DNA from: Nitrosomonas cryotolerans ATCC 49181 | GTDB taxonomy: Bacteria > Pseudomonadota > Gammaproteobacteria > Burkholderiales > Nitrosomonadaceae | Assembly: GCF_900143275.1 (NCBI RefSeq) | Contig: NZ_FSRO01000001.1 | Location: 930,001 to 994,000, forward strand | Direction: 5' to 3' | Length of the DNA: 64,000 bases | Part shown: piece after piece, positions 1-64,000 of the stretch | Layout: every line of letters starts with the position of its first letter | How positions within the stretch are numbered: the first letter of the stretch is position 1 | The notes under the pieces: generated by a model | Told to the model about the DNA's origin: nothing | Seen by the model: the letters and a program-made list of their open reading frames with translations, nothing else | The model's database searches: none | Made by a program: the position numbers and the translations under genes

Positions 1-103
1 AGCCAAGCCGGGTGTGTATGGTTTCATCGGTCTTCACCTGACTGGCTATGTCAGCTGGTGACTTATCCATACGGGTTTCTGTTTCATTAGCCAAAAGCTT
101 CAT
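1..103 (-). CDS. HlyD-family type I secretion adaptor (5' fragment)
   Basis: This is the first 34 codons of a gene that runs off the left edge. The ATG is at 103-101 with an AGGAA ribosome site about 5 bases upstream. The visible peptide is a short polar cytoplasmic stretch ending in TIHTRLG, which is how many membrane fusion proteins of type I secretion begin just before their single membrane helix. It starts 71 bases after the stop of the PrtD-like ABC transporter on the same strand, the usual order (ABC protein, then adaptor). The family assignment is inferred mainly from position, because no HlyD domain is visible in this fragment. Confidence 0.6.
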   Translation of the reverse strand, partial: MKLLANETETRMDKSPADIASQVKTDETIHTRLG

Positions 104-174
104 GATCATTCCTGTTCGATTACCCGCACTGTTTCAATTCATGTTGGCCGTGCAGGGCGGTTGTATATCAATAT

Positions 175-1956
175 TTACGGGGTTTTCTGGCCAGCTATAT
201 TTACGGTTTGAATGGCCTGCTGCTGCGTTGTTTCTTTTTTAGCGGCTTGTTTTTCCTGAAGAGCCTGCTGTTGTTGTTTCGCTAATGCGGCTAATACCTG
301 ATCGCTGGGGCCAAACATCTGCGCCATGCCCTCTCGCAACAATAACAGTTTGCTGGTGACGCTAATGATGTTGGTTCGATGCGTAATTAATATAATGGTT
401 TTGCCGTGTTGGCGTAACTCCACAATGGCTGCCAGGAGCGCTTGTTCGCCGACATCGTCCAAATTTGAATTGGGTTCGTCCAATACGATCAATGACGGAT
501 CGCCATATAGGGCACGGGCCAGTCCGATACGCTGTTTTTGTCCACCGGAGAGTCCTGCGCCGCCATCGCCCAGCACCGTGTCATAACCTTTGGGCATATT
601 CAGAATCATTTGATGTACGCCGGCTAGCTGGGATGCCTGAATGGTTTTTTCTGAATCAATCTCACCAAAACGGGCAATATTCTCTGTAATTGTGCCACTG
701 AATAATTCGATATCCTGCGGGAGATAGCCAACGTGTGGTCCTAATTCATCCTTGTTCCACATATAGATATCAGCGCCATCCAGGCGCACCTTGCCATTTG
801 CAGCGGGCCATACGCCGACCAGTAAGCGTGCCAGTGTTGATTTCCCGGATCCACTGGGACCGATGATGCCCAATACGTCACCTGGGGCCAGTGAGAAATT
901 GAGTCCCTTGATGACCGGCACCGAAACACCGGGTGGTGCCGCGGTTACATTCTCAACTGAAATAGCCCCCTTTGGCTTGGGCAATGTCATTCCGGGCTCA
1001 CGGGCAGGATTGTCTTCCAGTAGTTGGGTCAGGCGCTCATAAGCGCTGCGCGTACTGCCAAGTTGTTTCCATGTGCTGATCAGTTGCTGTACGGGTGCCA
1101 GTGCCTTGCCCATCAGAATGGAAGCGGCAATCATCATGCCGGGTGAAATGATGTCATCCAGAACCAATAAAGCGCCCAGTCCCAGCACAAGGGATTGTAA
1201 CGAAACCGAAGTGAATTTTGTAATGGCGCCAACAATGCCGGCTTTTTCACTCGCATCGGCCTGAAGGTTCAGGAAGCGACTGTGTAATTGATACCAGCGT
1301 GTTTGCAGATTGGGCAACATTCCCATGGCTTCAATGACTTCGGCATTACGTAAATTGTTAGTGGCCAGTGTCGTTGATGCAACGGCCATCGAACTGGCTT
1401 CTGTCAAAGGCTTATGTGAGATTTTTTCGTTGACGTAAGCAAGTGTGATCAAAATGGCTGTGCCGCATAAAGCAAAAGTGCCCAGCCAGGGATGAAACAT
1501 GAAGATGACTAGCAGATAAATGGGAAACCAGGGAGCATCAAAGAAAGCAAACAGTGCATTTCCGGTAAGGAATTGGCGTAAATTGGTTAAATCCTTTAAT
1601 GCCTGTCCCGCATTACCCCCGCCTCGTTTCAGGCTTTCTTCAAAAGCGGCGGTATAAACCCGTTTATTCAGTTTGACATCGAGCTGTGCCCCGATACGAA
1701 TGAGCACGAAGCTACGCACAAATTCCAGCGCACCCATGAAAATATAAGCGCCCAGCATGATCAGTGTCAGCATCAGCAGGGTCATTTCATTGCGGCTGGT
1801 TATGACGCTGTCATACAATTGCAGCATATAGATGGCAGGCATGAGCATCAGCATGTTAATCACCGCGCTGAAAACGCCGACTGTGCGAAAAGCATGTTTA
1901 AAGCTGGTTAACGTCTGCGCAATTTCATTTTTAGGAATTTTAAATTTCGATTTCAT
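175..1956 (-). CDS. Type I secretion system permease/ATPase (PrtD/HlyB-like)
   Basis: Inner-membrane ABC exporter that would drive one-step secretion of an RTX-type protein through an adaptor and an outer-membrane channel. The N-terminal half is an ABC transmembrane domain with the conserved opening LMLMPAIYMLQLYDSV. The C-terminal half is a complete ATPase: Walker A GPSGSGKST, Q-loop LPQDIELF, signature LSGGQKQR, Walker B LIVLDEP and H-loop ITHR. A lysine- and glutamine-rich tail follows. The ATG at 1956 gives 593 residues; an in-frame TTG at 1995 would add 13, and neither has a convincing ribosome site. The likely cargo is the S-layer-type protein at 15150, which lacks cysteine and has RTX-like repeats. 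The outer-membrane partner is not in the window. Confidence 0.9.
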   Translation of the reverse strand: MKSKFKIPKNEIAQTLTSFKHAFRTVGVFSAVINMLMLMPAIYMLQLYDSVITSRNEMTLLMLTLIMLGAYIFMGALEFVRSFVLIRIGAQLDVKLNKRVYTAAFEESLKRGGGNAGQALKDLTNLRQFLTGNALFAFFDAPWFPIYLLVIFMFHPWLGTFALCGTAILITLAYVNEKISHKPLTEASSMAVASTTLATNNLRNAEVIEAMGMLPNLQTRWYQLHSRFLNLQADASEKAGIVGAITKFTSVSLQSLVLGLGALLVLDDIISPGMMIAASILMGKALAPVQQLISTWKQLGSTRSAYERLTQLLEDNPAREPGMTLPKPKGAISVENVTAAPPGVSVPVIKGLNFSLAPGDVLGIIGPSGSGKSTLARLLVGVWPAANGKVRLDGADIYMWNKDELGPHVGYLPQDIELFSGTITENIARFGEIDSEKTIQASQLAGVHQMILNMPKGYDTVLGDGGAGLSGGQKQRIGLARALYGDPSLIVLDEPNSNLDDVGEQALLAAIVELRQHGKTIILITHRTNIISVTSKLLLLREGMAQMFGPSDQVLAALAKQQQQALQEKQAAKKETTQQQAIQTVNIAGQKTP

Positions 1957-2066
1957 CTGGAAGAATAGTGGGTTGCTGAATGTGGAGACAAGCAATTCCT
2001 GAAAATAAGTTTGAGCAGAGGATACATCAGAATGTGATGTGTGTCACATATTTACTTGCATCCTGA

Positions 2067-2861
2067 TTAATTTTCAGGCTTTTCCGGGCTTTTTACCAGC
2101 TTCTTTAATGCTTCCGGATTTACAATAATCAGACGGTGTGCATCCTTGCGAATAATGCCTTGATGTGCCAACGCCAGCAATGTTCTGGTGACCGTTTCAC
2201 GACTGGTGTTGATCATGTTTGCAATTTCCTGATGAGTGGGCAGATTTTCTACTGATTCCTGTTTTTCAGTAGTCTTCTGTTTCATGAGCACCAGGAAACC
2301 GAGAATACGTTTGGCTGTATTATTAATACTGAGCAAAGCACGGAATTTATGATCGCGCTGTACTTTTTTTGCCAGATGAGACTGAATCTGGTGGGCGACC
2401 GAAGGTGAATGCGTGAAGAGGTGCAACGCTATTTTCCCGGGTAGAAAGGCGACCAATGCCTTGCTTAAAGCCACGACCGAGGCCGTATATGATGATTGAT
2501 TAATCAGTGCGGTTTCGCCAAAAAAATCACCGGGTGACAATAGACTTAATCCGATAGCTCTTCCTTCATCGGTTAATTCAATGGCCTGCAGTCTGCCCGA
2601 TAACAGAAATAACAGATTGTCACCTTGGGCATCTTTTTTGATAATCATTTCTCGCCGTGCATAATATCGAAGACTCAATTCCTTTTTAATCTGATTCATT
2701 TCGTCGGGAGACAATTTTTCCAGTAGTGGAATATGACGCAGATTAATCGTGATATTTACTTTATTTCCGGCCTGCACGGGAATAACCGACTTATCCTGTG
2801 ATGGGGGTGATGTCGCGTCATTCCCCATCGAAACGAGTAATTTTTTATCCTGTTCTGTCAT
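2067..2861 (-). CDS. Crp/Fnr-family transcriptional regulator
   Basis: 264 residues. An N-terminal cyclic-nucleotide-binding-type beta barrel (about 45-165, with the turn LSPGDFFGETALI) is followed by a Crp-type winged helix (about 180-250, recognition region HQEIANMINTSRETVTRTL). The HTH is of the type that reads Crp/Fnr-like palindromes. No cysteine cluster for an Fnr-type iron-sulfur centre is present in the N-terminus, so the signal is unknown. The ATG shares one base with the stop of the upstream epimerase-like gene (TGATG), indicating translational coupling. It sits between the glycan genes and the type I exporter, so control of surface-layer export is plausible but is inference. Confidence 0.88.
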   Translation of the reverse strand: MTEQDKKLLVSMGNDATSPPSQDKSVIPVQAGNKVNITINLRHIPLLEKLSPDEMNQIKKELSLRYYARREMIIKKDAQGDNLLFLLSGRLQAIELTDEGRAIGLSLLSPGDFFGETALINQSSYTASVVALSKALVAFLPGKIALHLFTHSPSVAHQIQSHLAKKVQRDHKFRALLSINNTAKRILGFLVLMKQKTTEKQESVENLPTHQEIANMINTSRETVTRTLLALAHQGIIRKDAHRLIIVNPEALKKLVKSPEKPEN

Positions 2862-3748
2862 CAGCTTCTGGTGATCAGCTCTTTGATCGTGAGATTAAGT
2901 GGTCGGGGGGAAAAATGCAGATCTCGTCTCGTATCAGAATCATCAAACACCAGATCGGTATTCATTCTCTCTGCCATTGCGGGTGTCCAATGTCGATAGC
3001 GGGGTAACCAGCGTAACCCTTTTATTGCCAGTTGAAAGAAATAAGGGGACACAGTCAATAGACGGGGGCGTTGGCCCAATGCAGTAAAGATCCGCTGCAC
3101 CATGTCGCGATAACTGAGCTTTTCCAAGCCTGTAAGATTATAAGCCCGATTGCTCACATGGTGCGCAGTGAGTGCTGCTAAACAGGCTGCCGCCACGTCT
3201 TCGGCATGGATGGGCTGACGTAATCCGTGAGCGGTTCCCAGCAACGGGAAAAAACCAAAACGACGAATAAAACGGGCTATTTCGGTGATATTTTTATCAC
3301 GTCCATAACCATAAATCAGTGTGGGGCGTAGAATGATCCATTCTATCTCATTGGCAGCCGCCCAGCTGCTAAGCTGCGTTTCATTATCTGCCAGGCGCTG
3401 CGCTATTGCCTGTTCGCCTGGATCAGGAGAATTATTTTTGGTAAAACGACTGGTAGATGACAATACGATAATGCGTCGTGCACCGTGCGCGAGTAATAGA
3501 CTGAAATAGGCTGGTAATATCCAAATTGGCGCGATACAAAGCCACATGGCGATTTTCTTGTGCGGGCCAGAATGAGCCCTGATTTGAGCAGGACTATCCA
3601 GTTGTCGCCAGCTAATTTGAGCATGGGATTGTGTAACCGGACGGCGCGAAAAAGCGGTCACCCGCCATTTATCTTGTGCCAATTGACGCAATAAGCATTC
3701 GCCCACCAGACTCGTGGCACCGAGTACGCCTGCCTGCCGTTCAAGCAT
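2861..3748 (-). CDS. NAD(P)-dependent epimerase/dehydratase-like (extended SDR) protein
   Basis: Rossmann-fold protein with an N-terminal nucleotide-binding loop (GVLGATSLVGECLL) and an SDR-like body including IILRPTLIYGYGRDKN, where the YGYGRDK segment resembles the catalytic Y-x-x-x-K region. It may act on a nucleotide sugar or, like some atypical SDRs, only bind NAD(P); the substrate cannot be told. The ATG at 3748 gives 295 residues and overlaps the glycosyltransferase stop by 8 bases (ATG followed by TGA). An upstream in-frame ATG at 3787 would add 13 residues. It lies between a GT2 enzyme and the Crp-like regulator in the same train. Confidence 0.8.
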   Translation of the reverse strand: MLERQAGVLGATSLVGECLLRQLAQDKWRVTAFSRRPVTQSHAQISWRQLDSPAQIRAHSGPHKKIAMWLCIAPIWILPAYFSLLLAHGARRIIVLSSTSRFTKNNSPDPGEQAIAQRLADNETQLSSWAAANEIEWIILRPTLIYGYGRDKNITEIARFIRRFGFFPLLGTAHGLRQPIHAEDVAAACLAALTAHHVSNRAYNLTGLEKLSYRDMVQRIFTALGQRPRLLTVSPYFFQLAIKGLRWLPRYRHWTPAMAERMNTDLVFDDSDTRRDLHFSPRPLNLTIKELITRS

Positions 3749-4682
3749 GTTTTGTTCTGAGCTGCTGATAGAGGTGTCGAACGCCATAAAGCAGGACCAG
3801 GCCGCCGAAGCGCAGCCATATACCCCATGCGACTAGCCACATTAATAATCCGGGGTATTGATGACGGAAGAATTTCTGGTAAAAGCGCAACATGCCCTTG
3901 TGTTTGTGCCAGGCAACAAAAAACGGACGTGTGCGACTACAGGTACCCTGATAATGCAAGGCGGGCGCATCGGGTACAAAGTAGATCTTCCAGTTCTTTT
4001 GTCTGAAACGCATGCACCAATCGAGATCCTCACAATGAAGAAAATAATGCTCATCCCAGAGGCCGATTTCCCTGATGGTGGTCTGTCGTGTCAGCATCAA
4101 TGCGCCCGAAATGGCTTCTACTTCAATGGGTGTGCGAGGCAGGGACTGTTGATGTAAATGAAAGTCAGGAAACAGACGCGGCCAATATTTCCCCAAACGG
4201 TATAAACCAAAGGCACGTACGAAAGAACGCCACGGTGTTGGAATCGCGCGCCGTCCGCCACCCTGTTCGGTGCCATCCGGATTGATGAGTCTTCCACCTG
4301 TCATACCGATGCATGGGTCGGATTCAAGCACGCGAAGCAGGTGCTTGAGTGTGTTTTCTGCAAGGATGCAATCCGGATTAAGGAACAAAATATAAGGCGC
4401 CGTGGCTACGTGCAATCCTTGATTGCAGCCCGCAGCAAAACCAGCGTTATGAGTATTGCGGATCACTGTCAGGCGGCTTTCTGCAGAAAAATGGCTGCTT
4501 AATGCAGCCAGGCTTGCATCGGACGATGCATTATCAACAACGATGATCTGAGCGGCTTGTCTGAGTGCAGCTTGAATGCAGGTAATTAATAACAGCCCGG
4601 CATTATGATTGACGATCACAACGGATACGGGCAAGTAAGCTTGCTTTTCAGTATTGAAGCAGTTTTTCCATGTAATACGCAT
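3741..4682 (-). CDS. Family 2 glycosyltransferase (rhamnosyltransferase-like)
   Basis: GT-A fold enzyme that would add a sugar from a nucleotide donor to a surface glycan at the cytoplasmic membrane face. Visible are the N-terminal strand PVSVVIVNHNAG, the VVDNASSDAS loop, the NAGFAAGCNQG motif, the metal-binding LNPDC turn and the acceptor-side motif HCEDLDWCMRF. The C-terminus has a hydrophobic stretch (LLMWLVAWGIWLRFGGLVLL) that may attach to the membrane. The ATG at 4682 is chosen over a TTG at 4691. It resembles WbbL-type rhamnosyltransferases in motif order, but the sugar cannot be read from sequence. A 143-base gap separates it from the preceding glycosyltransferase. Confidence 0.88.
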   Translation of the reverse strand: MRITWKNCFNTEKQAYLPVSVVIVNHNAGLLLITCIQAALRQAAQIIVVDNASSDASLAALSSHFSAESRLTVIRNTHNAGFAAGCNQGLHVATAPYILFLNPDCILAENTLKHLLRVLESDPCIGMTGGRLINPDGTEQGGGRRAIPTPWRSFVRAFGLYRLGKYWPRLFPDFHLHQQSLPRTPIEVEAISGALMLTRQTTIREIGLWDEHYFLHCEDLDWCMRFRQKNWKIYFVPDAPALHYQGTCSRTRPFFVAWHKHKGMLRFYQKFFRHQYPGLLMWLVAWGIWLRFGGLVLLYGVRHLYQQLRTKHA

Positions 4683-4825
4683 AACAGGCAAATATTCCAG
4701 ATATATCGTGCTGAATTGGACAAGATATCAGACTGTTTGTTTTTATCCAATAATCATGTCTATTCCTGCTGTCAGAAGAAAAGCCTGCCGCGATTGCTTT
4801 TCCATGAAGTTACCTATTTTGGAAG

Positions 4826-5833
4826 CTAAGGCACTCGGTCTTCTGTGTGTGTGCGTTTTTTAGCCGTTGTCAGAAAACCGCGGGGTAGCCAGGACATCAT
4901 GCGTAGCAGATCAAGGCAGGAGCAGACCCGCTGGCGCTGATTTTTTTTGCGTTGTGCCAATCGAGGGCCTAACTGTCTGAGTGCATCCCATTTCGCCCGG
5001 GCATAGAGACTGAGGTGGCCGGAAGTAGCAAAAGACAGCCCCATATAAAGCGTCATAACCAAATGAATCGGCAGTAGAAGAAACATCAGCGGTGTCGGCA
5101 CATTCTTGATAAAAGTCCAGGTAAGATTGCGGTGTCCGTGATAGATGGAGAAATCACTCGATCGGCCGGTAATGCCGGAACCCACATGATGTACCCTGGC
5201 ATCGGGCAATAACAGGCTGGTTCCGCCTGCCAAACGCAAACGGAAGCCCAGATCGACATCTTCGGAATAAGCAAAATAGGTTTCATCAAAGCCGTCTAGT
5301 TGGCGAAAAGTGGCAGTGCGATACAAGGCTGCGGCGGCGCAAGCCGAGAAGATCTCGATGGGTTTTTCGGGAATGGCTGAGTGCTGCGCGCCATGACTAC
5401 AGCGCCAATGAAGCCCGGAGACATGATAAGTATCACCGATTCCATCCAGTTGTGCCGGGTGGTTGGCGTCAATTAAGGTACACGCAAAGCAGTCGACATC
5501 GGGTATCCGTAGGATGCTATCCGCGATTATCTGAAGACATTCTGGTTCAGGATAAGCGTCCGGGTTGAGTAAAAATACCCAGTCGCTCTGAATATGGTGC
5601 GCGATGGCGAGGTTATTTGCGGCCGCAAAACCGATATTATGCTGCAGACGCACCAGGCGACAGGGAAAGGGCGCATTAGTGGCAATGCGCCAGGATTCAT
5701 CCGCACTATGATTGTCGATGATGACGACCTCAAAATGCGAGTAGGTTTGTTTTGATAACGCGGTGATTACATTGGCGAGCATGATGCCGGCGTTATAGTT
5801 GACGATGACAATTGAGAAAAAAGGATGTGTCAT
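4826..5833 (-). CDS. Family 2 glycosyltransferase
   Basis: 335 residues with the same GT2 layout as its downstream neighbour: FFSIVIVNYNAG, VVIIDNHSADES, HNIGFAAANNLA, the metal site LLNPDAYPEPE and the late acidic motif AYSEDVDLGFRLR. A hydrophobic segment (PTPLMFLLLPIHLVMTLYMG) near residue 250 suggests membrane association. The ATG at 5833 has only a poor ribosome site. It probably works on the same surface glycan as the adjacent glycosyltransferase and the 1545-residue enzyme. Donor and linkage are unknown. Confidence 0.88.
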   Translation of the reverse strand: MTHPFFSIVIVNYNAGIMLANVITALSKQTYSHFEVVIIDNHSADESWRIATNAPFPCRLVRLQHNIGFAAANNLAIAHHIQSDWVFLLNPDAYPEPECLQIIADSILRIPDVDCFACTLIDANHPAQLDGIGDTYHVSGLHWRCSHGAQHSAIPEKPIEIFSACAAAALYRTATFRQLDGFDETYFAYSEDVDLGFRLRLAGGTSLLLPDARVHHVGSGITGRSSDFSIYHGHRNLTWTFIKNVPTPLMFLLLPIHLVMTLYMGLSFATSGHLSLYARAKWDALRQLGPRLAQRKKNQRQRVCSCLDLLRMMSWLPRGFLTTAKKRTHTEDRVP

Positions 5834-5908
5834 AAATACGCGCGCTATCGCTATAAGAAACAGAAAAAAGAGGGCTTGCTGTGATTACATTGCTTGTGTT
5901 ATTGCCAA

Positions 5909-8900
5909 TTAACTCACCAGGCCGCGACCGCAATAATAGTCATCCAGCGTTAATGCACCCAGAATGTTCTGTTCCGATTGAGAAGGATGCTCGATAAATG
6001 CTTCAAACAATGTGTTCGCAACATCGGGTGGAACCTCAAAATCGTGGAGTAGCTTATCCCTGACGGCAATAGACTGATCTACAAAATCCATGATGCCGCG
6101 TCGTATTTCTGCACGCGTGGCCATCGCTTGATGTTCTGCATCGCTTAAATGGCGAAATTCAGGAATAATTTTGTCAGTGTTTTCTAACCGGTAGCAAATG
6201 ATTTGTGCATCATCCGCACTGAGTAGCTTCTCCAGCGAAAAACTTTGTTTGAGTATGGTCGGCGGCTGTTCGAAAGCATTAACGTAATGACCGAAGCAGC
6301 CTTGTGCAATAACGTTATATTGTGTGGCTATCGTCTGTGCACGTTCTTCTGTCACCAGATAATAGCCGTGTATGGCCTTATTCATTAAACGGTTGAGACG
6401 CCCCTGGATGGTCGCTGCGTATCCAATGTCGACAATTGCCGGTGCGCTGATTGTATTGAGACCCAGCTGCTGTAAATAAGCGAGCAGGCCGGGGCGTTCC
6501 GCCTGTGCCTGGGCCAGAATACGTGCTTCGAGCGCCCCTAAGACCGGTACAAGATGGTGAATATCCTGATCTTCAACGGTGACCAGTTTATGCTCTGGCC
6601 AAAGTTTTTGCTGCGCCAGTTCCGCGCATTCCGCGTGTGATAGGGTCACCCCATAACGCTCGTGTATAAATTCGGATAAAGAATTGGGGAAATACCGAAC
6701 GCGCGCAATTTCAAGGATATCATCCAGATTCGAGATCATGGGAACCGTGACGGTACGCCGTGAGAGCACAAGATAATCCGATGCAATGGCCTGAGTATCG
6801 TTAGCGACCCAGCGATCGTAAACCAGTTTAAGTATCTGTCCTTCGCGTGCGAGAAAATACAGGCATTGCATGCCATCGGCTGATGCTTTGGCCGCCAGCC
6901 ATTGAACAAAAGAGAGAACCAATGGTCCGGCGACAGTATATCCGATTGCCCAGGGTGTGGCGGGAACGAGATCCGCTGGATCAAAGCGAGGGAAGAATAA
7001 GGGTTGAAAATTGGCTTGTACAATCATGCCCAAAGTGAGCTGTGTATTCAGATGATCTTGATGTAATGCGCGCTCGATTAATGGGCTTAAGCGAGGAATG
7101 GCGCGCGCCAGTTCAACCGGCCGGAGTACATGCCATATGCGCATTCCGATATCGTAGGGTATCTGCACATCCGAGTGTTCATTGTCGCCGATAACCAGAA
7201 TCTCATCCGGCGCTACCTGTTCCTGAGTGAGAATATGTTGATAAAGATCACCGGTATCCTTGCGCAGGCCCGTATCTGAGGAAAGATAGAAAGTGCGCCA
7301 GCCGGTAATAGCATGGTTGTTTAGCATAGTTTCTATCGTTGATCTGGGTAGATACATATCACTGGCGAGTATGACCTGTTTATCCAGTTGCAGCGCGAGA
7401 TTGAATAATGCAATGACTTCTGGCCTTGGCATGACGGCTTCCAGCTCGATCGTTTCCTCAAGATGGCGTAATTGCGCTATCGTTTCGGCGGGCAATTCAG
7501 AGAGAATCGACAGCTCCTTAAAAATCGCATCCAGACCAATATCCCGGCCGGCCTTTTGACGGGCATGGGCCTCCGCTGTCGCGCGCCATTTAAGATACAG
7601 TTTGCCGGATGTCTCGTCTGCGTGTCGCGCAATAATCGATTTAATATCTTCTGGGTTGAGTAGCGGGCGAATGAGGAGCGTGTCGAAAATATCGAAGACA
7701 ACGACGCGTAAGGTTGGATCGGCCAGCATGGTCTGAATATGGTCCTGCCGGCGGGCCAGATATTGTTCAAAGCGCCATCGGGACCAGCTATCTGACTGGA
7801 CATCCCGAAGTATCAGTGAGTTGTATCCTGCGTGTCTGCTGACCAGAACCAGCAGGCGTTCTAAGCAATGCGCCAGGGTTGCATCAGTCTGACCGGCCTC
7901 CTCTGGGAAGTCTTCTATTTTTATACCCGCCTTGAACAGCGGTTGTAGCGCTTCCGAACGGGCCCAGAACATGGATCCTGCCGGATAATCGAAATAACCT
8001 GCAGGAATAGGGGTGATGCCCAGGCGCTGGCACCAGGCTCGTCCCAGCGCACGGTTTGAGAGCCAAGTAGAAGCGGAATAGGGCAAACCCGAGAAATTCT
8101 GAGGATACACCAGTCCTATCTTATCTTCATGTGTCAGCAGCGTAAAAATCTTCCGAATCTGTGTTTCACTGCCGAACAGATTTGACAGCAAGTATTCTCG
8201 CCAGCCATTAGTAGCCCCTTGATTATAAAGTGATTTTTTGCTATGAATATGTGCGATATAATCATACTGCTGTAATGCTTCACCCAAAGTAGAGAAAAAT
8301 GGTGCGATATCACGCCCGCGATTGGCCACAATGGTCACCCGCAGTGCTCTTAATCGTGGCAAACCGGAAAAGGTTTTTCGGCACAGATTATCGGTTTTTT
8401 CATCCGGCACGGAGACAAACAAATCATAAGGGAATGGCATATGGTGTAGCAACTTTGCAAGTTCCGTTGCCAAATCAGCATAGAAAATATGGGCATGGAT
8501 GGCAATATTTCCCGCTGGTGCCTGTGCCAGGGGCATAACATTCGCCAGATCAATCATGCCGGTCAGCTGACCTTCCGGTGTTGCCAGGAATTGTGCGGCT
8601 GAATTGTGTGCGCCTGTACGCCAGCTCTCATAGTGCGGCATACCCGTAAAAAGAGGACCGGCTGTTCGATAGGCGCAGGTGAGCAAGCGATTGCGCCAGC
8701 GTGCAGGCAGATACCAATAGAGTGCCTTTAAAAATGGTTTAAATCGGCGTTGCACTCCGGTGAATGCTTCGCGATGCTGCCCGCGCACGATGCGTGCTAA
8801 AAACCGTAAAGGAGCCGATATTCGCCAGGATGTTGAATGTACGAGATCATCTATCGTTGCACGTAGTGACTTTTCCCGCGTCCGACTGGCGCTGATATCA

Positions 8901-10546
8901 TGTAAGAGTTGATTGCGTTGTTCTTGCAAGGTCGTGATACGATTGTCATCTTGCCTCAGTTGTTCATGCAGTGTTGCTAACTGACTGCGGGTCTCCATCA
9001 ACTGGTTGTGGCTTTCTGTTAAACGGTCATGAAGCTCGGTTGATTGATTCCGTAAATTTGCGATCAGCGTTTCTCTGTACTCAATCAGGTCATCTAATTG
9101 CGCACCCGTTAAAATTGCTTTCCATTTGTCATAGATCTGGCCCCTCGATTTGCGTAACAGATCGGAGTCTTGTTTTAATCCCAAGCCGGAATGGCCATGA
9201 TTGCGGTAAACAGCACTGATCTTATTCACATGCATAATTTTGCTGTGCTGTGATAGTTGGAGCCAGAAATCCCAGTCTTCGAATAGCGCGAGCGTTTCAT
9301 CAAAGCAGCAATGCTCAGTGACCAGGGAATGTGCGAACAACATGGCATGCATGGGGATAAAGTTTCTTCCCCAGAGTCGATGGAGATCAAAGGGCTCATT
9401 AAATTCAGCCAGCGTTTCTAATTGCCCATCAATATAGTGTTCTACGCGTACGCCCGCATAAGCACAGTGTGTATCCGGGTGGTTTTGCAGGGCGGTAACC
9501 AGCGCGGTAATGTGTTCAGGGTAAAATAAATCATCATCATCCAGAAAAATCAGATAGTCACCCCGGGCTGATTGCAACCCGATGTTTGCTGCCTGACTGC
9601 GATTTAACGGTTCGTCCTGGCTAACGAGTCGTAGCGGAAAAGGACCACACCATTTGTTCAGTGCGCCATGATCGATACCTTTGGCATTGACGACGACGAC
9701 TTCAATGTTGGCATAAGTCTGTAAGGCGACAGAATCGAGCGCATCTGATAGCGTAGGGCGATCCATGCTGCGAATAATGACGCTGACCAGTGAGGTGTCA
9801 CGGTTATCCAGGGTCAGGCCTAATGCCTTCTGGCGTACATGTTCTGACTGATAAAGCTTGAATGGATCATGCAGCAGATTCTCGGCCGTAACCAATATAT
9901 AGGCTTCTGCGGCTGTAACAGTGGCCGGTAAGGTATAAGTACGATAGCGATTGAGAGCCGCAATATCCAGATCGTAGCGCTGTATGGTGTTCTGTGATTT
10001 AAAGCATTCCATGGCGGTTAACTTGCGTGCCGCCAGGGCGCTGATATCCAATAATAGATTCGGATGCAGCGGTATGCCAATTTCATATAATGCCAGACGC
10101 ACGGTTCGGCCGAATCTGCGAACGGCTTCGACCACAACCATACCCAGCGCACGATGATCCGGGTGCATTTCAAAAACTGAGGGCGCGTAGACTAGATCGG
10201 CGCCTGCCTCCGTGATGGTCGTCATTATTTTTTGTATCAGTTTTTCGCTATAACGGATCTCCCGGTCGCGGTACTGCCAGAAAATGGGGGTGCCATAGCC
10301 GAGCACAGCCGCGGCGGCGCGGCTTTCATTTTGACGTTGCAACGTGTAGTCAGCCACCTTCTCATCACTGATGCCATAAGCACCATCGGATAGGATAATC
10401 ACACCGACAGGGATGCCGCGTTCGATATGATGTAAAATGGCTCCGCCACAGCCGAATACCTCATCATCTGGATGAGGGGCAAATATGAGCGCGCGGGTAC
10501 AGGGAATCTGATTTACAGCTTGGTACGGAACAAGCAAGTTTTCCAA
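5909..10546 (-). CDS. Giant multidomain glycan enzyme: PIG-L deacetylase, GT2, RgpF-like and HAD-like domains
   Basis: One continuous reading frame of 1545 codons from a TTG preceded by a GAGAG-type ribosome site. Domains in order: PIG-L/LmbE zinc deacetylase (about 18-225, HPDDE at 25-29 and HPDH at 128-131); GT2 glycosyltransferase (about 252-455, VSVIIRS and the DDDD metal site at 336-339); a glutamine-rich coiled coil (about 490-560) followed by the linker TSWRISAPLR; a rhamnan-synthesis-F-like domain (about 680-905, NRGRDIAPF near 742-750); a HAD-like domain (about 946-1140, DIFDT at 952-956, SDMYL near 1063, GDNEHSD near 1120). The last 350 residues (LYFLAREGQ, VDIGYAATIQG) are not recognised, though this kind of tail often follows HAD domains in polysaccharide loci. 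It could deacetylate and extend a surface glycan; the actual reactions are inferred. Confidence 0.9.
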   Translation of the reverse strand: MENLLVPYQAVNQIPCTRALIFAPHPDDEVFGCGGAILHHIERGIPVGVIILSDGAYGISDEKVADYTLQRQNESRAAAAVLGYGTPIFWQYRDREIRYSEKLIQKIMTTITEAGADLVYAPSVFEMHPDHRALGMVVVEAVRRFGRTVRLALYEIGIPLHPNLLLDISALAARKLTAMECFKSQNTIQRYDLDIAALNRYRTYTLPATVTAAEAYILVTAENLLHDPFKLYQSEHVRQKALGLTLDNRDTSLVSVIIRSMDRPTLSDALDSVALQTYANIEVVVVNAKGIDHGALNKWCGPFPLRLVSQDEPLNRSQAANIGLQSARGDYLIFLDDDDLFYPEHITALVTALQNHPDTHCAYAGVRVEHYIDGQLETLAEFNEPFDLHRLWGRNFIPMHAMLFAHSLVTEHCCFDETLALFEDWDFWLQLSQHSKIMHVNKISAVYRNHGHSGLGLKQDSDLLRKSRGQIYDKWKAILTGAQLDDLIEYRETLIANLRNQSTELHDRLTESHNQLMETRSQLATLHEQLRQDDNRITTLQEQRNQLLHDISASRTREKSLRATIDDLVHSTSWRISAPLRFLARIVRGQHREAFTGVQRRFKPFLKALYWYLPARWRNRLLTCAYRTAGPLFTGMPHYESWRTGAHNSAAQFLATPEGQLTGMIDLANVMPLAQAPAGNIAIHAHIFYADLATELAKLLHHMPFPYDLFVSVPDEKTDNLCRKTFSGLPRLRALRVTIVANRGRDIAPFFSTLGEALQQYDYIAHIHSKKSLYNQGATNGWREYLLSNLFGSETQIRKIFTLLTHEDKIGLVYPQNFSGLPYSASTWLSNRALGRAWCQRLGITPIPAGYFDYPAGSMFWARSEALQPLFKAGIKIEDFPEEAGQTDATLAHCLERLLVLVSRHAGYNSLILRDVQSDSWSRWRFEQYLARRQDHIQTMLADPTLRVVVFDIFDTLLIRPLLNPEDIKSIIARHADETSGKLYLKWRATAEAHARQKAGRDIGLDAIFKELSILSELPAETIAQLRHLEETIELEAVMPRPEVIALFNLALQLDKQVILASDMYLPRSTIETMLNNHAITGWRTFYLSSDTGLRKDTGDLYQHILTQEQVAPDEILVIGDNEHSDVQIPYDIGMRIWHVLRPVELARAIPRLSPLIERALHQDHLNTQLTLGMIVQANFQPLFFPRFDPADLVPATPWAIGYTVAGPLVLSFVQWLAAKASADGMQCLYFLAREGQILKLVYDRWVANDTQAIASDYLVLSRRTVTVPMISNLDDILEIARVRYFPNSLSEFIHERYGVTLSHAECAELAQQKLWPEHKLVTVEDQDIHHLVPVLGALEARILAQAQAERPGLLAYLQQLGLNTISAPAIVDIGYAATIQGRLNRLMNKAIHGYYLVTEERAQTIATQYNVIAQGCFGHYVNAFEQPPTILKQSFSLEKLLSADDAQIICYRLENTDKIIPEFRHLSDAEHQAMATRAEIRRGIMDFVDQSIAVRDKLLHDFEVPPDVANTLFEAFIEHPSQSEQNILGALTLDDYYCGRGLVS

Positions 10547-10720
10547 TAATTTCTCTCTAAGCAGTTAATCTTATATAGGTACTATCTTTGTTCATTCTTA
10601 AGACAATGATGGCTTATTTTAGGTCGATTAGTCTGATTGATGTGAATGAAACAGCATATCCGGCCAAGCTATCCGTATCGATAATCGGGTAAACCGACCT
10701 TACGGGCAGCGGCCAGTGGA

Positions 10721-12532
10721 TTACCTGAAATCCGTATCTCCACTCATCAGCCACCAGCGATCTTTGAGTGTTTCAGGCGCTGGGCCATGGCTCCAGATGT
10801 TAGCGGGAATGCGGATATTTAACGCCTGCCGGATTCCGCCAGCTGCGCTAAAGGGCGCCGCAAAGTTTTCTGTAATACGGCAGAATAACCGCCGGTGGCC
10901 ATTGAGACCAGCCAGTCGCCTGGCCTGCGTAACCAGCAGGGCTATTTCATTCAATGGCGCAACGAGATCCACAATTTCACAACCGTCGGCATCATGACGT
11001 AGTACCAGCAGGCCGCGTACACGCTCACTCAAGCGATTTTTCACCAGTACCATCTGATAGCGTTGACTGGGATGATTAAGATAACGATATTGCAGGAAAC
11101 GCCAATCGCGTATCCCGACGATCATGTCTTGCAGATCTTCAGCCATGTGTTGCCAGCAGGCATCAATGGCGCGACCAGTGTCACTTGTCGTGGCCTGGTC
11201 GATGGGCTGTAATCGAGTTTTCCATTGCGGCAGCTTGGATAAGGGTTGCCAGGAAAACTCGGTCATGCGTCCTACCTCGGCGTACAATCCATGCCGCTCA
11301 GCGACCTTCATGGCCCGTTCATTTGGAAAACCAAAGCCAATGAGATAAGGTTTGCCATAGCCAATATAGCGTTCCAGGAAAGTGGCGGCCATCAGGAAAA
11401 ACGGTCCCTTCCTGGTTAAGGTGCCGCGTTCGCTTGCGTCCACCATCACATCACCAATCTGTACAGCTGTTTGTGGTTGACCGCATAGCAGAATATGCCG
11501 GGCAATACCGCCGTAATGAGCGATCAGCTGGTCCTTTCGCCAGATACCGATAGCCCGTCCCGCTACCGCGCTATACTTCCAGTGCCAGGTTGCGGGTGTC
11601 ATGCAGTGGTTAAATGTTTTTTCAAATAAATGTAGCATTTCTACTGACTGCTGCTGCTTTAACGATTTTAGGCGCCATTTCGGAGTAGATTCTTTCTTGA
11701 AATGTAATAGACCGTAACCGTAATAGCCGTCAGCATATTTTTTTCGGTAGTTTTGAATGGATGTGTTTAACTGGACCAGCTTTTCATGGTTGAGTGTGAG
11801 ATCTCGAATCAGTTGCTGTCGATGCGCTGTTGTGACCGACAATCGGTAATCAAGCATGGGTGTGGCCATGGGCGTTAAGTCCAGCTGTTCGATGCATTTA
11901 AAACCGAATCGTTTTGCGAGCGATGTCATATCATTTAACAGGTGCAGTTTTTCAACAGTGGTTTCTGTGCGCTTGAGTGCAAACTCATCCATGATTAAGA
12001 TGCTGCCCGATGGAGACAGTAAATCCAGCGCCTTATTAAAGATAATCAGGGGTTCGATGCATTGCGCCGACTCCTGAAATAAAATCAGATCAAAACTGCC
12101 TGCTTCTGCTTCAAAATCTTCCAGCTGTTGGCAGACGACTGTCGCCTGCTTTTTCAGACAGGTGCGCACATAGGTAATCTGCTGGGTATCGGAAGCAATG
12201 CTCTGAACAGAATAACCATATTGTGTCAGCAAGGAGAGCGTGGTGCCCAGACCCACACCGACTTGCAGGATACGACAAGGAAGCGGCGGTAATCGGGCGA
12301 TCAGTAGGTCGGTGGCATATTGCTGCGCGGCTTGCAGATCAGTGATGTCATGCGGACATAATCCATAATGAAAATCAGTGATTCTGCCTTCCTGTAACAG
12401 TGAGGCATGGGCATAAACATTCCACGGAAAATGCCATTCCTTGTAGGTAGTCGGCGTAGGCGCGAAGGTGATGGGGCGCGTTGCCTGCCGGTAGAGTGGC
12501 AGGCTGGATTGGATTGGCCTGGAATTAATCAT
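10721..12532 (-). CDS. SAM-dependent methyltransferase fused to a GNAT-like domain
   Basis: 603 residues from the ATG at 12532. The N-terminal part is a class I methyltransferase: SAM-binding loop ILQVGVGLGTTLSLL, acidic loop after strand 2 (IASDTQQ) and strand 4 FDLILFQES. After a linker, the C-terminal half has a GNAT-like pattern: HYGGIARHILL, an acceptor-proximal QIGDVMVDASERGTLTRKGPFFL segment and GFPNERAMKVAERHGL, a common acetyl-CoA-side motif. The ATG overlaps the stop of the upstream ATPase by 8 bases, so the two are translationally coupled. A role in modifying or capping the exported glycan is likely from context; the acetyltransferase call is weaker than the methyltransferase call. 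Confidence 0.82.
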   Translation of the reverse strand: MINSRPIQSSLPLYRQATRPITFAPTPTTYKEWHFPWNVYAHASLLQEGRITDFHYGLCPHDITDLQAAQQYATDLLIARLPPLPCRILQVGVGLGTTLSLLTQYGYSVQSIASDTQQITYVRTCLKKQATVVCQQLEDFEAEAGSFDLILFQESAQCIEPLIIFNKALDLLSPSGSILIMDEFALKRTETTVEKLHLLNDMTSLAKRFGFKCIEQLDLTPMATPMLDYRLSVTTAHRQQLIRDLTLNHEKLVQLNTSIQNYRKKYADGYYGYGLLHFKKESTPKWRLKSLKQQQSVEMLHLFEKTFNHCMTPATWHWKYSAVAGRAIGIWRKDQLIAHYGGIARHILLCGQPQTAVQIGDVMVDASERGTLTRKGPFFLMAATFLERYIGYGKPYLIGFGFPNERAMKVAERHGLYAEVGRMTEFSWQPLSKLPQWKTRLQPIDQATTSDTGRAIDACWQHMAEDLQDMIVGIRDWRFLQYRYLNHPSQRYQMVLVKNRLSERVRGLLVLRHDADGCEIVDLVAPLNEIALLVTQARRLAGLNGHRRLFCRITENFAAPFSAAGGIRQALNIRIPANIWSHGPAPETLKDRWWLMSGDTDFR

Positions 12533-13823
12533 CCTGCGCCTGTTGTGTGATGACACGACTGTTTTCCCATCGATGTGGCAGTGCGAAGTAGCCCTGTAAC
12601 CGGCCCGCCTGCTGTACTTGTAAGGTAGCCACGCCGTTGGCTGAGTCATAAATATGCAGGCCTCGTTCACATAATAAATGGGCGCTGAGCAAATATTCTC
12701 CTTTTAATAAGGGCAATTGATCAAAAGCCAGGCAGATTTCGCCTGATCCATCCGGGTTGCGTTGTAACACCAGGTTATCCTCCCATGTGGCTGCGCTGGT
12801 GAGTGTGCGCCCGTCCATGGCATGCAGGGTCACCGCCACGCAGGGACAGGGTAATGCCGGGTCTGAGGAAAAAGCGACGTGTATGGTTATATCGGATTGG
12901 CCACTGATCATGATCGTGTGTGGCTGATGTGGCGTCCCATTTATTTTGATCGCAACTTTGGCCAGTCGTGCACTGCCGCGCGCGTGATCGCGTTCATGTT
13001 CCAGTGCGATGGCAGTGGTGGGTGCGGGCACCGTAGTGGCGGGGCTAGCCTGCGCTGTGCTATCCAGTGTGCTTTTGTCCAAAAATGCCTGGTAGGCAGA
13101 GACGACCTGGGCTGAATCGGCGTCCATCATGAGTTGTCCCTGATTAATCCAAAGCGCCCGGGCGCACAGGGATTCGACCTGAAACAATGAATGGGAGCAG
13201 AATAAAATGGTTTTTCCCGCATCGCGCATTTGCATGATGCGATTAAATGATTGGCGGGAAAAGGCGCCATCACCGACGGAAAGGGCTTCGTCGATTATCA
13301 GGATATCCGGGTCCACATTAATGGCGACTGAAAATGCCAGACGCACGTACATCCCACTGGAATAGGTTTTAACGGGCTGGTCGATAAAATCCCGGACACC
13401 GGAAAAATCAATAATGTCATCCATGCACGCGGTGATTTCTGCCTGGCTGAGGCCCATGATGGTGGCACTCATCAGAATATTTTCACGGCCGGTAAATTCA
13501 GGGTTAAAGCCTGCACCGAGTTCGAGTAAAGCCGCGATGCGCCCCGTTACCTGCACCTGACCACCCGTGGGGGTCAATGTGCCGCAGACCAGTTGCAGCA
13601 GTGTGGATTTGCCCGAACCGTTACGCCCGACAATGCCCACGACTTCACCTTGCATCACGGTCACATTCATCTCGCGGAGTGCCCATAGCTCGCGGTAATA
13701 TTGACGCCTGCCGCGCCACAGAAATTGCTTCAGGCGATCTTTGGGCTGCTGGTAAAGCTGATAGCATTTACTGAGTTGGCGTGCCTGGATGGCGATTTTT
13801 GGCGTGACTGACTTAAAGGGCAT
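12525..13823 (-). CDS. wzt: O-antigen/polysaccharide ABC exporter ATPase with C-terminal glycan-binding domain (Wzt-like)
   Basis: Energises export of a finished lipid-linked polysaccharide across the inner membrane. The ATPase domain (about 10-240) has Walker A GRNGSGKST, the TGREN motif typical of Wzt/TagH (GFNPEFTGRENI), signature YSSGMYVRLAF, Walker B ILIIDEALSVGD and H-loop FCSHS. About 60 linker residues precede a C-terminal beta-rich domain (about 290-425) of the Wzt_C type, which reads the chain end. The ATG at 13823 overlaps the permease stop by 11 bases; an upstream in-frame start at 13850 is less likely. This domain implies capped-chain recognition, which fits a methyltransferase as the next gene. 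Confidence 0.93.
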   Translation of the reverse strand: MPFKSVTPKIAIQARQLSKCYQLYQQPKDRLKQFLWRGRRQYYRELWALREMNVTVMQGEVVGIVGRNGSGKSTLLQLVCGTLTPTGGQVQVTGRIAALLELGAGFNPEFTGRENILMSATIMGLSQAEITACMDDIIDFSGVRDFIDQPVKTYSSGMYVRLAFSVAINVDPDILIIDEALSVGDGAFSRQSFNRIMQMRDAGKTILFCSHSLFQVESLCARALWINQGQLMMDADSAQVVSAYQAFLDKSTLDSTAQASPATTVPAPTTAIALEHERDHARGSARLAKVAIKINGTPHQPHTIMISGQSDITIHVAFSSDPALPCPCVAVTLHAMDGRTLTSAATWEDNLVLQRNPDGSGEICLAFDQLPLLKGEYLLSAHLLCERGLHIYDSANGVATLQVQQAGRLQGYFALPHRWENSRVITQQAQDD

Positions 13824-14640
13824 CGGCAAATCCCTTGCGTGTCTTTTCAAACCAGAGTGCGCCTAACCAGGCAATCAGGAGGGCAAATATATAATAAAGC
13901 CCCAGCCCGGGCCAGTCGGGTGACGCATCATATAAAATGACGCCCCGTGCTTGCTCAATGATAAAAGTGAGCGGATTGAGAAACAGATAGGCCCGCACAG
14001 ATTCGGGGAGTGCCGATGCCGGATAAAAAATAGGACTCATAAACAGCAGCATGGTTAAAATCAAGCCAATGAACTGTCCGATATCCCGCACAAAGACACC
14101 CAGTGATGCGAGAAACCAGGACAATCCCATAATCAGTAATAAGAACGGCAGTATCACGATGGGTAACCACAGTAATGACCAGGAAATAGTATGCCCAATA
14201 GTGATCAGAAAGATCAACAGTATCAGCAGACTGATGCCGGCATGGAACAGAGCGGAACCCAATGTCACCCAGGGTAGGATTTGCAAAGGAAAGATGACTT
14301 TCTTAACGTAATTCACATGCGCTAATATCAGCCCCGGTGCGCGCGAAAGACATTCAGAAAACAAATTAAAAACGATCAGTCCGGCAAACAGAGATAAAGC
14401 AAACTCAAACCGGTCATCCGGACTTCCGTGCGTCTGATCCAGACGTATCTTGAATACGATACTGAATACAAAAGTATAAATAGCGAGCATTAAAACCGGG
14501 GTAACAAAGGACCAGAGTAACCCAAGAAATGAGCCGCGATATCGGCCGATGACCTCCCGCTTGACCATTTGCAGGACCAGTGGATGGTAGTGCCATACAC
14601 TCAGGAAGATCTCTGAAAAAACAGATTTGGCGTGATGCAA
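13813..14640 (-). CDS. wzm: O-antigen/polysaccharide ABC exporter permease (Wzm-like)
   Basis: 275 residues with the ABC-2 permease layout: an N-terminal amphipathic region containing VKREVIGRYRGSFLGLLWSFVTPVLML (read in segments), six hydrophobic segments and the C-terminal LNPLTFIIEQARGVIL motif. It pairs with the overlapping ATPase gene. It is the first gene of the minus-strand train and faces the S-layer-type gene across 509 bases, so the promoter for the glycan genes should lie there. Length and motifs match Wzm/KpsM/TagG exporters, and the presence of a Wzt with a C-terminal domain favours the O-antigen class. Confidence 0.93.
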   Translation of the reverse strand: MHHAKSVFSEIFLSVWHYHPLVLQMVKREVIGRYRGSFLGLLWSFVTPVLMLAIYTFVFSIVFKIRLDQTHGSPDDRFEFALSLFAGLIVFNLFSECLSRAPGLILAHVNYVKKVIFPLQILPWVTLGSALFHAGISLLILLIFLITIGHTISWSLLWLPIVILPFLLLIMGLSWFLASLGVFVRDIGQFIGLILTMLLFMSPIFYPASALPESVRAYLFLNPLTFIIEQARGVILYDASPDWPGLGLYYIFALLIAWLGALWFEKTRKGFADAL

Positions 14641-15149
14641 GAGTAGAATGATGTGAATTAAAAGAGGGGGTAATTATCGCAGAAGCCCACCAACATCGCG
14701 CATAAAAAATGCGTTTAGTATGTTTAAATCATCAATTTCAGGAATATACCTATCGGATATAAGGAGACGGATTGCATGGGAATCGACACATATTTCATTG
14801 CCTAAAGTCGAATTATGTTATCTTTAAGCGTTATCATTTACTTCGAGTGTCGGTTTTTAGGCACTTTGTTTCTTCGATGTTTTTTTCGATATGTTCCCAC
14901 GCAGTGTTGTAAAAAGCATGAATTCGGTTTGGAAATATACACCAGCGCTTGCAACGCTCCCGTTTTTTCGGCAGAATCCAAAACTACTTGGCTTTTGTGG
15001 TAATTTCTGATAGATGAGGCTATTTGTCTATCATGGCGGATACAACTTAGCTTAGCAGAGTAAGCAGAGTAAGAAAAAGTGAAAAACTTGCAAGAAATTT
15101 ACTTTCGTATTGCGTAATAAATTTTTTAATTTTAATCAAGGGAGCTCCC
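14641..15149. promoter_or_regulatory. Divergent intergenic region between the glycan exporter and the S-layer-type gene
   Basis: 509 bases with no supported gene. It must hold the promoters of both divergent units, but no single strong -35/-10 pair stands out. A short hairpin (GCGCAT/ATGCGT with an A-rich loop) lies near 14698-14714. The plus-strand gene has a strong AAGGGAG ribosome site at about 15138-15144. Short direct repeats of AGCAGAGTA occur near 15055-15072. An open frame at 14815-15003 has no ribosome site and no recognisable product. Confidence 0.5.
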
Positions 15150-17570
15150 ATGGCTATTTCTAATTCACAACAAACCTCAATTTTAAAGGTTGTTGCAGGA
15201 CTGTTTAATGCAGCGCCCGGTGGAAGCAATCTGACAGAATTGGCAAATCTGGTAGAGGGTGGTACATCGATACAACAACTGGCCAGAGATTTGGCAAAAC
15301 ATCCATTATTTACAGACGGGATTATGGCGGGCAAGGCAACCACCCCTGCTCAGGTCGGCGTATTAATGAACCATTTCGGTTTGACCACTGGTTCAGGTGA
15401 TGCCAGCAGTCCCGATGCACAAGCCGAAGCCTTCTTTACGGCCCGTATTAATGAGGGCACCGGTTTTGGCGACATTGTTTTTGAAGCCATCACTTTTTTA
15501 TCACAAAGCAACGTGCCGGCTGAATTCGCAGATGTGGCTGCGCTGCTCGATAACAAGGTTCTGGTTGCTGAAGTCTATTCCGAAAACAATTCGGCCACTG
15601 ATCTGGCAACACTGCAATCTATCTTGATTGGCGTGACGGCAACCGGCCCGGCGACGCGCGACGAAGCGATCACCTTCCTGGAAGGTCAGGGAACCGGCCC
15701 TAATGCAGGTCAGGTGTTTACGCTGACCAGTGCGGTGGATAATATCGCGGGCACCAGCGGCGATGACGCTATTAATGGTGTGGTGGATACAACTGCTAAC
15801 GGAGCGGGCGGTACGTTTACGCCGGGCGATCAGATTGATGGCGGGGCGGGGAACGATACAGCGACTTTTGTCATTACAGATACCGGCAAATGGTCTAACG
15901 GCGCCACCATCAAGAATGTAGAAAATATCGTATTCCGTGATGTAACTAACAAAGGTGATACGGTAAACGTAGCCAATATTAATGGTGCGACCAGCTTCAC
16001 CAATTTGTCTTCGACCGCAGGCCAGACGCTGACTTTGAATAATATACAGAGTAATGCCAAGCTGGCCATTACCAACTCAAGCACAGCGGGCGGCACAGCT
16101 AATAGTCTGACGGCAAATTTCAAGGATGGTATTTTTGTCACCGGTGGCAGCACTCTGTCGGCTGATTTCAATGCGGCGGGCTCAAGCGTGGCTGGCACGA
16201 CTGTCCGTTCCGACCTGACGGTGGGGCATGCCAGTGCTGCTGGAACAGCCACTGATCTAACGCTGGCGCTCAATGCGAGCGGCACTAACTTTGCTACGTT
16301 TACTAACGGTGCAAATAGCATCGGTGGGCTGAAAACGCTGAGTGTGGGCGGTACCGGCTCCCTGGATATTGTCGCTGCAGGCGCTGAATTTAATAACTTG
16401 ACCACGGTGAATGCGGCAGCCAATAAGGGTGGTTTCAAGGTTGATCTGGCCGCCAACAACAAGGACGTCACTTTCACGGGTGGAGAAGGCAACGACACCC
16501 TGACCCTGCTGAACTTCAACACCAAGGATTCAGTGGACGGGGGTGCCGGGAATGACACGCTGAATGTGACGCTGGCAGATGTGCAGGCTTTCACCAAAGC
16601 GGCCCCGGTCAGTAATGTGGAAACCTTGGGAATTACATTGGGCGCTGGTCCGTTGAATGACACTTCGGTGAACGGAGATTTCTTTGGCATCAATAACATC
16701 ACCCTGAATGACGGCCCGAATCTTGCGAATAAATCTACACTCAGTTTTACGAACCTGGCGCATGACGCCAATGTGACTTTCAAAGCGAGTTCCGCTTCGG
16801 CTACCGGCTCGACCGGTACCATCAGTGTCGACGTCAAGGGTGCGATTGCCGGTACTGAAGAAGCGGCAACCTTGACATTTGGCAAGGGCGTTAATTTCAC
16901 CGATGACGGCATCACCGGGGCAGTCAAAGTGAATGCGGCCGGGCTGGAAACCGTTACCTTGGCAACGGCCGCCACGGCGGGTGCTGGCGCACAACTCAGC
17001 GAGCTGGCGGACGCCCAACTGAAAGCTCTGAATGTGACGGGTTCGGATGGTATCACTGTGGGTTCATTGGCAAACGCTAAGAACATCAATACGGTGGATG
17101 CTTCGGCGGTGGTCAAGGACAGCAACGGTAATGTGGGTGGTGTGACTGTTGATCTTGTCAATAATAGTACGGGCGTGATCTTCACTGGTGGTGAGGGTGC
17201 CGATACTTATACCGCATCGACAAAGGGTGATGCGATTACCGGTGGTTTGGGTGGGGATATCGTTACCCTGGGTACGGGTGCAGACAAGCTGGTTTATAAT
17301 GTAGCCGATGATTCTAAGGCGGGTACCCAAGACGTAGTGGGTGGCTTTGATACTACGGCTGACGTGGTACAGTTTGCTGCCGCCCTGCAGGTCGGTACGG
17401 CGGCTTATATCGGTGCGGCAGCTTTCACTAATACCGGCGCGACGCAATTGCGCATGAACGGTGCCGATTTGGAAGTCGACTTGAATGGGGATACCACCGC
17501 GGATATGACCATTACATTGACGGGCGTGGGTGCAGGTGATTTTGGTGCGGCCAACTTTGTCTTTGCTTGA
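15150..17570 (+). CDS. Secreted RTX-like S-layer-type protein (type I secretion substrate)
   Basis: 806 residues, rich in Ala, Thr, Asn, Gly and Asp, with no cysteine and apparently one tryptophan: the composition of exported crystalline surface layers. The N-terminal 190 residues are helical, with SILKVVAGLFNAAPGG and repeated FFTARINEG-like segments, similar to DUF4214-type starts of bacterial surface proteins. RTX-like calcium nonapeptide pieces occur at GGAGNDT (twice), GGEGNDTL and GLGGDIVTLGTGADKLVY. There is no N-terminal signal peptide. The end, NFVFA, is a short hydrophobic C-terminus after an acidic stretch, typical of type I substrates. A strong AAGGGAG ribosome site suggests high expression. 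The exporter is probably the PrtD-like protein at 175-1956. S-layer identity is inference; an RTX adhesin is the alternative. Confidence 0.85.
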   Translation: MAISNSQQTSILKVVAGLFNAAPGGSNLTELANLVEGGTSIQQLARDLAKHPLFTDGIMAGKATTPAQVGVLMNHFGLTTGSGDASSPDAQAEAFFTARINEGTGFGDIVFEAITFLSQSNVPAEFADVAALLDNKVLVAEVYSENNSATDLATLQSILIGVTATGPATRDEAITFLEGQGTGPNAGQVFTLTSAVDNIAGTSGDDAINGVVDTTANGAGGTFTPGDQIDGGAGNDTATFVITDTGKWSNGATIKNVENIVFRDVTNKGDTVNVANINGATSFTNLSSTAGQTLTLNNIQSNAKLAITNSSTAGGTANSLTANFKDGIFVTGGSTLSADFNAAGSSVAGTTVRSDLTVGHASAAGTATDLTLALNASGTNFATFTNGANSIGGLKTLSVGGTGSLDIVAAGAEFNNLTTVNAAANKGGFKVDLAANNKDVTFTGGEGNDTLTLLNFNTKDSVDGGAGNDTLNVTLADVQAFTKAAPVSNVETLGITLGAGPLNDTSVNGDFFGINNITLNDGPNLANKSTLSFTNLAHDANVTFKASSASATGSTGTISVDVKGAIAGTEEAATLTFGKGVNFTDDGITGAVKVNAAGLETVTLATAATAGAGAQLSELADAQLKALNVTGSDGITVGSLANAKNINTVDASAVVKDSNGNVGGVTVDLVNNSTGVIFTGGEGADTYTASTKGDAITGGLGGDIVTLGTGADKLVYNVADDSKAGTQDVVGGFDTTADVVQFAAALQVGTAAYIGAAAFTNTGATQLRMNGADLEVDLNGDTTADMTITLTGVGAGDFGAANFVFA

Positions 17571-17578
17571 TCGAGACT

Positions 17579-17650
17579 AAGCGGGAGCCGTTTTCCCGCG
17601 GCATCTGTTGAAACCCAACCCGCTTGCCGCAAGGCTGGCGGGTTTTTTTT
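17579..17650 (+). terminator. Tandem hairpins ending in a T-run after the S-layer-type gene
   Basis: Just after the stop codon is a hairpin of GCGGGA and TCCCGC. A second stem of CCCGC-TTGCC with GGCTGGCGGG around a GCAA loop (17619-17642) is followed by about ten T residues. This is a classic intrinsic terminator. The downstream methyltransferase gene begins only 11 bases after the T-run. Confidence 0.88.
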
Positions 17651-17661
17651 TGATGAATTAG

Positions 17662-19203
17662 ATGATGAATAAAGACTGGTCACAGGGTTATTTTACCGAT
17701 GTGGGCTATACTTTCGGATATTACCGCGAGTTATCGCCGACGTTTATTCGCTTTTGTCTCTTGCTGCAGGGTATCGCGGCACCGGACCCCGCTGACGCTC
17801 ATTATTGTGAGCTGGGCATCGGCCAGGGACTGTCGCTGAATCTGCACGCGGCAACGCACACCGGCCGGTTTTGGGGCACTGATTTTAATCCGGCACAGGC
17901 GGCCTTTGCACAGGGATTGACGCGGGCCACCGGATTGACTACCGATATCCGCGATGAAAGTTTCGATGAATTGCTGCAGACAGACTTGCCGCCCATGGAT
18001 TTTATTACCTTGCATGGCATCTGGACCTGGGTCAGTCCTGAAAATCACCAGCAGATTGTGGCCCTTGCTCGCAAGCGGCTCAAACCGGGTGGTGTGCTCT
18101 ATATCAGCTATAACACTTTGCCCGGCTGGTCAGCCGCTGCACCCTTGCGTCAGCTGTTCGCGCTGCATGATCGTTATGCCGGTCGTACACAAACGGCGCT
18201 GACCCGGGTGGACGCTGCGGTGCAGTTTGCAGATCGTTTGCTGGGCTGCAACCCGGCCTATAGCCGGGCGATTCCGGGTATCGCAGACCGCCTGCGACAA
18301 ATCAAGGAACAGAATCGACATTATGTGGCACATGAGTATTTTAATCGCGAGTGGAATGTCATGTATTTTGTCGATGTGGCCGAGCAACTGGCTGCCGCGA
18401 AGCTCGAATTCGCTGCGAGTGCTGCGCTACTGGATACGGTGGACGCCATTCACTTAAATCCGGCGGCGCAGACCATGTTGAAGGAAATAGAGCACCCGGT
18501 ATTGCGCGAACAGCTACGCGACTATTTCACTTTTTCTCAATTCCGGCGTGATTTGTTCATGCGCGGCACGTGTCGCTTGAGCGCGCAGGAAAAGCATCAG
18601 CGGTTGCTTGACACGCGTTTTGTTTTACTGCAGGCACCGGCAGATGTACCCCGCAAGGTCACAGGCAGCTTGTTAGAGGGCGACCTGCAGGCCGCCATTT
18701 ATGAGCCGCTTTTATCGGTGCTGGCCGAGCGAGACTTTGCGCCCAAATCGTTGCGCGTACTGTGTGCTAGCGGTGAAAAGGCCGCGGTTTCCAGTGCACA
18801 AGTACTCGAGGCGATGATCATACTGGTGGGCATGGGACACGTGTCGCCCTGCCAGGATGAGGCGGCGGTGAAACAGGTGCGTGGCAACAGTGAACGAATG
18901 AATGCTGAGATTTTGCGGCGTGCAGTCTATAGTCGGGACATTGCCTATCTGGCGGCCCCGGTGATTGGCGGGGCAGTGCCGGTGAGCCGTGTTCAGCAAT
19001 TATTTTTGCTGGCTAAGGTTCGCCAGCAACCCAATCCGGTTTTATTTGCCTGGCAGGTTTTTAAGGATAACAACGAACGCCTGGTTAAAGCCGGGCAGGT
19101 GATTGACAATGAAGCCGATAGTCTGCAAGAGCTGGAGCGGTTGTATGTAACTTTCAATCAGCAGACCCGTTTGCTGCTAAAGGCCGTTGGTGCGGTGCGC
19201 TAA
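17662..19203 (+). CDS. Class I methyltransferase with C-terminal regulatory domain
   Basis: 513 residues. The N-terminal methyltransferase domain shows YCELGIGQGLSLNLHA (SAM loop), WGTDFNP (acidic residue binding the SAM ribose), MDFITLHGIWTWVSPE and LKPGGVLYISYNTLPGW. The rest matches the 'methyltransferase regulatory domain' layout, with REQLRDYFTFSQFRRDLF and an alternating helical tail. The family is found near surface-polysaccharide and S-layer genes, but its substrate is generally unknown. The start is unusual: ATG at 17662 (or the next codon, 17665) lies directly behind the terminator T-run with no clear ribosome site. Expression would need read-through or a promoter inside the terminator region. 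It may modify the S-layer-type protein or its glycan. Confidence 0.85.
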   Translation: MMNKDWSQGYFTDVGYTFGYYRELSPTFIRFCLLLQGIAAPDPADAHYCELGIGQGLSLNLHAATHTGRFWGTDFNPAQAAFAQGLTRATGLTTDIRDESFDELLQTDLPPMDFITLHGIWTWVSPENHQQIVALARKRLKPGGVLYISYNTLPGWSAAAPLRQLFALHDRYAGRTQTALTRVDAAVQFADRLLGCNPAYSRAIPGIADRLRQIKEQNRHYVAHEYFNREWNVMYFVDVAEQLAAAKLEFAASAALLDTVDAIHLNPAAQTMLKEIEHPVLREQLRDYFTFSQFRRDLFMRGTCRLSAQEKHQRLLDTRFVLLQAPADVPRKVTGSLLEGDLQAAIYEPLLSVLAERDFAPKSLRVLCASGEKAAVSSAQVLEAMIILVGMGHVSPCQDEAAVKQVRGNSERMNAEILRRAVYSRDIAYLAAPVIGGAVPVSRVQQLFLLAKVRQQPNPVLFAWQVFKDNNERLVKAGQVIDNEADSLQELERLYVTFNQQTRLLLKAVGAVR

Positions 19204-19292
19204 TACCAGGCACATCCGTGCCGTGTACTTGCTCGCGCCGTGATTCGTATCATAGCCGATTTTAAATAAGGACATCGAAAGCAGCCGTCTGG

Positions 19293-19982
19293 TCAGGAAG
19301 CGATTGCCTGATTCAATTGAATTAATGTTGCCAGTGGGTCTGTGGCCTGTGTAATGGGGCGACCGATCACCAGATAGCTTGCCCCCTGCTGAATCGCCTG
19401 ACGGGGAGTAGCAATCCGCTGTTGATCGTCCAGGCGGCTGTTCACCGGTCGGATGCCGGGGGTGACCAGATCAAAGTCATGGCCGATCAATTGCCGGAGG
19501 CCGGCTGTTTCCAGTGCAGAGCAGACGACGCCATCCAGCCCGCAATCGCGCGCTAACAGCGCGAGTCTCTGAACGACATCGTTGGGTTCGCCCTGCCAGC
19601 CAATTTCTTGCAGATCATCCCGGTTCATGCTGGTCAGCAGGGTAACGGCAATGAGTTTGGTCGGGCTGGTGGCTAATGCTTCCCGTGCGGCGAGCAGCAT
19701 GTTTCTGCCACCGGATGCGTGTACATTGACCATCCATACACCCAGGCTTGCTGCCGCTTTGCAGGCAGCGGCGACGGTATGAGGAATATCATGGAATTTT
19801 AGATCCAGGAAAATATCAAAGCCTGCCTGCATTAATTTTTCTATGAGCTGCGGGCCGGCTATGGTAAAGAGTTCTTTGCCAATCTTAAGTCGGCATAATT
19901 CCGGACGCAGTGTCCTGGCAAGCACCAGGGCGGGCTCAGCACGCGGATAGTCCAATGCGACAATAATGCGCGGTTCACTCAT
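19293..19982 (-). CDS. pyrF: Orotidine 5'-phosphate decarboxylase
   Basis: Last step of de novo UMP synthesis. 229 residues, typical for the short bacterial class. It opens with [14 protein letters not shown]. The catalytic signature [11 protein letters not shown] carries the Asp-x-Lys-x-x-Asp charge network, and VTPGIRP and YLVIGRPIT form the phosphate-binding loops. It follows the LapA-like gene by 9 bases on the same strand and ends the aroA-cmk-rpsA-ihfB-lapA-pyrF train. The converging methyltransferase ends 89 bases away, and no obvious terminator lies between them. Confidence 0.97.
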
Positions 19983-19991
19983 TGGGGTTAT

Positions 19992-20198
19992 CTATTTTTT
20001 TCGAAATCGGGTTGTGAGGCAGGAGAGATAGCCGATCACCGTACCCAGCGTAAAGCATATTAGTAACACGATACTCATAGGGAGTTGCACGGTCTGATCG
20101 AGATAATAATAAAGTGTGACGGGTTCTGAATTTTTTGCTGCGAAACTGACCAGCAGCAAAAACAGAAAAATGCGCAGCAGCCAAATGAACAATTGCAT
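19992..20198 (-). CDS. lapA: LapA family (DUF1049) small membrane protein
   Basis: 68 residues from the ATG at 20198: two hydrophobic helices (FIWLLRIFLFLLLVSFAA and MSIVLLICFTLGTVIGYL) separated by a short loop with NSEPVTLYY, then a basic end. LapA/YciS works with LapB in tuning LPS synthesis in enterobacteria, and the gene is commonly found between ihfB and pyrF or lapB. No lapB gene follows here; pyrF does. A longer in-frame reading from 20267 adds 23 residues without family similarity and is not used. Confidence 0.85.
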   Translation of the reverse strand: MQLFIWLLRIFLFLLLVSFAAKNSEPVTLYYYLDQTVQLPMSIVLLICFTLGTVIGYLSCLTTRFRKK

Positions 20199-20312
20199 GA
20201 TGATCAGCCTGAAGTATAGGTCAACAGTTCTAAATGAAGCCCGATGCTGCAAGCACGCCAAGTGCAAGTGGGGCTATGCTGTATGATAACGAAGCAGACT
20301 GCGTTTGTAAAT

Positions 20313-20354
20313 GTGGCAGCGTATCCATCGGTATCCCGTGGGTATCGCTGCCAC
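20313..20354. repeat. Inverted repeat between ihfB and lapA
   Basis: A perfect 9-base stem, GTGGCAGCG (20313-20321) and CGCTGCCAC (20346-20354), with further pairing inside (TATCC/GGGTA). No T-run follows in the direction of transcription, so it may be an attenuating or RNA-stabilising structure within the operon rather than a full terminator. Confidence 0.6.
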
Positions 20355-20381
20355 CGATGATATTACAGTGAATAGCCGCGA

Positions 20382-20669
20382 TTAGTCTTTCTGATAATCG
20401 ACGCGTTCACGCATTTCTTTGCCGGCTTTAAAGTGCGGTACATATTTTTCTGGAACGTGCACTTTTTCCCCCGATTTTGGATTGCGGCCGATACGGGGCG
20501 GCCGATAGTTCAGGTCAAAACTTCCAAACCCGCGAATCTCAATCCGCTGCCCTTCTGTCAGACTTTTGGCCATTGCATCCAGTATCATCTTGACAGAAAG
20601 TTCGGCATCCTTCGTTACAAGCTGAGGAAAGCGCGCGGCAAGTCTGGAAATCAATTCAGATTTCGTCAT
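20382..20669 (-). CDS. ihfB: Integration host factor subunit beta
   Basis: 95-residue DNA-bending protein, the beta partner of the IHF heterodimer. It has the HU/IHF fold with the [23 protein letters not shown] segment (read in parts), the beta-ribbon arm with the intercalating proline, and the N-terminal [11 protein letters not shown] that marks the beta subunit. It sits 11 bases after rpsA, the widespread proteobacterial order. Length matches the family. Confidence 0.97.
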
Positions 20670-20680
20670 GAATGTCCTCT

Positions 20681-22396
20681 TTATTGCTCTGTATTTTTAC
20701 TATCCATCTTAGCTTTGAGTAATGCACCCAGGCTGGTTGTGCCTGCGTTGACTGGAACCTTGTTAGTCAGTTTCTGCATGGCACTGGCTTCATCTGATTT
20801 GTCTTTTGCTTTAATGGAAAGGTTGATTGCCCGATTTTTACGGTCAATGTTGATGATCATGGTTTCAACCGGATCGCCTTCTTTCAGATGGGTACGAATG
20901 TCTTCTACGCGATCACGGGACACCTCAGATGCACGCAGATAACCTTCAATGTCATCGGTTAATGCAATGACGGCGCCTTTGGCATCAATGGTCTTGACGG
21001 TTCCCTGAATAATGCTGTTTTTGTCATGTTCAGAAACAAAACTGTTGAAAGGGTCACCTTCCAGCTGTTTGATGCCCAGTGAAATACGTTCGCGTTCGAC
21101 GTCAATGGAGAGAATGAGTGCTTCGACTTCATCGCCTTTCTTGTAGTTACAAACCGCTTCCTCGCCCGGATGAGACCAGGATAAATCGGATAAGTGTACG
21201 AGCCCGTCGATATTGCCGGGTAAACCAATGAAAACGCCAAAATCAGTAATGGATTTGATCTGTCCTTGTATCTTATCGCCTTTCTCATGGTTTATCGCGA
21301 ATTCATCCCATGGATTAGGCATACATTGCTTCATACCCAGAGAAATCCGGCGACGTTCTTCGTCTATTTCAAGAATCATGACTTCGACTTCATCGCCTAA
21401 TTGAACAATTTTGGACGGATACACATTCTTGTTGGTCCAATCCATTTCAGAAACGTGAACCAATCCTTCAATACCCTGTTCTATTTCGATAAAAGCGCCA
21501 TAATCAGTTAAATTGGTCACCTTGCCGAATAAGCGCGTACGTTGTGGATAACGCCGTGCAAGACCAACCCACGGATCTTCGCTTAATTGTTTCATGCCGA
21601 GTGAGACCCGGTTTTTCTCTTGATCAAATTTGAGTACTTTAGCTGTGACTTCGTCGCCGATATTGACGACCTCAGACGGATGCTTAACACGGCGCCAGGC
21701 GAGATCGGTAATATGGAGGAGACCATCAATCCCACCCAGATCCACGAAGGCACCATAATCGGTAATGTTTTTAACAATACCGTTCACCACCGCGCCTTCC
21801 TGCAAGCTGGCCAGCAAGGATTCACGATCGGCACCCTGGCTTTCTTCCAGTACAGCGCGACGAGACACGACGACGTTATTCCGTTTACGGTCAAGTTTGA
21901 TGACCTTGAATTCCATTTCCTTGTTTTCATAAGGCGTGGTGTCTTTGACGGGACGAATATCAACCAGTGAGCCAGGTAGAAAAGCGCGGATACCATTGAT
22001 CATCGCGGTTAAACCGCCTTTGACCTTGCCATTGACCATGCCACAGACGACAGTCCCACTTTCCATGGCTGCTTCCAGATCATGCCATGCTGTGAGTCGT
22101 TTCGCCTTGTCACGCGATAAACGTGTTTCCCCATAGCCATCTTCCAGTGCTTCGATGGCAACACTGACAAAATCGCCCGGCTTGGCTTCAACTTCGCCTT
22201 TGTCATTTTTGAATTCTTCAACGGGGATAAAGCTTTCGGATTTAAGCCCGGCGTTTACAACGACGATGTTGTAGTCAACCCGGACAACTTCAGCAGTAAT
22301 GACCTCACCAACGCGCATTTCCTGGCGTGAGAGGCTTTCTTCAAACAGTTTGGCAAAACTTTCTGGAGAGTCGGTTGCAGTGGCAGCAGTAGTCAT
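20681..22396 (-). CDS. rpsA: 30S ribosomal protein S1
   Basis: 571 residues with six S1 RNA-binding repeats. The two N-terminal, ribosome-binding repeats are more divergent ([34 protein letters not shown]). Four repeats follow with the motif [17 protein letters not shown] or a close variant. S1 recruits structured mRNAs to the 30S subunit. Placement between cmk and ihfB is the conserved order. The C-terminus ends in a short charged tail. Confidence 0.98.
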
Positions 22397-22556
22397 GATA
22401 GAAATTACCTGATTTATAAGCCCGCTTAAGACATGTCTGGCGACGTGCTGGGCGGGATGGGTTAGTTAATAAGTTAGTCGTTACTTGAAAGGAGACAGGT
22501 CTGCTTCTTTTTCCTGGAAGGAAGAAGAGAGCGTGACCCGGGTTTCATTTCAAGCG

Positions 22557-23231
22557 CTATTTACTTGCACAAACTTCAGTATACCAAGCGATTACCTTGT
22601 TTAATACCTGAATTACAGAAAGCGAAGTGGTGTCTAATATGCGTGCATCTGAGTTTTGTTGCAAGGGTGCAACGCTGCGATTGCGGTCGCGCGCGTCGCG
22701 TTTTTGAATATCCTGCAATAAGTCAGGAATGGTAGCACTGATTCCTTTCTCCTTCAACTGCTTATAACGTCTTTCTGCTCGCACCTCAGCACTGGCCGTG
22801 AGAAATATTTTGAGAGTGGCGTCAGGAAAGACGACCGAACCCATATCCCGTCCATCTGTGACTAAGCCTGGGGGGAGACGAAAGGCATGTTGGCGTGACA
22901 GCAACGCATCTCTGACGGGCGGATAGGCGGCAATTTTAGAAGCCAGGATGCCACACTGCTCCGTACGGATGGCATCAGCTACGATCGTGCCCTCCAGTCG
23001 TACCGTTCCTGCTGCAAACACAACATCGAGCTGGGTGGCCATCGTTGCGAGTGTTGTTTGATCGGTCAGGTCAGTGTGGCATTGCATTGCTTTGAGTGCA
23101 ACGAGGCGATATAACGCGCCGCTATCGAGATAGTGATAATTGAGTTCATTGGCAACCCGTTGCGCAATGGTTCCTTTGCCTGATGCTGAGGGGCCATCGA
23201 TGGCGATAACGGGAACAGGATGAATTTTCAT
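22557..23231 (-). CDS. cmk: Cytidylate kinase
   Basis: 224 residues from the ATG at 23231. Phosphorylates CMP and dCMP using ATP. P-loop GPSASGKGT, the YLDSGALYR substrate region, the TDGRDMGSVVFPDA motif and an arginine-rich lid (KRDARDRNRSVAPL) are all present. The reading frame stays open another 57 codons upstream, through the end of aroA, but that part is unlike the family and is not used. It begins 28 bases after the aroA stop. Confidence 0.97.
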   Translation of the reverse strand: MKIHPVPVIAIDGPSASGKGTIAQRVANELNYHYLDSGALYRLVALKAMQCHTDLTDQTTLATMATQLDVVFAAGTVRLEGTIVADAIRTEQCGILASKIAAYPPVRDALLSRQHAFRLPPGLVTDGRDMGSVVFPDATLKIFLTASAEVRAERRYKQLKEKGISATIPDLLQDIQKRDARDRNRSVAPLQQNSDARILDTTSLSVIQVLNKVIAWYTEVCASK

Positions 23232-23259
23232 AAAAATGTTGAATAAATAAAACGATTTT

Positions 23260-24570
23260 TCAAATGTGAACCAGACGTGCAAATTCGTCAAAATACTCAG
23301 GAAAAGTCTTCGATACACACGCCGGATCGTGAATCCGGACGGCGACACCCAGACTTGCCAATGAAAAGCACATGGCCATACGGTGATCATCGTAAGTGTC
23401 AATGGTGGCCCCAGAGGTGAGACCCGAGGCCGGTGGTGTAATGCGCAAGCAGTCGCTCCCTTCTTCTACTGTGGCGCCCAGCTTACGTAATTCATGGGCC
23501 ATGGCGCTCAGGCGATCGGTTTCTTTGAGCCGCCAGCTGGCAATATTACGCAGTGTGGTTACGCCTTCGGCGAATAATGCGGTGATGGCGAGGGTCATGG
23601 CTGCATCGGGGATATGATTGCAGTCAAGATCAATGGCCTGCAAATGTGGATTGGATGAACGGGGTTGAGCGGCGCGTGATTCAATCCAATTGTCCCCATA
23701 AGTGATTTGTGCGCCCATTTTCTCCAGCGCGTGCGCAAAGCGGACATCGCCCTGTGCACTGTTGTGTCCGACGCCTTGTACACGGACGGGTCCCCCTCCG
23801 ATCGCACCGGCAGCCAGAAAATAAGAAGCCGAGGAGGCATCACCTTCTACCGTGATGGTGCCTGGGCTGCGATAAAGTTGTCGGGCAGGCAGTGTAAATT
23901 GTTGCCAGTCACGGTGCTCGACCCGTACGCCAAAATATTCCATTTGCGCTAACGTGAGTGCGATATAAGGTTGCGAAATTAATGTGCCCGTTACCGTGAT
24001 GGTCGCTGCTTTTCCTGTTAGTGGTAACGCCATCAATAGTCCGGTCAGAAACTGACTGGAAACATCGCTTTTAACCGTAATGGCATGCTGCTGGCTGAGG
24101 CCTGTCTTAACCGGTTTTATTTCCAGCGGCGGAAAGCCTGCATTACCCAGGTAAGTGATGTCCGCGCCCAGCTGACGTAACGCATCCACTAGGTCAGCGA
24201 TAGGCCGTTCGTGCATGCGCTGCACGCCAGCTAACCGATAATGTCCCTGCATTAAAGACAGTACGGCAACCAGGGGGCGAAAAGCAGTGCCGGCGTTACC
24301 TAAAAACAAATCGGCGGACTGCGTCGGAAAGCGGCCTTGGCTACCGGTTACGCAGTAATCATTGGCACCCGTTTGTGTAATGCGGACGCCCAGTATGCCG
24401 AGTGCATCGCGCATGTGCTCGGTATCGTCAGAAGCGAGCAGGCTATGGATATGTGTATTGCCTGTTGCCAAGGCGGCTAGCAGTAGAATCCGATTAGATA
24501 TACTTTTGGACCCAGGTAGTTGCACGGTGCCTCGAGCTGTTTTAACGAGCGGAAGATCAAGCGATTTCAT
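23260..24570 (-). CDS. aroA: 3-phosphoshikimate 1-carboxyvinyltransferase (EPSP synthase)
   Basis: 436 residues from the ATG at 24570. Sixth step of the shikimate pathway. Visible are the N-terminal [10 protein letters not shown] (shikimate-3-phosphate binding), [29 protein letters not shown] and [19 protein letters not shown], with [16 protein letters not shown] near the C-terminus. The [12 protein letters not shown] region places it among the class I bacterial enzymes. An in-frame start at 24669 would add 33 residues unlike the family. It heads the minus-strand train that continues with cmk and rpsA. Confidence 0.97.
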
Positions 24571-24669
24571 TGCGTGTTGAGCGTGTAAAATTGGCGATGA
24601 TAGCGTATTAGGAACCGTATTAGGAACTTTAGGGAGCGCATTTTGTCGATTATCATCGTGCTCGTGCAT

Positions 24670-25015
24670 GATTATTTAGCCCTGGATACAGATTTAAGGT
24701 GATTGTTCTACGTGATTCCTGTCAGCAGGATACGATCATCAATAATGATGAAATGCGGGAACAATGTGCTATCTTTCAAATGTGCATTAAAGTGGGTAAA
24801 AACCAGGCCTGGATTAGATATCCGGATAATTTATCGTTGTTTGATTTGTTCATGGGCTTGGAAAAATGGTTATCAATACAGCCTGTTCAATACAGCCTGT
24901 TTAAGGTAATCTATGACAGCGGGTTTTTAAAATAGTGCGTTTCTATTTTACGTAGCATTAGAATTGAGCACTATTAAGTGGTCAGTGATTATTTCATAAA
25001 GGAAGAGGTTGATTC
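24670..25015. other. Intergenic stretch between divergent aroA and a small membrane protein
   Basis: About 350 bases with no supported gene. Two overlapping short frames (24699-24935 and 24703-24909) have no ribosome site and no recognisable product. The only clear structure is a 14-base tandem duplication at 24873-24900. A GGAAGAGG ribosome site for the next gene lies at its right end. Confidence 0.5.
24873..24900. repeat. 14-base tandem duplication
   Basis: TCAATACAGCCTGT occurs twice without a gap, at 24873-24886 and 24887-24900. The two copies are identical, so the duplication is recent or under constraint. Confidence 0.9.
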
Positions 25016-25261
25016 ATGGAAGATGCAGAAATTACTTTGATGTTTTCTCTATTGGCGATCCCTGTCGCTATCTGGCTGCAGCTATGGGTAAGAACCCGTA
25101 AGGAAGAGCGACGTAATGAGCTGGGAGAAGAAGAATTTGAAAATACCGGACGTGCTTTTTACTCGATTATCCTGGAAGGATCAGCTGTGGTTGGGGGGCT
25201 GATTATGGTGATTGTGGCTACCAGCGGGGTTGTTAAGTACATCATTGGTTTCTATAGCTGA
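25016..25261 (+). CDS. Small two-helix membrane protein of unknown function
   Basis: 81 residues with a good GGAAGAGG ribosome site 8 bases before the ATG. Topology: a hydrophobic N-terminal helix (ITLMFSLLAIPVAIWLQLWV), a highly charged linker (RTRKEERRNELGEEEFENTGR) and a second hydrophobic helix (GSAVVGGLIMVIVATSGVVKYIIG). I do not recognise the family. It stands alone on the plus strand, with aroA diverging on the left and the transposable element 130 bases to the right. The clean ribosome site and balanced topology make it very likely a real gene. Confidence 0.75.
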   Translation: MEDAEITLMFSLLAIPVAIWLQLWVRTRKEERRNELGEEEFENTGRAFYSIILEGSAVVGGLIMVIVATSGVVKYIIGFYS

Positions 25262-25452
25262 TATTGTCAGAGAATTATCTGGGTATTCGGGCAATGGGCT
25301 TGTCTGGTCATTTTCTATGATCGCATGTCAGCGAATTAAATATTTTGTATGCTGACAAGAACAGTCATTATGGCCCGAATTTCTTTTTTATCAAATAGCG
25401 CGTAAAACTTCGTCCTTCAGGGCGGAGATATAAGCGCACAGGCGAAGCCTGT

Positions 25453-25869
25453 TTAATGCGGTCTTTGCTGTTGTTCAATATATTGCTTAATAATCGAGAG
25501 TGGTGCTCCACCACAACTACCCGCAAAATAGCTTGGACTCCAAAGCATATTACCCCAAAGCTTATTTTTAATTTCGGGATAATTCTCTTTGCGAATAAGT
25601 CGGCTTGAAACGCCTTTCAAACTATTTACCAAGTTAGAAATAGCAATTTTTGGTGGATAGTTAACTAAAAGGTGAATATGATCATGCTCACCGTTAAATT
25701 CCACCAATTCTGCTTCAAAATCCAAACACACGTTTTTAAATATTTCTTCCAAATCAATTAATACCCTTCCGGAGAAAACATCTCTACGGTATTTTGTTAC
25801 AAAGACCAAATGAACATGAAGATTAAAAACGCAATATCTTCATGTTCTTACATCGTTATTAACTTGCAT
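25453..25869 (-). pseudogene. tnpA: IS200/IS605 Y1 transposase TnpA with premature stop (copy 1)
   Basis: Aligned to the open copy at 55660-56076, this tnpA has the same ATG (25869-25867) and length, but codon 10 is TGA (25842-25840) where the other copy has GTA. Codons 8-13 differ at several bases between copies. Downstream the frame is open and keeps the HIH metal site (EHDHIHLLV) and the catalytic tyrosine (SIIKQYIEQQ). A restart at the TTG at 25809 would give 118 residues but lose the first beta strand of the HUH core, so the protein is probably inactive. The other copy could supply transposase in trans. Confidence 0.82.
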
Positions 25870-25899
25870 AGATCAATTCCTTTTTGTATAATTATAACC

Positions 25900-27132
25900 A
25901 TGAAGCAGATTATACGCAAAGCCTTTAAATCTCGACTCAATCCAAATTCTGACCAAGTACAGAAGATGGTTGAGTTTGCGGGTGCTAATCGGTTTGTTTG
26001 GAATAAAGCCTTAGCAATGAATCTGTTCAGATTAGAGCAGAAACAGCCATTGCTTTGGTACAACGAGTTGTCATTTTGGCTAAAGCTATGGAAATCCTCA
26101 GAAGATTATGGATTTCTAAAAACCGTTCATTCTCAACCGTTACAACAAGCCTTAAAAAACTTAGAAAAAGCGTTCAAAGACGGTTTTGATAAAAAACAGC
26201 CTTTAAAACGGATTCCAAAATTCAAGAAAAAAGGTTTGAGTGACAGCTTTCGTTATCCACAAGGATTTAAGCTGGAGCAAGAGTCTAGCAAAGTGTTCTT
26301 GCCTAAAATCGGTTGGGTGAAATATCGTAATTCACGCCAAGTCATTGGTGACGTTAAAAATATGACGATTTCCCGTAAAGGCGGTTATTGGTACGTGTCG
26401 ATTCAGACTGAGTACGAGACCGAGCTAAAGCGTCATAGCTCAACCAGTATGATTGGTGTTGATATGGGCGTTACCCGCTTTGCAACCTTGTCAGACGGCT
26501 CATACGTAGAACCTTTAAACAGTTTCAGAAAGTTATCAAAGAAACTGGCTTTTGAACAGCGTAAGCTGTCTAAAAAAGTCCGTTTCTCTGCTAACTGGAA
26601 AAAGCAGAAACAAATCATTACCCGACTGCATGAGCGTATTGCCAATGCTCGTTTAGACTTCTTACACAAAACCTCAACCGAAATCAGCAAAAATCACGCA
26701 ATGGTCGTAGTTGAGAATTTAAAGATAGGAAACATGTCTAAGAGTGCCAAGGGCAGTGTTGAAAAGCATGGTAAAAACGTCAAAGCGAAATCGGGTCTAA
26801 ACAAATCCATTCTTGACCAAGGATGGGGAATGTTCGTTTCGTTCTTGGAGTATAAACAGGCTTGTTCAGGCGGGGATGTATTGAAGGTAAACCCTCAATA
26901 CACCTCTCAAACCTGCCCTGGATGTCAACATGTTAGTCGTGACAATCGCAAAAGCCAAAGTGCTTTTGAATGTACAGAATGTGGATTTAAAGCCAATGCC
27001 GACTTGGTAGGTGCCTTGAATGTACTTGAGCGAGGACATCGCTTGTTAGCCTGTGGAGTTGAAACGTTAGTTTCGTCTAAGAAGCAGGAACCAGTAGGCA
27101 GTAGCAATACAAACCTACTCTTAACGGCTTAA
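25900..27132 (+). CDS. tnpB: TnpB RNA-guided nuclease of an IS605-type element (copy 1)
   Basis: 410 residues from the ATG at 25900, divergent from tnpA with 30 bases between the two start codons. Helix-turn-helix N-terminus (KAFKSRLNPNSDQ), then a split RuvC nuclease: Asp188 in IGVDMGVTRFA, Glu272 in VVVENLKIGN, Asp368 in NADLVGALNVL. A zinc ribbon (Cys339, Cys342, Cys358, Cys361) lies between the last two. All catalytic residues are intact. TnpB proteins of this kind cut DNA next to the element's target motif, guided by an RNA from the element's right end. A frame extension upstream to 25810 reads through the tnpA start and is not used. Confidence 0.95.
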   Translation: MKQIIRKAFKSRLNPNSDQVQKMVEFAGANRFVWNKALAMNLFRLEQKQPLLWYNELSFWLKLWKSSEDYGFLKTVHSQPLQQALKNLEKAFKDGFDKKQPLKRIPKFKKKGLSDSFRYPQGFKLEQESSKVFLPKIGWVKYRNSRQVIGDVKNMTISRKGGYWYVSIQTEYETELKRHSSTSMIGVDMGVTRFATLSDGSYVEPLNSFRKLSKKLAFEQRKLSKKVRFSANWKKQKQIITRLHERIANARLDFLHKTSTEISKNHAMVVVENLKIGNMSKSAKGSVEKHGKNVKAKSGLNKSILDQGWGMFVSFLEYKQACSGGDVLKVNPQYTSQTCPGCQHVSRDNRKSQSAFECTECGFKANADLVGALNVLERGHRLLACGVETLVSSKKQEPVGSSNTNLLLTA

Positions 27133-27193
27133 TAAGTCGCTAGGAATCCCCTTCGTTTAGGAAGGGGAGGATGTCAATTGACAAGGGGCAGGA
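27080..27193 (+). ncRNA. Predicted TnpB guide RNA (omega/reRNA), copy 1
   Basis: Known TnpB guides overlap the tnpB 3' end, include the right-end hairpin and finish in flanking DNA as the guide. Here the hairpin is at 27148-27167, the element ends at 27177, and the predicted guide begins TTGACAAGGGGCAGG at 27178. The 5' boundary and guide length are inferred from the family. Confidence 0.4.
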
Positions 27194-27253
27194 TTGGTTG
27201 TTGGCTGTATATTTCGGTATAAACCGGCATAGCGTCTTTGGCCATTCGATTTA

Positions 27254-29767
27254 TCAGGATACTTTTGGTGTGGTCTTTTTGTTGCGGGCACGCTCCGTTT
27301 TAGCTTCAGTTGCTTTCTTCGGCTTCTTTTGTTCAAATTCGAATCCAATTTTTCCGGCTGTGTCTGTAACCAGATAGGCGGAAAATGGCCGTCCTTTTTT
27401 TGAGATGAACTGAGTAAGTAAATCGGTTCGGCCGGTTTCTAATAATTTGCTCGTTTGTTCCGGTTCAATAGATCGGTTCAGGATAATTTTTCCGGTTCTG
27501 AAGTCGCAGGTGCGCGTTATTCCAACTGATTTCTCACACAGATAGTACATACCGTGTTCATAAACAGCGTGGCCACATTTAGGACACTTTCCCAGAGAAG
27601 TGTGGTTAGTGAAGTCAACTGCCTCAGCATTGTCATCATTTTCGTTGCCAAAATCAAATTTCATTTCAAGGTCATCGGTAAGCTTAATATTGGCATTAAA
27701 CAGGCGTCCCATTTTGCTGCGAAAGCCTTGTAACGGTCCTACCTCGCGCTGAGTAATGAGTGTTTCCATTTCTGCTACTTCAAATTGACGTCCTGCCAAA
27801 ATTTTCCAAAGGGCAAAATCACACTGTTGGCATTGAAATTTTTTATAGGTTTCCTGAACTAATCCGCCACATTTTGGGCAGGGGGATTGCAGTGTCGAGA
27901 AATCTCCACTAATGGTTTCACCACGATGGTTTTTTGCCTGCTCAACAATATGGCGCGTCATGTCGGCAATTTTTTCCATAAAGGCACTGCGCTGAAGCTT
28001 GCCCTGTTCAATCTGACGGAGCTTAAATTCCCAATCGCCGGTTAATTCAGGTGAAATCAGTTCAGGTACCTTAAGGCCCCGTAATAATGTGATGAGGGAT
28101 GACGCCTTGGCAGTTGGATGCAGTTCTCGCCCAACGCGATAGATATAATTTTCAAATACCAGGCCCTCAATAGTAGCCGCACGTGTAGCGGGCGTACCCA
28201 GTCCTTTTGTGCTCATGGCTTCGCGTAATTCTTCATGTTCAACCAGCTTGCCCGCTCCTTCCATGGCCGATAGCAGTGTTGCTTCATTAAATCTTGCTGG
28301 GGGGCGCGTCTGATTCGGCACGGTTTTAATTTCTTTTGCTATCACGCGCTCATTCGGAGCGACGGCAATCAGTGAGACTTCATCTGTGGCTCCCTGATGA
28401 GGGGCGCTCTTGCCATAAACCGCCTGCCAGCCTGGGCTGACCATGATCTTGCCTTCAGTTTTGAATGGTTCATTTTCAACCCGTGTTATCCGGGTGGTAA
28501 TGAGAAACTCAGCCGGGGGATAAAAAATTGCCAGAAAACGTTTGGTCACCAGATCGTATAGTTTGGTCTCTGCCTCATTTAATTTTTTTGGTTGCAGCGA
28601 AGTGGGAATAATTGCGAAATGGTCTGAAATTTTTGTATTATCGAAAATACGCTTGTTGGGTTTTACCCACCCGGATTGCAGGATATGTCTGGCAAATTCG
28701 CCATAATCCGTCTGTTCCAGTGCCTGTAGGGCTTCCTGGACTGTGGCCGCGTAATCTTCGGGTAGTGCCCGTGAATCGGTGCGTGGATAAGTCAATACCT
28801 TGTGTTTCTCATATAGGGCTTGAGCCAATCCCAGCGTTACCTTGGCAGAAAATCCAAAGCGACCGTTGGCATCTCGTTGCAGGCTGGTGAGATCATATAG
28901 CAACGGACATGTCTCCTTGGCTGGCTTACTCTCATCACTGACACTGGCGGATTTTCCCTGGCATTTGATACGGATGGCTTCAGCTTTATCCTGCTCCCAT
29001 AGCCGCTCGGCTTTTAATTCATTATTGATCTTATTTTTAGCGAATTTTTCATCAAACCATCTGCCCTGATAATGGCCGCTATCAGCTGAAAAAATACCTT
29101 GCACTTCCCAATAGTTTTGTGGTGTGAATTTCTTAATTTTTTCTTCACGCTCTACAAGAATGGCTAATGTCGGCGTTTGTACGCGTCCGACCGTTGTTTT
29201 ATGAAAGCCGCCTTCCTGAGAGTTAAAGGCAGTCATGGCGCGTGTGCCATTAATGCCAACCAGCCAGTCTGATTCAGAACGACTGATTGCTGCATCAGCC
29301 AGTGACTGTACCTCGTTATTGTCTAGTAGATTGGTAAAACCTTCTCGGATAGCATCCGGCGTCATGGATTGCAGCCAAAGGCGTTTTATGGGTTTCTTTG
29401 TGCCAATATGACGTGCAATGTAATAAAAAATCAATTCTCCTTCACGTCCCGCGTCACAGGCATTAATTAATGTATCGACATCTTTACGTTTGATCAGTTT
29501 AGTCAGAAGCTTCAGACGTGATGCTGTTTTCTCGATAGGATTAAGATCAAAATGTGGTGGAATGACCGGTAGATTAGCAAAGCTCCATTTACCCCGTTTA
29601 ACTTCATATTCCTTGGGAACGACCAGTTCGAGCAGGTGACCAATGGCGGATGAGATGATGTATTGATCGTTCTCAAAATAATCGGTGTGTTTAGTAAAAT
29701 TACCCAGTACCCGCGCAATATCCGTTGCAACAGAAGGTTTTTCAGCGATAATCAAATGCTTACCCAT
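27254..29767 (-). CDS. topB: DNA topoisomerase III
   Basis: 837-residue type IA topoisomerase that relaxes and decatenates single-stranded crossings. The N-terminal Toprim domain begins LIIAEKPSVATDIARVLG and has the NACDAGREGELIF acidic triad. The catalytic tyrosine is in LTYPRTDSRALPEDY. Two C-terminal zinc-finger-like modules (CPKCGGLVQE/CQQCDFALW, and CPKCGHAVYEHG followed by CEKS) precede a Lys/Ala-rich tail. This long, zinc-bearing form is common in betaproteobacteria and on integrative elements. Context is chromosomal (smg and dprA upstream). The IS605-type element ends 77 bases beyond its stop. Confidence 0.95.
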   Translation of the reverse strand: MGKHLIIAEKPSVATDIARVLGNFTKHTDYFENDQYIISSAIGHLLELVVPKEYEVKRGKWSFANLPVIPPHFDLNPIEKTASRLKLLTKLIKRKDVDTLINACDAGREGELIFYYIARHIGTKKPIKRLWLQSMTPDAIREGFTNLLDNNEVQSLADAAISRSESDWLVGINGTRAMTAFNSQEGGFHKTTVGRVQTPTLAILVEREEKIKKFTPQNYWEVQGIFSADSGHYQGRWFDEKFAKNKINNELKAERLWEQDKAEAIRIKCQGKSASVSDESKPAKETCPLLYDLTSLQRDANGRFGFSAKVTLGLAQALYEKHKVLTYPRTDSRALPEDYAATVQEALQALEQTDYGEFARHILQSGWVKPNKRIFDNTKISDHFAIIPTSLQPKKLNEAETKLYDLVTKRFLAIFYPPAEFLITTRITRVENEPFKTEGKIMVSPGWQAVYGKSAPHQGATDEVSLIAVAPNERVIAKEIKTVPNQTRPPARFNEATLLSAMEGAGKLVEHEELREAMSTKGLGTPATRAATIEGLVFENYIYRVGRELHPTAKASSLITLLRGLKVPELISPELTGDWEFKLRQIEQGKLQRSAFMEKIADMTRHIVEQAKNHRGETISGDFSTLQSPCPKCGGLVQETYKKFQCQQCDFALWKILAGRQFEVAEMETLITQREVGPLQGFRSKMGRLFNANIKLTDDLEMKFDFGNENDDNAEAVDFTNHTSLGKCPKCGHAVYEHGMYYLCEKSVGITRTCDFRTGKIILNRSIEPEQTSKLLETGRTDLLTQFISKKGRPFSAYLVTDTAGKIGFEFEQKKPKKATEAKTERARNKKTTPKVS

Positions 29768-29934
29768 GGTGTCCCTGTGAGTAGTGGCGCCTAGCCCGTG
29801 GTTGTTTGGAAAAAATAATTTGCCGGGCCTCGTAATGAATTAGGCAGATGGCCATAAGATTTATTTGAGTAGTGGGCACATTAAATCCGGGTAACGGTTG
29901 GTCTTTTTTAGCGGAATGAGAATATATGAGTGTT

Positions 29935-30393
29935 TTAATGACGATAATGTGAATCACTGACGATCAGTAACTTTTCCAGAATGGAATGGTCTGTCAGTTG
30001 ATTTTGTATCCACAATTCGGTTAATACAATCAATTTGATCTTCTCTAAGCTGGCTGTCCCTTCATCCATCGCTAACACTCGGTCGATCAATAATTCGCGT
30101 TGTAATGGATTAAGCATGCCGGCTTGTTCCAGAAAAGCGATAAACCCCCTTCCTTCAGTATCAATTCTTTCTATTTCGAATGGGGTATAGCAACGAAATG
30201 AACTGTTTTGTGCCAGTGTAGCCGGGTAGTTTCCTGTGTCATGCCGTGCCAGGTCAGAAAGCCAGTCAAGCGCTTGATTAATATCATCATTATCAAATCC
30301 TGCCATAGTGAGTTTACGCGTTAGTGTGGCGGAATCTGGATAGCTTCCGGAATCAAAATAATTTTCAAATAAATAAACGAGAATATCGAACAT
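29935..30393 (-). CDS. smg: Smg family protein (DUF494)
   Basis: 152 residues starting MFDILVYLFENYF, the hallmark of Smg, with the ITHLEU-like helical remainder ending in the ELWIQNQ segment. The biochemical role is unknown; the gene conventionally follows dprA, as here (69 bases downstream). Length matches the family. Confidence 0.93.
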   Translation of the reverse strand: MFDILVYLFENYFDSGSYPDSATLTRKLTMAGFDNDDINQALDWLSDLARHDTGNYPATLAQNSSFRCYTPFEIERIDTEGRGFIAFLEQAGMLNPLQRELLIDRVLAMDEGTASLEKIKLIVLTELWIQNQLTDHSILEKLLIVSDSHYRH

Positions 30394-30461
30394 AGTTAGC
30401 CTTGAGTTACTTCAAGTATGTTTTTTAGATCAATGTGTTGTGTAAAAATACATGTATACCG

Positions 30462-31556
30462 TTACCGTATGCGTTGGTAGCAGCCGCCTGGCAGACTGGC
30501 AATGAAACCGTCTAACTCAAGCGTTAATAGCATGGCGGATACTGCTTCAGCCGTCAAGCCACTGCGGACACACAAGGTATCGATACTGACGTTATCATAC
30601 CCAAGATGTTCGAGTAGTAATGCGCTTTCTGCTGAATGTATCGTGTGGATTTCTTCCTGAGTGTTAGCTGTATTAGCGATAGCGTGATGGCCCAGTTCGT
30701 CGAGAATATCTTGCGTATTCTCAACCAGTTTAGCACCTTGTTTGATCAGGGCATGGCAGCCTTTTGAGAGAGGCGAATGAATCGAGCCAGGAATGGCCAG
30801 TACATCACGTCCTTGCTCGAGCGCTTGGCGAGCCGTAATCAGTGAACCGCTGCGCAGCGCTGCTTCTACTACCAGGCAGGCATGAGTCATGCCGCTGATA
30901 ATGCGATTTCGGCGCGGAAAATTATGACCTATGGCTGGCATACCCAATGGGAATTCGGAAATGATCGCGCCATTTTTTGCTAATTCATGTGCAAGCTGAT
31001 GGTTTTTTGCCGGATAAACAATATCGAGCCCGGTGCCGACTACAGCCATGCTGGCGGCCGAGCCGCGTAAACCACCTCGATGTGCGGCGGTATCAATGCC
31101 CAATGCCATTCCACTAACGATACAGAGCCCTGCATTACTGGCTGCTTCAGCAAAGGTTTCGGCATTGCTAATCCCTTGTGGCGTTGCATTACGGCTGCCT
31201 ACTACGGCGAGTGCGGGCATACTCAGGAGTCGGCGTTGTCCTTTAAGATAAAGAAGTGGTGGCGGATCAGCGATATTGAGTAGCAGGTACGGATAATCTG
31301 AATCTGCCAGTGTAATGATCGAGTTGGCTGGATCTTCCAGCCATTTAAGTGCAGCCGATATTTTGTCGCTGTTAGGGCCCCGCTTAATATTGTTTGCAAC
31401 GGATTTTTTTACGATGCACTCAAGTGCGCGGGTGTTTGCAGCAAAGATTGCAGTCGGGCTGCCAAACGCAACCAGTAATCGGCGTATTGATTCACCACCC
31501 AGACCATCAATCAGGTTGAGGCTGAGCCAGGATTCACTATCTGGCAAAATTTTCAC
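30462..31556 (-). CDS. dprA: DNA-processing protein DprA
   Basis: 364 residues. DprA loads RecA onto incoming single strands during transformation. An N-terminal SAM-like domain (SLNLIDGLGGESIRRLL) is followed by the Rossmann-like core with VVGSRNATPQG, SGMALGIDTAAHRGGL and TGLDIVYPAKNHQLA, then FPRRNRIISG and a C-terminal winged helix (VRSGLTAEAVSAML). It sits 25 bases downstream of the LysM gene and upstream of smg, the usual lysM-dprA-smg order facing def. No other competence genes are in the window. Confidence 0.96.
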   Translation of the reverse strand: MKILPDSESWLSLNLIDGLGGESIRRLLVAFGSPTAIFAANTRALECIVKKSVANNIKRGPNSDKISAALKWLEDPANSIITLADSDYPYLLLNIADPPPLLYLKGQRRLLSMPALAVVGSRNATPQGISNAETFAEAASNAGLCIVSGMALGIDTAAHRGGLRGSAASMAVVGTGLDIVYPAKNHQLAHELAKNGAIISEFPLGMPAIGHNFPRRNRIISGMTHACLVVEAALRSGSLITARQALEQGRDVLAIPGSIHSPLSKGCHALIKQGAKLVENTQDILDELGHHAIANTANTQEEIHTIHSAESALLLEHLGYDNVSIDTLCVRSGLTAEAVSAMLLTLELDGFIASLPGGCYQRIR

Positions 31557-31581
31557 GGCGGATACGTTACAAGTTTGCTTG

Positions 31582-32607
31582 TCAGGGTATTCCTACCGTA
31601 TCATGAATTTGAATGGATTGGGTGCTTTGCATAACGAGTGCATAAGACACCTGATCAAAAACTCGAAATATAAAAGCGAGACCGGTACGCATGTCTGGTA
31701 GCTGCACCATTTTGCCTTCTGGTGCTTTGACGAAACTTTCCCGATAAATGGCGAGTACATGGCCAGCCTCCAGGTGATCATGTGTGCCCTTGTTAAGTGT
31801 GATAATTGCGCCTTTGCCGATCTCATTGACACCCCCGTAGACCGAAATAATACGTCCTTTTACGGGCAGTTCTGGTGCGCGCGGGATGTAATTGTTGAAT
31901 AAAATATCAGGAGAGACAACCAGCCGATCCCCTTTCAAGATTTCTTGAACAGAATGCGTAATGGTTGCCGTGCTGATGTTAGCAAAAATGCTCACTTTGG
32001 CATCACCCAGATAAGTCGCTTCATAACCTAAGATTTGACCGTTCCGGTCAGGGTCTCTTAAAGCTTTTCCCGGTCGAAATATCTGCCATGTTACGCCTTG
32101 GTTTGTCGGTAAATTGTGAACATAGACCGTGTCGCCGCTACTGAGTATGACACGACGATCACTGGATCCCAGTAAGAAGGGTGCTTTCTCAAGGCCGTTT
32201 TGTTCAATGACGAGCGGTTGGCTCAGAAAGGGTTCGATAGCGCTTGCGGGAATACTGGGGATGGCTGCGTTACTGAGGCGATTTATCCGTATGCTGGGGG
32301 ATAATTTAACCATTCCCTTTTTTTTTGCGAGCCGTAACCGGCTTCCATTAGCTGTTTCCTCCAGTACAACAATGTCACCAGGGTAAATTTTGTGTGGGTT
32401 TTTGACTTGTGTCCGATTGAGCCCCCAGATTTGTGGCCAACGCCAGGGGTCTTTTAGAAAACGGGAGGCGATACTCCACAACGTATCCCCTGGAAGGACG
32501 ACATGGTGATCGGGTGTGTCACTGCGAAGTACAATATTATCCGCTTGGACAGGTAAAACAAAAAACAAACTTAGAAATAAAATCTTAGATATAATAAGCT
32601 TACGCAT
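31582..32607 (-). CDS. LysM-domain peptidoglycan-binding protein with signal peptide
   Basis: 341 residues from the ATG at 32607. The signal peptide (KLIISKILFLSLFFVLPVQA, cleavage likely after QADN) precedes one LysM module (VVLPGDTLWSIASRFLKDPWRWPQIW) and a long C-terminal beta-rich domain found in the protein encoded opposite def in many beta- and gammaproteobacteria. Expected to bind the cell wall in the periplasm; enzyme activity is not indicated. An upstream frame extension to 32649 lacks signal character. It diverges from def across 111 bases. Confidence 0.92.
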   Translation of the reverse strand: MRKLIISKILFLSLFFVLPVQADNIVLRSDTPDHHVVLPGDTLWSIASRFLKDPWRWPQIWGLNRTQVKNPHKIYPGDIVVLEETANGSRLRLAKKKGMVKLSPSIRINRLSNAAIPSIPASAIEPFLSQPLVIEQNGLEKAPFLLGSSDRRVILSSGDTVYVHNLPTNQGVTWQIFRPGKALRDPDRNGQILGYEATYLGDAKVSIFANISTATITHSVQEILKGDRLVVSPDILFNNYIPRAPELPVKGRIISVYGGVNEIGKGAIITLNKGTHDHLEAGHVLAIYRESFVKAPEGKMVQLPDMRTGLAFIFRVFDQVSYALVMQSTQSIQIHDTVGIP

Positions 32608-32718
32608 GGATGATTCCAGTTGCGGGAGTTGACTTTGTTTGTCAGGCACAATAATTGCCGGATAATAATGATACGATCTGAATTCTGTATTTAGTTTGTT
32701 AAACTACACAAGTTTTTT

Positions 32719-33222
32719 ATGACTATTCTAAAGATATTACAATATCCCGACGAGAGGCTGCATATCGTAGCGGCTACGGTGCCAGAAGTCACTGATAATA
32801 TCAGAATCTTAATAAAAGATATGGCGGAAACCATGTACTCTGCACCAGGAATCGGTCTGGCAGCTACTCAGGTTGATGTTCACAAGCGTGTCATCGTGAT
32901 TGATATATCGGATACACATAATCAATTACTCACATTAATTAATCCTGAGATTGTGGCGAGTAGTGGGGAATCTGATTATGAGGAAGGTTGCTTATCGGTG
33001 CCAGGTGTGTATGGGAAGGTACGGCGTGCTGAATCTGTGACAGTTCAGGCGTTGGACATTGAAGGCAACCCGTTTGTTTTGGATGCTGATGGCTTGCTTG
33101 CTGTGTGCATACAACATGAAATGGATCACCTGACTGGCAAGGTGTTTGTTGAATACTGGTCGCAATTGAGGCAATCGCGTGTCATCGCGAGACTGAAGAA
33201 AAGACAGCGTAGTATCATGTAA
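32719..33222 (+). CDS. def: Peptide deformylase
   Basis: 167 residues. Removes the formyl group from nascent N-termini using a metal ion. All three motifs are intact: [18 protein letters not shown] (metal-ligand Cys) and [10 protein letters not shown] (two metal-ligand His and the catalytic Glu). It starts at an ATG with only a weak ribosome site and diverges from the LysM gene. fmt follows after 372 bases, an unusually long spacing for def-fmt. Confidence 0.98.
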
Positions 33223-33594
33223 CTGAATGATTATGAAGCTATTGCACGCTTGATTTGTGGCGCAAATAAGGTAAGTGCTTTTGTCTGTCGGTTCTTCACG
33301 AGATCGGATGACTGCGTGCCTCAAAACTGAATCAATCTATTGCATAGCTTGGTTTTTTTGCTGTGTGCATTATGATCGTTAAAGTCCAGTATTTTTGACG
33401 ATATTTCTTATGAATAAGTATTGAATCAATTGGTTAGGCTATAGGTTGTTAGCCTGCCGTCCGCGCTGTCTTTTATCGACGCGATACCGCGTTTAGCCAG
33501 GGTTTCAGGGGTATCGTGAAGTCAATCTTTTGGCTGATATTTTCATTGATTGATAGATTAGGATGCTGACTTTAGTGAATTCATATTATTAAAG
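33223..33594. other. Long def-fmt spacer
   Basis: 372 bases with no supported gene. It is AT-rich, with a small hairpin-like TTAGGCTATAG...TTAGCC near 33432-33455 and a GC-richer patch at 33455-33515 containing loosely repeated CGATACC/GGTATCG. No promoter or riboswitch can be named. Confidence 0.4.
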
Positions 33595-34554
33595 ATGAAA
33601 ATTATTTTTGCTGGTACCCCGACATTTGCAGCTACTGCATTGGAAGCTTTGATTCGTGCTGGTCATGAAATCGTGCTGGTGTTGACACAGCCTGATCGCC
33701 CTGCAGGGAGGGGAATGAAAATGGCTGCCAGTGCGGTTAAGTTATTGGCGCAGCAATATGAATTAACAGTGTTGCAGCCTGCTACGTTGAAGTCGTCGAC
33801 ACTGTGCGAGCAAATCCGCGCATTAGAGGCTGATGTCATGATTGTCGCAGCATACGGATTGATTTTACCAGAGGCGTTATTAACGACTTCACGTTATGGC
33901 TGTCTCAATATTCATGCCTCTTTGTTGCCGCGCTGGCGTGGTGCTGCACCGATTCAGCGTGCGATATTAGCTGGTGATCGAGAAACCGGTATTACGATTA
34001 TGCAAATGGACGCCGGTCTGGATACGGGCATGATGTTGTTAAAACAGCGTATTCCTATTACGTCGGGTGATACAGCGCAAACGCTGCACGATAAGTTATG
34101 TGCATTGGGTGCGGAGTGTATCGTGGAAGGGCTAGTGTTTTTACAGGACAAAAAACTGAATCCCGTTTTGCAGGATGAATGGTTGGCTTGCTACGCATCT
34201 AAAATAAAAAAATCAGAAGCTGAGATTGATTGGCGGCTGACTGCGGATCAAATAAATGATTGTGTGCGCGCCTTTAATCCAAATCCGGGTGCCTATACCT
34301 ATCTTCAAGGAAGCCTGCTGAAGATTTGGCAAACCAAGGTTGTCTCGGAAGGTGTGGGTAGACCGGGTGAGATTATGGCGATAGGACATGACGGAATTGT
34401 TGTGGCCTGTGGTACGGGTATGATTTTACTGGAAATGGTGCAAAAGCAGGGTGGAAGAAAATTGAAAGCAGCAGAATTTCTGACCGGGCGCCAGACATTA
34501 CAGCCCGGGGATTACTTTAATTCATGCGATCGGACTGATACCCGAAATGATTAA
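33595..34554 (+). CDS. fmt: Methionyl-tRNA formyltransferase
   Basis: 319 residues. Formylates initiator Met-tRNA using 10-formyl-tetrahydrofolate. The N-terminal MKIIFAGTPTFAA Rossmann start, TQPDRPAGRG, AAYGLILPEALL and the catalytic NIHASLLPRWRGAAPIQRAI region are present; the C-terminal OB-like domain holds FNPNPGAYTY. It overlaps rsmB by 8 bases, suggesting coupled translation. Confidence 0.98.
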   Translation: MKIIFAGTPTFAATALEALIRAGHEIVLVLTQPDRPAGRGMKMAASAVKLLAQQYELTVLQPATLKSSTLCEQIRALEADVMIVAAYGLILPEALLTTSRYGCLNIHASLLPRWRGAAPIQRAILAGDRETGITIMQMDAGLDTGMMLLKQRIPITSGDTAQTLHDKLCALGAECIVEGLVFLQDKKLNPVLQDEWLACYASKIKKSEAEIDWRLTADQINDCVRAFNPNPGAYTYLQGSLLKIWQTKVVSEGVGRPGEIMAIGHDGIVVACGTGMILLEMVQKQGGRKLKAAEFLTGRQTLQPGDYFNSCDRTDTRND

Positions 34555-35824
34555 GACACAGCGTATTGCTGCGTCTGTTGTAGAGAAGGTATTGGCGGGT
34601 GCGAGCCTCACAGCCGTATTGCAGGCGTTATGGCAGCTATATCCGGCACTTTCAAGTCAGCAGAGAGGGGCTATTCAGGATTTAAGTTATGGTGTGCTGC
34701 GTTTTTACGGCCAACTCGATGCATTACTTGGATTATTATTAAAAAAAAGTTTGCAGGATAGAAAACTGTATTTTCTGTTATTGGTCAGTTTGTATCAATT
34801 GGAGTACAGTAAAACGCCCTCTCACGCTGTGGTGGATCATGCTGTTTCCGCTTCTCGTTTTCTGGGTGGTTCGAAAAGAATACCCGGTCTGGTCAATGCG
34901 ATATTGCGTAACTTTATCCGGCAACATGAATGCCTGCTGCAACAAGTCGATGGCAACGACGTTGGGCGATATTCCCATCCACAATGGTGGATCGATAAGC
35001 TGCGCACACAATATCCTCACGATTTTCAAGCAATACTCGCAGCGAATAATAAGCGCCCACCTATGACCTTACGGGTTAACCAGCGCAAGATCAGCGTTGC
35101 GGATTATCAGGCATTACTTGACAAGAAGGAGATGAAGACGCAACTTTTATGGTGCAGTGCACTTCAATTGGTGCAACCTGTTAATGTGAAGGAATTGCCT
35201 GGATTCTCTGAAGGATGGGTATCCGTGCAAGATGCAGGCGCACAGTTGGCCGCGCCATTTTTGAATATACAGGATGGTATGCGCGTATTAGATGCTTGCG
35301 CTGCGCCTGGAGGTAAAAGTACGCACTTATTGGAGCTGGGTCAGGTGGCTTTGACTGTGCTGGATAATGATGCTACAAGACTTGCCCGGGTTGCGCAGAA
35401 TCTTGAACGATCAAGGGTAAAAGCCGCGCGTTTGATTTGTGGCGATGCGGCGTATCCTGCTCAGTGGTGGGATGGTAAGCCATTTGATCGTATTCTGGCT
35501 GATGTTCCTTGCTCTGCTTCAGGAGTAGTTTGCCGCCATCCCGATATAAAATGGTTGCGCCGAGAGCGCGATCTGGCTCAGTTTGTCGTAACCCAGCAGA
35601 AAATTCTTAATGCTTTGTGGCTAATCCTTGCTAGAGGCGGCCAGTTACTTTATGTTACCTGTTCGGTATTTGCTGAAGAGAATCAGTGCCAAATGGAGAA
35701 ATTCTTGTGTCACCATTCAAATGCTCAAGCATTATCACTTTCCGGAATGTCGATAATGAATGGGCAGTTATTACCGAATATGTATCATGATGGTTTTTTC
35801 TATACCTTGCTGCATAAAACCTGA
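34547..35824 (+). CDS. rsmB: 16S rRNA m5C967 methyltransferase
   Basis: 425 residues. An N-terminal NusB-like RNA-binding domain (VVEKVLAGASLTAVLQAL to about 140) precedes a Rossmann SAM domain with DACAAPGGKSTHLLEL, the acidic VLDNDATRL, the PC motif DVPCSASGVVCRHPDIKW and the catalytic TC motif LYVTCSVFAEEN. Both cysteines needed by m5C enzymes are present. It overlaps fmt by 8 bases. Confidence 0.97.
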   Translation: MIKTQRIAASVVEKVLAGASLTAVLQALWQLYPALSSQQRGAIQDLSYGVLRFYGQLDALLGLLLKKSLQDRKLYFLLLVSLYQLEYSKTPSHAVVDHAVSASRFLGGSKRIPGLVNAILRNFIRQHECLLQQVDGNDVGRYSHPQWWIDKLRTQYPHDFQAILAANNKRPPMTLRVNQRKISVADYQALLDKKEMKTQLLWCSALQLVQPVNVKELPGFSEGWVSVQDAGAQLAAPFLNIQDGMRVLDACAAPGGKSTHLLELGQVALTVLDNDATRLARVAQNLERSRVKAARLICGDAAYPAQWWDGKPFDRILADVPCSASGVVCRHPDIKWLRRERDLAQFVVTQQKILNALWLILARGGQLLYVTCSVFAEENQCQMEKFLCHHSNAQALSLSGMSIMNGQLLPNMYHDGFFYTLLHKT

Positions 35825-35831
35825 TTTATTT

Positions 35832-36452
35832 ATGCGACCGGTACAGTTCCTGCATATCAAGTCCCTGCATATCATTCTGATGTTGTTATTGCCTGTCATT
35901 ATATTTTCGATGGCCCTGGCGCGTGCTGAAGGCGGTATTCAGGTAAAGCATGTTAGCGTAGCGCCGGTGGATCATGGCTATGAGCTTAATGTCGATTCCG
36001 AAATCGTACTGAATTCTACCTTGGAGCAGGCGCTTGAAAAGGGTATTACCCTGTATTTTGTTACAAAATTTCTGTTGGTAGATCCGCGTTGGTATTGGTT
36101 TGATAAAGAAGTTGCGCGGAGTAAGTTGCGGATCGGTCTAAGATATTATGCACTGACTCGCCAATACCGTTTGAGCCATGGGCCCTTGTCACAAAGTTTT
36201 TATACGCTGGAAGAAGCATTACGGGTGTTGAGCCGGTTTCGCGGGCGGCCGATTATTGCACAGTCTGAATTAAAGCAAGGTGTCGAGTATATCGCCACAT
36301 TGCGTGTATGGCTCGATTTGACACGCCTGCCTAAACCATTTCAGGTGGAAACGATTGGTTCCAAGGATTGGAATCTCAGTTCTGATGCGTTGGAATGGCG
36401 GATGAAATTACCGTTGCCAACGCAGGATTCTGATAGTGAAGAGAGTTTGTGA
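35832..36452 (+). CDS. DUF4390 protein with signal peptide or membrane anchor
   Basis: 206 residues from the ATG at 35832. The hydrophobic N-terminus (IILMLLLPVIIFSMALARA) looks like a cleavable signal, followed by a beta-rich body with LYFVTKFLLVDPRWYWFDKE and RQYRLSHG, features of the DUF4390 family. The family regularly lies between rsmB and ntrY in betaproteobacteria. Its function is unknown; the context suggests a periplasmic partner of the NtrY sensor. Its stop overlaps the GTG of ntrY. Confidence 0.88.
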   Translation: MRPVQFLHIKSLHIILMLLLPVIIFSMALARAEGGIQVKHVSVAPVDHGYELNVDSEIVLNSTLEQALEKGITLYFVTKFLLVDPRWYWFDKEVARSKLRIGLRYYALTRQYRLSHGPLSQSFYTLEEALRVLSRFRGRPIIAQSELKQGVEYIATLRVWLDLTRLPKPFQVETIGSKDWNLSSDALEWRMKLPLPTQDSDSEESL

Positions 36453-38617
36453 AGTACGTGCTGATTATCGGCGCAGGATTGGGCGCTGTTATGCTTTTCT
36501 TGTTGGCGACGGCTGGTGCAAATACTGAATTTCTTGAGCGTCGATATCGCCTGCTGATTGGATTAAATATCGTCCTGGTTCTGTTTCTCATGGTGATCGT
36601 GGGATATTTGTTGTGGCGGCTGAGGCGCAGACTCAAGTCGGGTGTGTTTGGTTCCAGGTTGGCGTTACGCTTGCTTTTAATTTTTTCATGGATGGCAATC
36701 CTTCCAGGCGCATTGGTCTATGCGGTATCGGTGCAATTCCTGGAAAGAAGTATTGAATCCTGGTTCGATGTAAAAGTGGATCGTGCGTTGGAGGGAGGGT
36801 TGAATTTAGGGCACACTATGCTCGATAATTTGCTGGGAGAGTTGGAGAAAAAGGCGCAAGTTGCTGCATTGAGATTATCTGAACCGAACGTTCTGCCTTT
36901 ACCCGTCCTCAATGAATTACTGGCGCAATCACAGGTACAGGAAGCGACATTGTTTAATCAGGATGGAAAGGTCATTGCTTTTTCCAGTATCAATAATCAA
37001 TCCCTATTTCCGGATATGCCAAATACAGCGGTGATGCGCCATATCAGGATACAGAAGGCTTATCGCGCAGTAGAATCGATTGCCGGAAGTGGTTTGTATC
37101 TGAGAGTAGTGTCGCCAGTTAATATATTGAATCTGAAAGAAGACATTCGTATGGTACAGCTTTTGCAGGCGGTACCGCAACAGCTGTCAAAAGATGCAAA
37201 AAGAGTGCAGGCAGGGTATCGTGATTATCAGGAGCTGTCTCTGTCACGTCAGGGGTTGACTCGATTGTATAGTGTAACATTGACATTGGCGCTGCTATTG
37301 GCACTATTTTCTGCATTGGCTTCTGCATCGCTTATCAGTGAAAAACTGAGTGCGCCGCTGGGTATGTTGGCAGAGGGTACGCGTGCTGTGGCTCAGGGTG
37401 ATTTCAGTCGGCGTCACTTAGTGCAGAGCAGCGATGAGCTGGGTGTGCTAACGGAATCTTTTAATCTAATGACGCAACAACTAGAAGAAGCGCGTGCGAC
37501 AGCGCAGCATAACCAGCAACAGGTAGAAAGTGCCCGTGCTCATCTGGAGAGTATCTTAGCCAATCTTTCATCTGGTGTATTGGTATTTGATGACAAATTA
37601 TACTTATATAAGGCCAATCGTAGTGCGGAACAGATTTTACAAGTTCCGTTAATCAGCCTGGATGGTTCAACTATAGAGGGCTGTGTTGAGAACGAGCCGC
37701 AGCTGAGTACACTGATCAATGAGATCCGGGCGGGTTTTGATTCAGGAGAAACAGATGTGTGGCAACGTCAGATAACCCGTTCTGATGGGAATCAGGTGTT
37801 ATTACTGCGTGGAACACGCTTGCCGCAGATTTCGGGTGGGGGAGGCGTAGTGATGTTTGATGATATTACACACCTGTTACAGGTGCAGCGAGCGGTGGCA
37901 TGGAGCGAGGTAGCGCGTCGCTTGGCGCATGAAATAAAAAATCCGCTGACCCCGATTCAGCTTTCGGCCGAGCGAATGCTGCATAAACTGGCAGAAAAAT
38001 TGAATGAACAGGATGAAAGAATTCTACGTCGTTCTACAGAAACGATTGTTAATCAGGTCGAAGCGCTCAAGAAAATGGTTAATGAATTTAGTGAATACGC
38101 GCGCGTACCTGAGCTGGAGCTATGTCAGTTGAATATCAATGCGCTCGTGCGAGAGGTTCTGGCTTTGTACGAGACAGAAAATGCTGCGGTAGAGGGTGGC
38201 ACCTGTTTGCAGGTTCAATCACTGCTTGCTGCTGATCTGCCATCTATAAGCGGTGATTCAGCTCGGCTACGCCAAGTGTTGCATAATCTTCTGAAGAATG
38301 CGCAGGATGCACTGATTGATACCCCTGAGCCGACAATTATCGTCTCTACAGAAATGGTACAAAAGGGTGTGCAACTCAGTGTCAGTGATAATGGCGGTGG
38401 CTTTTCTGAGGAAGTTAAGGCACATGCTTTTGAGCCGTATGTGACGACTAAAACCAAGGGGACAGGGTTGGGTCTGCCTATCGTCAAGAAAATTGTTGAA
38501 GAACATGGCGGCGCTATTCAAATAAAAAATATGAAACCCTATGGCGCGCGAGTTTCCATTATCTTGCCAGTCACAGGCGGCAATAATGCATTGACGACAG
38601 ATTATAGAGCGGCGTGA
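36449..38617 (+). CDS. ntrY: NtrY-like sensor histidine kinase
   Basis: 722 residues from a GTG that overlaps the previous stop (GTGA). Topology: three N-terminal membrane helices, a periplasmic or sensing region (about 105-275), another helix (LTLALLLALFSALASA), HAMP (SAPLGMLAEGTRAVAQGDF), PAS (about 365-470), HisKA with the phosphoacceptor in ARRLAHEIKNPLTPIQLSAERM and a full HATPase (NLLKNAQDAL, SVSDNGGGF, TKGTGLGLPIVKKI). This is the NtrY architecture for sensing extracellular nitrogen or redox state in alpha- and betaproteobacteria. Its partner NtrX follows 74 bases later. Confidence 0.95.
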   Translation: MKYVLIIGAGLGAVMLFLLATAGANTEFLERRYRLLIGLNIVLVLFLMVIVGYLLWRLRRRLKSGVFGSRLALRLLLIFSWMAILPGALVYAVSVQFLERSIESWFDVKVDRALEGGLNLGHTMLDNLLGELEKKAQVAALRLSEPNVLPLPVLNELLAQSQVQEATLFNQDGKVIAFSSINNQSLFPDMPNTAVMRHIRIQKAYRAVESIAGSGLYLRVVSPVNILNLKEDIRMVQLLQAVPQQLSKDAKRVQAGYRDYQELSLSRQGLTRLYSVTLTLALLLALFSALASASLISEKLSAPLGMLAEGTRAVAQGDFSRRHLVQSSDELGVLTESFNLMTQQLEEARATAQHNQQQVESARAHLESILANLSSGVLVFDDKLYLYKANRSAEQILQVPLISLDGSTIEGCVENEPQLSTLINEIRAGFDSGETDVWQRQITRSDGNQVLLLRGTRLPQISGGGGVVMFDDITHLLQVQRAVAWSEVARRLAHEIKNPLTPIQLSAERMLHKLAEKLNEQDERILRRSTETIVNQVEALKKMVNEFSEYARVPELELCQLNINALVREVLALYETENAAVEGGTCLQVQSLLAADLPSISGDSARLRQVLHNLLKNAQDALIDTPEPTIIVSTEMVQKGVQLSVSDNGGGFSEEVKAHAFEPYVTTKTKGTGLGLPIVKKIVEEHGGAIQIKNMKPYGARVSIILPVTGGNNALTTDYRAA

Positions 38618-38691
38618 GTGTAAGTTGAGCCGTATTGAGTTGAAACTGGAACAGGTTCATTGTATTCCATCAACGGAGAAATTCTAGAGCG

Positions 38692-39951
38692 ATGTCAAAC
38701 AATACAATATTGATTGTTGATGATGAAATTGGTATACGCGAATTGTTATCGGAGATCCTGCATGATGAAGGTTATCGTGTTGCTTTAGCAGAGAATGCCG
38801 AACAGGCGCGTATCTGGCGCAGTCAAACGCGTCCTGATCTTGTGTTGTTAGATATCTGGATGCCTGATACAGATGGTATTACCTTGTTAAAGGATTGGGC
38901 GAGTAGTGGCATGCTCACTATGCCCGTGATCATGATGTCTGGGCACGGTACTATCGATACTGCAGTGGAAGCGACCCGTATTGGTGCCTTTGGTTATCTG
39001 GAGAAACCGATACCGTTACAGAAATTATTAAGTACGGTGGGAAAAGCCCTGAGAGGAAGCCAAAGTAAACGACCCTCTATTTTGTCGCTGGCTAGCCTAG
39101 GCAGAGGTGCGCTAATCGCTGACTTAAAGAAACGTCTGGAACAGGTTGCCAACTTGAAAGCACCGCTATTGCTCACAGGCGAGCCGGGCGTGGGTGTAGA
39201 GTTGTGCGCACGATTTATGCATCGACCGAATACCCCATGGATAGAACCAGAAACGCTTGGACTGTTGACTGAAGCACCATTAGATCTATTGGAGCAGGCG
39301 CGTGATGGTCTATTATTTCTTAAAGATATTGGCGAAATTAATAGATTAGGGCAAAAAGGATTATTATTATTGCTGAGTAAGCTTGAAAAATATAATGTGC
39401 GATTGGTTTGCGCGACTTCTTTACCGCTGGCTGAGCTAACAGCACAGGGTGTTTATAATGTAAAACTGTATGAAATCTTGAGTAATCTTAGTATTAGCAT
39501 TCCTGCATTGAGAGCGCATAGAGAAGATATTCCGGAATTAGCCAATCAAATACTTTCACGTTTCGTGGAGTCAGGTGAAACATCTTCTTTGCTACAGTTG
39601 AGTACCGCTGCGCTTAATTGCTTACGGAATTATGATTGGCCGGGTAATCTCACCCAGCTTACAGGTGTGGTTCGTTCTTTGGCGCTAACTTGTGTCGGTG
39701 ATGAGATTTCTGCCGAGTCGGTACAACAAGCACTGGCATTTCCGAAATCAACATCAATGCCGACAATGTCAGACACACCGTTGAATCTTTCGCTGCGTGA
39801 GGCGCGTGATTTATTTGAAAAGGCTTATTTTGAGAAATTGATTGATCAAGAAAGCGGTAATATGACGCGTGTTGCCGAACGTGCAGGATTAGAGCGAACA
39901 CATCTGTATCGTAAAATAAAATTGTTAGGTATAAAGTTACGAGGCCACTGA
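38692..39951 (+). CDS. ntrX: NtrX-like response regulator with degenerate AAA+ domain
   Basis: 419 residues. The receiver domain has the phospho-acceptor Asp54 (VLLDIWMPDTDG) and the EKPIPL end. The central domain should be a sigma-54 AAA+ ATPase, but the Walker A is GEPGVGVE (residues 163-170) with Val in place of the nucleotide-binding lysine, and no GAFTGA sigma-54-contact loop is visible. The Walker B-like GLLFLKDIGEI is also altered. The Fis-type HTH is intact (NMTRVAERAGLERTHLYRKI). This NtrX therefore probably works by DNA binding without driving sigma-54 melting, a form reported in some proteobacteria. It ends 124 bases before a large palindrome. Confidence 0.93.
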   Translation: MSNNTILIVDDEIGIRELLSEILHDEGYRVALAENAEQARIWRSQTRPDLVLLDIWMPDTDGITLLKDWASSGMLTMPVIMMSGHGTIDTAVEATRIGAFGYLEKPIPLQKLLSTVGKALRGSQSKRPSILSLASLGRGALIADLKKRLEQVANLKAPLLLTGEPGVGVELCARFMHRPNTPWIEPETLGLLTEAPLDLLEQARDGLLFLKDIGEINRLGQKGLLLLLSKLEKYNVRLVCATSLPLAELTAQGVYNVKLYEILSNLSISIPALRAHREDIPELANQILSRFVESGETSSLLQLSTAALNCLRNYDWPGNLTQLTGVVRSLALTCVGDEISAESVQQALAFPKSTSMPTMSDTPLNLSLREARDLFEKAYFEKLIDQESGNMTRVAERAGLERTHLYRKIKLLGIKLRGH

Positions 39952-40074
39952 TTCCGGAGAGGTGTTGAAGCTGTGGTTATTGTAGAGAGATGATTTTATG
40001 CGTAAAGGCGGACTTATAGTTGTCGGATAAGGTATCTTAAGAGATAATAGCATTTTTCCGGTCTGTAGCGTCGC

Positions 40075-40203
40075 GAAGAACCTGCCGGGTTTCGACGATT
40101 AGGGCGAGCAAAGTGGAGAAGCGATTCAAATCAGATATATTTATAACTTGAATCACTTCTCCACTTTGCTCAGTAGATTCGCTTTAAATCTGGCAGGTTC
40201 TTC
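40075..40203. repeat. 129-base imperfect palindrome upstream of tkt
   Basis: Outer arms GAAGAACCTGCC (40075-40086) and GGCAGGTTCTTC (40192-40203) pair perfectly. Inner 24-base arms (40106-40129 and 40148-40171, core GAGCAAAGTGGAGAAG) pair at 23 of 24 positions around an 18-base AT-rich loop. The stretch between inner and outer arms is imperfectly matched. It resembles a folded MITE or an RNA-level structure. There is no T-run at its right edge, so it is not a typical terminator. Confidence 0.9.
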
Positions 40204-40254
40204 AGTGTAGGGGCGGGCTGTTTTTGTTTGCTGAATATAAGGGAGTTAGTGTCG

Positions 40255-42270
40255 ATGGATACATTCAAGGATTTTGACGCGCCGGTATTTAAAAATTTAA
40301 CGAGTGCAGTGCGTGCGCTGGCAATGGATGCGGTACAAAAAGCCAATTCTGGCCACCCCGGTATGCCTATGGGTATGGCAGAAATTGCGGAAGTACTATG
40401 GATACATCATTTGCGCCACAATCCGAATAACCCCAAATGGGTTGATCGTGATCGATTCGTTCTCTCCAATGGACATGGCTCCATGTTGATCTACGCGCTC
40501 TTGCATCTGACGGGCTATGATCTGCCAATGGAAGAAATTAAGCGTTTTCGACAATTCGATTCTAAAACACCGGGTCATCCTGAGTATGGGTATACGCCCG
40601 GAGTAGAAACGACGACGGGACCACTAGGTCAGGGAATTACTAATGCGGTGGGTATGGCGTTGGCGGAAAAGATTCTGGCTGCTGAATTTAATCGCCCAGG
40701 TTTTAATATTGTTGATCACCATACCTATGTTTTCCTGGGTGATGGTTGTTTAATGGAAGGCATTTCCCATGAAGCCTGCTCATTGGCAGGTACCTTGGGA
40801 TTAGGGAAACTAATCTGTTTTTACGATGATAACGGAATATCGATTGATGGTAATGTCGAAGGGTGGTTTACCGATGATACGCCAAAGCGGTTTGAGGCTT
40901 ATGGATGGCATGTTGTACCCAATGTAAATGGCCATGATCCGGACGCAATCGAGGCGGCTATTGAGGAAGCTAAAAAATGCTGTGATAAACCCACCATGAT
41001 TTGTTGTAAAACGGTTATTGGTATGGGGTCGCCGAATAAGGCCAATACACATTCAGTACATGGGGCTGCCTTGGGTGATGCAGAAATTGCTGCCACACGT
41101 CCTCATATTGGTTGGCATTACCCACCTTTTGAGATTCCTAAGGAAGTATACGAAGTATGGGATGCGCGTGCTAAGGGTGAGAAACTTGAAAGTGACTGGA
41201 ATGAGGTTTTCTCCCGCTATGCTGAAAAATACCCTGCAGAAGCAGCTGAATTTAAGCGTCGTATGGCCGGTGATTTGCCTGCTAACTGGCAGAGCCACGT
41301 CGATAGTGTAATCAATCAGGTAAATGCGAAGGGAGAAACAATTGCCAGCCGCAAGGCTTCGCAGAATGCGATTGAAGACCTGGCACCTGTTTTACCGGAA
41401 TTAATCGGAGGCTCTGCTGATCTGGCAGGATCAAATCTGACTTTATGGTCTGGTTCGCAAGGCGTGAGCCAGAAATCAGGGGGTAATTATATCTATTATG
41501 GTGTGCGTGAATTTGGTATGAGCGCCATCATGAATGGATTGTCTCTGCATGGTGGCCTGATTCCTTATGGCGCTACCTTCCTGATGTTTTCGGAATATGC
41601 GCGTAATGCTTTACGCATGGCTGCCTTGATGAAGATTCGTAATTTATTTGTATTTACGCATGATTCTATTGGGTTGGGTGAAGATGGACCTACGCATCAG
41701 CCGGTGGAACAAACCGCAACATTACGTTATATTCCCAATATGGATGTCTGGCGGCCTTGTGATACCGTTGAGTCGGCGGTTGCTTGGGCGCGTGCTGTTG
41801 AGCGTAAAGAAGGACCTTCTACATTGATCTTCAGTCGGCAGAATTTACCATTCCAGAAGCGTGATGCAGCTACCATTAAATTGATTGATAAAGGTGGTTA
41901 TGTTTTATCGGAAGCGGATAATGGTCAACCACAAATTATCCTGATTGCGACAGGTTCAGAGATTGGTCTGGCAATAGATGCGCAGAAATCATTGCTTGAA
42001 ACCGGTATTCATGCACGTGTAGTCTCAATGCCATGCACCAATTTGTTTGACCGGCAAGAGGTATCTTATAAAGACAGTGTATTGCTGCGAAATGTAAAAC
42101 GCGTTGCTATAGAGGCAGGTGTAACGGATTTTTGGCGAAAATATGTGGGCTTGGAAGGTGCTGTGGTAGGGATAGATACCTTTGGTGAATCCGCGCCAGC
42201 AGATGTGTTATTTGAGCATTTTGGTTTTACCGTTGAGAATGTAGTCAAGACCGTAAAAAATATCATTTGA
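40255..42270 (+). CDS. tkt: Transketolase
   Basis: 671 residues from the ATG at 40255, behind a GGGAG ribosome site. A thiamine-diphosphate enzyme of the Calvin and pentose phosphate cycles that moves two-carbon units between sugar phosphates. Motifs: [14 protein letters not shown], the ThDP-binding [13 protein letters not shown] to [10 protein letters not shown] span, [27 protein letters not shown] and [16 protein letters not shown]. It opens a carbon-metabolism cassette continued by gap, pgk, pyk and fba, as expected in an autotroph. Confidence 0.97.
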
Positions 42271-42332
42271 TTGATTACAATACCAGAATGATTGAACAGA
42301 TCTTGCTTTCATGCAACGAGATATTTATTTAA

Positions 42333-43343
<1,011 letters not shown>

Positions 43344-43429
43344 TTTTGTAATGGAGAATGGGCAGCTGGAAGTCAGCAGCCTGCCTGTTCCCTATTTCTG
43401 ACCATAAGCTATTTTAGCTAACCTAGACA

Positions 43430-43461
43430 TAAGGGATGGCGCGCTATCCCTTATATTTTTA
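43430..43461 (+). terminator. Hairpin with T-run between gap and pgk
   Basis: Perfect 9-base stem ATAAGGGAT (43430-43438) and ATCCCTTAT (43446-43454) with a 7-base loop, then ATTTTTA. It would end or attenuate transcription after gap, 24 bases before the pgk start. Confidence 0.75.
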
Positions 43462-43484
43462 CTTTAGACAATCTGGAGTGCGCT

Positions 43485-44663
43485 GTGTCTGTTATCAAGC
43501 TTATCGACCTTAATCTCAAGGGGAAGCGTGTTTTTATTCGTGCTGATCTGAATGTGCCAGTTAAGAATGGCATCGTGACTTCGGATGCACGTATCACTGC
43601 CTCAATGGCAACGATTAATCATTGTCTGGAGCAGGGAGCTAAAGTCATGGTTACTTCTCATCTGGGTCGTCCAGAAGAGGGTGAGTGGACAGAAGAAAAT
43701 TCATTAAAGCCGGTTGCCGACAATATCGCTAGCCGTCTCGGTAAACCAGTACGTCTAATCAAAGACTGGGTGGAAGGTAGTTTTGAAATTAAGGAAGGCG
43801 AGTTAGTCATTCTAGAAAACTGCCGGATTAATATCGGTGAAAAGAAAAACGCTGAAGAGACGGCTCGAAAGTATGCCAAACTGTGTGATATTTTTGTAAT
43901 GGATGCTTTTGGTACCGCTCATCGTGCTCAAGCTTCAACGCATGGCATAGCCAAATATGCGCCTGTGGCTTGTGCGGGTATTTTATTGACAGAAGAACTC
44001 GAAGCTTTAACCAAAGCATTATTGAATCCTGCCCGTCCAATGGTTGCGATCGTAGGTGGATCTAAGGTTTCAACTAAGCTTACAGTGCTTGAATCACTTT
44101 CTGAAAAAGTTGACCAACTGGTGGTTGGCGGCGGTATTGCCAATACTTTTCTTAAAGCGACAGGTAAGAATATTGGTAATTCGTTATGTGAAAATGATCT
44201 TGTGCCAACGGCTAAAATGCTGATGGATAAGATGATGAAACGTAACGCTTCAATTCCAATTGCCGTCGATGTGGTTGTTGGAAAGAAATTTGATGCGAAT
44301 GAACCAGCGGTATTAAAGAAGGCCGATGCCGTGAATGATGATGAAATGATTTTTGATATCGGACCTGAAAGCGCGCAGGAATTGGCTGATATTATTATGC
44401 AGGCTGGCACGGTTGTCTGGAATGGTCCGGTAGGAGTATTTGAGTTTGATCAATTCGGTGCTGGGACCAAAACGATTGCGACAGCTATTGCAAATACGAA
44501 GGCTTTTACTTTGGCAGGTGGGGGCGATACGATCGCGGCCATTCAAAAATACGATATTTATGATAAGGTTTCTTATATTTCGACGGCGGGTGGTGCGTTC
44601 TTGGAGTTTTTAGAGGGCAAGAAGTTGCCTGCAGTAGAAATATTAGAGATGCGCGCACACTGA
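43485..44663 (+). CDS. pgk: Phosphoglycerate kinase
   Basis: 392 residues from a GTG with a GGAG ribosome site 7 bases upstream. Interconverts 3-phosphoglycerate and 1,3-bisphosphoglycerate with [14 protein letters not shown] substrate loop, [37 protein letters not shown] and the nucleotide-binding [11 protein letters not shown] are all present. Length matches the family. Confidence 0.98.
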
Positions 44664-44687
44664 CATATCTGAGATATATTCATACAA

Positions 44688-46139
44688 ATGATCCGAAGAA
44701 CAAAAATTGTAGCAACACTTGGGCCTGCATGTGGTAATCCAAAGGTTCTGGGACGAATGATTGAAGCTGGGGTAGATGTTGTTCGGATTAACTTTTCCCA
44801 CGGTACCCGGGAAGAGCATATTGGATACGCTGAGTTAACCCGCTCACTGGCACGTGCCGCTGGCTATACAATCGGTGTATTGGCTGATTTACAAGGCCCT
44901 AAAATTCGCGTTGGTAAATTCGAGAATGGAAAAATCAAATTAGAAATTGGGGATGAATTTATACTGGATGCGGAGTGCGAACTGGGTAATCAGGAGCGGG
45001 TAGGCCTGGATTATAAAGAATTGCCTAATGATGTCGAGACGGGTGCGACATTGATGCTGGATGATGGCCGTATTGTTCTGGGCGTATCAAAGGTTAGAGG
45101 ACATCAAATCTACTGCGTAGTCGAACAGGGTGGTATTTTATCCAATAATAAAGGCATTAATCGTAAGGGTGGGGGTCTAGGCGCTCCGGCTTTGACCAGC
45201 AAAGACCTGGAAGATATCAAGACTGCGGCGGCATTTAATGCGGATTTCCTGGCAGTATCTTTCCCCCGCTCTGGTGACGATATGCGACAGGCACGTGCCT
45301 TGATGACTGCAGCGGGCGGCAAAAGCCTGCTTATGGCGAAGATTGAGCGCTCTGAAGCGATTCTTGCATTGGACGATATTTTAGAAGCGTCGGATGCCAT
45401 TATGGTTGCACGGGGGGATTTGGCTGTTGAAGTCGGCGATGCAGTAGTGCCTGCTTTACAAAAAAGAATGATTAGTGCCGCTCGTGCCAGGAATAAATTA
45501 GTAGTTACAGCGACTCAGATGATGGAATCGATGATTACGAATCCGATTCCGACTCGTGCAGAGGTATCTGATGTGGCTAACGCAGTGCTGGATGGGACGG
45601 ATGCGGTTATGTTATCGGCTGAATCTGCTGCAGGTGTTTATCCCGTTGAATCGGTGGAGGCAATGGCGCGGGTCTGTCTAGAAGCGGAAAAGGAATATTT
45701 AGTAAACCAGGATGGACGAATACCCATTGTTCATCCAACAACAATTGAAGAAGCCATTGCCCGCGCGACGATGTTTACTGCCAGCGGCTTACAGATTCGT
45801 GCTATCGCTGCACTAACTCAAAGTGGCGTAACCGCATTGTTAATGTCGCGTAGGAGTTCTAAAGTGCCCATATTTGCGCTCAGTCCTCAAGAAGATACGC
45901 GAGGTAAAGTGACGCTGTTTCGTGGTGTTTATCCGGTAGAATTTGGTGATGGTTTGATTGATCCGGAGGTGATTTTAAGCCTTGCGGAAGATGAGTTGCT
46001 CAAGCGTGGTGTAATAAGAAATGGTGATCTTATGGTGATGACTATCGGCGAACCGGTTGGAAAAGCGGGCGGAACGAATACGATGAAGATAGTTAAGGTA
46101 GGTGAGTGTAAACAAAAAGAAGATACCGATATGGTATGA
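44688..46139 (+). CDS. pyk: Pyruvate kinase
   Basis: 483 residues. N-terminal RRTKIVATLGPACGNP, VRINFSHGTREEH, DLQGPKIRVGKF; the B domain; the active-site KIERSEAI, MVARGDLAVEVG and TATQMMESMI; and a C-terminal allosteric domain ending MTIGEPVGKAGGTNTMKI. It begins 24 bases after pgk and ends 157 bases before fba. It makes the cassette usable in the glycolytic direction as well. Confidence 0.97.
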   Translation: MIRRTKIVATLGPACGNPKVLGRMIEAGVDVVRINFSHGTREEHIGYAELTRSLARAAGYTIGVLADLQGPKIRVGKFENGKIKLEIGDEFILDAECELGNQERVGLDYKELPNDVETGATLMLDDGRIVLGVSKVRGHQIYCVVEQGGILSNNKGINRKGGGLGAPALTSKDLEDIKTAAAFNADFLAVSFPRSGDDMRQARALMTAAGGKSLLMAKIERSEAILALDDILEASDAIMVARGDLAVEVGDAVVPALQKRMISAARARNKLVVTATQMMESMITNPIPTRAEVSDVANAVLDGTDAVMLSAESAAGVYPVESVEAMARVCLEAEKEYLVNQDGRIPIVHPTTIEEAIARATMFTASGLQIRAIAALTQSGVTALLMSRRSSKVPIFALSPQEDTRGKVTLFRGVYPVEFGDGLIDPEVILSLAEDELLKRGVIRNGDLMVMTIGEPVGKAGGTNTMKIVKVGECKQKEDTDMV

Positions 46140-46296
46140 GTGCATCGCTGGATAGTATATCGGTATTACCCTGTTTTTGATGATTGCTGACAGATATAGG
46201 CGGCAGCGTACATATACTGGGAGTTCGTTTTTTATATCATCAATAATTGATAGCTAAACACAGATATATTAAGATTATTTTTTGAAGGAGACTTAG

Positions 46297-47361
46297 ATGG
46301 CGCTAGTATCATTACGACAACTTTTGGATCATGCGGCAGAGAATGGCTACGGCTTACCTGCTTTTAATGTTAATAATCTGGAGCAGATTCATGCCATTAT
46401 GCAGGCGGCTGATGAATGTGACAGTCCCGTCATTATGCAGGGCTCTGCCGGCGCACGTAAGTATGCGGGGGAAGCTTTTCTGCGTCATCTGATTGCTGCA
46501 GCGGTGGAGGCTTATCCTCATATTCCAGTTGTTATGCACCAGGATCATGGCGCATCCCCAGCTGTTTGTATTAATGCAATTCGCAGCGGTTTTTCCAGTG
46601 TCATGATGGATGGTTCTCTGGAAGCAGACGCTAAAACGCCTTCGTCTTATGAATATAACGTTAATATTACAGCTCAGGTTGTGGATATTGCGCATTCAGT
46701 GGGCGTTTCGGTTGAAGGTGAGCTGGGTTGTTTGGGTTCACTTGAATCAGGCATGGGAGAAGCTGAAGATGGTCATGGCGCAGAAGGTGTGTTGAGCCAT
46801 GATCAGTTGTTAACGGATCCTGAGCAGGCTGCTGATTTTGTTAAGAAAACAGGAGTGGATGCATTGGCGATTGCGATTGGTACCTCACATGGTGCTTACA
46901 AGTTTACGCGTAAGCCAACCGGCGATATTCTGGCAATTGAGCGAATAAAAGCAATCCATCAGCGTATTCCAAATACGCATTTGGTTATGCATGGTTCTAG
47001 CTCGGTGCCACAGGAATGGTTGGAAGTTATCCGTGAATATGGCGGCGAAATGAAAGAAACTTATGGTGTGCCGGTAGAAGAAATACAGGAAGGGATAAAA
47101 AATGGTGTACGGAAGATTAATATCGACACCGATATCCGCCTTGCTATGACTGGTGCGATTCGTCGTCATTTAGCTCACAATAAGAGCGAATTTGATCCTC
47201 GTAAGTTTCTTAAGGAAGCAACCACTGCGGCCAAAGATATTTGTAAAGCGCGTTTTGAAGCATTTGGTTGTGCTGGTCAGGCGGGGAAAATCAAACCTAT
47301 TATGCTAGATCAGATGACAGAGCGGTATCTTAAGGGAGAATTAAAAGCGATCGTTAAATAA
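46297..47361 (+). CDS. cbbA: Fructose-bisphosphate aldolase, class II (Calvin-cycle type)
   Basis: 354 residues with a GAAGGAG ribosome site. Zinc-dependent aldolase acting on fructose- and sedoheptulose-1,7-bisphosphate. [24 protein letters not shown] start, VMHQDHGAS with the zinc-ligand histidine, [20 protein letters not shown] and [11 protein letters not shown]. The N-terminal sequence is of the CbbA/Fba type found in autotrophic proteobacteria. It is the last gene of the carbon cassette and is followed by a long terminator. Confidence 0.96.
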
Positions 47362-47413
47362 ATCGCCTAGGACAGAAATTTGTCGGATTAAATCGTTTGT
47401 CAATAAAAAGAGA

Positions 47414-47485
47414 AACGGCCACTTTGTTTCGATCCTGTGAAAAATCATTTTTTCATCTGGGATTGGATGAAGCTGGCCGTTTTTC
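47414..47485 (+). terminator. Long hairpin terminator after fba
   Basis: Outer arms AACGGCCA (47414-47421) and TGGCCGTT (47474-47481) pair perfectly across a roughly 50-base loop that itself folds (internal ATCATTTTTTCAT and CCTGTGA/TGGATGA regions), ending in TTTTC. It probably ends the tkt-to-fba unit. Confidence 0.7.
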
Positions 47486-47547
47486 TTATTCACGCTATCA
47501 TCATGATAGCAATCAATTAGCTTGCATTAGATTGTATTCATCTTTTT

Positions 47548-47637
47548 GAGACCTTTGCAAAACCCCAATAGTTGAAAAAATTAACTATTTATAATCAATA
47601 GACTAGAAATTATAACGAGGATTTTTGCAAGAGTCTC
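47548..47637. mobile_element. MITE with IS5-type terminal inverted repeats, copy A
   Basis: 90 bases bounded by GAGACCTTTGCAAAA and the reverse complement of GAGACTCTTGCAAAA (13 of 15 match). This end sequence is characteristic of IS5-group (IS1106-like) elements. There is no coding capacity. The core (CCCAATAGTTGAAAAA, TTAACT, TTATAATCAATAG) is shared with copy B at 60589-60676. It lies just after the fba terminator and touches the 3' end of the convergent CYTH-CHAD gene. No clear target duplication is visible. Confidence 0.8.
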
Positions 47638-47652
47638 ACCTGTTATTATGCA

Positions 47653-49230
47653 TTAGGCTCGTTTTCCGGCAGTTGTCTTTTGCCAGAAAGGAGCTGTTTT
47701 ATTGAAGGAGATCCAGGCACGATTGAGTGCTGGTTTCTGCAATAGGGTTTGATGCGCAACCCATCCGAGGATAATCCCGATTGCTTCGCTCTGTGTTGTT
47801 GTCTTGCGGGTAATCTTTATTTTCTTTAAATATTGTTTGATGACAGCCTGATCATTGATCACGCCAAGAATATCCTGTAACTCATGTAGCGACCGAAGGT
47901 ATTGACTGGATTCCCTGCCTGGGTAAAGCGTAATAAAGAATTCGGTTAGATAACGTTGTTTCTTTATGCTGATACGAAAACTATGTAATGAAGATGTACT
48001 GAGTGTCGTCAACGAATTGCCATATTTTTTTAGCTGTTGGTGCTGGTTAGTCAACAGCGTATTTGAAAACGGTATTACGGATGTATGAAGTGATGCCGCG
48101 GGATTTCCTGATCTGAATTGAGGGGATAACTGTTTGGAATTAAGCCACAGGCTTAGCTTTAACATTATTTCTAAATAACGTTTTGATTTGACAGCATGCT
48201 GTGCGCTTTTATAGTGTTTATGACGTAACCGGAGACATGATTTTTTGAGTTTGTTGATGCCTGTATGATCGGGAAAGCCGGTGTGTATCATGGGAAGTGT
48301 TTGTGTGCAGAAAACATCCCAATCTCGAGCCGGGTTAAATTGACGGGTCAGCCATTTTAATTCGGGTGCAATGGCTAACAACAGGCGATCTTTAGGGAGT
48401 GCTTGTGAGAACTGGTTCAGTGCCGATTGCTGTCTTCTTAGGGCAATACGCATTTGATGCAGGTATTCACTATTAGAATCTTCCAATAGGCCATTCTCAT
48501 TATTGTTCAGATGGGTTAGGCAATTCTGTAATACTTCTTTGAATGCGGCCGCTAGATCGGTATCAGGATGCATAACAAGGGGCTGCGCTTTGCTTGGCGG
48601 CCGCTTCTGCCCAGAATAAAGTGCAAAGCCGCGTTCCGCCTTGTTTGTATTCTCTAGTCTTAAGGGAAACGGGAAAGCGCGTGATAATACTAAGGCAAAT
48701 TCAAGTAGTTGAACCGAATTACCTGATTTTAATTCTATCTCTATTTCACATAGCGCGCTTTTTTTTCGATCAGTAGAAATCTTACCTTGATCAAGGCTGA
48801 ATTCAGCTTGACTACCGTCGTTTAATTGTAACAGGCGAGTGTGACGAGAAAAATCGGTTGTAAATATCGGGCGAAGTTGCTTACGTAACTGGGGGCCACT
48901 CAATAGTCGAATCAGATTGGGGTCTGTAATTTTCGTGAAATCGGGCTGTTCGTTTGATACCCGGGCTTCCCATTCATTATGTTGATGTAAACCGGCTGAT
49001 GCCGATCCGCCTCCTTTAATAGTCTGAATCCAATGTCGGCCGACCCGGCGTAACCGCAATGCGATACCGTGATGCATGAGGTGCAGGTCTGGCGTATCAT
49101 AATAAATACTATAGAGCTTTTGTGTAATGGGGCGGGTCATGCTCATGGATTTGAGTAATGGCAGGCACTGTAGATCTGCAACGTGTTTTGGTGACAAGCG
49201 TAGTTTGAGCTCAATTTCGGTGGGTATCAC
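47653..49230 (-). CDS. CYTH and CHAD domain protein (inorganic triphosphatase-like)
   Basis: 525 residues from a GTG. The N-terminal CYTH domain (about 1-205) starts with the signature EIELKLRL and lines its tunnel with charged residues (YYDTPDLHL, GIALRLRRVG, QTIKGGG, EWEAR). The C-terminal CHAD domain (about 220-510) shows the histidine-rich helices YLHQMRIALRRQQSAL, DWDVF and LHSFRISIKKQRYL. CYTH enzymes hydrolyse tripolyphosphate or related triphosphates; CHAD domains bind polyphosphate. The polyphosphate kinase gene lies directly upstream (38 bases), so a joint role in polyphosphate handling is well supported by context. Confidence 0.9.
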   Translation of the reverse strand: MIPTEIELKLRLSPKHVADLQCLPLLKSMSMTRPITQKLYSIYYDTPDLHLMHHGIALRLRRVGRHWIQTIKGGGSASAGLHQHNEWEARVSNEQPDFTKITDPNLIRLLSGPQLRKQLRPIFTTDFSRHTRLLQLNDGSQAEFSLDQGKISTDRKKSALCEIEIELKSGNSVQLLEFALVLSRAFPFPLRLENTNKAERGFALYSGQKRPPSKAQPLVMHPDTDLAAAFKEVLQNCLTHLNNNENGLLEDSNSEYLHQMRIALRRQQSALNQFSQALPKDRLLLAIAPELKWLTRQFNPARDWDVFCTQTLPMIHTGFPDHTGINKLKKSCLRLRHKHYKSAQHAVKSKRYLEIMLKLSLWLNSKQLSPQFRSGNPAASLHTSVIPFSNTLLTNQHQQLKKYGNSLTTLSTSSLHSFRISIKKQRYLTEFFITLYPGRESSQYLRSLHELQDILGVINDQAVIKQYLKKIKITRKTTTQSEAIGIILGWVAHQTLLQKPALNRAWISFNKTAPFWQKTTAGKRA

Positions 49231-49268
49231 GTTCTTGATAGTTTTGTCCCGTATGATGACTGGATTAT

Positions 49269-51344
49269 TTAACTTACTACGGCCAATTTTCCTAATAATG
49301 CTTCCTGAGCAGAATATCTTCGGCTAGGCCGGACGGATTTGCAACGATAGCCTCCATTCTGATCCATTTCCCATGCCTGGCAATTATCTCTGAGATAAGG
49401 TTTTAAGCCTTCATTGATGACACGTTTCTTAAGCCGATCATCTAAAACTGGAAAACAGAGCTCTATACGACGAAAGAAATTGCGATCCATCCAGTCTGCG
49501 CTGGAAAGGTATACATTGTGTGCGTTGTTGTTACAGAAATAGAAAATACGTGTATGTTCCAGGAAGCGTCCAATTATCGACCGAACCCTGATGTTTTCGG
49601 ACATGCCCTGAATGCCGGGACGTAAAGCACACGCGCCGCGCACAATGAGATCGATACTGATACCAGAATTAGAAGCTGCGTAGAGTGTTTGAATAATCCT
49701 GGGTTCCAGGAGTGCATTCATTTTGGCGATTATTCGGGTAGGTTTACCTGCTTTGATATTTTGGATTTCATTATTGATTGCATTTAATATCTGACTATGA
49801 AGGTTGAAAGGTGATTGCCATAAATGTGTTAATTTGCCAGCTCTACCCAGGCCCGTTAGTTGTATGAATACCTCATTGACATCTGTGCAGATTTCTTCGT
49901 GACAGGTCAGTAAGCCGAAGTCAGTATATGATCGAGCTGTACCAGGATGATAGTTACCCGTGCCTAAATGTACATAACGGCGCAATTTGCCTTCTTCGCG
50001 GCGGACAATCATGGCGATTTTAGAGTGCGTTTTATGACCGACGACGCCATAAACGACATGCGCGCCAACTTCTTCGAGACGGCTAGCCCAATTAATGTTT
50101 GCCTCCTCATCAAAGCGAGCCAGTAATTCTACAACGACTGTAACTTCTTTTCCCCTGCTTGCAGCCGCAATGAGCGCATCCATTACCATTGAGTCTGTAC
50201 CGGTACGATAAACAGTTTGTTTCACAGCGACCACATTGGGATCTATAGCCGCTTGTTGAATAAAATGGATGACTGGTTGGAATGATTGATATGGATGATG
50301 CAACAAAAGATCATGCTTGCGGAGCATCTGAAAAATATTAGTGATTTTCTTTTTTTGCGGTGATATAGGTAAGCCCGGAATAAATGATGGAAATTTTAGA
50401 TCAGGACGATTAATCTGATCCGAAACGTACATGAGACGAGCCAGGTTTACGGGGCCTTCTACTTGGTAGAAATCATCTCGAGTCAGACAGAGTTGTTCTA
50501 ACAGAAAATCCGCGATGTGCTGCGAGCAATTATCGGCGACTTCTAATCTGACAGCGTTACCAAAATGACGCTGGGGTAATTCTCCTTGTAATGCAATGCG
50601 TAAATTTTTAACTGCCTCTTCATCAACGAATAAATCGCTATTACGGGTAGCGCGGAATTGATAGCAACCTAATGTATTCATTCCAGAAAAAAGCTCTCCC
50701 ACGTGCGCATGCAGAATTGATGAAAGAAATACAAAGCTATATTGACCACAACTGATTTCTTCTGGCAGACGAATGACACGTGGCAGTATACGAGGGGCCT
50801 GAACAATAGCGGTGCCGGAATTACGACCAAAGGCATCTTTACCTTCTAACGCGACAGCAAAATTGAGGCTCTTATTCAGTACGCGTGGGAAAGGGTGAGC
50901 GGGGTCAAGGCCTATAGGCGTTAATACCGGCATGAGCTCTCGGAAGAAGAAGGCTTTGATCCAGTCACGTTGCTTATCATCCCAGGCATCTCGCCGCAGG
51001 AAATGAATACTTTCGTTTGCTAATCCCGGCAAAATCTCCGCATTCAATAATTGGTACTGACGAGCCACGATCTGATGGGATTGTTCAGATACGAGTTTAA
51101 AAGCGCGATGTGGCACCATGTGATCTGGTCCTAAGCCAGGTGTATCTAATTTAATTTGTTCTTTCAGACCGGCTACACGCACTTCAAAAAATTCATCAAG
51201 ATTGCTGCTGACGATACATAAAAAGCGTAGTCGTTCCAGAAGGGGATTATCTTTATTCTCGGCCTGGGCAAGTACCCGTCGATTGAATTCGATTTGACTG
51301 AGCTCGCGGTTAAGAAATGGATTCGATGTGGGAGAATAGCTCAT
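49269..51344 (-). CDS. ppk: Polyphosphate kinase 1
   Basis: 691 residues. Reversibly polymerises ATP gamma-phosphate into polyphosphate. NRELSQIEFNRRVLAQA and SSNLDEFFEVRVAGLKEQ form the N-terminal and head domains. The catalytic histidine is in GHKTHSKIAMIVRRE, with RYVHLGTGNYHPGTARSYTD following, and SSADWMDRNFFRRIELCFP near the C-terminus. All residues of the phospholipase-D-like C-terminal domains appear intact. It is followed by the CYTH-CHAD gene on the same strand. Confidence 0.98.
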   Translation of the reverse strand: MSYSPTSNPFLNRELSQIEFNRRVLAQAENKDNPLLERLRFLCIVSSNLDEFFEVRVAGLKEQIKLDTPGLGPDHMVPHRAFKLVSEQSHQIVARQYQLLNAEILPGLANESIHFLRRDAWDDKQRDWIKAFFFRELMPVLTPIGLDPAHPFPRVLNKSLNFAVALEGKDAFGRNSGTAIVQAPRILPRVIRLPEEISCGQYSFVFLSSILHAHVGELFSGMNTLGCYQFRATRNSDLFVDEEAVKNLRIALQGELPQRHFGNAVRLEVADNCSQHIADFLLEQLCLTRDDFYQVEGPVNLARLMYVSDQINRPDLKFPSFIPGLPISPQKKKITNIFQMLRKHDLLLHHPYQSFQPVIHFIQQAAIDPNVVAVKQTVYRTGTDSMVMDALIAAASRGKEVTVVVELLARFDEEANINWASRLEEVGAHVVYGVVGHKTHSKIAMIVRREEGKLRRYVHLGTGNYHPGTARSYTDFGLLTCHEEICTDVNEVFIQLTGLGRAGKLTHLWQSPFNLHSQILNAINNEIQNIKAGKPTRIIAKMNALLEPRIIQTLYAASNSGISIDLIVRGACALRPGIQGMSENIRVRSIIGRFLEHTRIFYFCNNNAHNVYLSSADWMDRNFFRRIELCFPVLDDRLKKRVINEGLKPYLRDNCQAWEMDQNGGYRCKSVRPSRRYSAQEALLGKLAVVS

Positions 51345-51428
51345 GGAGAATAAAGCATATTTTATTTATTGAAGCTAATTGATCGGGTATCTTTTTATGT
51401 GTTGAATAATTCTGCTCCGGTATAGAGA

Positions 51429-51704
51429 TCAAGATTTTTCCGGCGGCACATAGCCGACAGGATTTTCTGCACCAGCTCCAAAGAAATGAGCTTCCATTTG
51501 TTCGGCAAGATACTTGCGAGCTTTGATATCCGCAAGATTCAAGCGGTTCTCATTGACCAGCATAGTTTGATGCTGAATCCATTCAGCCCAGGCCTCTTTG
51601 GATACGTTATCAAAAATACGTTTTCCTAATTCACCCGGATAGGTTTGATAGTCTAATCCTTCTGCTTCACGCCCAAGTCTAATGCAATAGATCATTCTAG
51701 CCAT
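51429..51704 (-). CDS. yggX: YggX family Fe(II)-trafficking / oxidative damage protection protein
   Basis: 91 residues from the ATG at 51704, with GGAGA 8 bases upstream. [15 protein letters not shown] with its single cysteine, [27 protein letters not shown] and the C-terminal GYVPPEK all match YggX, a small protein that protects iron-sulfur clusters. An in-frame start at 51719 adds five residues and is less likely. Gene order ahead of ppk is probably chance. Confidence 0.95.
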
Positions 51705-52219
51705 TTTCAATTTCTCCAAATAAACTATTATAGTTAAGCTGCGGTTATGCTAATTCCATTTAATCGAATAGGCTACCGTACTACCGATCAATTCTAAAGG
51801 AGTATGTATAAAATGACGGTATGAGTCACGTAACCATGAGATATCTCGCTCAAATTACGACGGTAAGATAAAAAATGAAGAATCCTTTATTCCATTAAAT
51901 AGGATTACTTTCCTTAATTTTCTCTGGAAGCGCGCTGTTCTTTTAGCACCCTGCTCTTTTTGTTACGCTGCCGGGATAATATCAAAAATACAGGTTCCAT
52001 TTACCCCTGAGAGCGACTATATTGCCTCAGGATCGGTTGCCCACGCTGTTATGCAAGGGAAGTTCGTGAACTCATTGGACTAATATATAACAATGAGATC
52101 AATTGGTTGTTATATAACACGTTTGTTTTTTAGAGTCAGATTGAATGCCTGTTATCTTTCCCCATCTGTTGATTATGATGAGATTTTAAGATTTTCGTTT
52201 CAAGTAGCGACCGGTTGAA
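51705..52219. other. Intergenic stretch between argA and yggX with a palindrome
   Basis: About 515 bases without a supported gene. A palindrome TATATAACAA (52084-52093) and TTGTTATATA (52107-52116) could be an operator or terminator. An AAAGGAG followed by a six-codon frame near 51798-51824 may be the remnant of a decayed gene. Nothing else stands out. Confidence 0.45.
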
Positions 52220-53557
52220 TTATAAGTGCTTCATGAATACCTTGGAGCGACGTTGGTAATTGTATAATCCCTGTTTTGCTTTGGGTAAGTCTGAGAGTGC
52301 GATCTCTTTGAAGCCATGCTCAATAAACCAATGTGTTGTGCGCGTCGTGAGAGCAAATAATTTTTTGCTTCCTTGAGCGATTGTTTGGGCTTCAGCATAT
52401 TTGAGTAGTGTATTGCCGCGTTCCGAATTACGGTAATCAGGATGCACCGCAAGACACGCAAGTTCACAGGCGTTCTCATCTGGAAAGGGATACAATGCAG
52501 CACAACCGATAATCATACCGTCATGCTCGTATACAATAAAGCGGTTGATTTCAATTTCGAGTAGCTCACGATTGCGTCTTACCAGCACTCCCTCAGCCTC
52601 TAGTGGTTCAATTAATTGTAGAATACCGCCCACATCTTCTATTTTTGCATTGCGTAAGGATTGCAGGGATTCTCGCGATATCATGGTGCCGATACCGCTG
52701 TGAGTGAACAGCTCTTGTAATATCGCACCATCGATATGGCGACTGATCAGGTGGACGCGCGCGATACTGCTTTCACACGCCTTGATTGCGTAGGAAAGGC
52801 ATTGTTCAATTGCGAGCGGCAGTTTTATTGTATTGTTTGCATGTTTGGTGAGGAGTAACCGAGATTCAGCAACCGTTAATTCACGTAGCAGCGTCTGAGG
52901 TTTATCAGTAAATTCCTCTGAAATACCCGGCACATCCAGTAGGAAAATGAGCTTTTCTGCATTGAGTGCAATGGCCACTTCGGTTGCGACATTTTCCAGT
53001 GTTAAATTGAATATTTCTCCTGTTGGAGAATTACCTAAGGGAGAAATGAGAGCGACATCACCCTGTTCCAAGCGTGTGCGAATCATGGCTGCATTTATTT
53101 TGCGTACTTTTCCTGTATGCATTAAATCAACGCCGTTAATCACGCCAATGGGGCAAGCGGTAACAAAGTTGCCGCTGGTAACGCGAATAGCGGCATTCGC
53201 CATGGGTGAGTTGGGTAATCCCATGGATAGTAAGGCCTCTATTTCAATATGAATGCGCCCTACCGACTCTTTTACACGCTGTAATGTGGCTGGGTCAGTA
53301 ACACGCATGCCCATTACAGATTTGGTTTGCAATTTACACTCATCGAGCCGTAAATCTATTTGTGAGCGCGCGCCATGTACTAAAACCAGCCGAACACCGA
53401 GGCTGGCCAGTAAATTGATGTCATGTATAAAGTCGACGAATTTTGCATCGGTTACCATTTCACCACTGAAAGCGATGATAAAAATTTTATTGCGAAATGC
53501 GTGAGCATAAGGTGCAACCGAACGAAACCAGTTGACAAAATCAGTATTGGATTTCAT
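52220..53557 (-). CDS. argA: N-acetylglutamate synthase (amino-acid acetyltransferase)
   Basis: 445 residues. First step of arginine synthesis. The N-terminal amino-acid-kinase-like domain (FIIAFSGEM, LVLVHGARSQID, EKLIFLLDVPGI) serves for arginine feedback; the C-terminal GNAT domain (about 300-445) has CAALYPFPDENACELACLAVHPDYRNSERGNTLLKYAEA. This is the classical ArgA of beta- and gammaproteobacteria. It lies 65 bases downstream of rsmE on the same strand, so the element inserted in rsmE could weaken its expression unless it has its own promoter. Confidence 0.97.
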   Translation of the reverse strand: MKSNTDFVNWFRSVAPYAHAFRNKIFIIAFSGEMVTDAKFVDFIHDINLLASLGVRLVLVHGARSQIDLRLDECKLQTKSVMGMRVTDPATLQRVKESVGRIHIEIEALLSMGLPNSPMANAAIRVTSGNFVTACPIGVINGVDLMHTGKVRKINAAMIRTRLEQGDVALISPLGNSPTGEIFNLTLENVATEVAIALNAEKLIFLLDVPGISEEFTDKPQTLLRELTVAESRLLLTKHANNTIKLPLAIEQCLSYAIKACESSIARVHLISRHIDGAILQELFTHSGIGTMISRESLQSLRNAKIEDVGGILQLIEPLEAEGVLVRRNRELLEIEINRFIVYEHDGMIIGCAALYPFPDENACELACLAVHPDYRNSERGNTLLKYAEAQTIAQGSKKLFALTTRTTHWFIEHGFKEIALSDLPKAKQGLYNYQRRSKVFMKHL

Positions 53558-54335
53558 CTTTTAAATGGATATTAAGGATTAAATTAGTTTATTTGCTCGC
53601 TAATAAGTAGTGCAGTCGCTTGTCAATAATCACCCCATAGTGCTTGCATTGCCGCAATTGTAGCCAATGCCGCACTTTCTGTTCGGAGTATACGTTTTCC
53701 TAAGCGCAATGGAATAAAGCCCGTGTGTAAAATAGCGATTTCTTCTTCCTGTGTAAGACCCCCTTCTGGCCCGACAAGTAGCGTTAATACCGTATTAAGA
53801 GGGGGCTTCTGGAAATGGGTTAAACTCTTTTCTGCTGTGGTGGACAGCATAAATCCGAGATTCTGGGACGTCTTATTCATGTTTTTCTGATTTGACCAAT
53901 CAGATAATGACATCAAGGGAGAGATTTGTGGTACATGATTTCTGCCAGATTGCTCACAGGCAGAAATGGCAATTTTTTGCCAGTGTTGCAGGCGTTTGAT
54001 TGCACGTTCGTTGGTGAGATGCACGATGCTACGATGGGTAGTAACAGGAAAGATATGCGTGACACCGAGCTCTACTGTTTTTTGTATAATCCAGTCCATT
54101 TTCTCGTTGATACATATTGCCTGAACTAATTCAATTATCAATGGTGATTCCCGTTCAATGGCATGATACTCATTTATTAAAGCGGTAGTCTTTGATTTAC
54201 TGATGTGTGTGATCTGTGCCAGGAATTCACCTCCCTTGTTATTGAATAGTGTGATTCTGTCACCCGATCTCAGACGTAATACGCGCGTGGCATGATGCTC
54301 AATATCGGCCGGTAATTCGATAGAATGACCTACAA

Positions 54336-54449
54336 TGATGTCTTCGGTGCATTGACATCCTCCCCTTCCTAAACGAAGGGGATTCCTAGCGACTTATTAA
54401 GCCGTTAAGAGTAGGTTTGTATTGCTACTGCCTACTGGTTCCTGCTTCT
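54336..54449 (-). ncRNA. Predicted TnpB guide RNA (omega/reRNA), copy 2
   Basis: By analogy with other IS605 elements, the RNA would overlap the tnpB 3' end, include the CCCCTTC/GAAGGGG hairpin (54362-54381) and run past the element end at 54352 into rsmE. The guide would begin TGCACCGAAGACATC, which is rsmE sequence. Boundaries are inferred from the family. Confidence 0.42.
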
Positions 54450-55629
54450 TAGACGAAACTAACGTTTCAACTCCACAGGCTAACAAGCGATGTCCTCGCT
54501 CAAGTACATTCAAGGCACCTACCAAGTCGGCATTGGCTTTAAATCCACATTCTGTACATTCAAAAGCACTTTGGCTTTTGCGATTGTCACGACTAACATG
54601 TTGACATCTAGGGCAGGTTTGAGAGGTGTATTGAGGGTTTACCTTCAATACATCCCCGCCTGAACAAGCCTGTTTATACTCCAAAAACGAAACGAACATT
54701 CCCCATCCTTGGTCAAGAATGGATTTGTTTAGACCCGATTTCGCTTTGACGTTTTTACCATGCTTTTCAACACTGCCCTTGGCACTCTTAGACATGTTTC
54801 CTATCTTTAAATTCTCAACTACGACCATTGCGTGATTTTTGCTGATTTCGGTTGAGGTTTTGTGTAAGAAGTCTAAACGAGCATTGGCAATACGCTCATG
54901 CAGTCGGGTAATGATTTGTTTCTGCTTTTTCCAGTTAGCAGAGAAACGGACTTTTTTAGACAGCTTACGCTGTTCAAAAGCCAGTTTCTTTGATAACTTT
55001 CTGAAACTGTTTAAAGGTTCTACGTATGAGCCGTCTGACAAGGTTGCAAAGCGGGTAACGCCCATATCAACACCAATCATACTGGTTGAGCTATGACGCT
55101 TTAGCTCGGTCTCGTACTCAGTCTGAATCGACACGTACCAATAACCGCCTTTACGGGAAATCGTCATATTTTTAACGTCACCAATGACTTGGCGTGAATT
55201 ACGATATTTCACCCAACCGATTTTAGGCAAGAACACTTTGCTAGACTCTTGCTCCAGCTTAAATCCTTGTGGATAACGAAAGCTGTCACTCAAACCTTTT
55301 TTCTTGAATTTTGGAATCCGTTTTAAAGGCTGTTTTTTATCAAAACCGTCTTTGAACGCTTTTTCTAAGTTTTTTAAGGCTTGTTGCAACGGTTGAGAAT
55401 GAACGGTTTTTAGAAATCCATAATCTTCTGAGGATTTCCATAGCTTTAGCCAAAATGACAACTCGTTGTACCAAAGCAATGGCTGTTTCTGCTCTAATCT
55501 GAACAGATTCATTGCTAAGGCTTTATTCCAAACAAACCGATTAGCACCTGCAAACTCAACCATCTTCTGTACTTGGTCAGAATTTGGATTGAGTCGAGAT
55601 TTAAAGGCTTTGCGTATAATCTGCTTCAT
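54397..55629 (-). CDS. tnpB: TnpB RNA-guided nuclease of an IS605-type element (copy 2)
   Basis: 410 residues from the ATG at 55629, nearly identical to copy 1. The one clear substitution in the zinc ribbon is Arg341 (CPRC) where copy 1 has Gly (CPGC); both keep the four cysteines. RuvC residues Asp188, Glu272 and Asp368 are intact. Its start codon lies 30 bases from that of the divergent tnpA, with an AT-rich TATAATTATA segment that could serve as a -10 in both directions. The upstream extension to 55719 is not family sequence. Confidence 0.95.
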   Translation of the reverse strand: MKQIIRKAFKSRLNPNSDQVQKMVEFAGANRFVWNKALAMNLFRLEQKQPLLWYNELSFWLKLWKSSEDYGFLKTVHSQPLQQALKNLEKAFKDGFDKKQPLKRIPKFKKKGLSDSFRYPQGFKLEQESSKVFLPKIGWVKYRNSRQVIGDVKNMTISRKGGYWYVSIQTEYETELKRHSSTSMIGVDMGVTRFATLSDGSYVEPLNSFRKLSKKLAFEQRKLSKKVRFSANWKKQKQIITRLHERIANARLDFLHKTSTEISKNHAMVVVENLKIGNMSKSAKGSVEKHGKNVKAKSGLNKSILDQGWGMFVSFLEYKQACSGGDVLKVNPQYTSQTCPRCQHVSRDNRKSQSAFECTECGFKANADLVGALNVLERGHRLLACGVETLVSSKKQEPVGSSNTNLLLTA

Positions 55630-55659
55630 GGTTATAATTATACAAAAAGGAATTGGTCT

Positions 55660-56076
55660 ATGCAAGTTAATAACGATGTAATAACAGTAAGACATTTCGT
55701 TTTTAATCTTAATGTTCATTTGGTCTTTGTAACAAAATACCGTAGAAATGTTTTCTCCGGAAGGGTATTAATTGATTTGGAAGAAATATTTAAAAACGTG
55801 TGTTTGGATTTTGAAGCAGAATTGGTGGAATTTAACGATGAGCATGATCATATTCACCTTTTAGTTAACTATCCACCAAAAATTGCTATTTCTAACTTGG
55901 TAAATAGTTTGAAAGGCGTTTCAAGCCGACTTATTCGCAAAAAGAATTATCCCGAAATTAAAAATAAGCTTTGGGGTAATATGCTTTGGAGTCCAAGCTA
56001 TTTTGCGGGTAGTTGTGGTGGAGCACCACTCTCGATTATTAAGCAATATATTGAACAACAGCAAAGATCGCATTAA
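55660..56076 (+). CDS. tnpA: IS200/IS605 Y1 transposase TnpA (copy 2, intact)
   Basis: 138 residues from the ATG at 55660. Single-strand HUH transposase: the metal-binding HxH is at His64 and His66 (EHDHIHLLV) and the nucleophilic tyrosine at Tyr130 (SIIKQYIEQQ), the same spacing as in well-studied members. The N-terminal strand FVFNLNVHLVFVTKYRR is present, unlike in copy 1. It would excise and insert the element as a single-stranded circle by recognising the subterminal hairpins. The stop codon is 61 bases from the element's left end. Confidence 0.96.
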   Translation: MQVNNDVITVRHFVFNLNVHLVFVTKYRRNVFSGRVLIDLEEIFKNVCLDFEAELVEFNDEHDHIHLLVNYPPKIAISNLVNSLKGVSSRLIRKKNYPEIKNKLWGNMLWSPSYFAGSCGGAPLSIIKQYIEQQQRSH

Positions 56077-56248
56077 ACAGGCTTCGCCTGTGCGCTTATA
56101 TCTCCGCCCTGAAGGACGAAGTTTTACGCGCTATTTGATAAAAGCGTGGGTACATTATAAGATTAGAGGTAGGCAATTAGTGATAGCGGGTAATGTGCCC
56201 ATGATAATATAAATTTTCTTAAATACTACCAGTAAGGGGAGAGAAGAT

Positions 56249-56803
56249 ATGGCAAGTTTGGAAACACCCATTTGTGAATTTGGCTGGAAAGCGGTTGATT
56301 TTGATTTGTTAGGTGTTGATGGTCAACGTTATAACCTGGCAAAAGCTAAGGGGGAAAATGGGCTATTGATAATGTTTATTTGTAATCACTGTCCTTACGT
56401 AAAAGCGATACAAGATCGTATGATTCGAGATGTGAGGGAACTCGCTCCGCATGGAATTAATGCAATTGCTATTATGTCAAATGATCCAGCGGATTATCCG
56501 GAAGATTCTTTTGATAACATGATACAAATCGCAAAACAATTTGATTATCCGTTTCCTTACGTGTGGGATGAGACTCAGATGATCGCCAAGGCGTATGGTG
56601 CAGTATGCACACCGGATTTTTTTGGTTTGAATAGCAAGCTGGAATTGCAATATCGTGGGCGACTGGATGCCTCGCGCAAAGAAGCAGCGCCAGCAAATGT
56701 GCGACGTGATCTATTTGAAGGTATGGTGCAGGTTGCTCAAACGGGCCGGGGTCCTGAGAATCAGATTCCCAGTATTGGTTGTTCGATCAAATGGCGGACG
56801 TGA
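56249..56803 (+). CDS. Thioredoxin-like (AhpC/TSA-type redoxin) protein
   Basis: 184 residues. Thioredoxin fold without a signal peptide; the motif CNHCPYVK places cysteines at 45 and 48, followed by ISIMSNDPADYPEDS-like segments (here AIMSNDPADYPEDS) and the cis-proline region VCTPDFFGL. This subgroup of 'thioredoxin family' proteins is common in proteobacteria. The exact partner is unknown; cytoplasmic thiol chemistry or peroxide reduction is likely. It diverges from rsmE across 93 bases and overlaps the next gene by about 13 bases. Confidence 0.9.
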   Translation: MASLETPICEFGWKAVDFDLLGVDGQRYNLAKAKGENGLLIMFICNHCPYVKAIQDRMIRDVRELAPHGINAIAIMSNDPADYPEDSFDNMIQIAKQFDYPFPYVWDETQMIAKAYGAVCTPDFFGLNSKLELQYRGRLDASRKEAAPANVRRDLFEGMVQVAQTGRGPENQIPSIGCSIKWRT

Positions 56804-57591
56804 AAAAAGTGCTAGATGCCGTTATTAATGTAGTGAGAACCGTTGCGCAACAGGAAATCATGCCGCGTTATTTGCAGGTAGATCGGCGGATTAAAGCAGA
56901 TGGTAGCTATTTCACAGAGGCAGATCTTGCGGTACAGGCAGTTCTGTTAGAGGAATTGCAAAAAATCTATCCGGGTGCTGCAATGGGGGAGGAAATGCCT
57001 GAGCTTGAGCAGCGTGAACAATGGGCTATGGGGGGTTCTGGATTGTGGAGCGTAGATCCGATTGATGGCACTTCCAATTTTCTCAATGGTTTGCCTTATT
57101 TTGCTATTTCAGTAGCGCTGATGCAACAGGGGAAAAGTATTTTAGGCGTCGTTTATAATCCTATCTCAAACGAGATGTTTTATGCTGAGAAGGGCGGTGG
57201 TGCCTATTTGAATGGCATATTATTACCCATCAATAAGCATGTTCCTTTGTTATCCAGTGCGATGGCTAATGTCGATTTGAAACGATTGGATCGGAAGCTT
57301 GCCGAAAGAATTGCGGGCAATCCACCTTTCTCATCTCAACGAAATTATGGTGCCTGTACGCTGGAATGGTGTTATACCGCTGCGGGTTATTTTGACTTAT
57401 ATTTACATGGGGGGCAAAAGCCATGGGATTATGCAGCAGGTAGTTTAATTCTGGAGGAGGCTGGTGGATATATGTGTGGTCTCGGACAGGATGATTATTG
57501 GGCGGGATCACCCTGGCGACGTTCGGTTATTGCCGCACGTGATCCTGTTTTGTTTACACAATGGCGAGATTGGGTGCGTGCGCATGCGTAG
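56791..57591 (+). CDS. Inositol monophosphatase family protein
   Basis: 266 residues from the ATG at 56791; a TTG at 56779 would add four. Magnesium-dependent phosphatase with GEEMPE (metal ligand), WSVDPIDGTSNFLNGLPYFAISVAL (the metal-binding DPIDGT) and the late KPWDYAAGSLILEEAGG motif. The family includes inositol, histidinol and PAP phosphatases. HisN-like enzymes share this layout, so histidinol-phosphate phosphatase is possible. It overlaps the redoxin gene and runs into the trkA region. Confidence 0.92.
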   Translation: MADVKKVLDAVINVVRTVAQQEIMPRYLQVDRRIKADGSYFTEADLAVQAVLLEELQKIYPGAAMGEEMPELEQREQWAMGGSGLWSVDPIDGTSNFLNGLPYFAISVALMQQGKSILGVVYNPISNEMFYAEKGGGAYLNGILLPINKHVPLLSSAMANVDLKRLDRKLAERIAGNPPFSSQRNYGACTLEWCYTAAGYFDLYLHGGQKPWDYAAGSLILEEAGGYMCGLGQDDYWAGSPWRRSVIAARDPVLFTQWRDWVRAHA

Positions 57592-57653
57592 AGGTATCTG
57601 CGTCAACTTATTTATGGATAGTACCTCATGATATTACGGAATGGATCATCCAA

Positions 57654-59087
57654 TTGAAGATTATCATTCTGGGTGCAGGCCAAGTTGGTTCATCGGTAGC
57701 AGAAAGTCTGGTCAGCGAAGCTAATGACATCACCGTGGTTGATATTGCTGCAGATAGGCTGTCGCTATTACAGGATCGTCTGGATTTGCGCACGATTATC
57801 GGTAGTGCCTCTCATCCATCGGTATTGGTTAATGCCGGTGCCGAAGATGCCGATTTAGTCTTCGCCGTAACTGCAAGTGATGAAACTAATTTAGTGGCTT
57901 GTAAGCTTGCTGCCACCTTGTTTAATACGCCAACTAAAATTGCCCGTATTCGGTCTACTGAATATCTTACGCATCTGGAAATCTTTTCTTCAGAAAATTT
58001 TTGTGTAGATTTTGCAATTTGCCCAGAACAAATTCTGACCGAATACGTAGAAAATTTGATTGAGTTTCCAGAAGCATTGCAGGTACTTAATTTTGCATCA
58101 GGTAAGGTGAGTTTGGTTGCTGTGCGCGCATTTTATGGCGGCCCGCTTGTGGGTCAACAATTGCAGGAATTACGTAAGCATGTTCCCAATGTAGATACCC
58201 GTGTGGCTGCAATATTTCGCAAGAATAGATCTATTATTCCAGAAGGCGATACCATAATTGAGGCTGAGGACGAGGTATTTTTTATTGCTGCGTCAGAAGA
58301 TATTCGAGTTGTCATGCGTGAGCTGCGCAGTATGGATAAGCCTGTTAAGCGTGTCATGATTGCAGGTGGTGGAAAAATTGGTAAGCGTCTTGCTGAAACG
58401 TTGGAGAGAGATTATCAAGTAAGAATTATTGAGCATGATTATCGAGTATGCGAGCGGTTAGCAGCGAAGCTGCATCATGCGCTAGTGTTACATGGTGATG
58501 CAACCGATGAGACATTACTAGAAAATGAAAATATTGCTGAGATGGATATGTTTTGTGCGCTGACTAACGATGATGAAAATAATATCATGTCATCATTGCT
58601 GGCCAAACGTATGGGGGCGCACAAAGTCGTGGCATTGATTAATCGTAGTGCCTATGCTGATTTGGTACAAAGTGGTGGCATCGATATTGCGATTTCTCCC
58701 GCACAAGTGACGATTGGTTCGTTACTTGCTTATGTTCGGCAAGGGGATGTTGTCGCGGTACACAGTTTGCGCCGCGGCGCAGCGGAAGCATTGGAACTGG
58801 TGGTACACGGTGATGCAAAATCATCGAATGTAGTTGGAAGAAAGGTGGAGGATGTTGTCCTGCCAAAAGGTGCAACAATTGCTGCAATTGTGCGTGGTTT
58901 GCCTGTTTCCAAAGGCATGTCAGGGGAAATGGAGCAAGAGGTGCTATCGGCTGCTAATCCACAAGTCATTATTGCGCACCATGATACAGTCATTGAACCA
59001 GAAGATCATGTGATTTTATTCGTAATTAATAGAAAAATGATTCGAGAAGTAGAGAAATTATTTCAGGTTAATGTTGGTTTCCTGTAA
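57654..59087 (+). CDS. trkA: Trk potassium uptake regulatory protein TrkA
   Basis: 477 residues from a TTG; no ATG in this frame begins the family's usual KIIILGAGQVGSSVAESL. Cytoplasmic NAD-binding gate of the Trk potassium channel: two RCK halves, each with a Rossmann loop (ILGAGQVG and IAGGGKIGKRLAETL), acidic ends of strand 2 (VVDIAADR, IIEHDYR) and C-terminal TrkA_C domains (GPLVGQQLQEL, VVGRKVEDVVLPKG). The frame stays open upstream to 57561, but that part is shared with the end of the phosphatase gene. trkH follows immediately. Confidence 0.95.
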   Translation: MKIIILGAGQVGSSVAESLVSEANDITVVDIAADRLSLLQDRLDLRTIIGSASHPSVLVNAGAEDADLVFAVTASDETNLVACKLAATLFNTPTKIARIRSTEYLTHLEIFSSENFCVDFAICPEQILTEYVENLIEFPEALQVLNFASGKVSLVAVRAFYGGPLVGQQLQELRKHVPNVDTRVAAIFRKNRSIIPEGDTIIEAEDEVFFIAASEDIRVVMRELRSMDKPVKRVMIAGGGKIGKRLAETLERDYQVRIIEHDYRVCERLAAKLHHALVLHGDATDETLLENENIAEMDMFCALTNDDENNIMSSLLAKRMGAHKVVALINRSAYADLVQSGGIDIAISPAQVTIGSLLAYVRQGDVVAVHSLRRGAAEALELVVHGDAKSSNVVGRKVEDVVLPKGATIAAIVRGLPVSKGMSGEMEQEVLSAANPQVIIAHHDTVIEPEDHVILFVINRKMIREVEKLFQVNVGFL

Positions 59088-60557
59088 TTGAATTATCGAA
59101 TGAATCGACTCTTTGTTGTTGTCAATGTACTGGGCAAGATGATCCTGGTATTCGGGTTTACAATGCTGCTTCCATTTGGTCTTGCATTCTGGATGGATGA
59201 TGGATCACGATTTGCATTTGAAATATCTATTCTTATCACCATTGGCAGCGGCCTGATAATGTGGCTGACTACACGTCGTTTTAAGCGTGAGTTACAGATT
59301 CGGGATGGATTTTTGCTGGTTGTATTAGTGTGGTCGGTGTTGCCAGCCTTTGCTATGTTGCCGCTATTATTTTTTCTTCCGGGATTCAATCTTAGCGAGG
59401 CTTATTTTGAGGCTGTTTCTGGACTCACCGCAACGGGGGGTACCGTCCTGACAGGACTGGATGTACTACCGCATTCAATTAATTTATGGCGAGGGGAGAT
59501 GATATGGCTGGGTGGGATGGGCTTGATTGTGTTGGCCGTTGCGATTTTGCCATTATTGGGTGTAGGTGGGAGACAGATATTTAAAGCAGAAACACCCGGG
59601 CCTATGAAAGAATCTAAATTGACTCCCCGTATTGCCGAAACAGCTAAAGGATTATGGTTGGTATATGCCGGTCTTACGCTGGTATGTATTTTGGCATACA
59701 GATGGGCAGGAATGAGTTGGTTTGACGCCGTAATGCACGCTTTTACTACGTTAGGGCTAGGTGGTTTTTCATCACATGACGCGAGTTACGGTTATTGGAA
59801 TTCACCGCTAATCGAGCTTGTTGCCATTGTTTTTATGTTGATTGCCGGAATAAATTTTGCAACTCACTTTCTGGCTTGGCGGGGGAAAAAACTCTCGTTT
59901 TATCGTCACGATCCGGAAGTGGGGTTGTTCATCTTGATCGTTGTGGCCAGTTGTCTGGGATTTGCATTTTATTTATGGTGTATGGATATTTATAGCGATC
60001 CATTGTTAGCACTGCGCTATGCTAGTTTTAATGTTGTTTCTGTTGCAACGACCACTGGATATAGCAATGTAGATTACGGTGTATGGCCCATTTTTGCGCC
60101 ATTATGGATGTTGTTTTTGTCGGGCTTCTGTACGTCATCAGGTTCTACAGGCGGAGGTATCAAGATGATTCGCGCGCGGATTTTATATCAGCAGGTGTAC
60201 CGGGAAATGATCACGATTATGCATCCTAATGCGGTGATGCCCGCTAAGTTGGGTAAGAACGTTATTTCAAGCCGAATTATTTTTGCAGTCCTTGTCTTCT
60301 TATTCGTATATATCGCAAGTATCGTATTGATGACATTGATGCTTACATTAAGCGGACTTGATGCTATTACCGCTATTTCTGCTGCAGTCGCTTGTATTAA
60401 TAATTTGGGCCCAGGGCTGAATCAAATTGGTCCGTCGAGCACGTATGCATCATTAACTGATTTTCAGACGTGGATATGTAGTTTTGCCATGCTATTGGGG
60501 AGGCTGGAGTTCTTTACAATACTGATTGTTTTTACACCCGCCTTTTGGAGAAAATAA
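59088..60557 (+). CDS. trkH: Trk potassium uptake channel TrkH
   Basis: 489 residues, starting at a TTG directly behind the trkA stop (an ATG at 59100 is the alternative). Membrane channel with four pore repeats and selectivity-filter segments: SGLTATGGTVLTGLD, TTLGLGGFSSHDAS, VSVATTTGYSNVDY and NNLGPGLNQIGP. The TSSGSTGGGIKMIR segment before the last repeat is the intramembrane loop region. With TrkA it forms a complete uptake unit. Confidence 0.96.
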   Translation: MNYRMNRLFVVVNVLGKMILVFGFTMLLPFGLAFWMDDGSRFAFEISILITIGSGLIMWLTTRRFKRELQIRDGFLLVVLVWSVLPAFAMLPLLFFLPGFNLSEAYFEAVSGLTATGGTVLTGLDVLPHSINLWRGEMIWLGGMGLIVLAVAILPLLGVGGRQIFKAETPGPMKESKLTPRIAETAKGLWLVYAGLTLVCILAYRWAGMSWFDAVMHAFTTLGLGGFSSHDASYGYWNSPLIELVAIVFMLIAGINFATHFLAWRGKKLSFYRHDPEVGLFILIVVASCLGFAFYLWCMDIYSDPLLALRYASFNVVSVATTTGYSNVDYGVWPIFAPLWMLFLSGFCTSSGSTGGGIKMIRARILYQQVYREMITIMHPNAVMPAKLGKNVISSRIIFAVLVFLFVYIASIVLMTLMLTLSGLDAITAISAAVACINNLGPGLNQIGPSSTYASLTDFQTWICSFAMLLGRLEFFTILIVFTPAFWRK

Positions 60558-60588
60558 GCTGTTCCAAAATAAATATAAAATACGACGA

Positions 60589-60676
60589 AAAGCCTTTAAA
60601 AAATCCCAATAGTTGAAAAATTAACTCCTTATAATCAATAGTCAGAACTTCTGGCGAGGACTTTTGCAAAAGTCTC
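60589..60676. mobile_element. MITE with IS5-type terminal inverted repeats, copy B (decayed left end)
   Basis: About 88 bases. The right end, CTTTTGCAAAAGTCTC, is well preserved; the left end, AAAGCCTTTAAAAAATCCC, is mutated relative to GAGACCTTTGCAAAACCCC in copy A. The core CCCAATAGTTGAAAAA, TTAACT, TTATAATCAATAG is shared with copy A at 47548-47637. It lies 31 bases after trkH and may act as its 3' structure. Confidence 0.75.
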
Positions 60677-60825
60677 GACGAGTGTTAGACGTTATCTGAA
60701 TGAGCGAAAACAGATAGGATGTGAGGAGAGACCGAAAGTAGAGGTGACAGCGTATTTCCAGACAATTTAATAAGAGCCATAAAAATTTCAAATTTAACGG
60801 CAACGATAGCCAAACAGGTTAAGGA

Positions 60826-61236
60826 GTGAGTGTGAATGATGCAATGGATTTGAAGGGTATCAAAGTGATGATCATCGACGATAGTCATACAATACGACGT
60901 AGTGCTGAGATTTTCCTCGGTCAGTCGGGTTGTGAAATCATTCTGGCGACGGATGGATTCGATGCAATGGCTAAGATAATTGACTATCACCCTGATGTTA
61001 TTTTTATTGATATTGTTATGCCACGCCTGGATGGTTATCAAGCCTGTATGCTTATTAAGAAAAATCCTCGATTCCAGTCGATTCCCATTATTATGTTATC
61101 CAGTAAAAGTGGTTTATTTGATCGTGCTAGAGGCAGGATGGTGGGTTCTGATGAATACTTAACCAAGCCATTTACGAAGGAAGCATTATTAAATATTGTA
61201 CGCAAGTATACAGCACAGCATCACGCTGAGAATTAA
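60826..61236 (+). CDS. Single-domain response regulator (PilG/CheY-like)
   Basis: 136 residues from a GTG, with a second possible start at ATG 60844. Receiver domain only: the acidic pocket MIIDDSHT, phosphoacceptor Asp62 in IFIDIVMPRLDG, MLSSKSG and the YLTKPF lysine. The closest resemblance is PilG, which signals to the type IV pilus extension motor, but no pil or chemosensory genes are adjacent, so the role is open. Upstream is a MITE; downstream a long AT-rich leader to amoC. Confidence 0.88.
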   Translation: MSVNDAMDLKGIKVMIIDDSHTIRRSAEIFLGQSGCEIILATDGFDAMAKIIDYHPDVIFIDIVMPRLDGYQACMLIKKNPRFQSIPIIMLSSKSGLFDRARGRMVGSDEYLTKPFTKEALLNIVRKYTAQHHAEN

Positions 61237-62068
61237 TTCAAATTATTTTCTGCCACCTTGCTTTCTTTGCTGCGCATTGCCCATTTACTTGAGATGGTTA
61301 ATTTCTAACATCCACCTTGTTTTAGGCACGATATTTTTCCATGTCTTGATGTGTCAGCCAGATTGGTTGCTGTGAATCAGTTGCCAGATTATTATTTTCT
61401 CATCTCTTTTCTTAGCTACATGATTTTTTAATAGTGAGCAGTATGACAGATCTGGCAGATCGGATTTGACTATTTGATCTTGACCCTATTTTAGATGTTC
61501 AAGTGATGTATGGGGGAATGATATGCTTGCTGGGCGAGGCGGAATCATTAAAGATTTTTATATAACTTCCTCACGTCAGTCAAATAGATAACGAATATAC
61601 GACATGTAAAAGCTAATTGGAACAGAGAGGATGCAGATAGGATTTGGATCGTTGGAATTAAGACAGGATAGTGTTGTCCTGATAAAGATTGCTGTTATGA
61701 GCGAAAACCCTGATGAAGAAAATGCTATATTTAGCCTGCCGGGCGATGAGGTGAAGAATTTTTGAGAAATCCCCATAAATTATTTAAATATATTTAATCC
61801 ATTATGAAATAAGGGGAATTTAAGATATGCAGAAAATATCCACACCTTGAAAATGGAAGTTTTATGACAAATCACTTGACTTCAATCCCCAAGGTCGACT
61901 AGCCTGCGGGTTATAGCTAACGGGTAGGCGAAATTTGCTTGATCAAGCGTAGTTATTAATTTGTAGCGGTAAATATCGATTATTTTTTATGACTGATTGA
62001 TATTAAAGCTAGAATAATGATTGTTTGGTAATAGTTTTGATTAACAGAAAGAAACAGGAGAAACAAAT
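61237..62068. promoter_or_regulatory. Long leader between the response regulator and amoC
   Basis: 832 bases without a supported gene. It should contain the promoter(s) of the amo operon. A frame on the minus strand at 61576-61776 has no ribosome site and no recognisable product. The right end carries a strong AGGAGAAAC ribosome site for amoC at about 62054-62063. Confidence 0.6.
61876..61905 (+). promoter_or_regulatory. Candidate sigma-70 promoter upstream of amoC
   Basis: TTGACT at 61876-61881 and TAGCCT at 61900-61905, spaced by 18 bases. This would give an amoC leader of about 155 bases. The -10 is imperfect; other weak promoter-like pairs exist in this AT-rich region. Confidence 0.35.
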
Positions 62069-62881
62069 ATGGCAACAACAATGGGAACAAGTAGCGCAGC
62101 CAGCGCAAAAGTCGACTATGACATGACGGAATGGTACGACTCAAAGTACTATAAGATCGGTCTAGCGACAATGCTTGCTTTAGCGACTTTCTGGATTTGG
62201 TATCAGCGTACATTTGCTTATTCACATGGTATGGATTCAATGGAACCGGAATTCGAACGCGTCTGGATGGGGTTGTGGCGCGTGCATATGACCGTTATGC
62301 CATTATTCGCATTAGTCACTTGGGGTTGGATTCTGAAGACTCGCGATACCAAAGAGCAGTTGGATAATCTGGATCCGAAACTGGAAGTCAAGCGTTATTT
62401 CTATTTTCTGATGTGGCTGGGTATCTACCTGTTTGGTGTTTACTGGGGCGGTAGTTTCTTTACTGAGCAAGATGCATCATGGCATCAGGTTATTATCCGT
62501 GACACTAGCTTTACCCCAAGTCACGTTGTAGTGTTCTATGGTTCATTCCCGATGTACATCGTTTGTGGTGTTGCTTCATACCTGTACTCAATGACCCGTC
62601 TGCCACTGTATAGCCGTGGCACATCATTTCCGCTGGTTATGGCAATTGCAGGTCCACTCATGATTCTGCCAAACGTGGGTCTTAATGAATGGGGTCATGC
62701 TTTCTGGTTCATGGAAGAGCTGTTCAGTGCACCGTTACACTGGGGTTTTGTGATACTGGGCTGGGCTGGACTGTTCTCAGGCGGGATTGCAGCACAGATC
62801 ATTACGCGTTATTCCAACTTGACAGATGTGATCTGGAATAATCAGAGTAAAGAAATTCTCAATAACCGGATTGTTCCTTAA
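62069..62881 (+). CDS. amoC: Ammonia monooxygenase subunit C
   Basis: 270-residue integral membrane subunit of copper-dependent ammonia monooxygenase, which turns ammonia into hydroxylamine as the first step of nitrification. Sequence includes [60 protein letters not shown] and [25 protein letters not shown], with the Asp/His residues of the metal site. Six hydrophobic segments. The ribosome site AGGAG is 9 bases upstream. Betaproteobacterial (Nitrosomonas-type) form; first gene of amoCAB. Confidence 0.98.
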
Positions 62882-62895
62882 TCTCAGGTTATGAT

Positions 62896-62935
62896 GGATA
62901 TCCCCGTATCGTGTTTTATTGAGGTGGGGATGTCC
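62896..62935 (+). repeat. Hairpin between amoC and amoA
   Basis: GGATATCCCC (62896-62905) and GGGGATGTCC (62926-62935) pair over ten positions with one G-T pair and a 20-base loop. There is no T-run, so it is more likely an RNA-stabilising or attenuating structure than a full terminator. It lies 15 bases after the amoC stop. Confidence 0.65.
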
Positions 62936-63019
62936 GCAAATTGTAATGACGTTAGTTTGTATTTGGGGAAGAAGTGAATGCAAACTAGCGGCGCGGTAAA
63001 TCGTAGTAAAAAGTAGTAA

Positions 63020-63900
<881 letters not shown>

Positions 63901-63901
<1 letters not shown>

Positions 63902-64000
63902 TGAGTATAAAAAACATATTTAAGCTGGGCGTCATTGGCCTCTATGGGGTGGCGTATGGTGTAGCAACACTGGCATTAACGGTAGTATTAGATGTTTCAC
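63901..64000 (+). CDS. amoB: Ammonia monooxygenase subunit B (5' fragment)
   Basis: The first 33 codons are visible, beginning at the ATG that shares its A with the amoA stop (TAATG). The peptide ([18 protein letters not shown], then [11 protein letters not shown]) is a signal sequence as in other AmoB proteins, whose mature part is periplasmic and carries copper sites. The gene runs off the right edge. Confidence 0.95.

Follow-up and report, generated by a model that had tools for sequence, protein, structure and literature searches.

In Nitrosomonas cryotolerans ATCC 49181, the gene rsmE is broken between codons 6 and 7 by an IS200/IS605 element of 1786 bases (54352-56137; CAAATAG...GATGTCAA). 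Positions refer to the window, that is, the whole stretch of 64,000 nucleotides that was analysed. Joining minus-strand positions 56155-56138 to 54351-53623 restores one frame encoding an RsmE protein of 248 residues that starts with MYPRFY/CTED (slash, insertion site), as the first-pass annotation had proposed. The features of the locus are as follows.

52220..53557, minus strand: argA-like N-acetylglutamate synthase gene (AA_kinase and GNAT domains), directly downstream of rsmE and possibly co-transcribed with it; same order at 37 of 37 Nitrosomonas loci
53623..54351, minus strand: open, undecayed remainder of rsmE, comprising codons 7-248 plus the stop (Pfam PUA_4 and Methyltrans_RNA; NCBIfam PRK11713.1-5, 3.2e-89)
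53623..54141, minus strand: longest remaining rsmE frame with a standard start, 172 amino acids from TTG, comprising the SPOUT catalytic domain without PUA (ORF list, Pfam)
54336..54351, minus strand: predicted TnpB guide, made up of the ~16 nt of rsmE that adjoin the right end, codon 7 into codon 12 (analogy with the ISDra2 reRNA, PMC8612924)
54352..56137, minus strand: 1786-bp IS200/IS605 element, whose transposed strand runs from a left end at 56137 to a right end at 54352 (at least 44 copies; (T)TTAT ahead of the left end in 39 of 39 two-ended copies)
54352..54396, minus strand: right end with hairpin, which together with the 3' part of tnpB forms the predicted guide RNA scaffold (folds; role by analogy with ISDra2)
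54397..55719, minus strand: tnpB, RNA-guided nuclease (NCBIfam guided_TnpB, 5.5e-98; ISDra2 TnpB 8h1j, 2.3e-47)
55660..56076, plus strand: tnpA, Y1/HUH transposase, 138 amino acids (Pfam Y1_Tnp, NCBIfam transpos_IS200, IS608 TnpA structures)
56092..56131, minus strand: imperfect hairpin at the left end (subterminal palindrome; DNA fold)
56138..56155, minus strand: rsmE codons 1-6 (ATG TAC CCA CGC TTT TAT), ending in the target and putative TAM (sequence, 37-locus comparison)

Codons 7-248 specify the PUA and SPOUT (Methyltrans_RNA) domains that characterize RsmE, the 16S rRNA m3U1498 methyltransferase; they score above the cut-off of the NCBIfam equivalog model for 16S rRNA (uracil1498-N3)-methyltransferase (PRK11713.1-5) and match the RsmE structure 5vm8 (1.4e-54). 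What sets this gene apart is its interruption after codon 6. Relatives were represented by 37 Nitrosomonas rsmE loci encoding 33 distinct proteins, namely 8 named among 19 loci plus the 29 best loci from a search of other genomes, with some genomes probably present in both sets. When the start codon was taken as the last in-frame Met no more than 60 bases upstream, six codons preceded the C7 position in all 37 loci, two of which (L046 and L083) read MFPRFY/CTE at the junction. RsmE is exactly 248 amino acids long at 32 of the 37 loci, and an alignment of the 33 distinct sequences shows no gap in its first 50 columns. Extra codons between PRFY and CTED, which the first-pass annotation had named as an observation that would contradict its reading, were found at none of the 37 loci. 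Its claim that no base of rsmE was lost or duplicated would follow from the frame, the length and the behaviour of IS200/IS605 elements.

The gene is widely conserved, being present in 82 of 84 other genomes of the genus and in all 70 high-quality Nitrosomonas genomes searched, that of N. cryotolerans included, where a whole-genome search revealed no second rsmE elsewhere. One relative (G027) has two rsmE-like matches, the second of which (G027:C96:813-1496) shows 42% identity. The interrupted remainder contains no internal stop and departs from the Nitrosomonas alignment at one of 63 otherwise invariant columns (range in the other sequences, 0-3); no relaxed constraint was seen in this alignment.

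TnpA of the inserted element is recognized by Pfam Y1_Tnp (3.2e-44; 150.4 bits vs a cut-off of 23) and NCBIfam transpos_IS200 (2e-43; 147.6 bits vs a cut-off of 55), and it aligns with IS608 TnpA structures (~3e-25) at HxH and at KQYIE with the C-terminal tyrosine. Likewise, residues 34-420 of the TnpB query align with the ISDra2 structure 8h1j at GVDMG, VVENL, CPRC...CTEC and NAD, which we take to be the RuvC D/E/D acidic triad and the zinc ribbon; the aligned TnpA residues are presumably catalytic as well. Judged by sequence, both proteins look intact, with catalytic residues in place. Translation of tnpB probably begins at window position 55629 (ATG, element position 509), which gives a protein of 410 amino acids; the 440-residue reading is the longest ORF. 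Instead of terminal inverted repeats, the element has subterminal imperfect hairpins at both ends, as is typical for IS200/IS605, the one at the left end being weak: in DNA folding the right end (54352-54431) reaches a z-score of -2.39 (4 of 200 shuffles equally good) and the left end (56058-56137) one of -1.83 (12 of 200). As RNA, the segment that covers the right end together with the 3' end of tnpB (54336-54500) folds better than 200 of 200 shuffles (z-score -3.62).

The element is a high-copy resident of the genome, which comprises 2,928,185 bases in two contigs (99.95% complete). The first search gave 40 matches of at least 1.5 kb and three short pieces, a lower bound given that 40 of 101 candidates were scored; four further copies, 98.7-99.2% identical to the rsmE copy, were recognised among 70 TnpB-domain matches, bringing the total to at least 44. 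The bases 5' of the left end were read in 39 two-ended copies, i.e. 35 of the first set plus the four added, with the other five, in which the left or right end was not recognised, left uncounted. TTAT precedes all 39 of them, TTTAT 37 and TTTTAT 21, and insertion 3' of this fixed short motif occurs without target-site duplication, again in line with IS200/IS605. As a rule for the target, (T)TTAT is therefore a better description than the TTTTAT given previously. The right end reaches GATGTCAA in the 30 copies inspected for it. Because the 39 two-ended copies obey one target rule, the exact ends originally deduced from the rsmE frame are confirmed without using rsmE.

Several copies merit separate mention. 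A second complete one lies within the window (L023; 25392-27177, plus strand; C1:955392-957177). L128, among the four added, is split by ~1.3 kb of other DNA, in L062 (C1:1336212) the left end occurs twice, at a distance of 66 bases, and a right end is not recognised within 5 mismatches, and L063 and L064 span 1879 and 1901 bp, more than the standard 1786. The genome also harbours a second type of TnpB-bearing element (L001-L008 and others) with 397-amino-acid open frames in repeats of ~1.3 kb, L002-L008 being 99.2-99.8% identical to L001. Among 33 aligned copies of the rsmE-type element, variation is concentrated at 55638-55737 (element positions 401-500), around the 5' end of tnpA and the gap that separates it from tnpB, with 34 of 100 columns variable vs 104 of 1686 elsewhere and 11 three-state columns vs none. 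Changes in this hot spot are mainly from G/C to A/T (32 of 45). The tnpA part of it has 6 synonymous and 29 non-synonymous changes, the rest of tnpA 9 and 12, and tnpB 20 and 56; diversifying selection on TnpA was considered as a reading of these raw change counts.

The copy in rsmE is identical only to the one at C1:1606013-1607798 (L009). This is the sole identical pair among the 528 pairs formed by the 33 aligned copies, of which the next closest differs at 6 positions and the median pair at 16, and the first genome search found no other 100% match besides L009. The two copies are likely a donor-recipient pair; alternatively, their identity could reflect gene conversion. The insertion looks very recent, given that the element has an exact twin and that rsmE is undecayed. 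In a strict start-string test of the 33 copies, the 410-residue TnpB frame is open in at least 26 and the 138-residue TnpA frame in at least 20. Across the insertion site, a frame of at least 100 codons runs unbroken in 7 of 35 two-ended copies (255 codons for rsmE, 104 to 275 for the six others). Since the remaining 28 have no such long frame, rsmE is possibly one of few genes hit by the element. No comparable element was found in 84 other Nitrosomonas genomes, with only short matches of 65-86% identity in five of them, in a search that scored three candidates per genome and that distant or damaged copies could have escaped.

The insertion deprives rsmE of its start codon and of the region upstream. 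The frame continues open for 14 codons into the element (256 vs 242 codons), and neither ATG, GTG nor TTG occurs in it between the element and 54141, where the 172-residue frame begins. The PUA domain that this frame lacks is described as RNA-binding in a study of the Legionella RsmE structure (PMC5699498). A shorter RsmE could arise from a non-standard start. Because start codon and upstream region have been separated from rsmE, full-length RsmE would be lost and with it, probably, the m3U1498 modification.

The gene at 52220..53557, which we take to be argA on the basis of its domains, lies 3' of rsmE on the same strand at all 37 Nitrosomonas loci, with a redoxin gene divergently oriented upstream of rsmE. 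Its expression may be affected by the insertion. The genome also contains argJ, a bypass that may make argA dispensable. Within 52100-56400, no terminator-like site was found (3.5 expected in shuffles), and promoter-like matches number 6 vs 10.5 in shuffles. A TATAAT read just upstream of the tnpB ATG is absent from the promoter-scan list.

Orientation relative to replication bears on whether the element is apt to leave. The direction of replication was deduced from 20 sampled stretches and from dnaA, located at C1:28.6 kb. Of the 15 stretches from 0.15 to 2.05 Mb, 13 have a positive GC skew, the other two being those at 0.75 Mb (-0.030) and 1.8 Mb (-0.006). The skew is negative in the five remaining stretches and positive in all sixteen 4-kb bins of the window. 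A search of the genome with a dif consensus found no dif-like site to mark the terminus. The transposed strand falls on the presumed lagging-strand template in 38 of 44 copies with flip-fitted boundaries, in 37 with boundaries set by skew (0.15 and 2.1 Mb) and in 36 with dnaA as the left boundary plus skew (Fisher test, 2e-7 to 4e-6 over the three choices), which is the replication-dependent bias of IS200/IS605 elements. Under all three choices, the rsmE copy belongs to the minority (6-8 of 44) whose moving strand appears to be on the leading-strand template. This position is described as unfavourable for excision in a study of such elements (PMC5371812), and by analogy the rsmE copy is expected to excise less.

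We consider it highly likely that a high-copy IS200/IS605 element transposed into rsmE recently and in an ordinary way, and that the outcome is a selfish, in principle reversible knock-out of the gene and not a regulatory switch. According to this model, a single-stranded circle would have entered the coding strand of rsmE 3' of TTTTAT, with the identical copy at C1:1606013-1607798 as its source (or product). Codons 7-248 would thereby have been parted from the start codon and the region upstream, at the expense of full-length RsmE. TnpA could excise the element precisely, and excision, which is part of the known chemistry of IS200/IS605 elements, would restore the frame, as had been pointed out. 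The local guide would match the restored gene exactly, and TnpB would be predicted to cut this gene beside (T)TTAT. Such cutting of the re-closed gene would favour retention of the copy.

The first-pass annotation went further and concluded that the locus is a reversible on/off state. In this scenario, precise excision and re-insertion would switch a 16S rRNA modification heritably and produce mixed populations. It draws on the exact junction that excision would leave in rsmE, on a TnpA that looks intact and on a precedent from ISDra2, derivatives of which were excised from tetA with restoration of the frame at ~2x10^-3 per cell in the presence of TnpA (PMC2806898). That conclusion goes further than the data. 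Since insertion requires no more than (T)TTAT and does not target rsmE in particular, a change from off to on is possible but one from on to off at the exact site should be rare; for ISDra2, overall transposition into one reporter gene is given as ~4x10^-10 (PMC2806898). Moreover, the rsmE copy is in the orientation reported as unfavourable for excision (PMC5371812), TnpB would be expected to reinstate it, and the assembly contains the occupied state only, with no empty site or re-closed rsmE junction. We thus regard a genuine switch as highly improbable. Quite improbable, too, is a locked knock-out that guards itself, in which each excision restoring rsmE would create the (T)TTAT-plus-guide target of the element's own TnpB, and rare RsmE-positive cells would reconvert or escape, so that ribosomes would be heterogeneous at a low level that depends on how TnpA and TnpB balance each other.

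A permanent knock-out on its way to gene loss, with the element staying and rsmE decaying in future, is a possible though not a favoured outcome. The severed start and upstream region point in this direction, as does the damage in other copies, where full TnpB and TnpA frames persist in the proportions given above; yet rsmE is free of decay so far, and the intact element could leave. This outcome is compatible with the recent selfish transposition preferred here and merely represents a later stage of it. Less plausible, and in our view unlikely, is that the element supplies transcription to rsmE-argA, such that the insertion is tolerated because read-through from the co-directional tnpB keeps argA on. 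The conserved position of argA, the lack of terminator-like sites and the TATAAT ahead of tnpB would suit this idea, but shuffled sequence gives more promoter-like matches than the stretch itself, the TATAAT is not on the scan's list, and argA may be dispensable in the presence of argJ. Finally, at least 44 near-identical copies make it conceivable that a repeat was misplaced into rsmE during assembly. An artefact of this kind is extremely unlikely: the assembly consists of two contigs and is 99.95% complete, the insertion obeys the target rule, and the sequences on either side of it join into an unbroken rsmE of normal length, which would hardly result from a misjoin.

The element is of a common bacterial kind, and the case is mostly an ordinary one in which excision is possible in principle. 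If RsmE is truly lost, the strain represents a naturally occurring rsmE-null among ammonia oxidisers, and the identical pair of IS605 elements with a readable guide lets nature itself test cleanly whether an insertion at a host gene is held in place by TnpB. If not, this is an everyday insertion. A literature search found no paper on this rsmE insertion, which is not proof of absence.

Two known members of the IS200/IS605 family invite comparison. With IS608 (ISHp608) of Helicobacter pylori, the element shares the Y1 transposase and a mode of insertion in which the element lands 3' of a short target that is not duplicated. In IS608, tnpA and tnpB are divergent and read toward the left and right end, respectively, which is also the arrangement found here. 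The two differ in target, TTAC for IS608 (PMC8612924) vs (T)TTAT. ISDra2 of Deinococcus radiodurans (TnpB structures 8h1j and 8bf8) resembles the present element in its TnpB and in a structured right end adjoining the target flank, and again differs in its target and TAM, TTGAT vs (T)TTAT. In work on ISDra2 (PMC8612924), the element is described as leaving as a single-stranded circle and inserting without duplication, and its TnpB as using ~16 nt of flank as guide and cutting the donor joint, in vitro as well as in E. coli, beside the target motif; it was proposed there that TnpB reinstates the copy via repair from the sister. A preprint reports gene drive by the same TnpB activity in plasmids (PMC11870625). 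For the rsmE copy, a corresponding TnpB activity is predicted from the sequence, and by analogy the ISDra2 model of retention would extend to an element that inserts at (T)TTAT.
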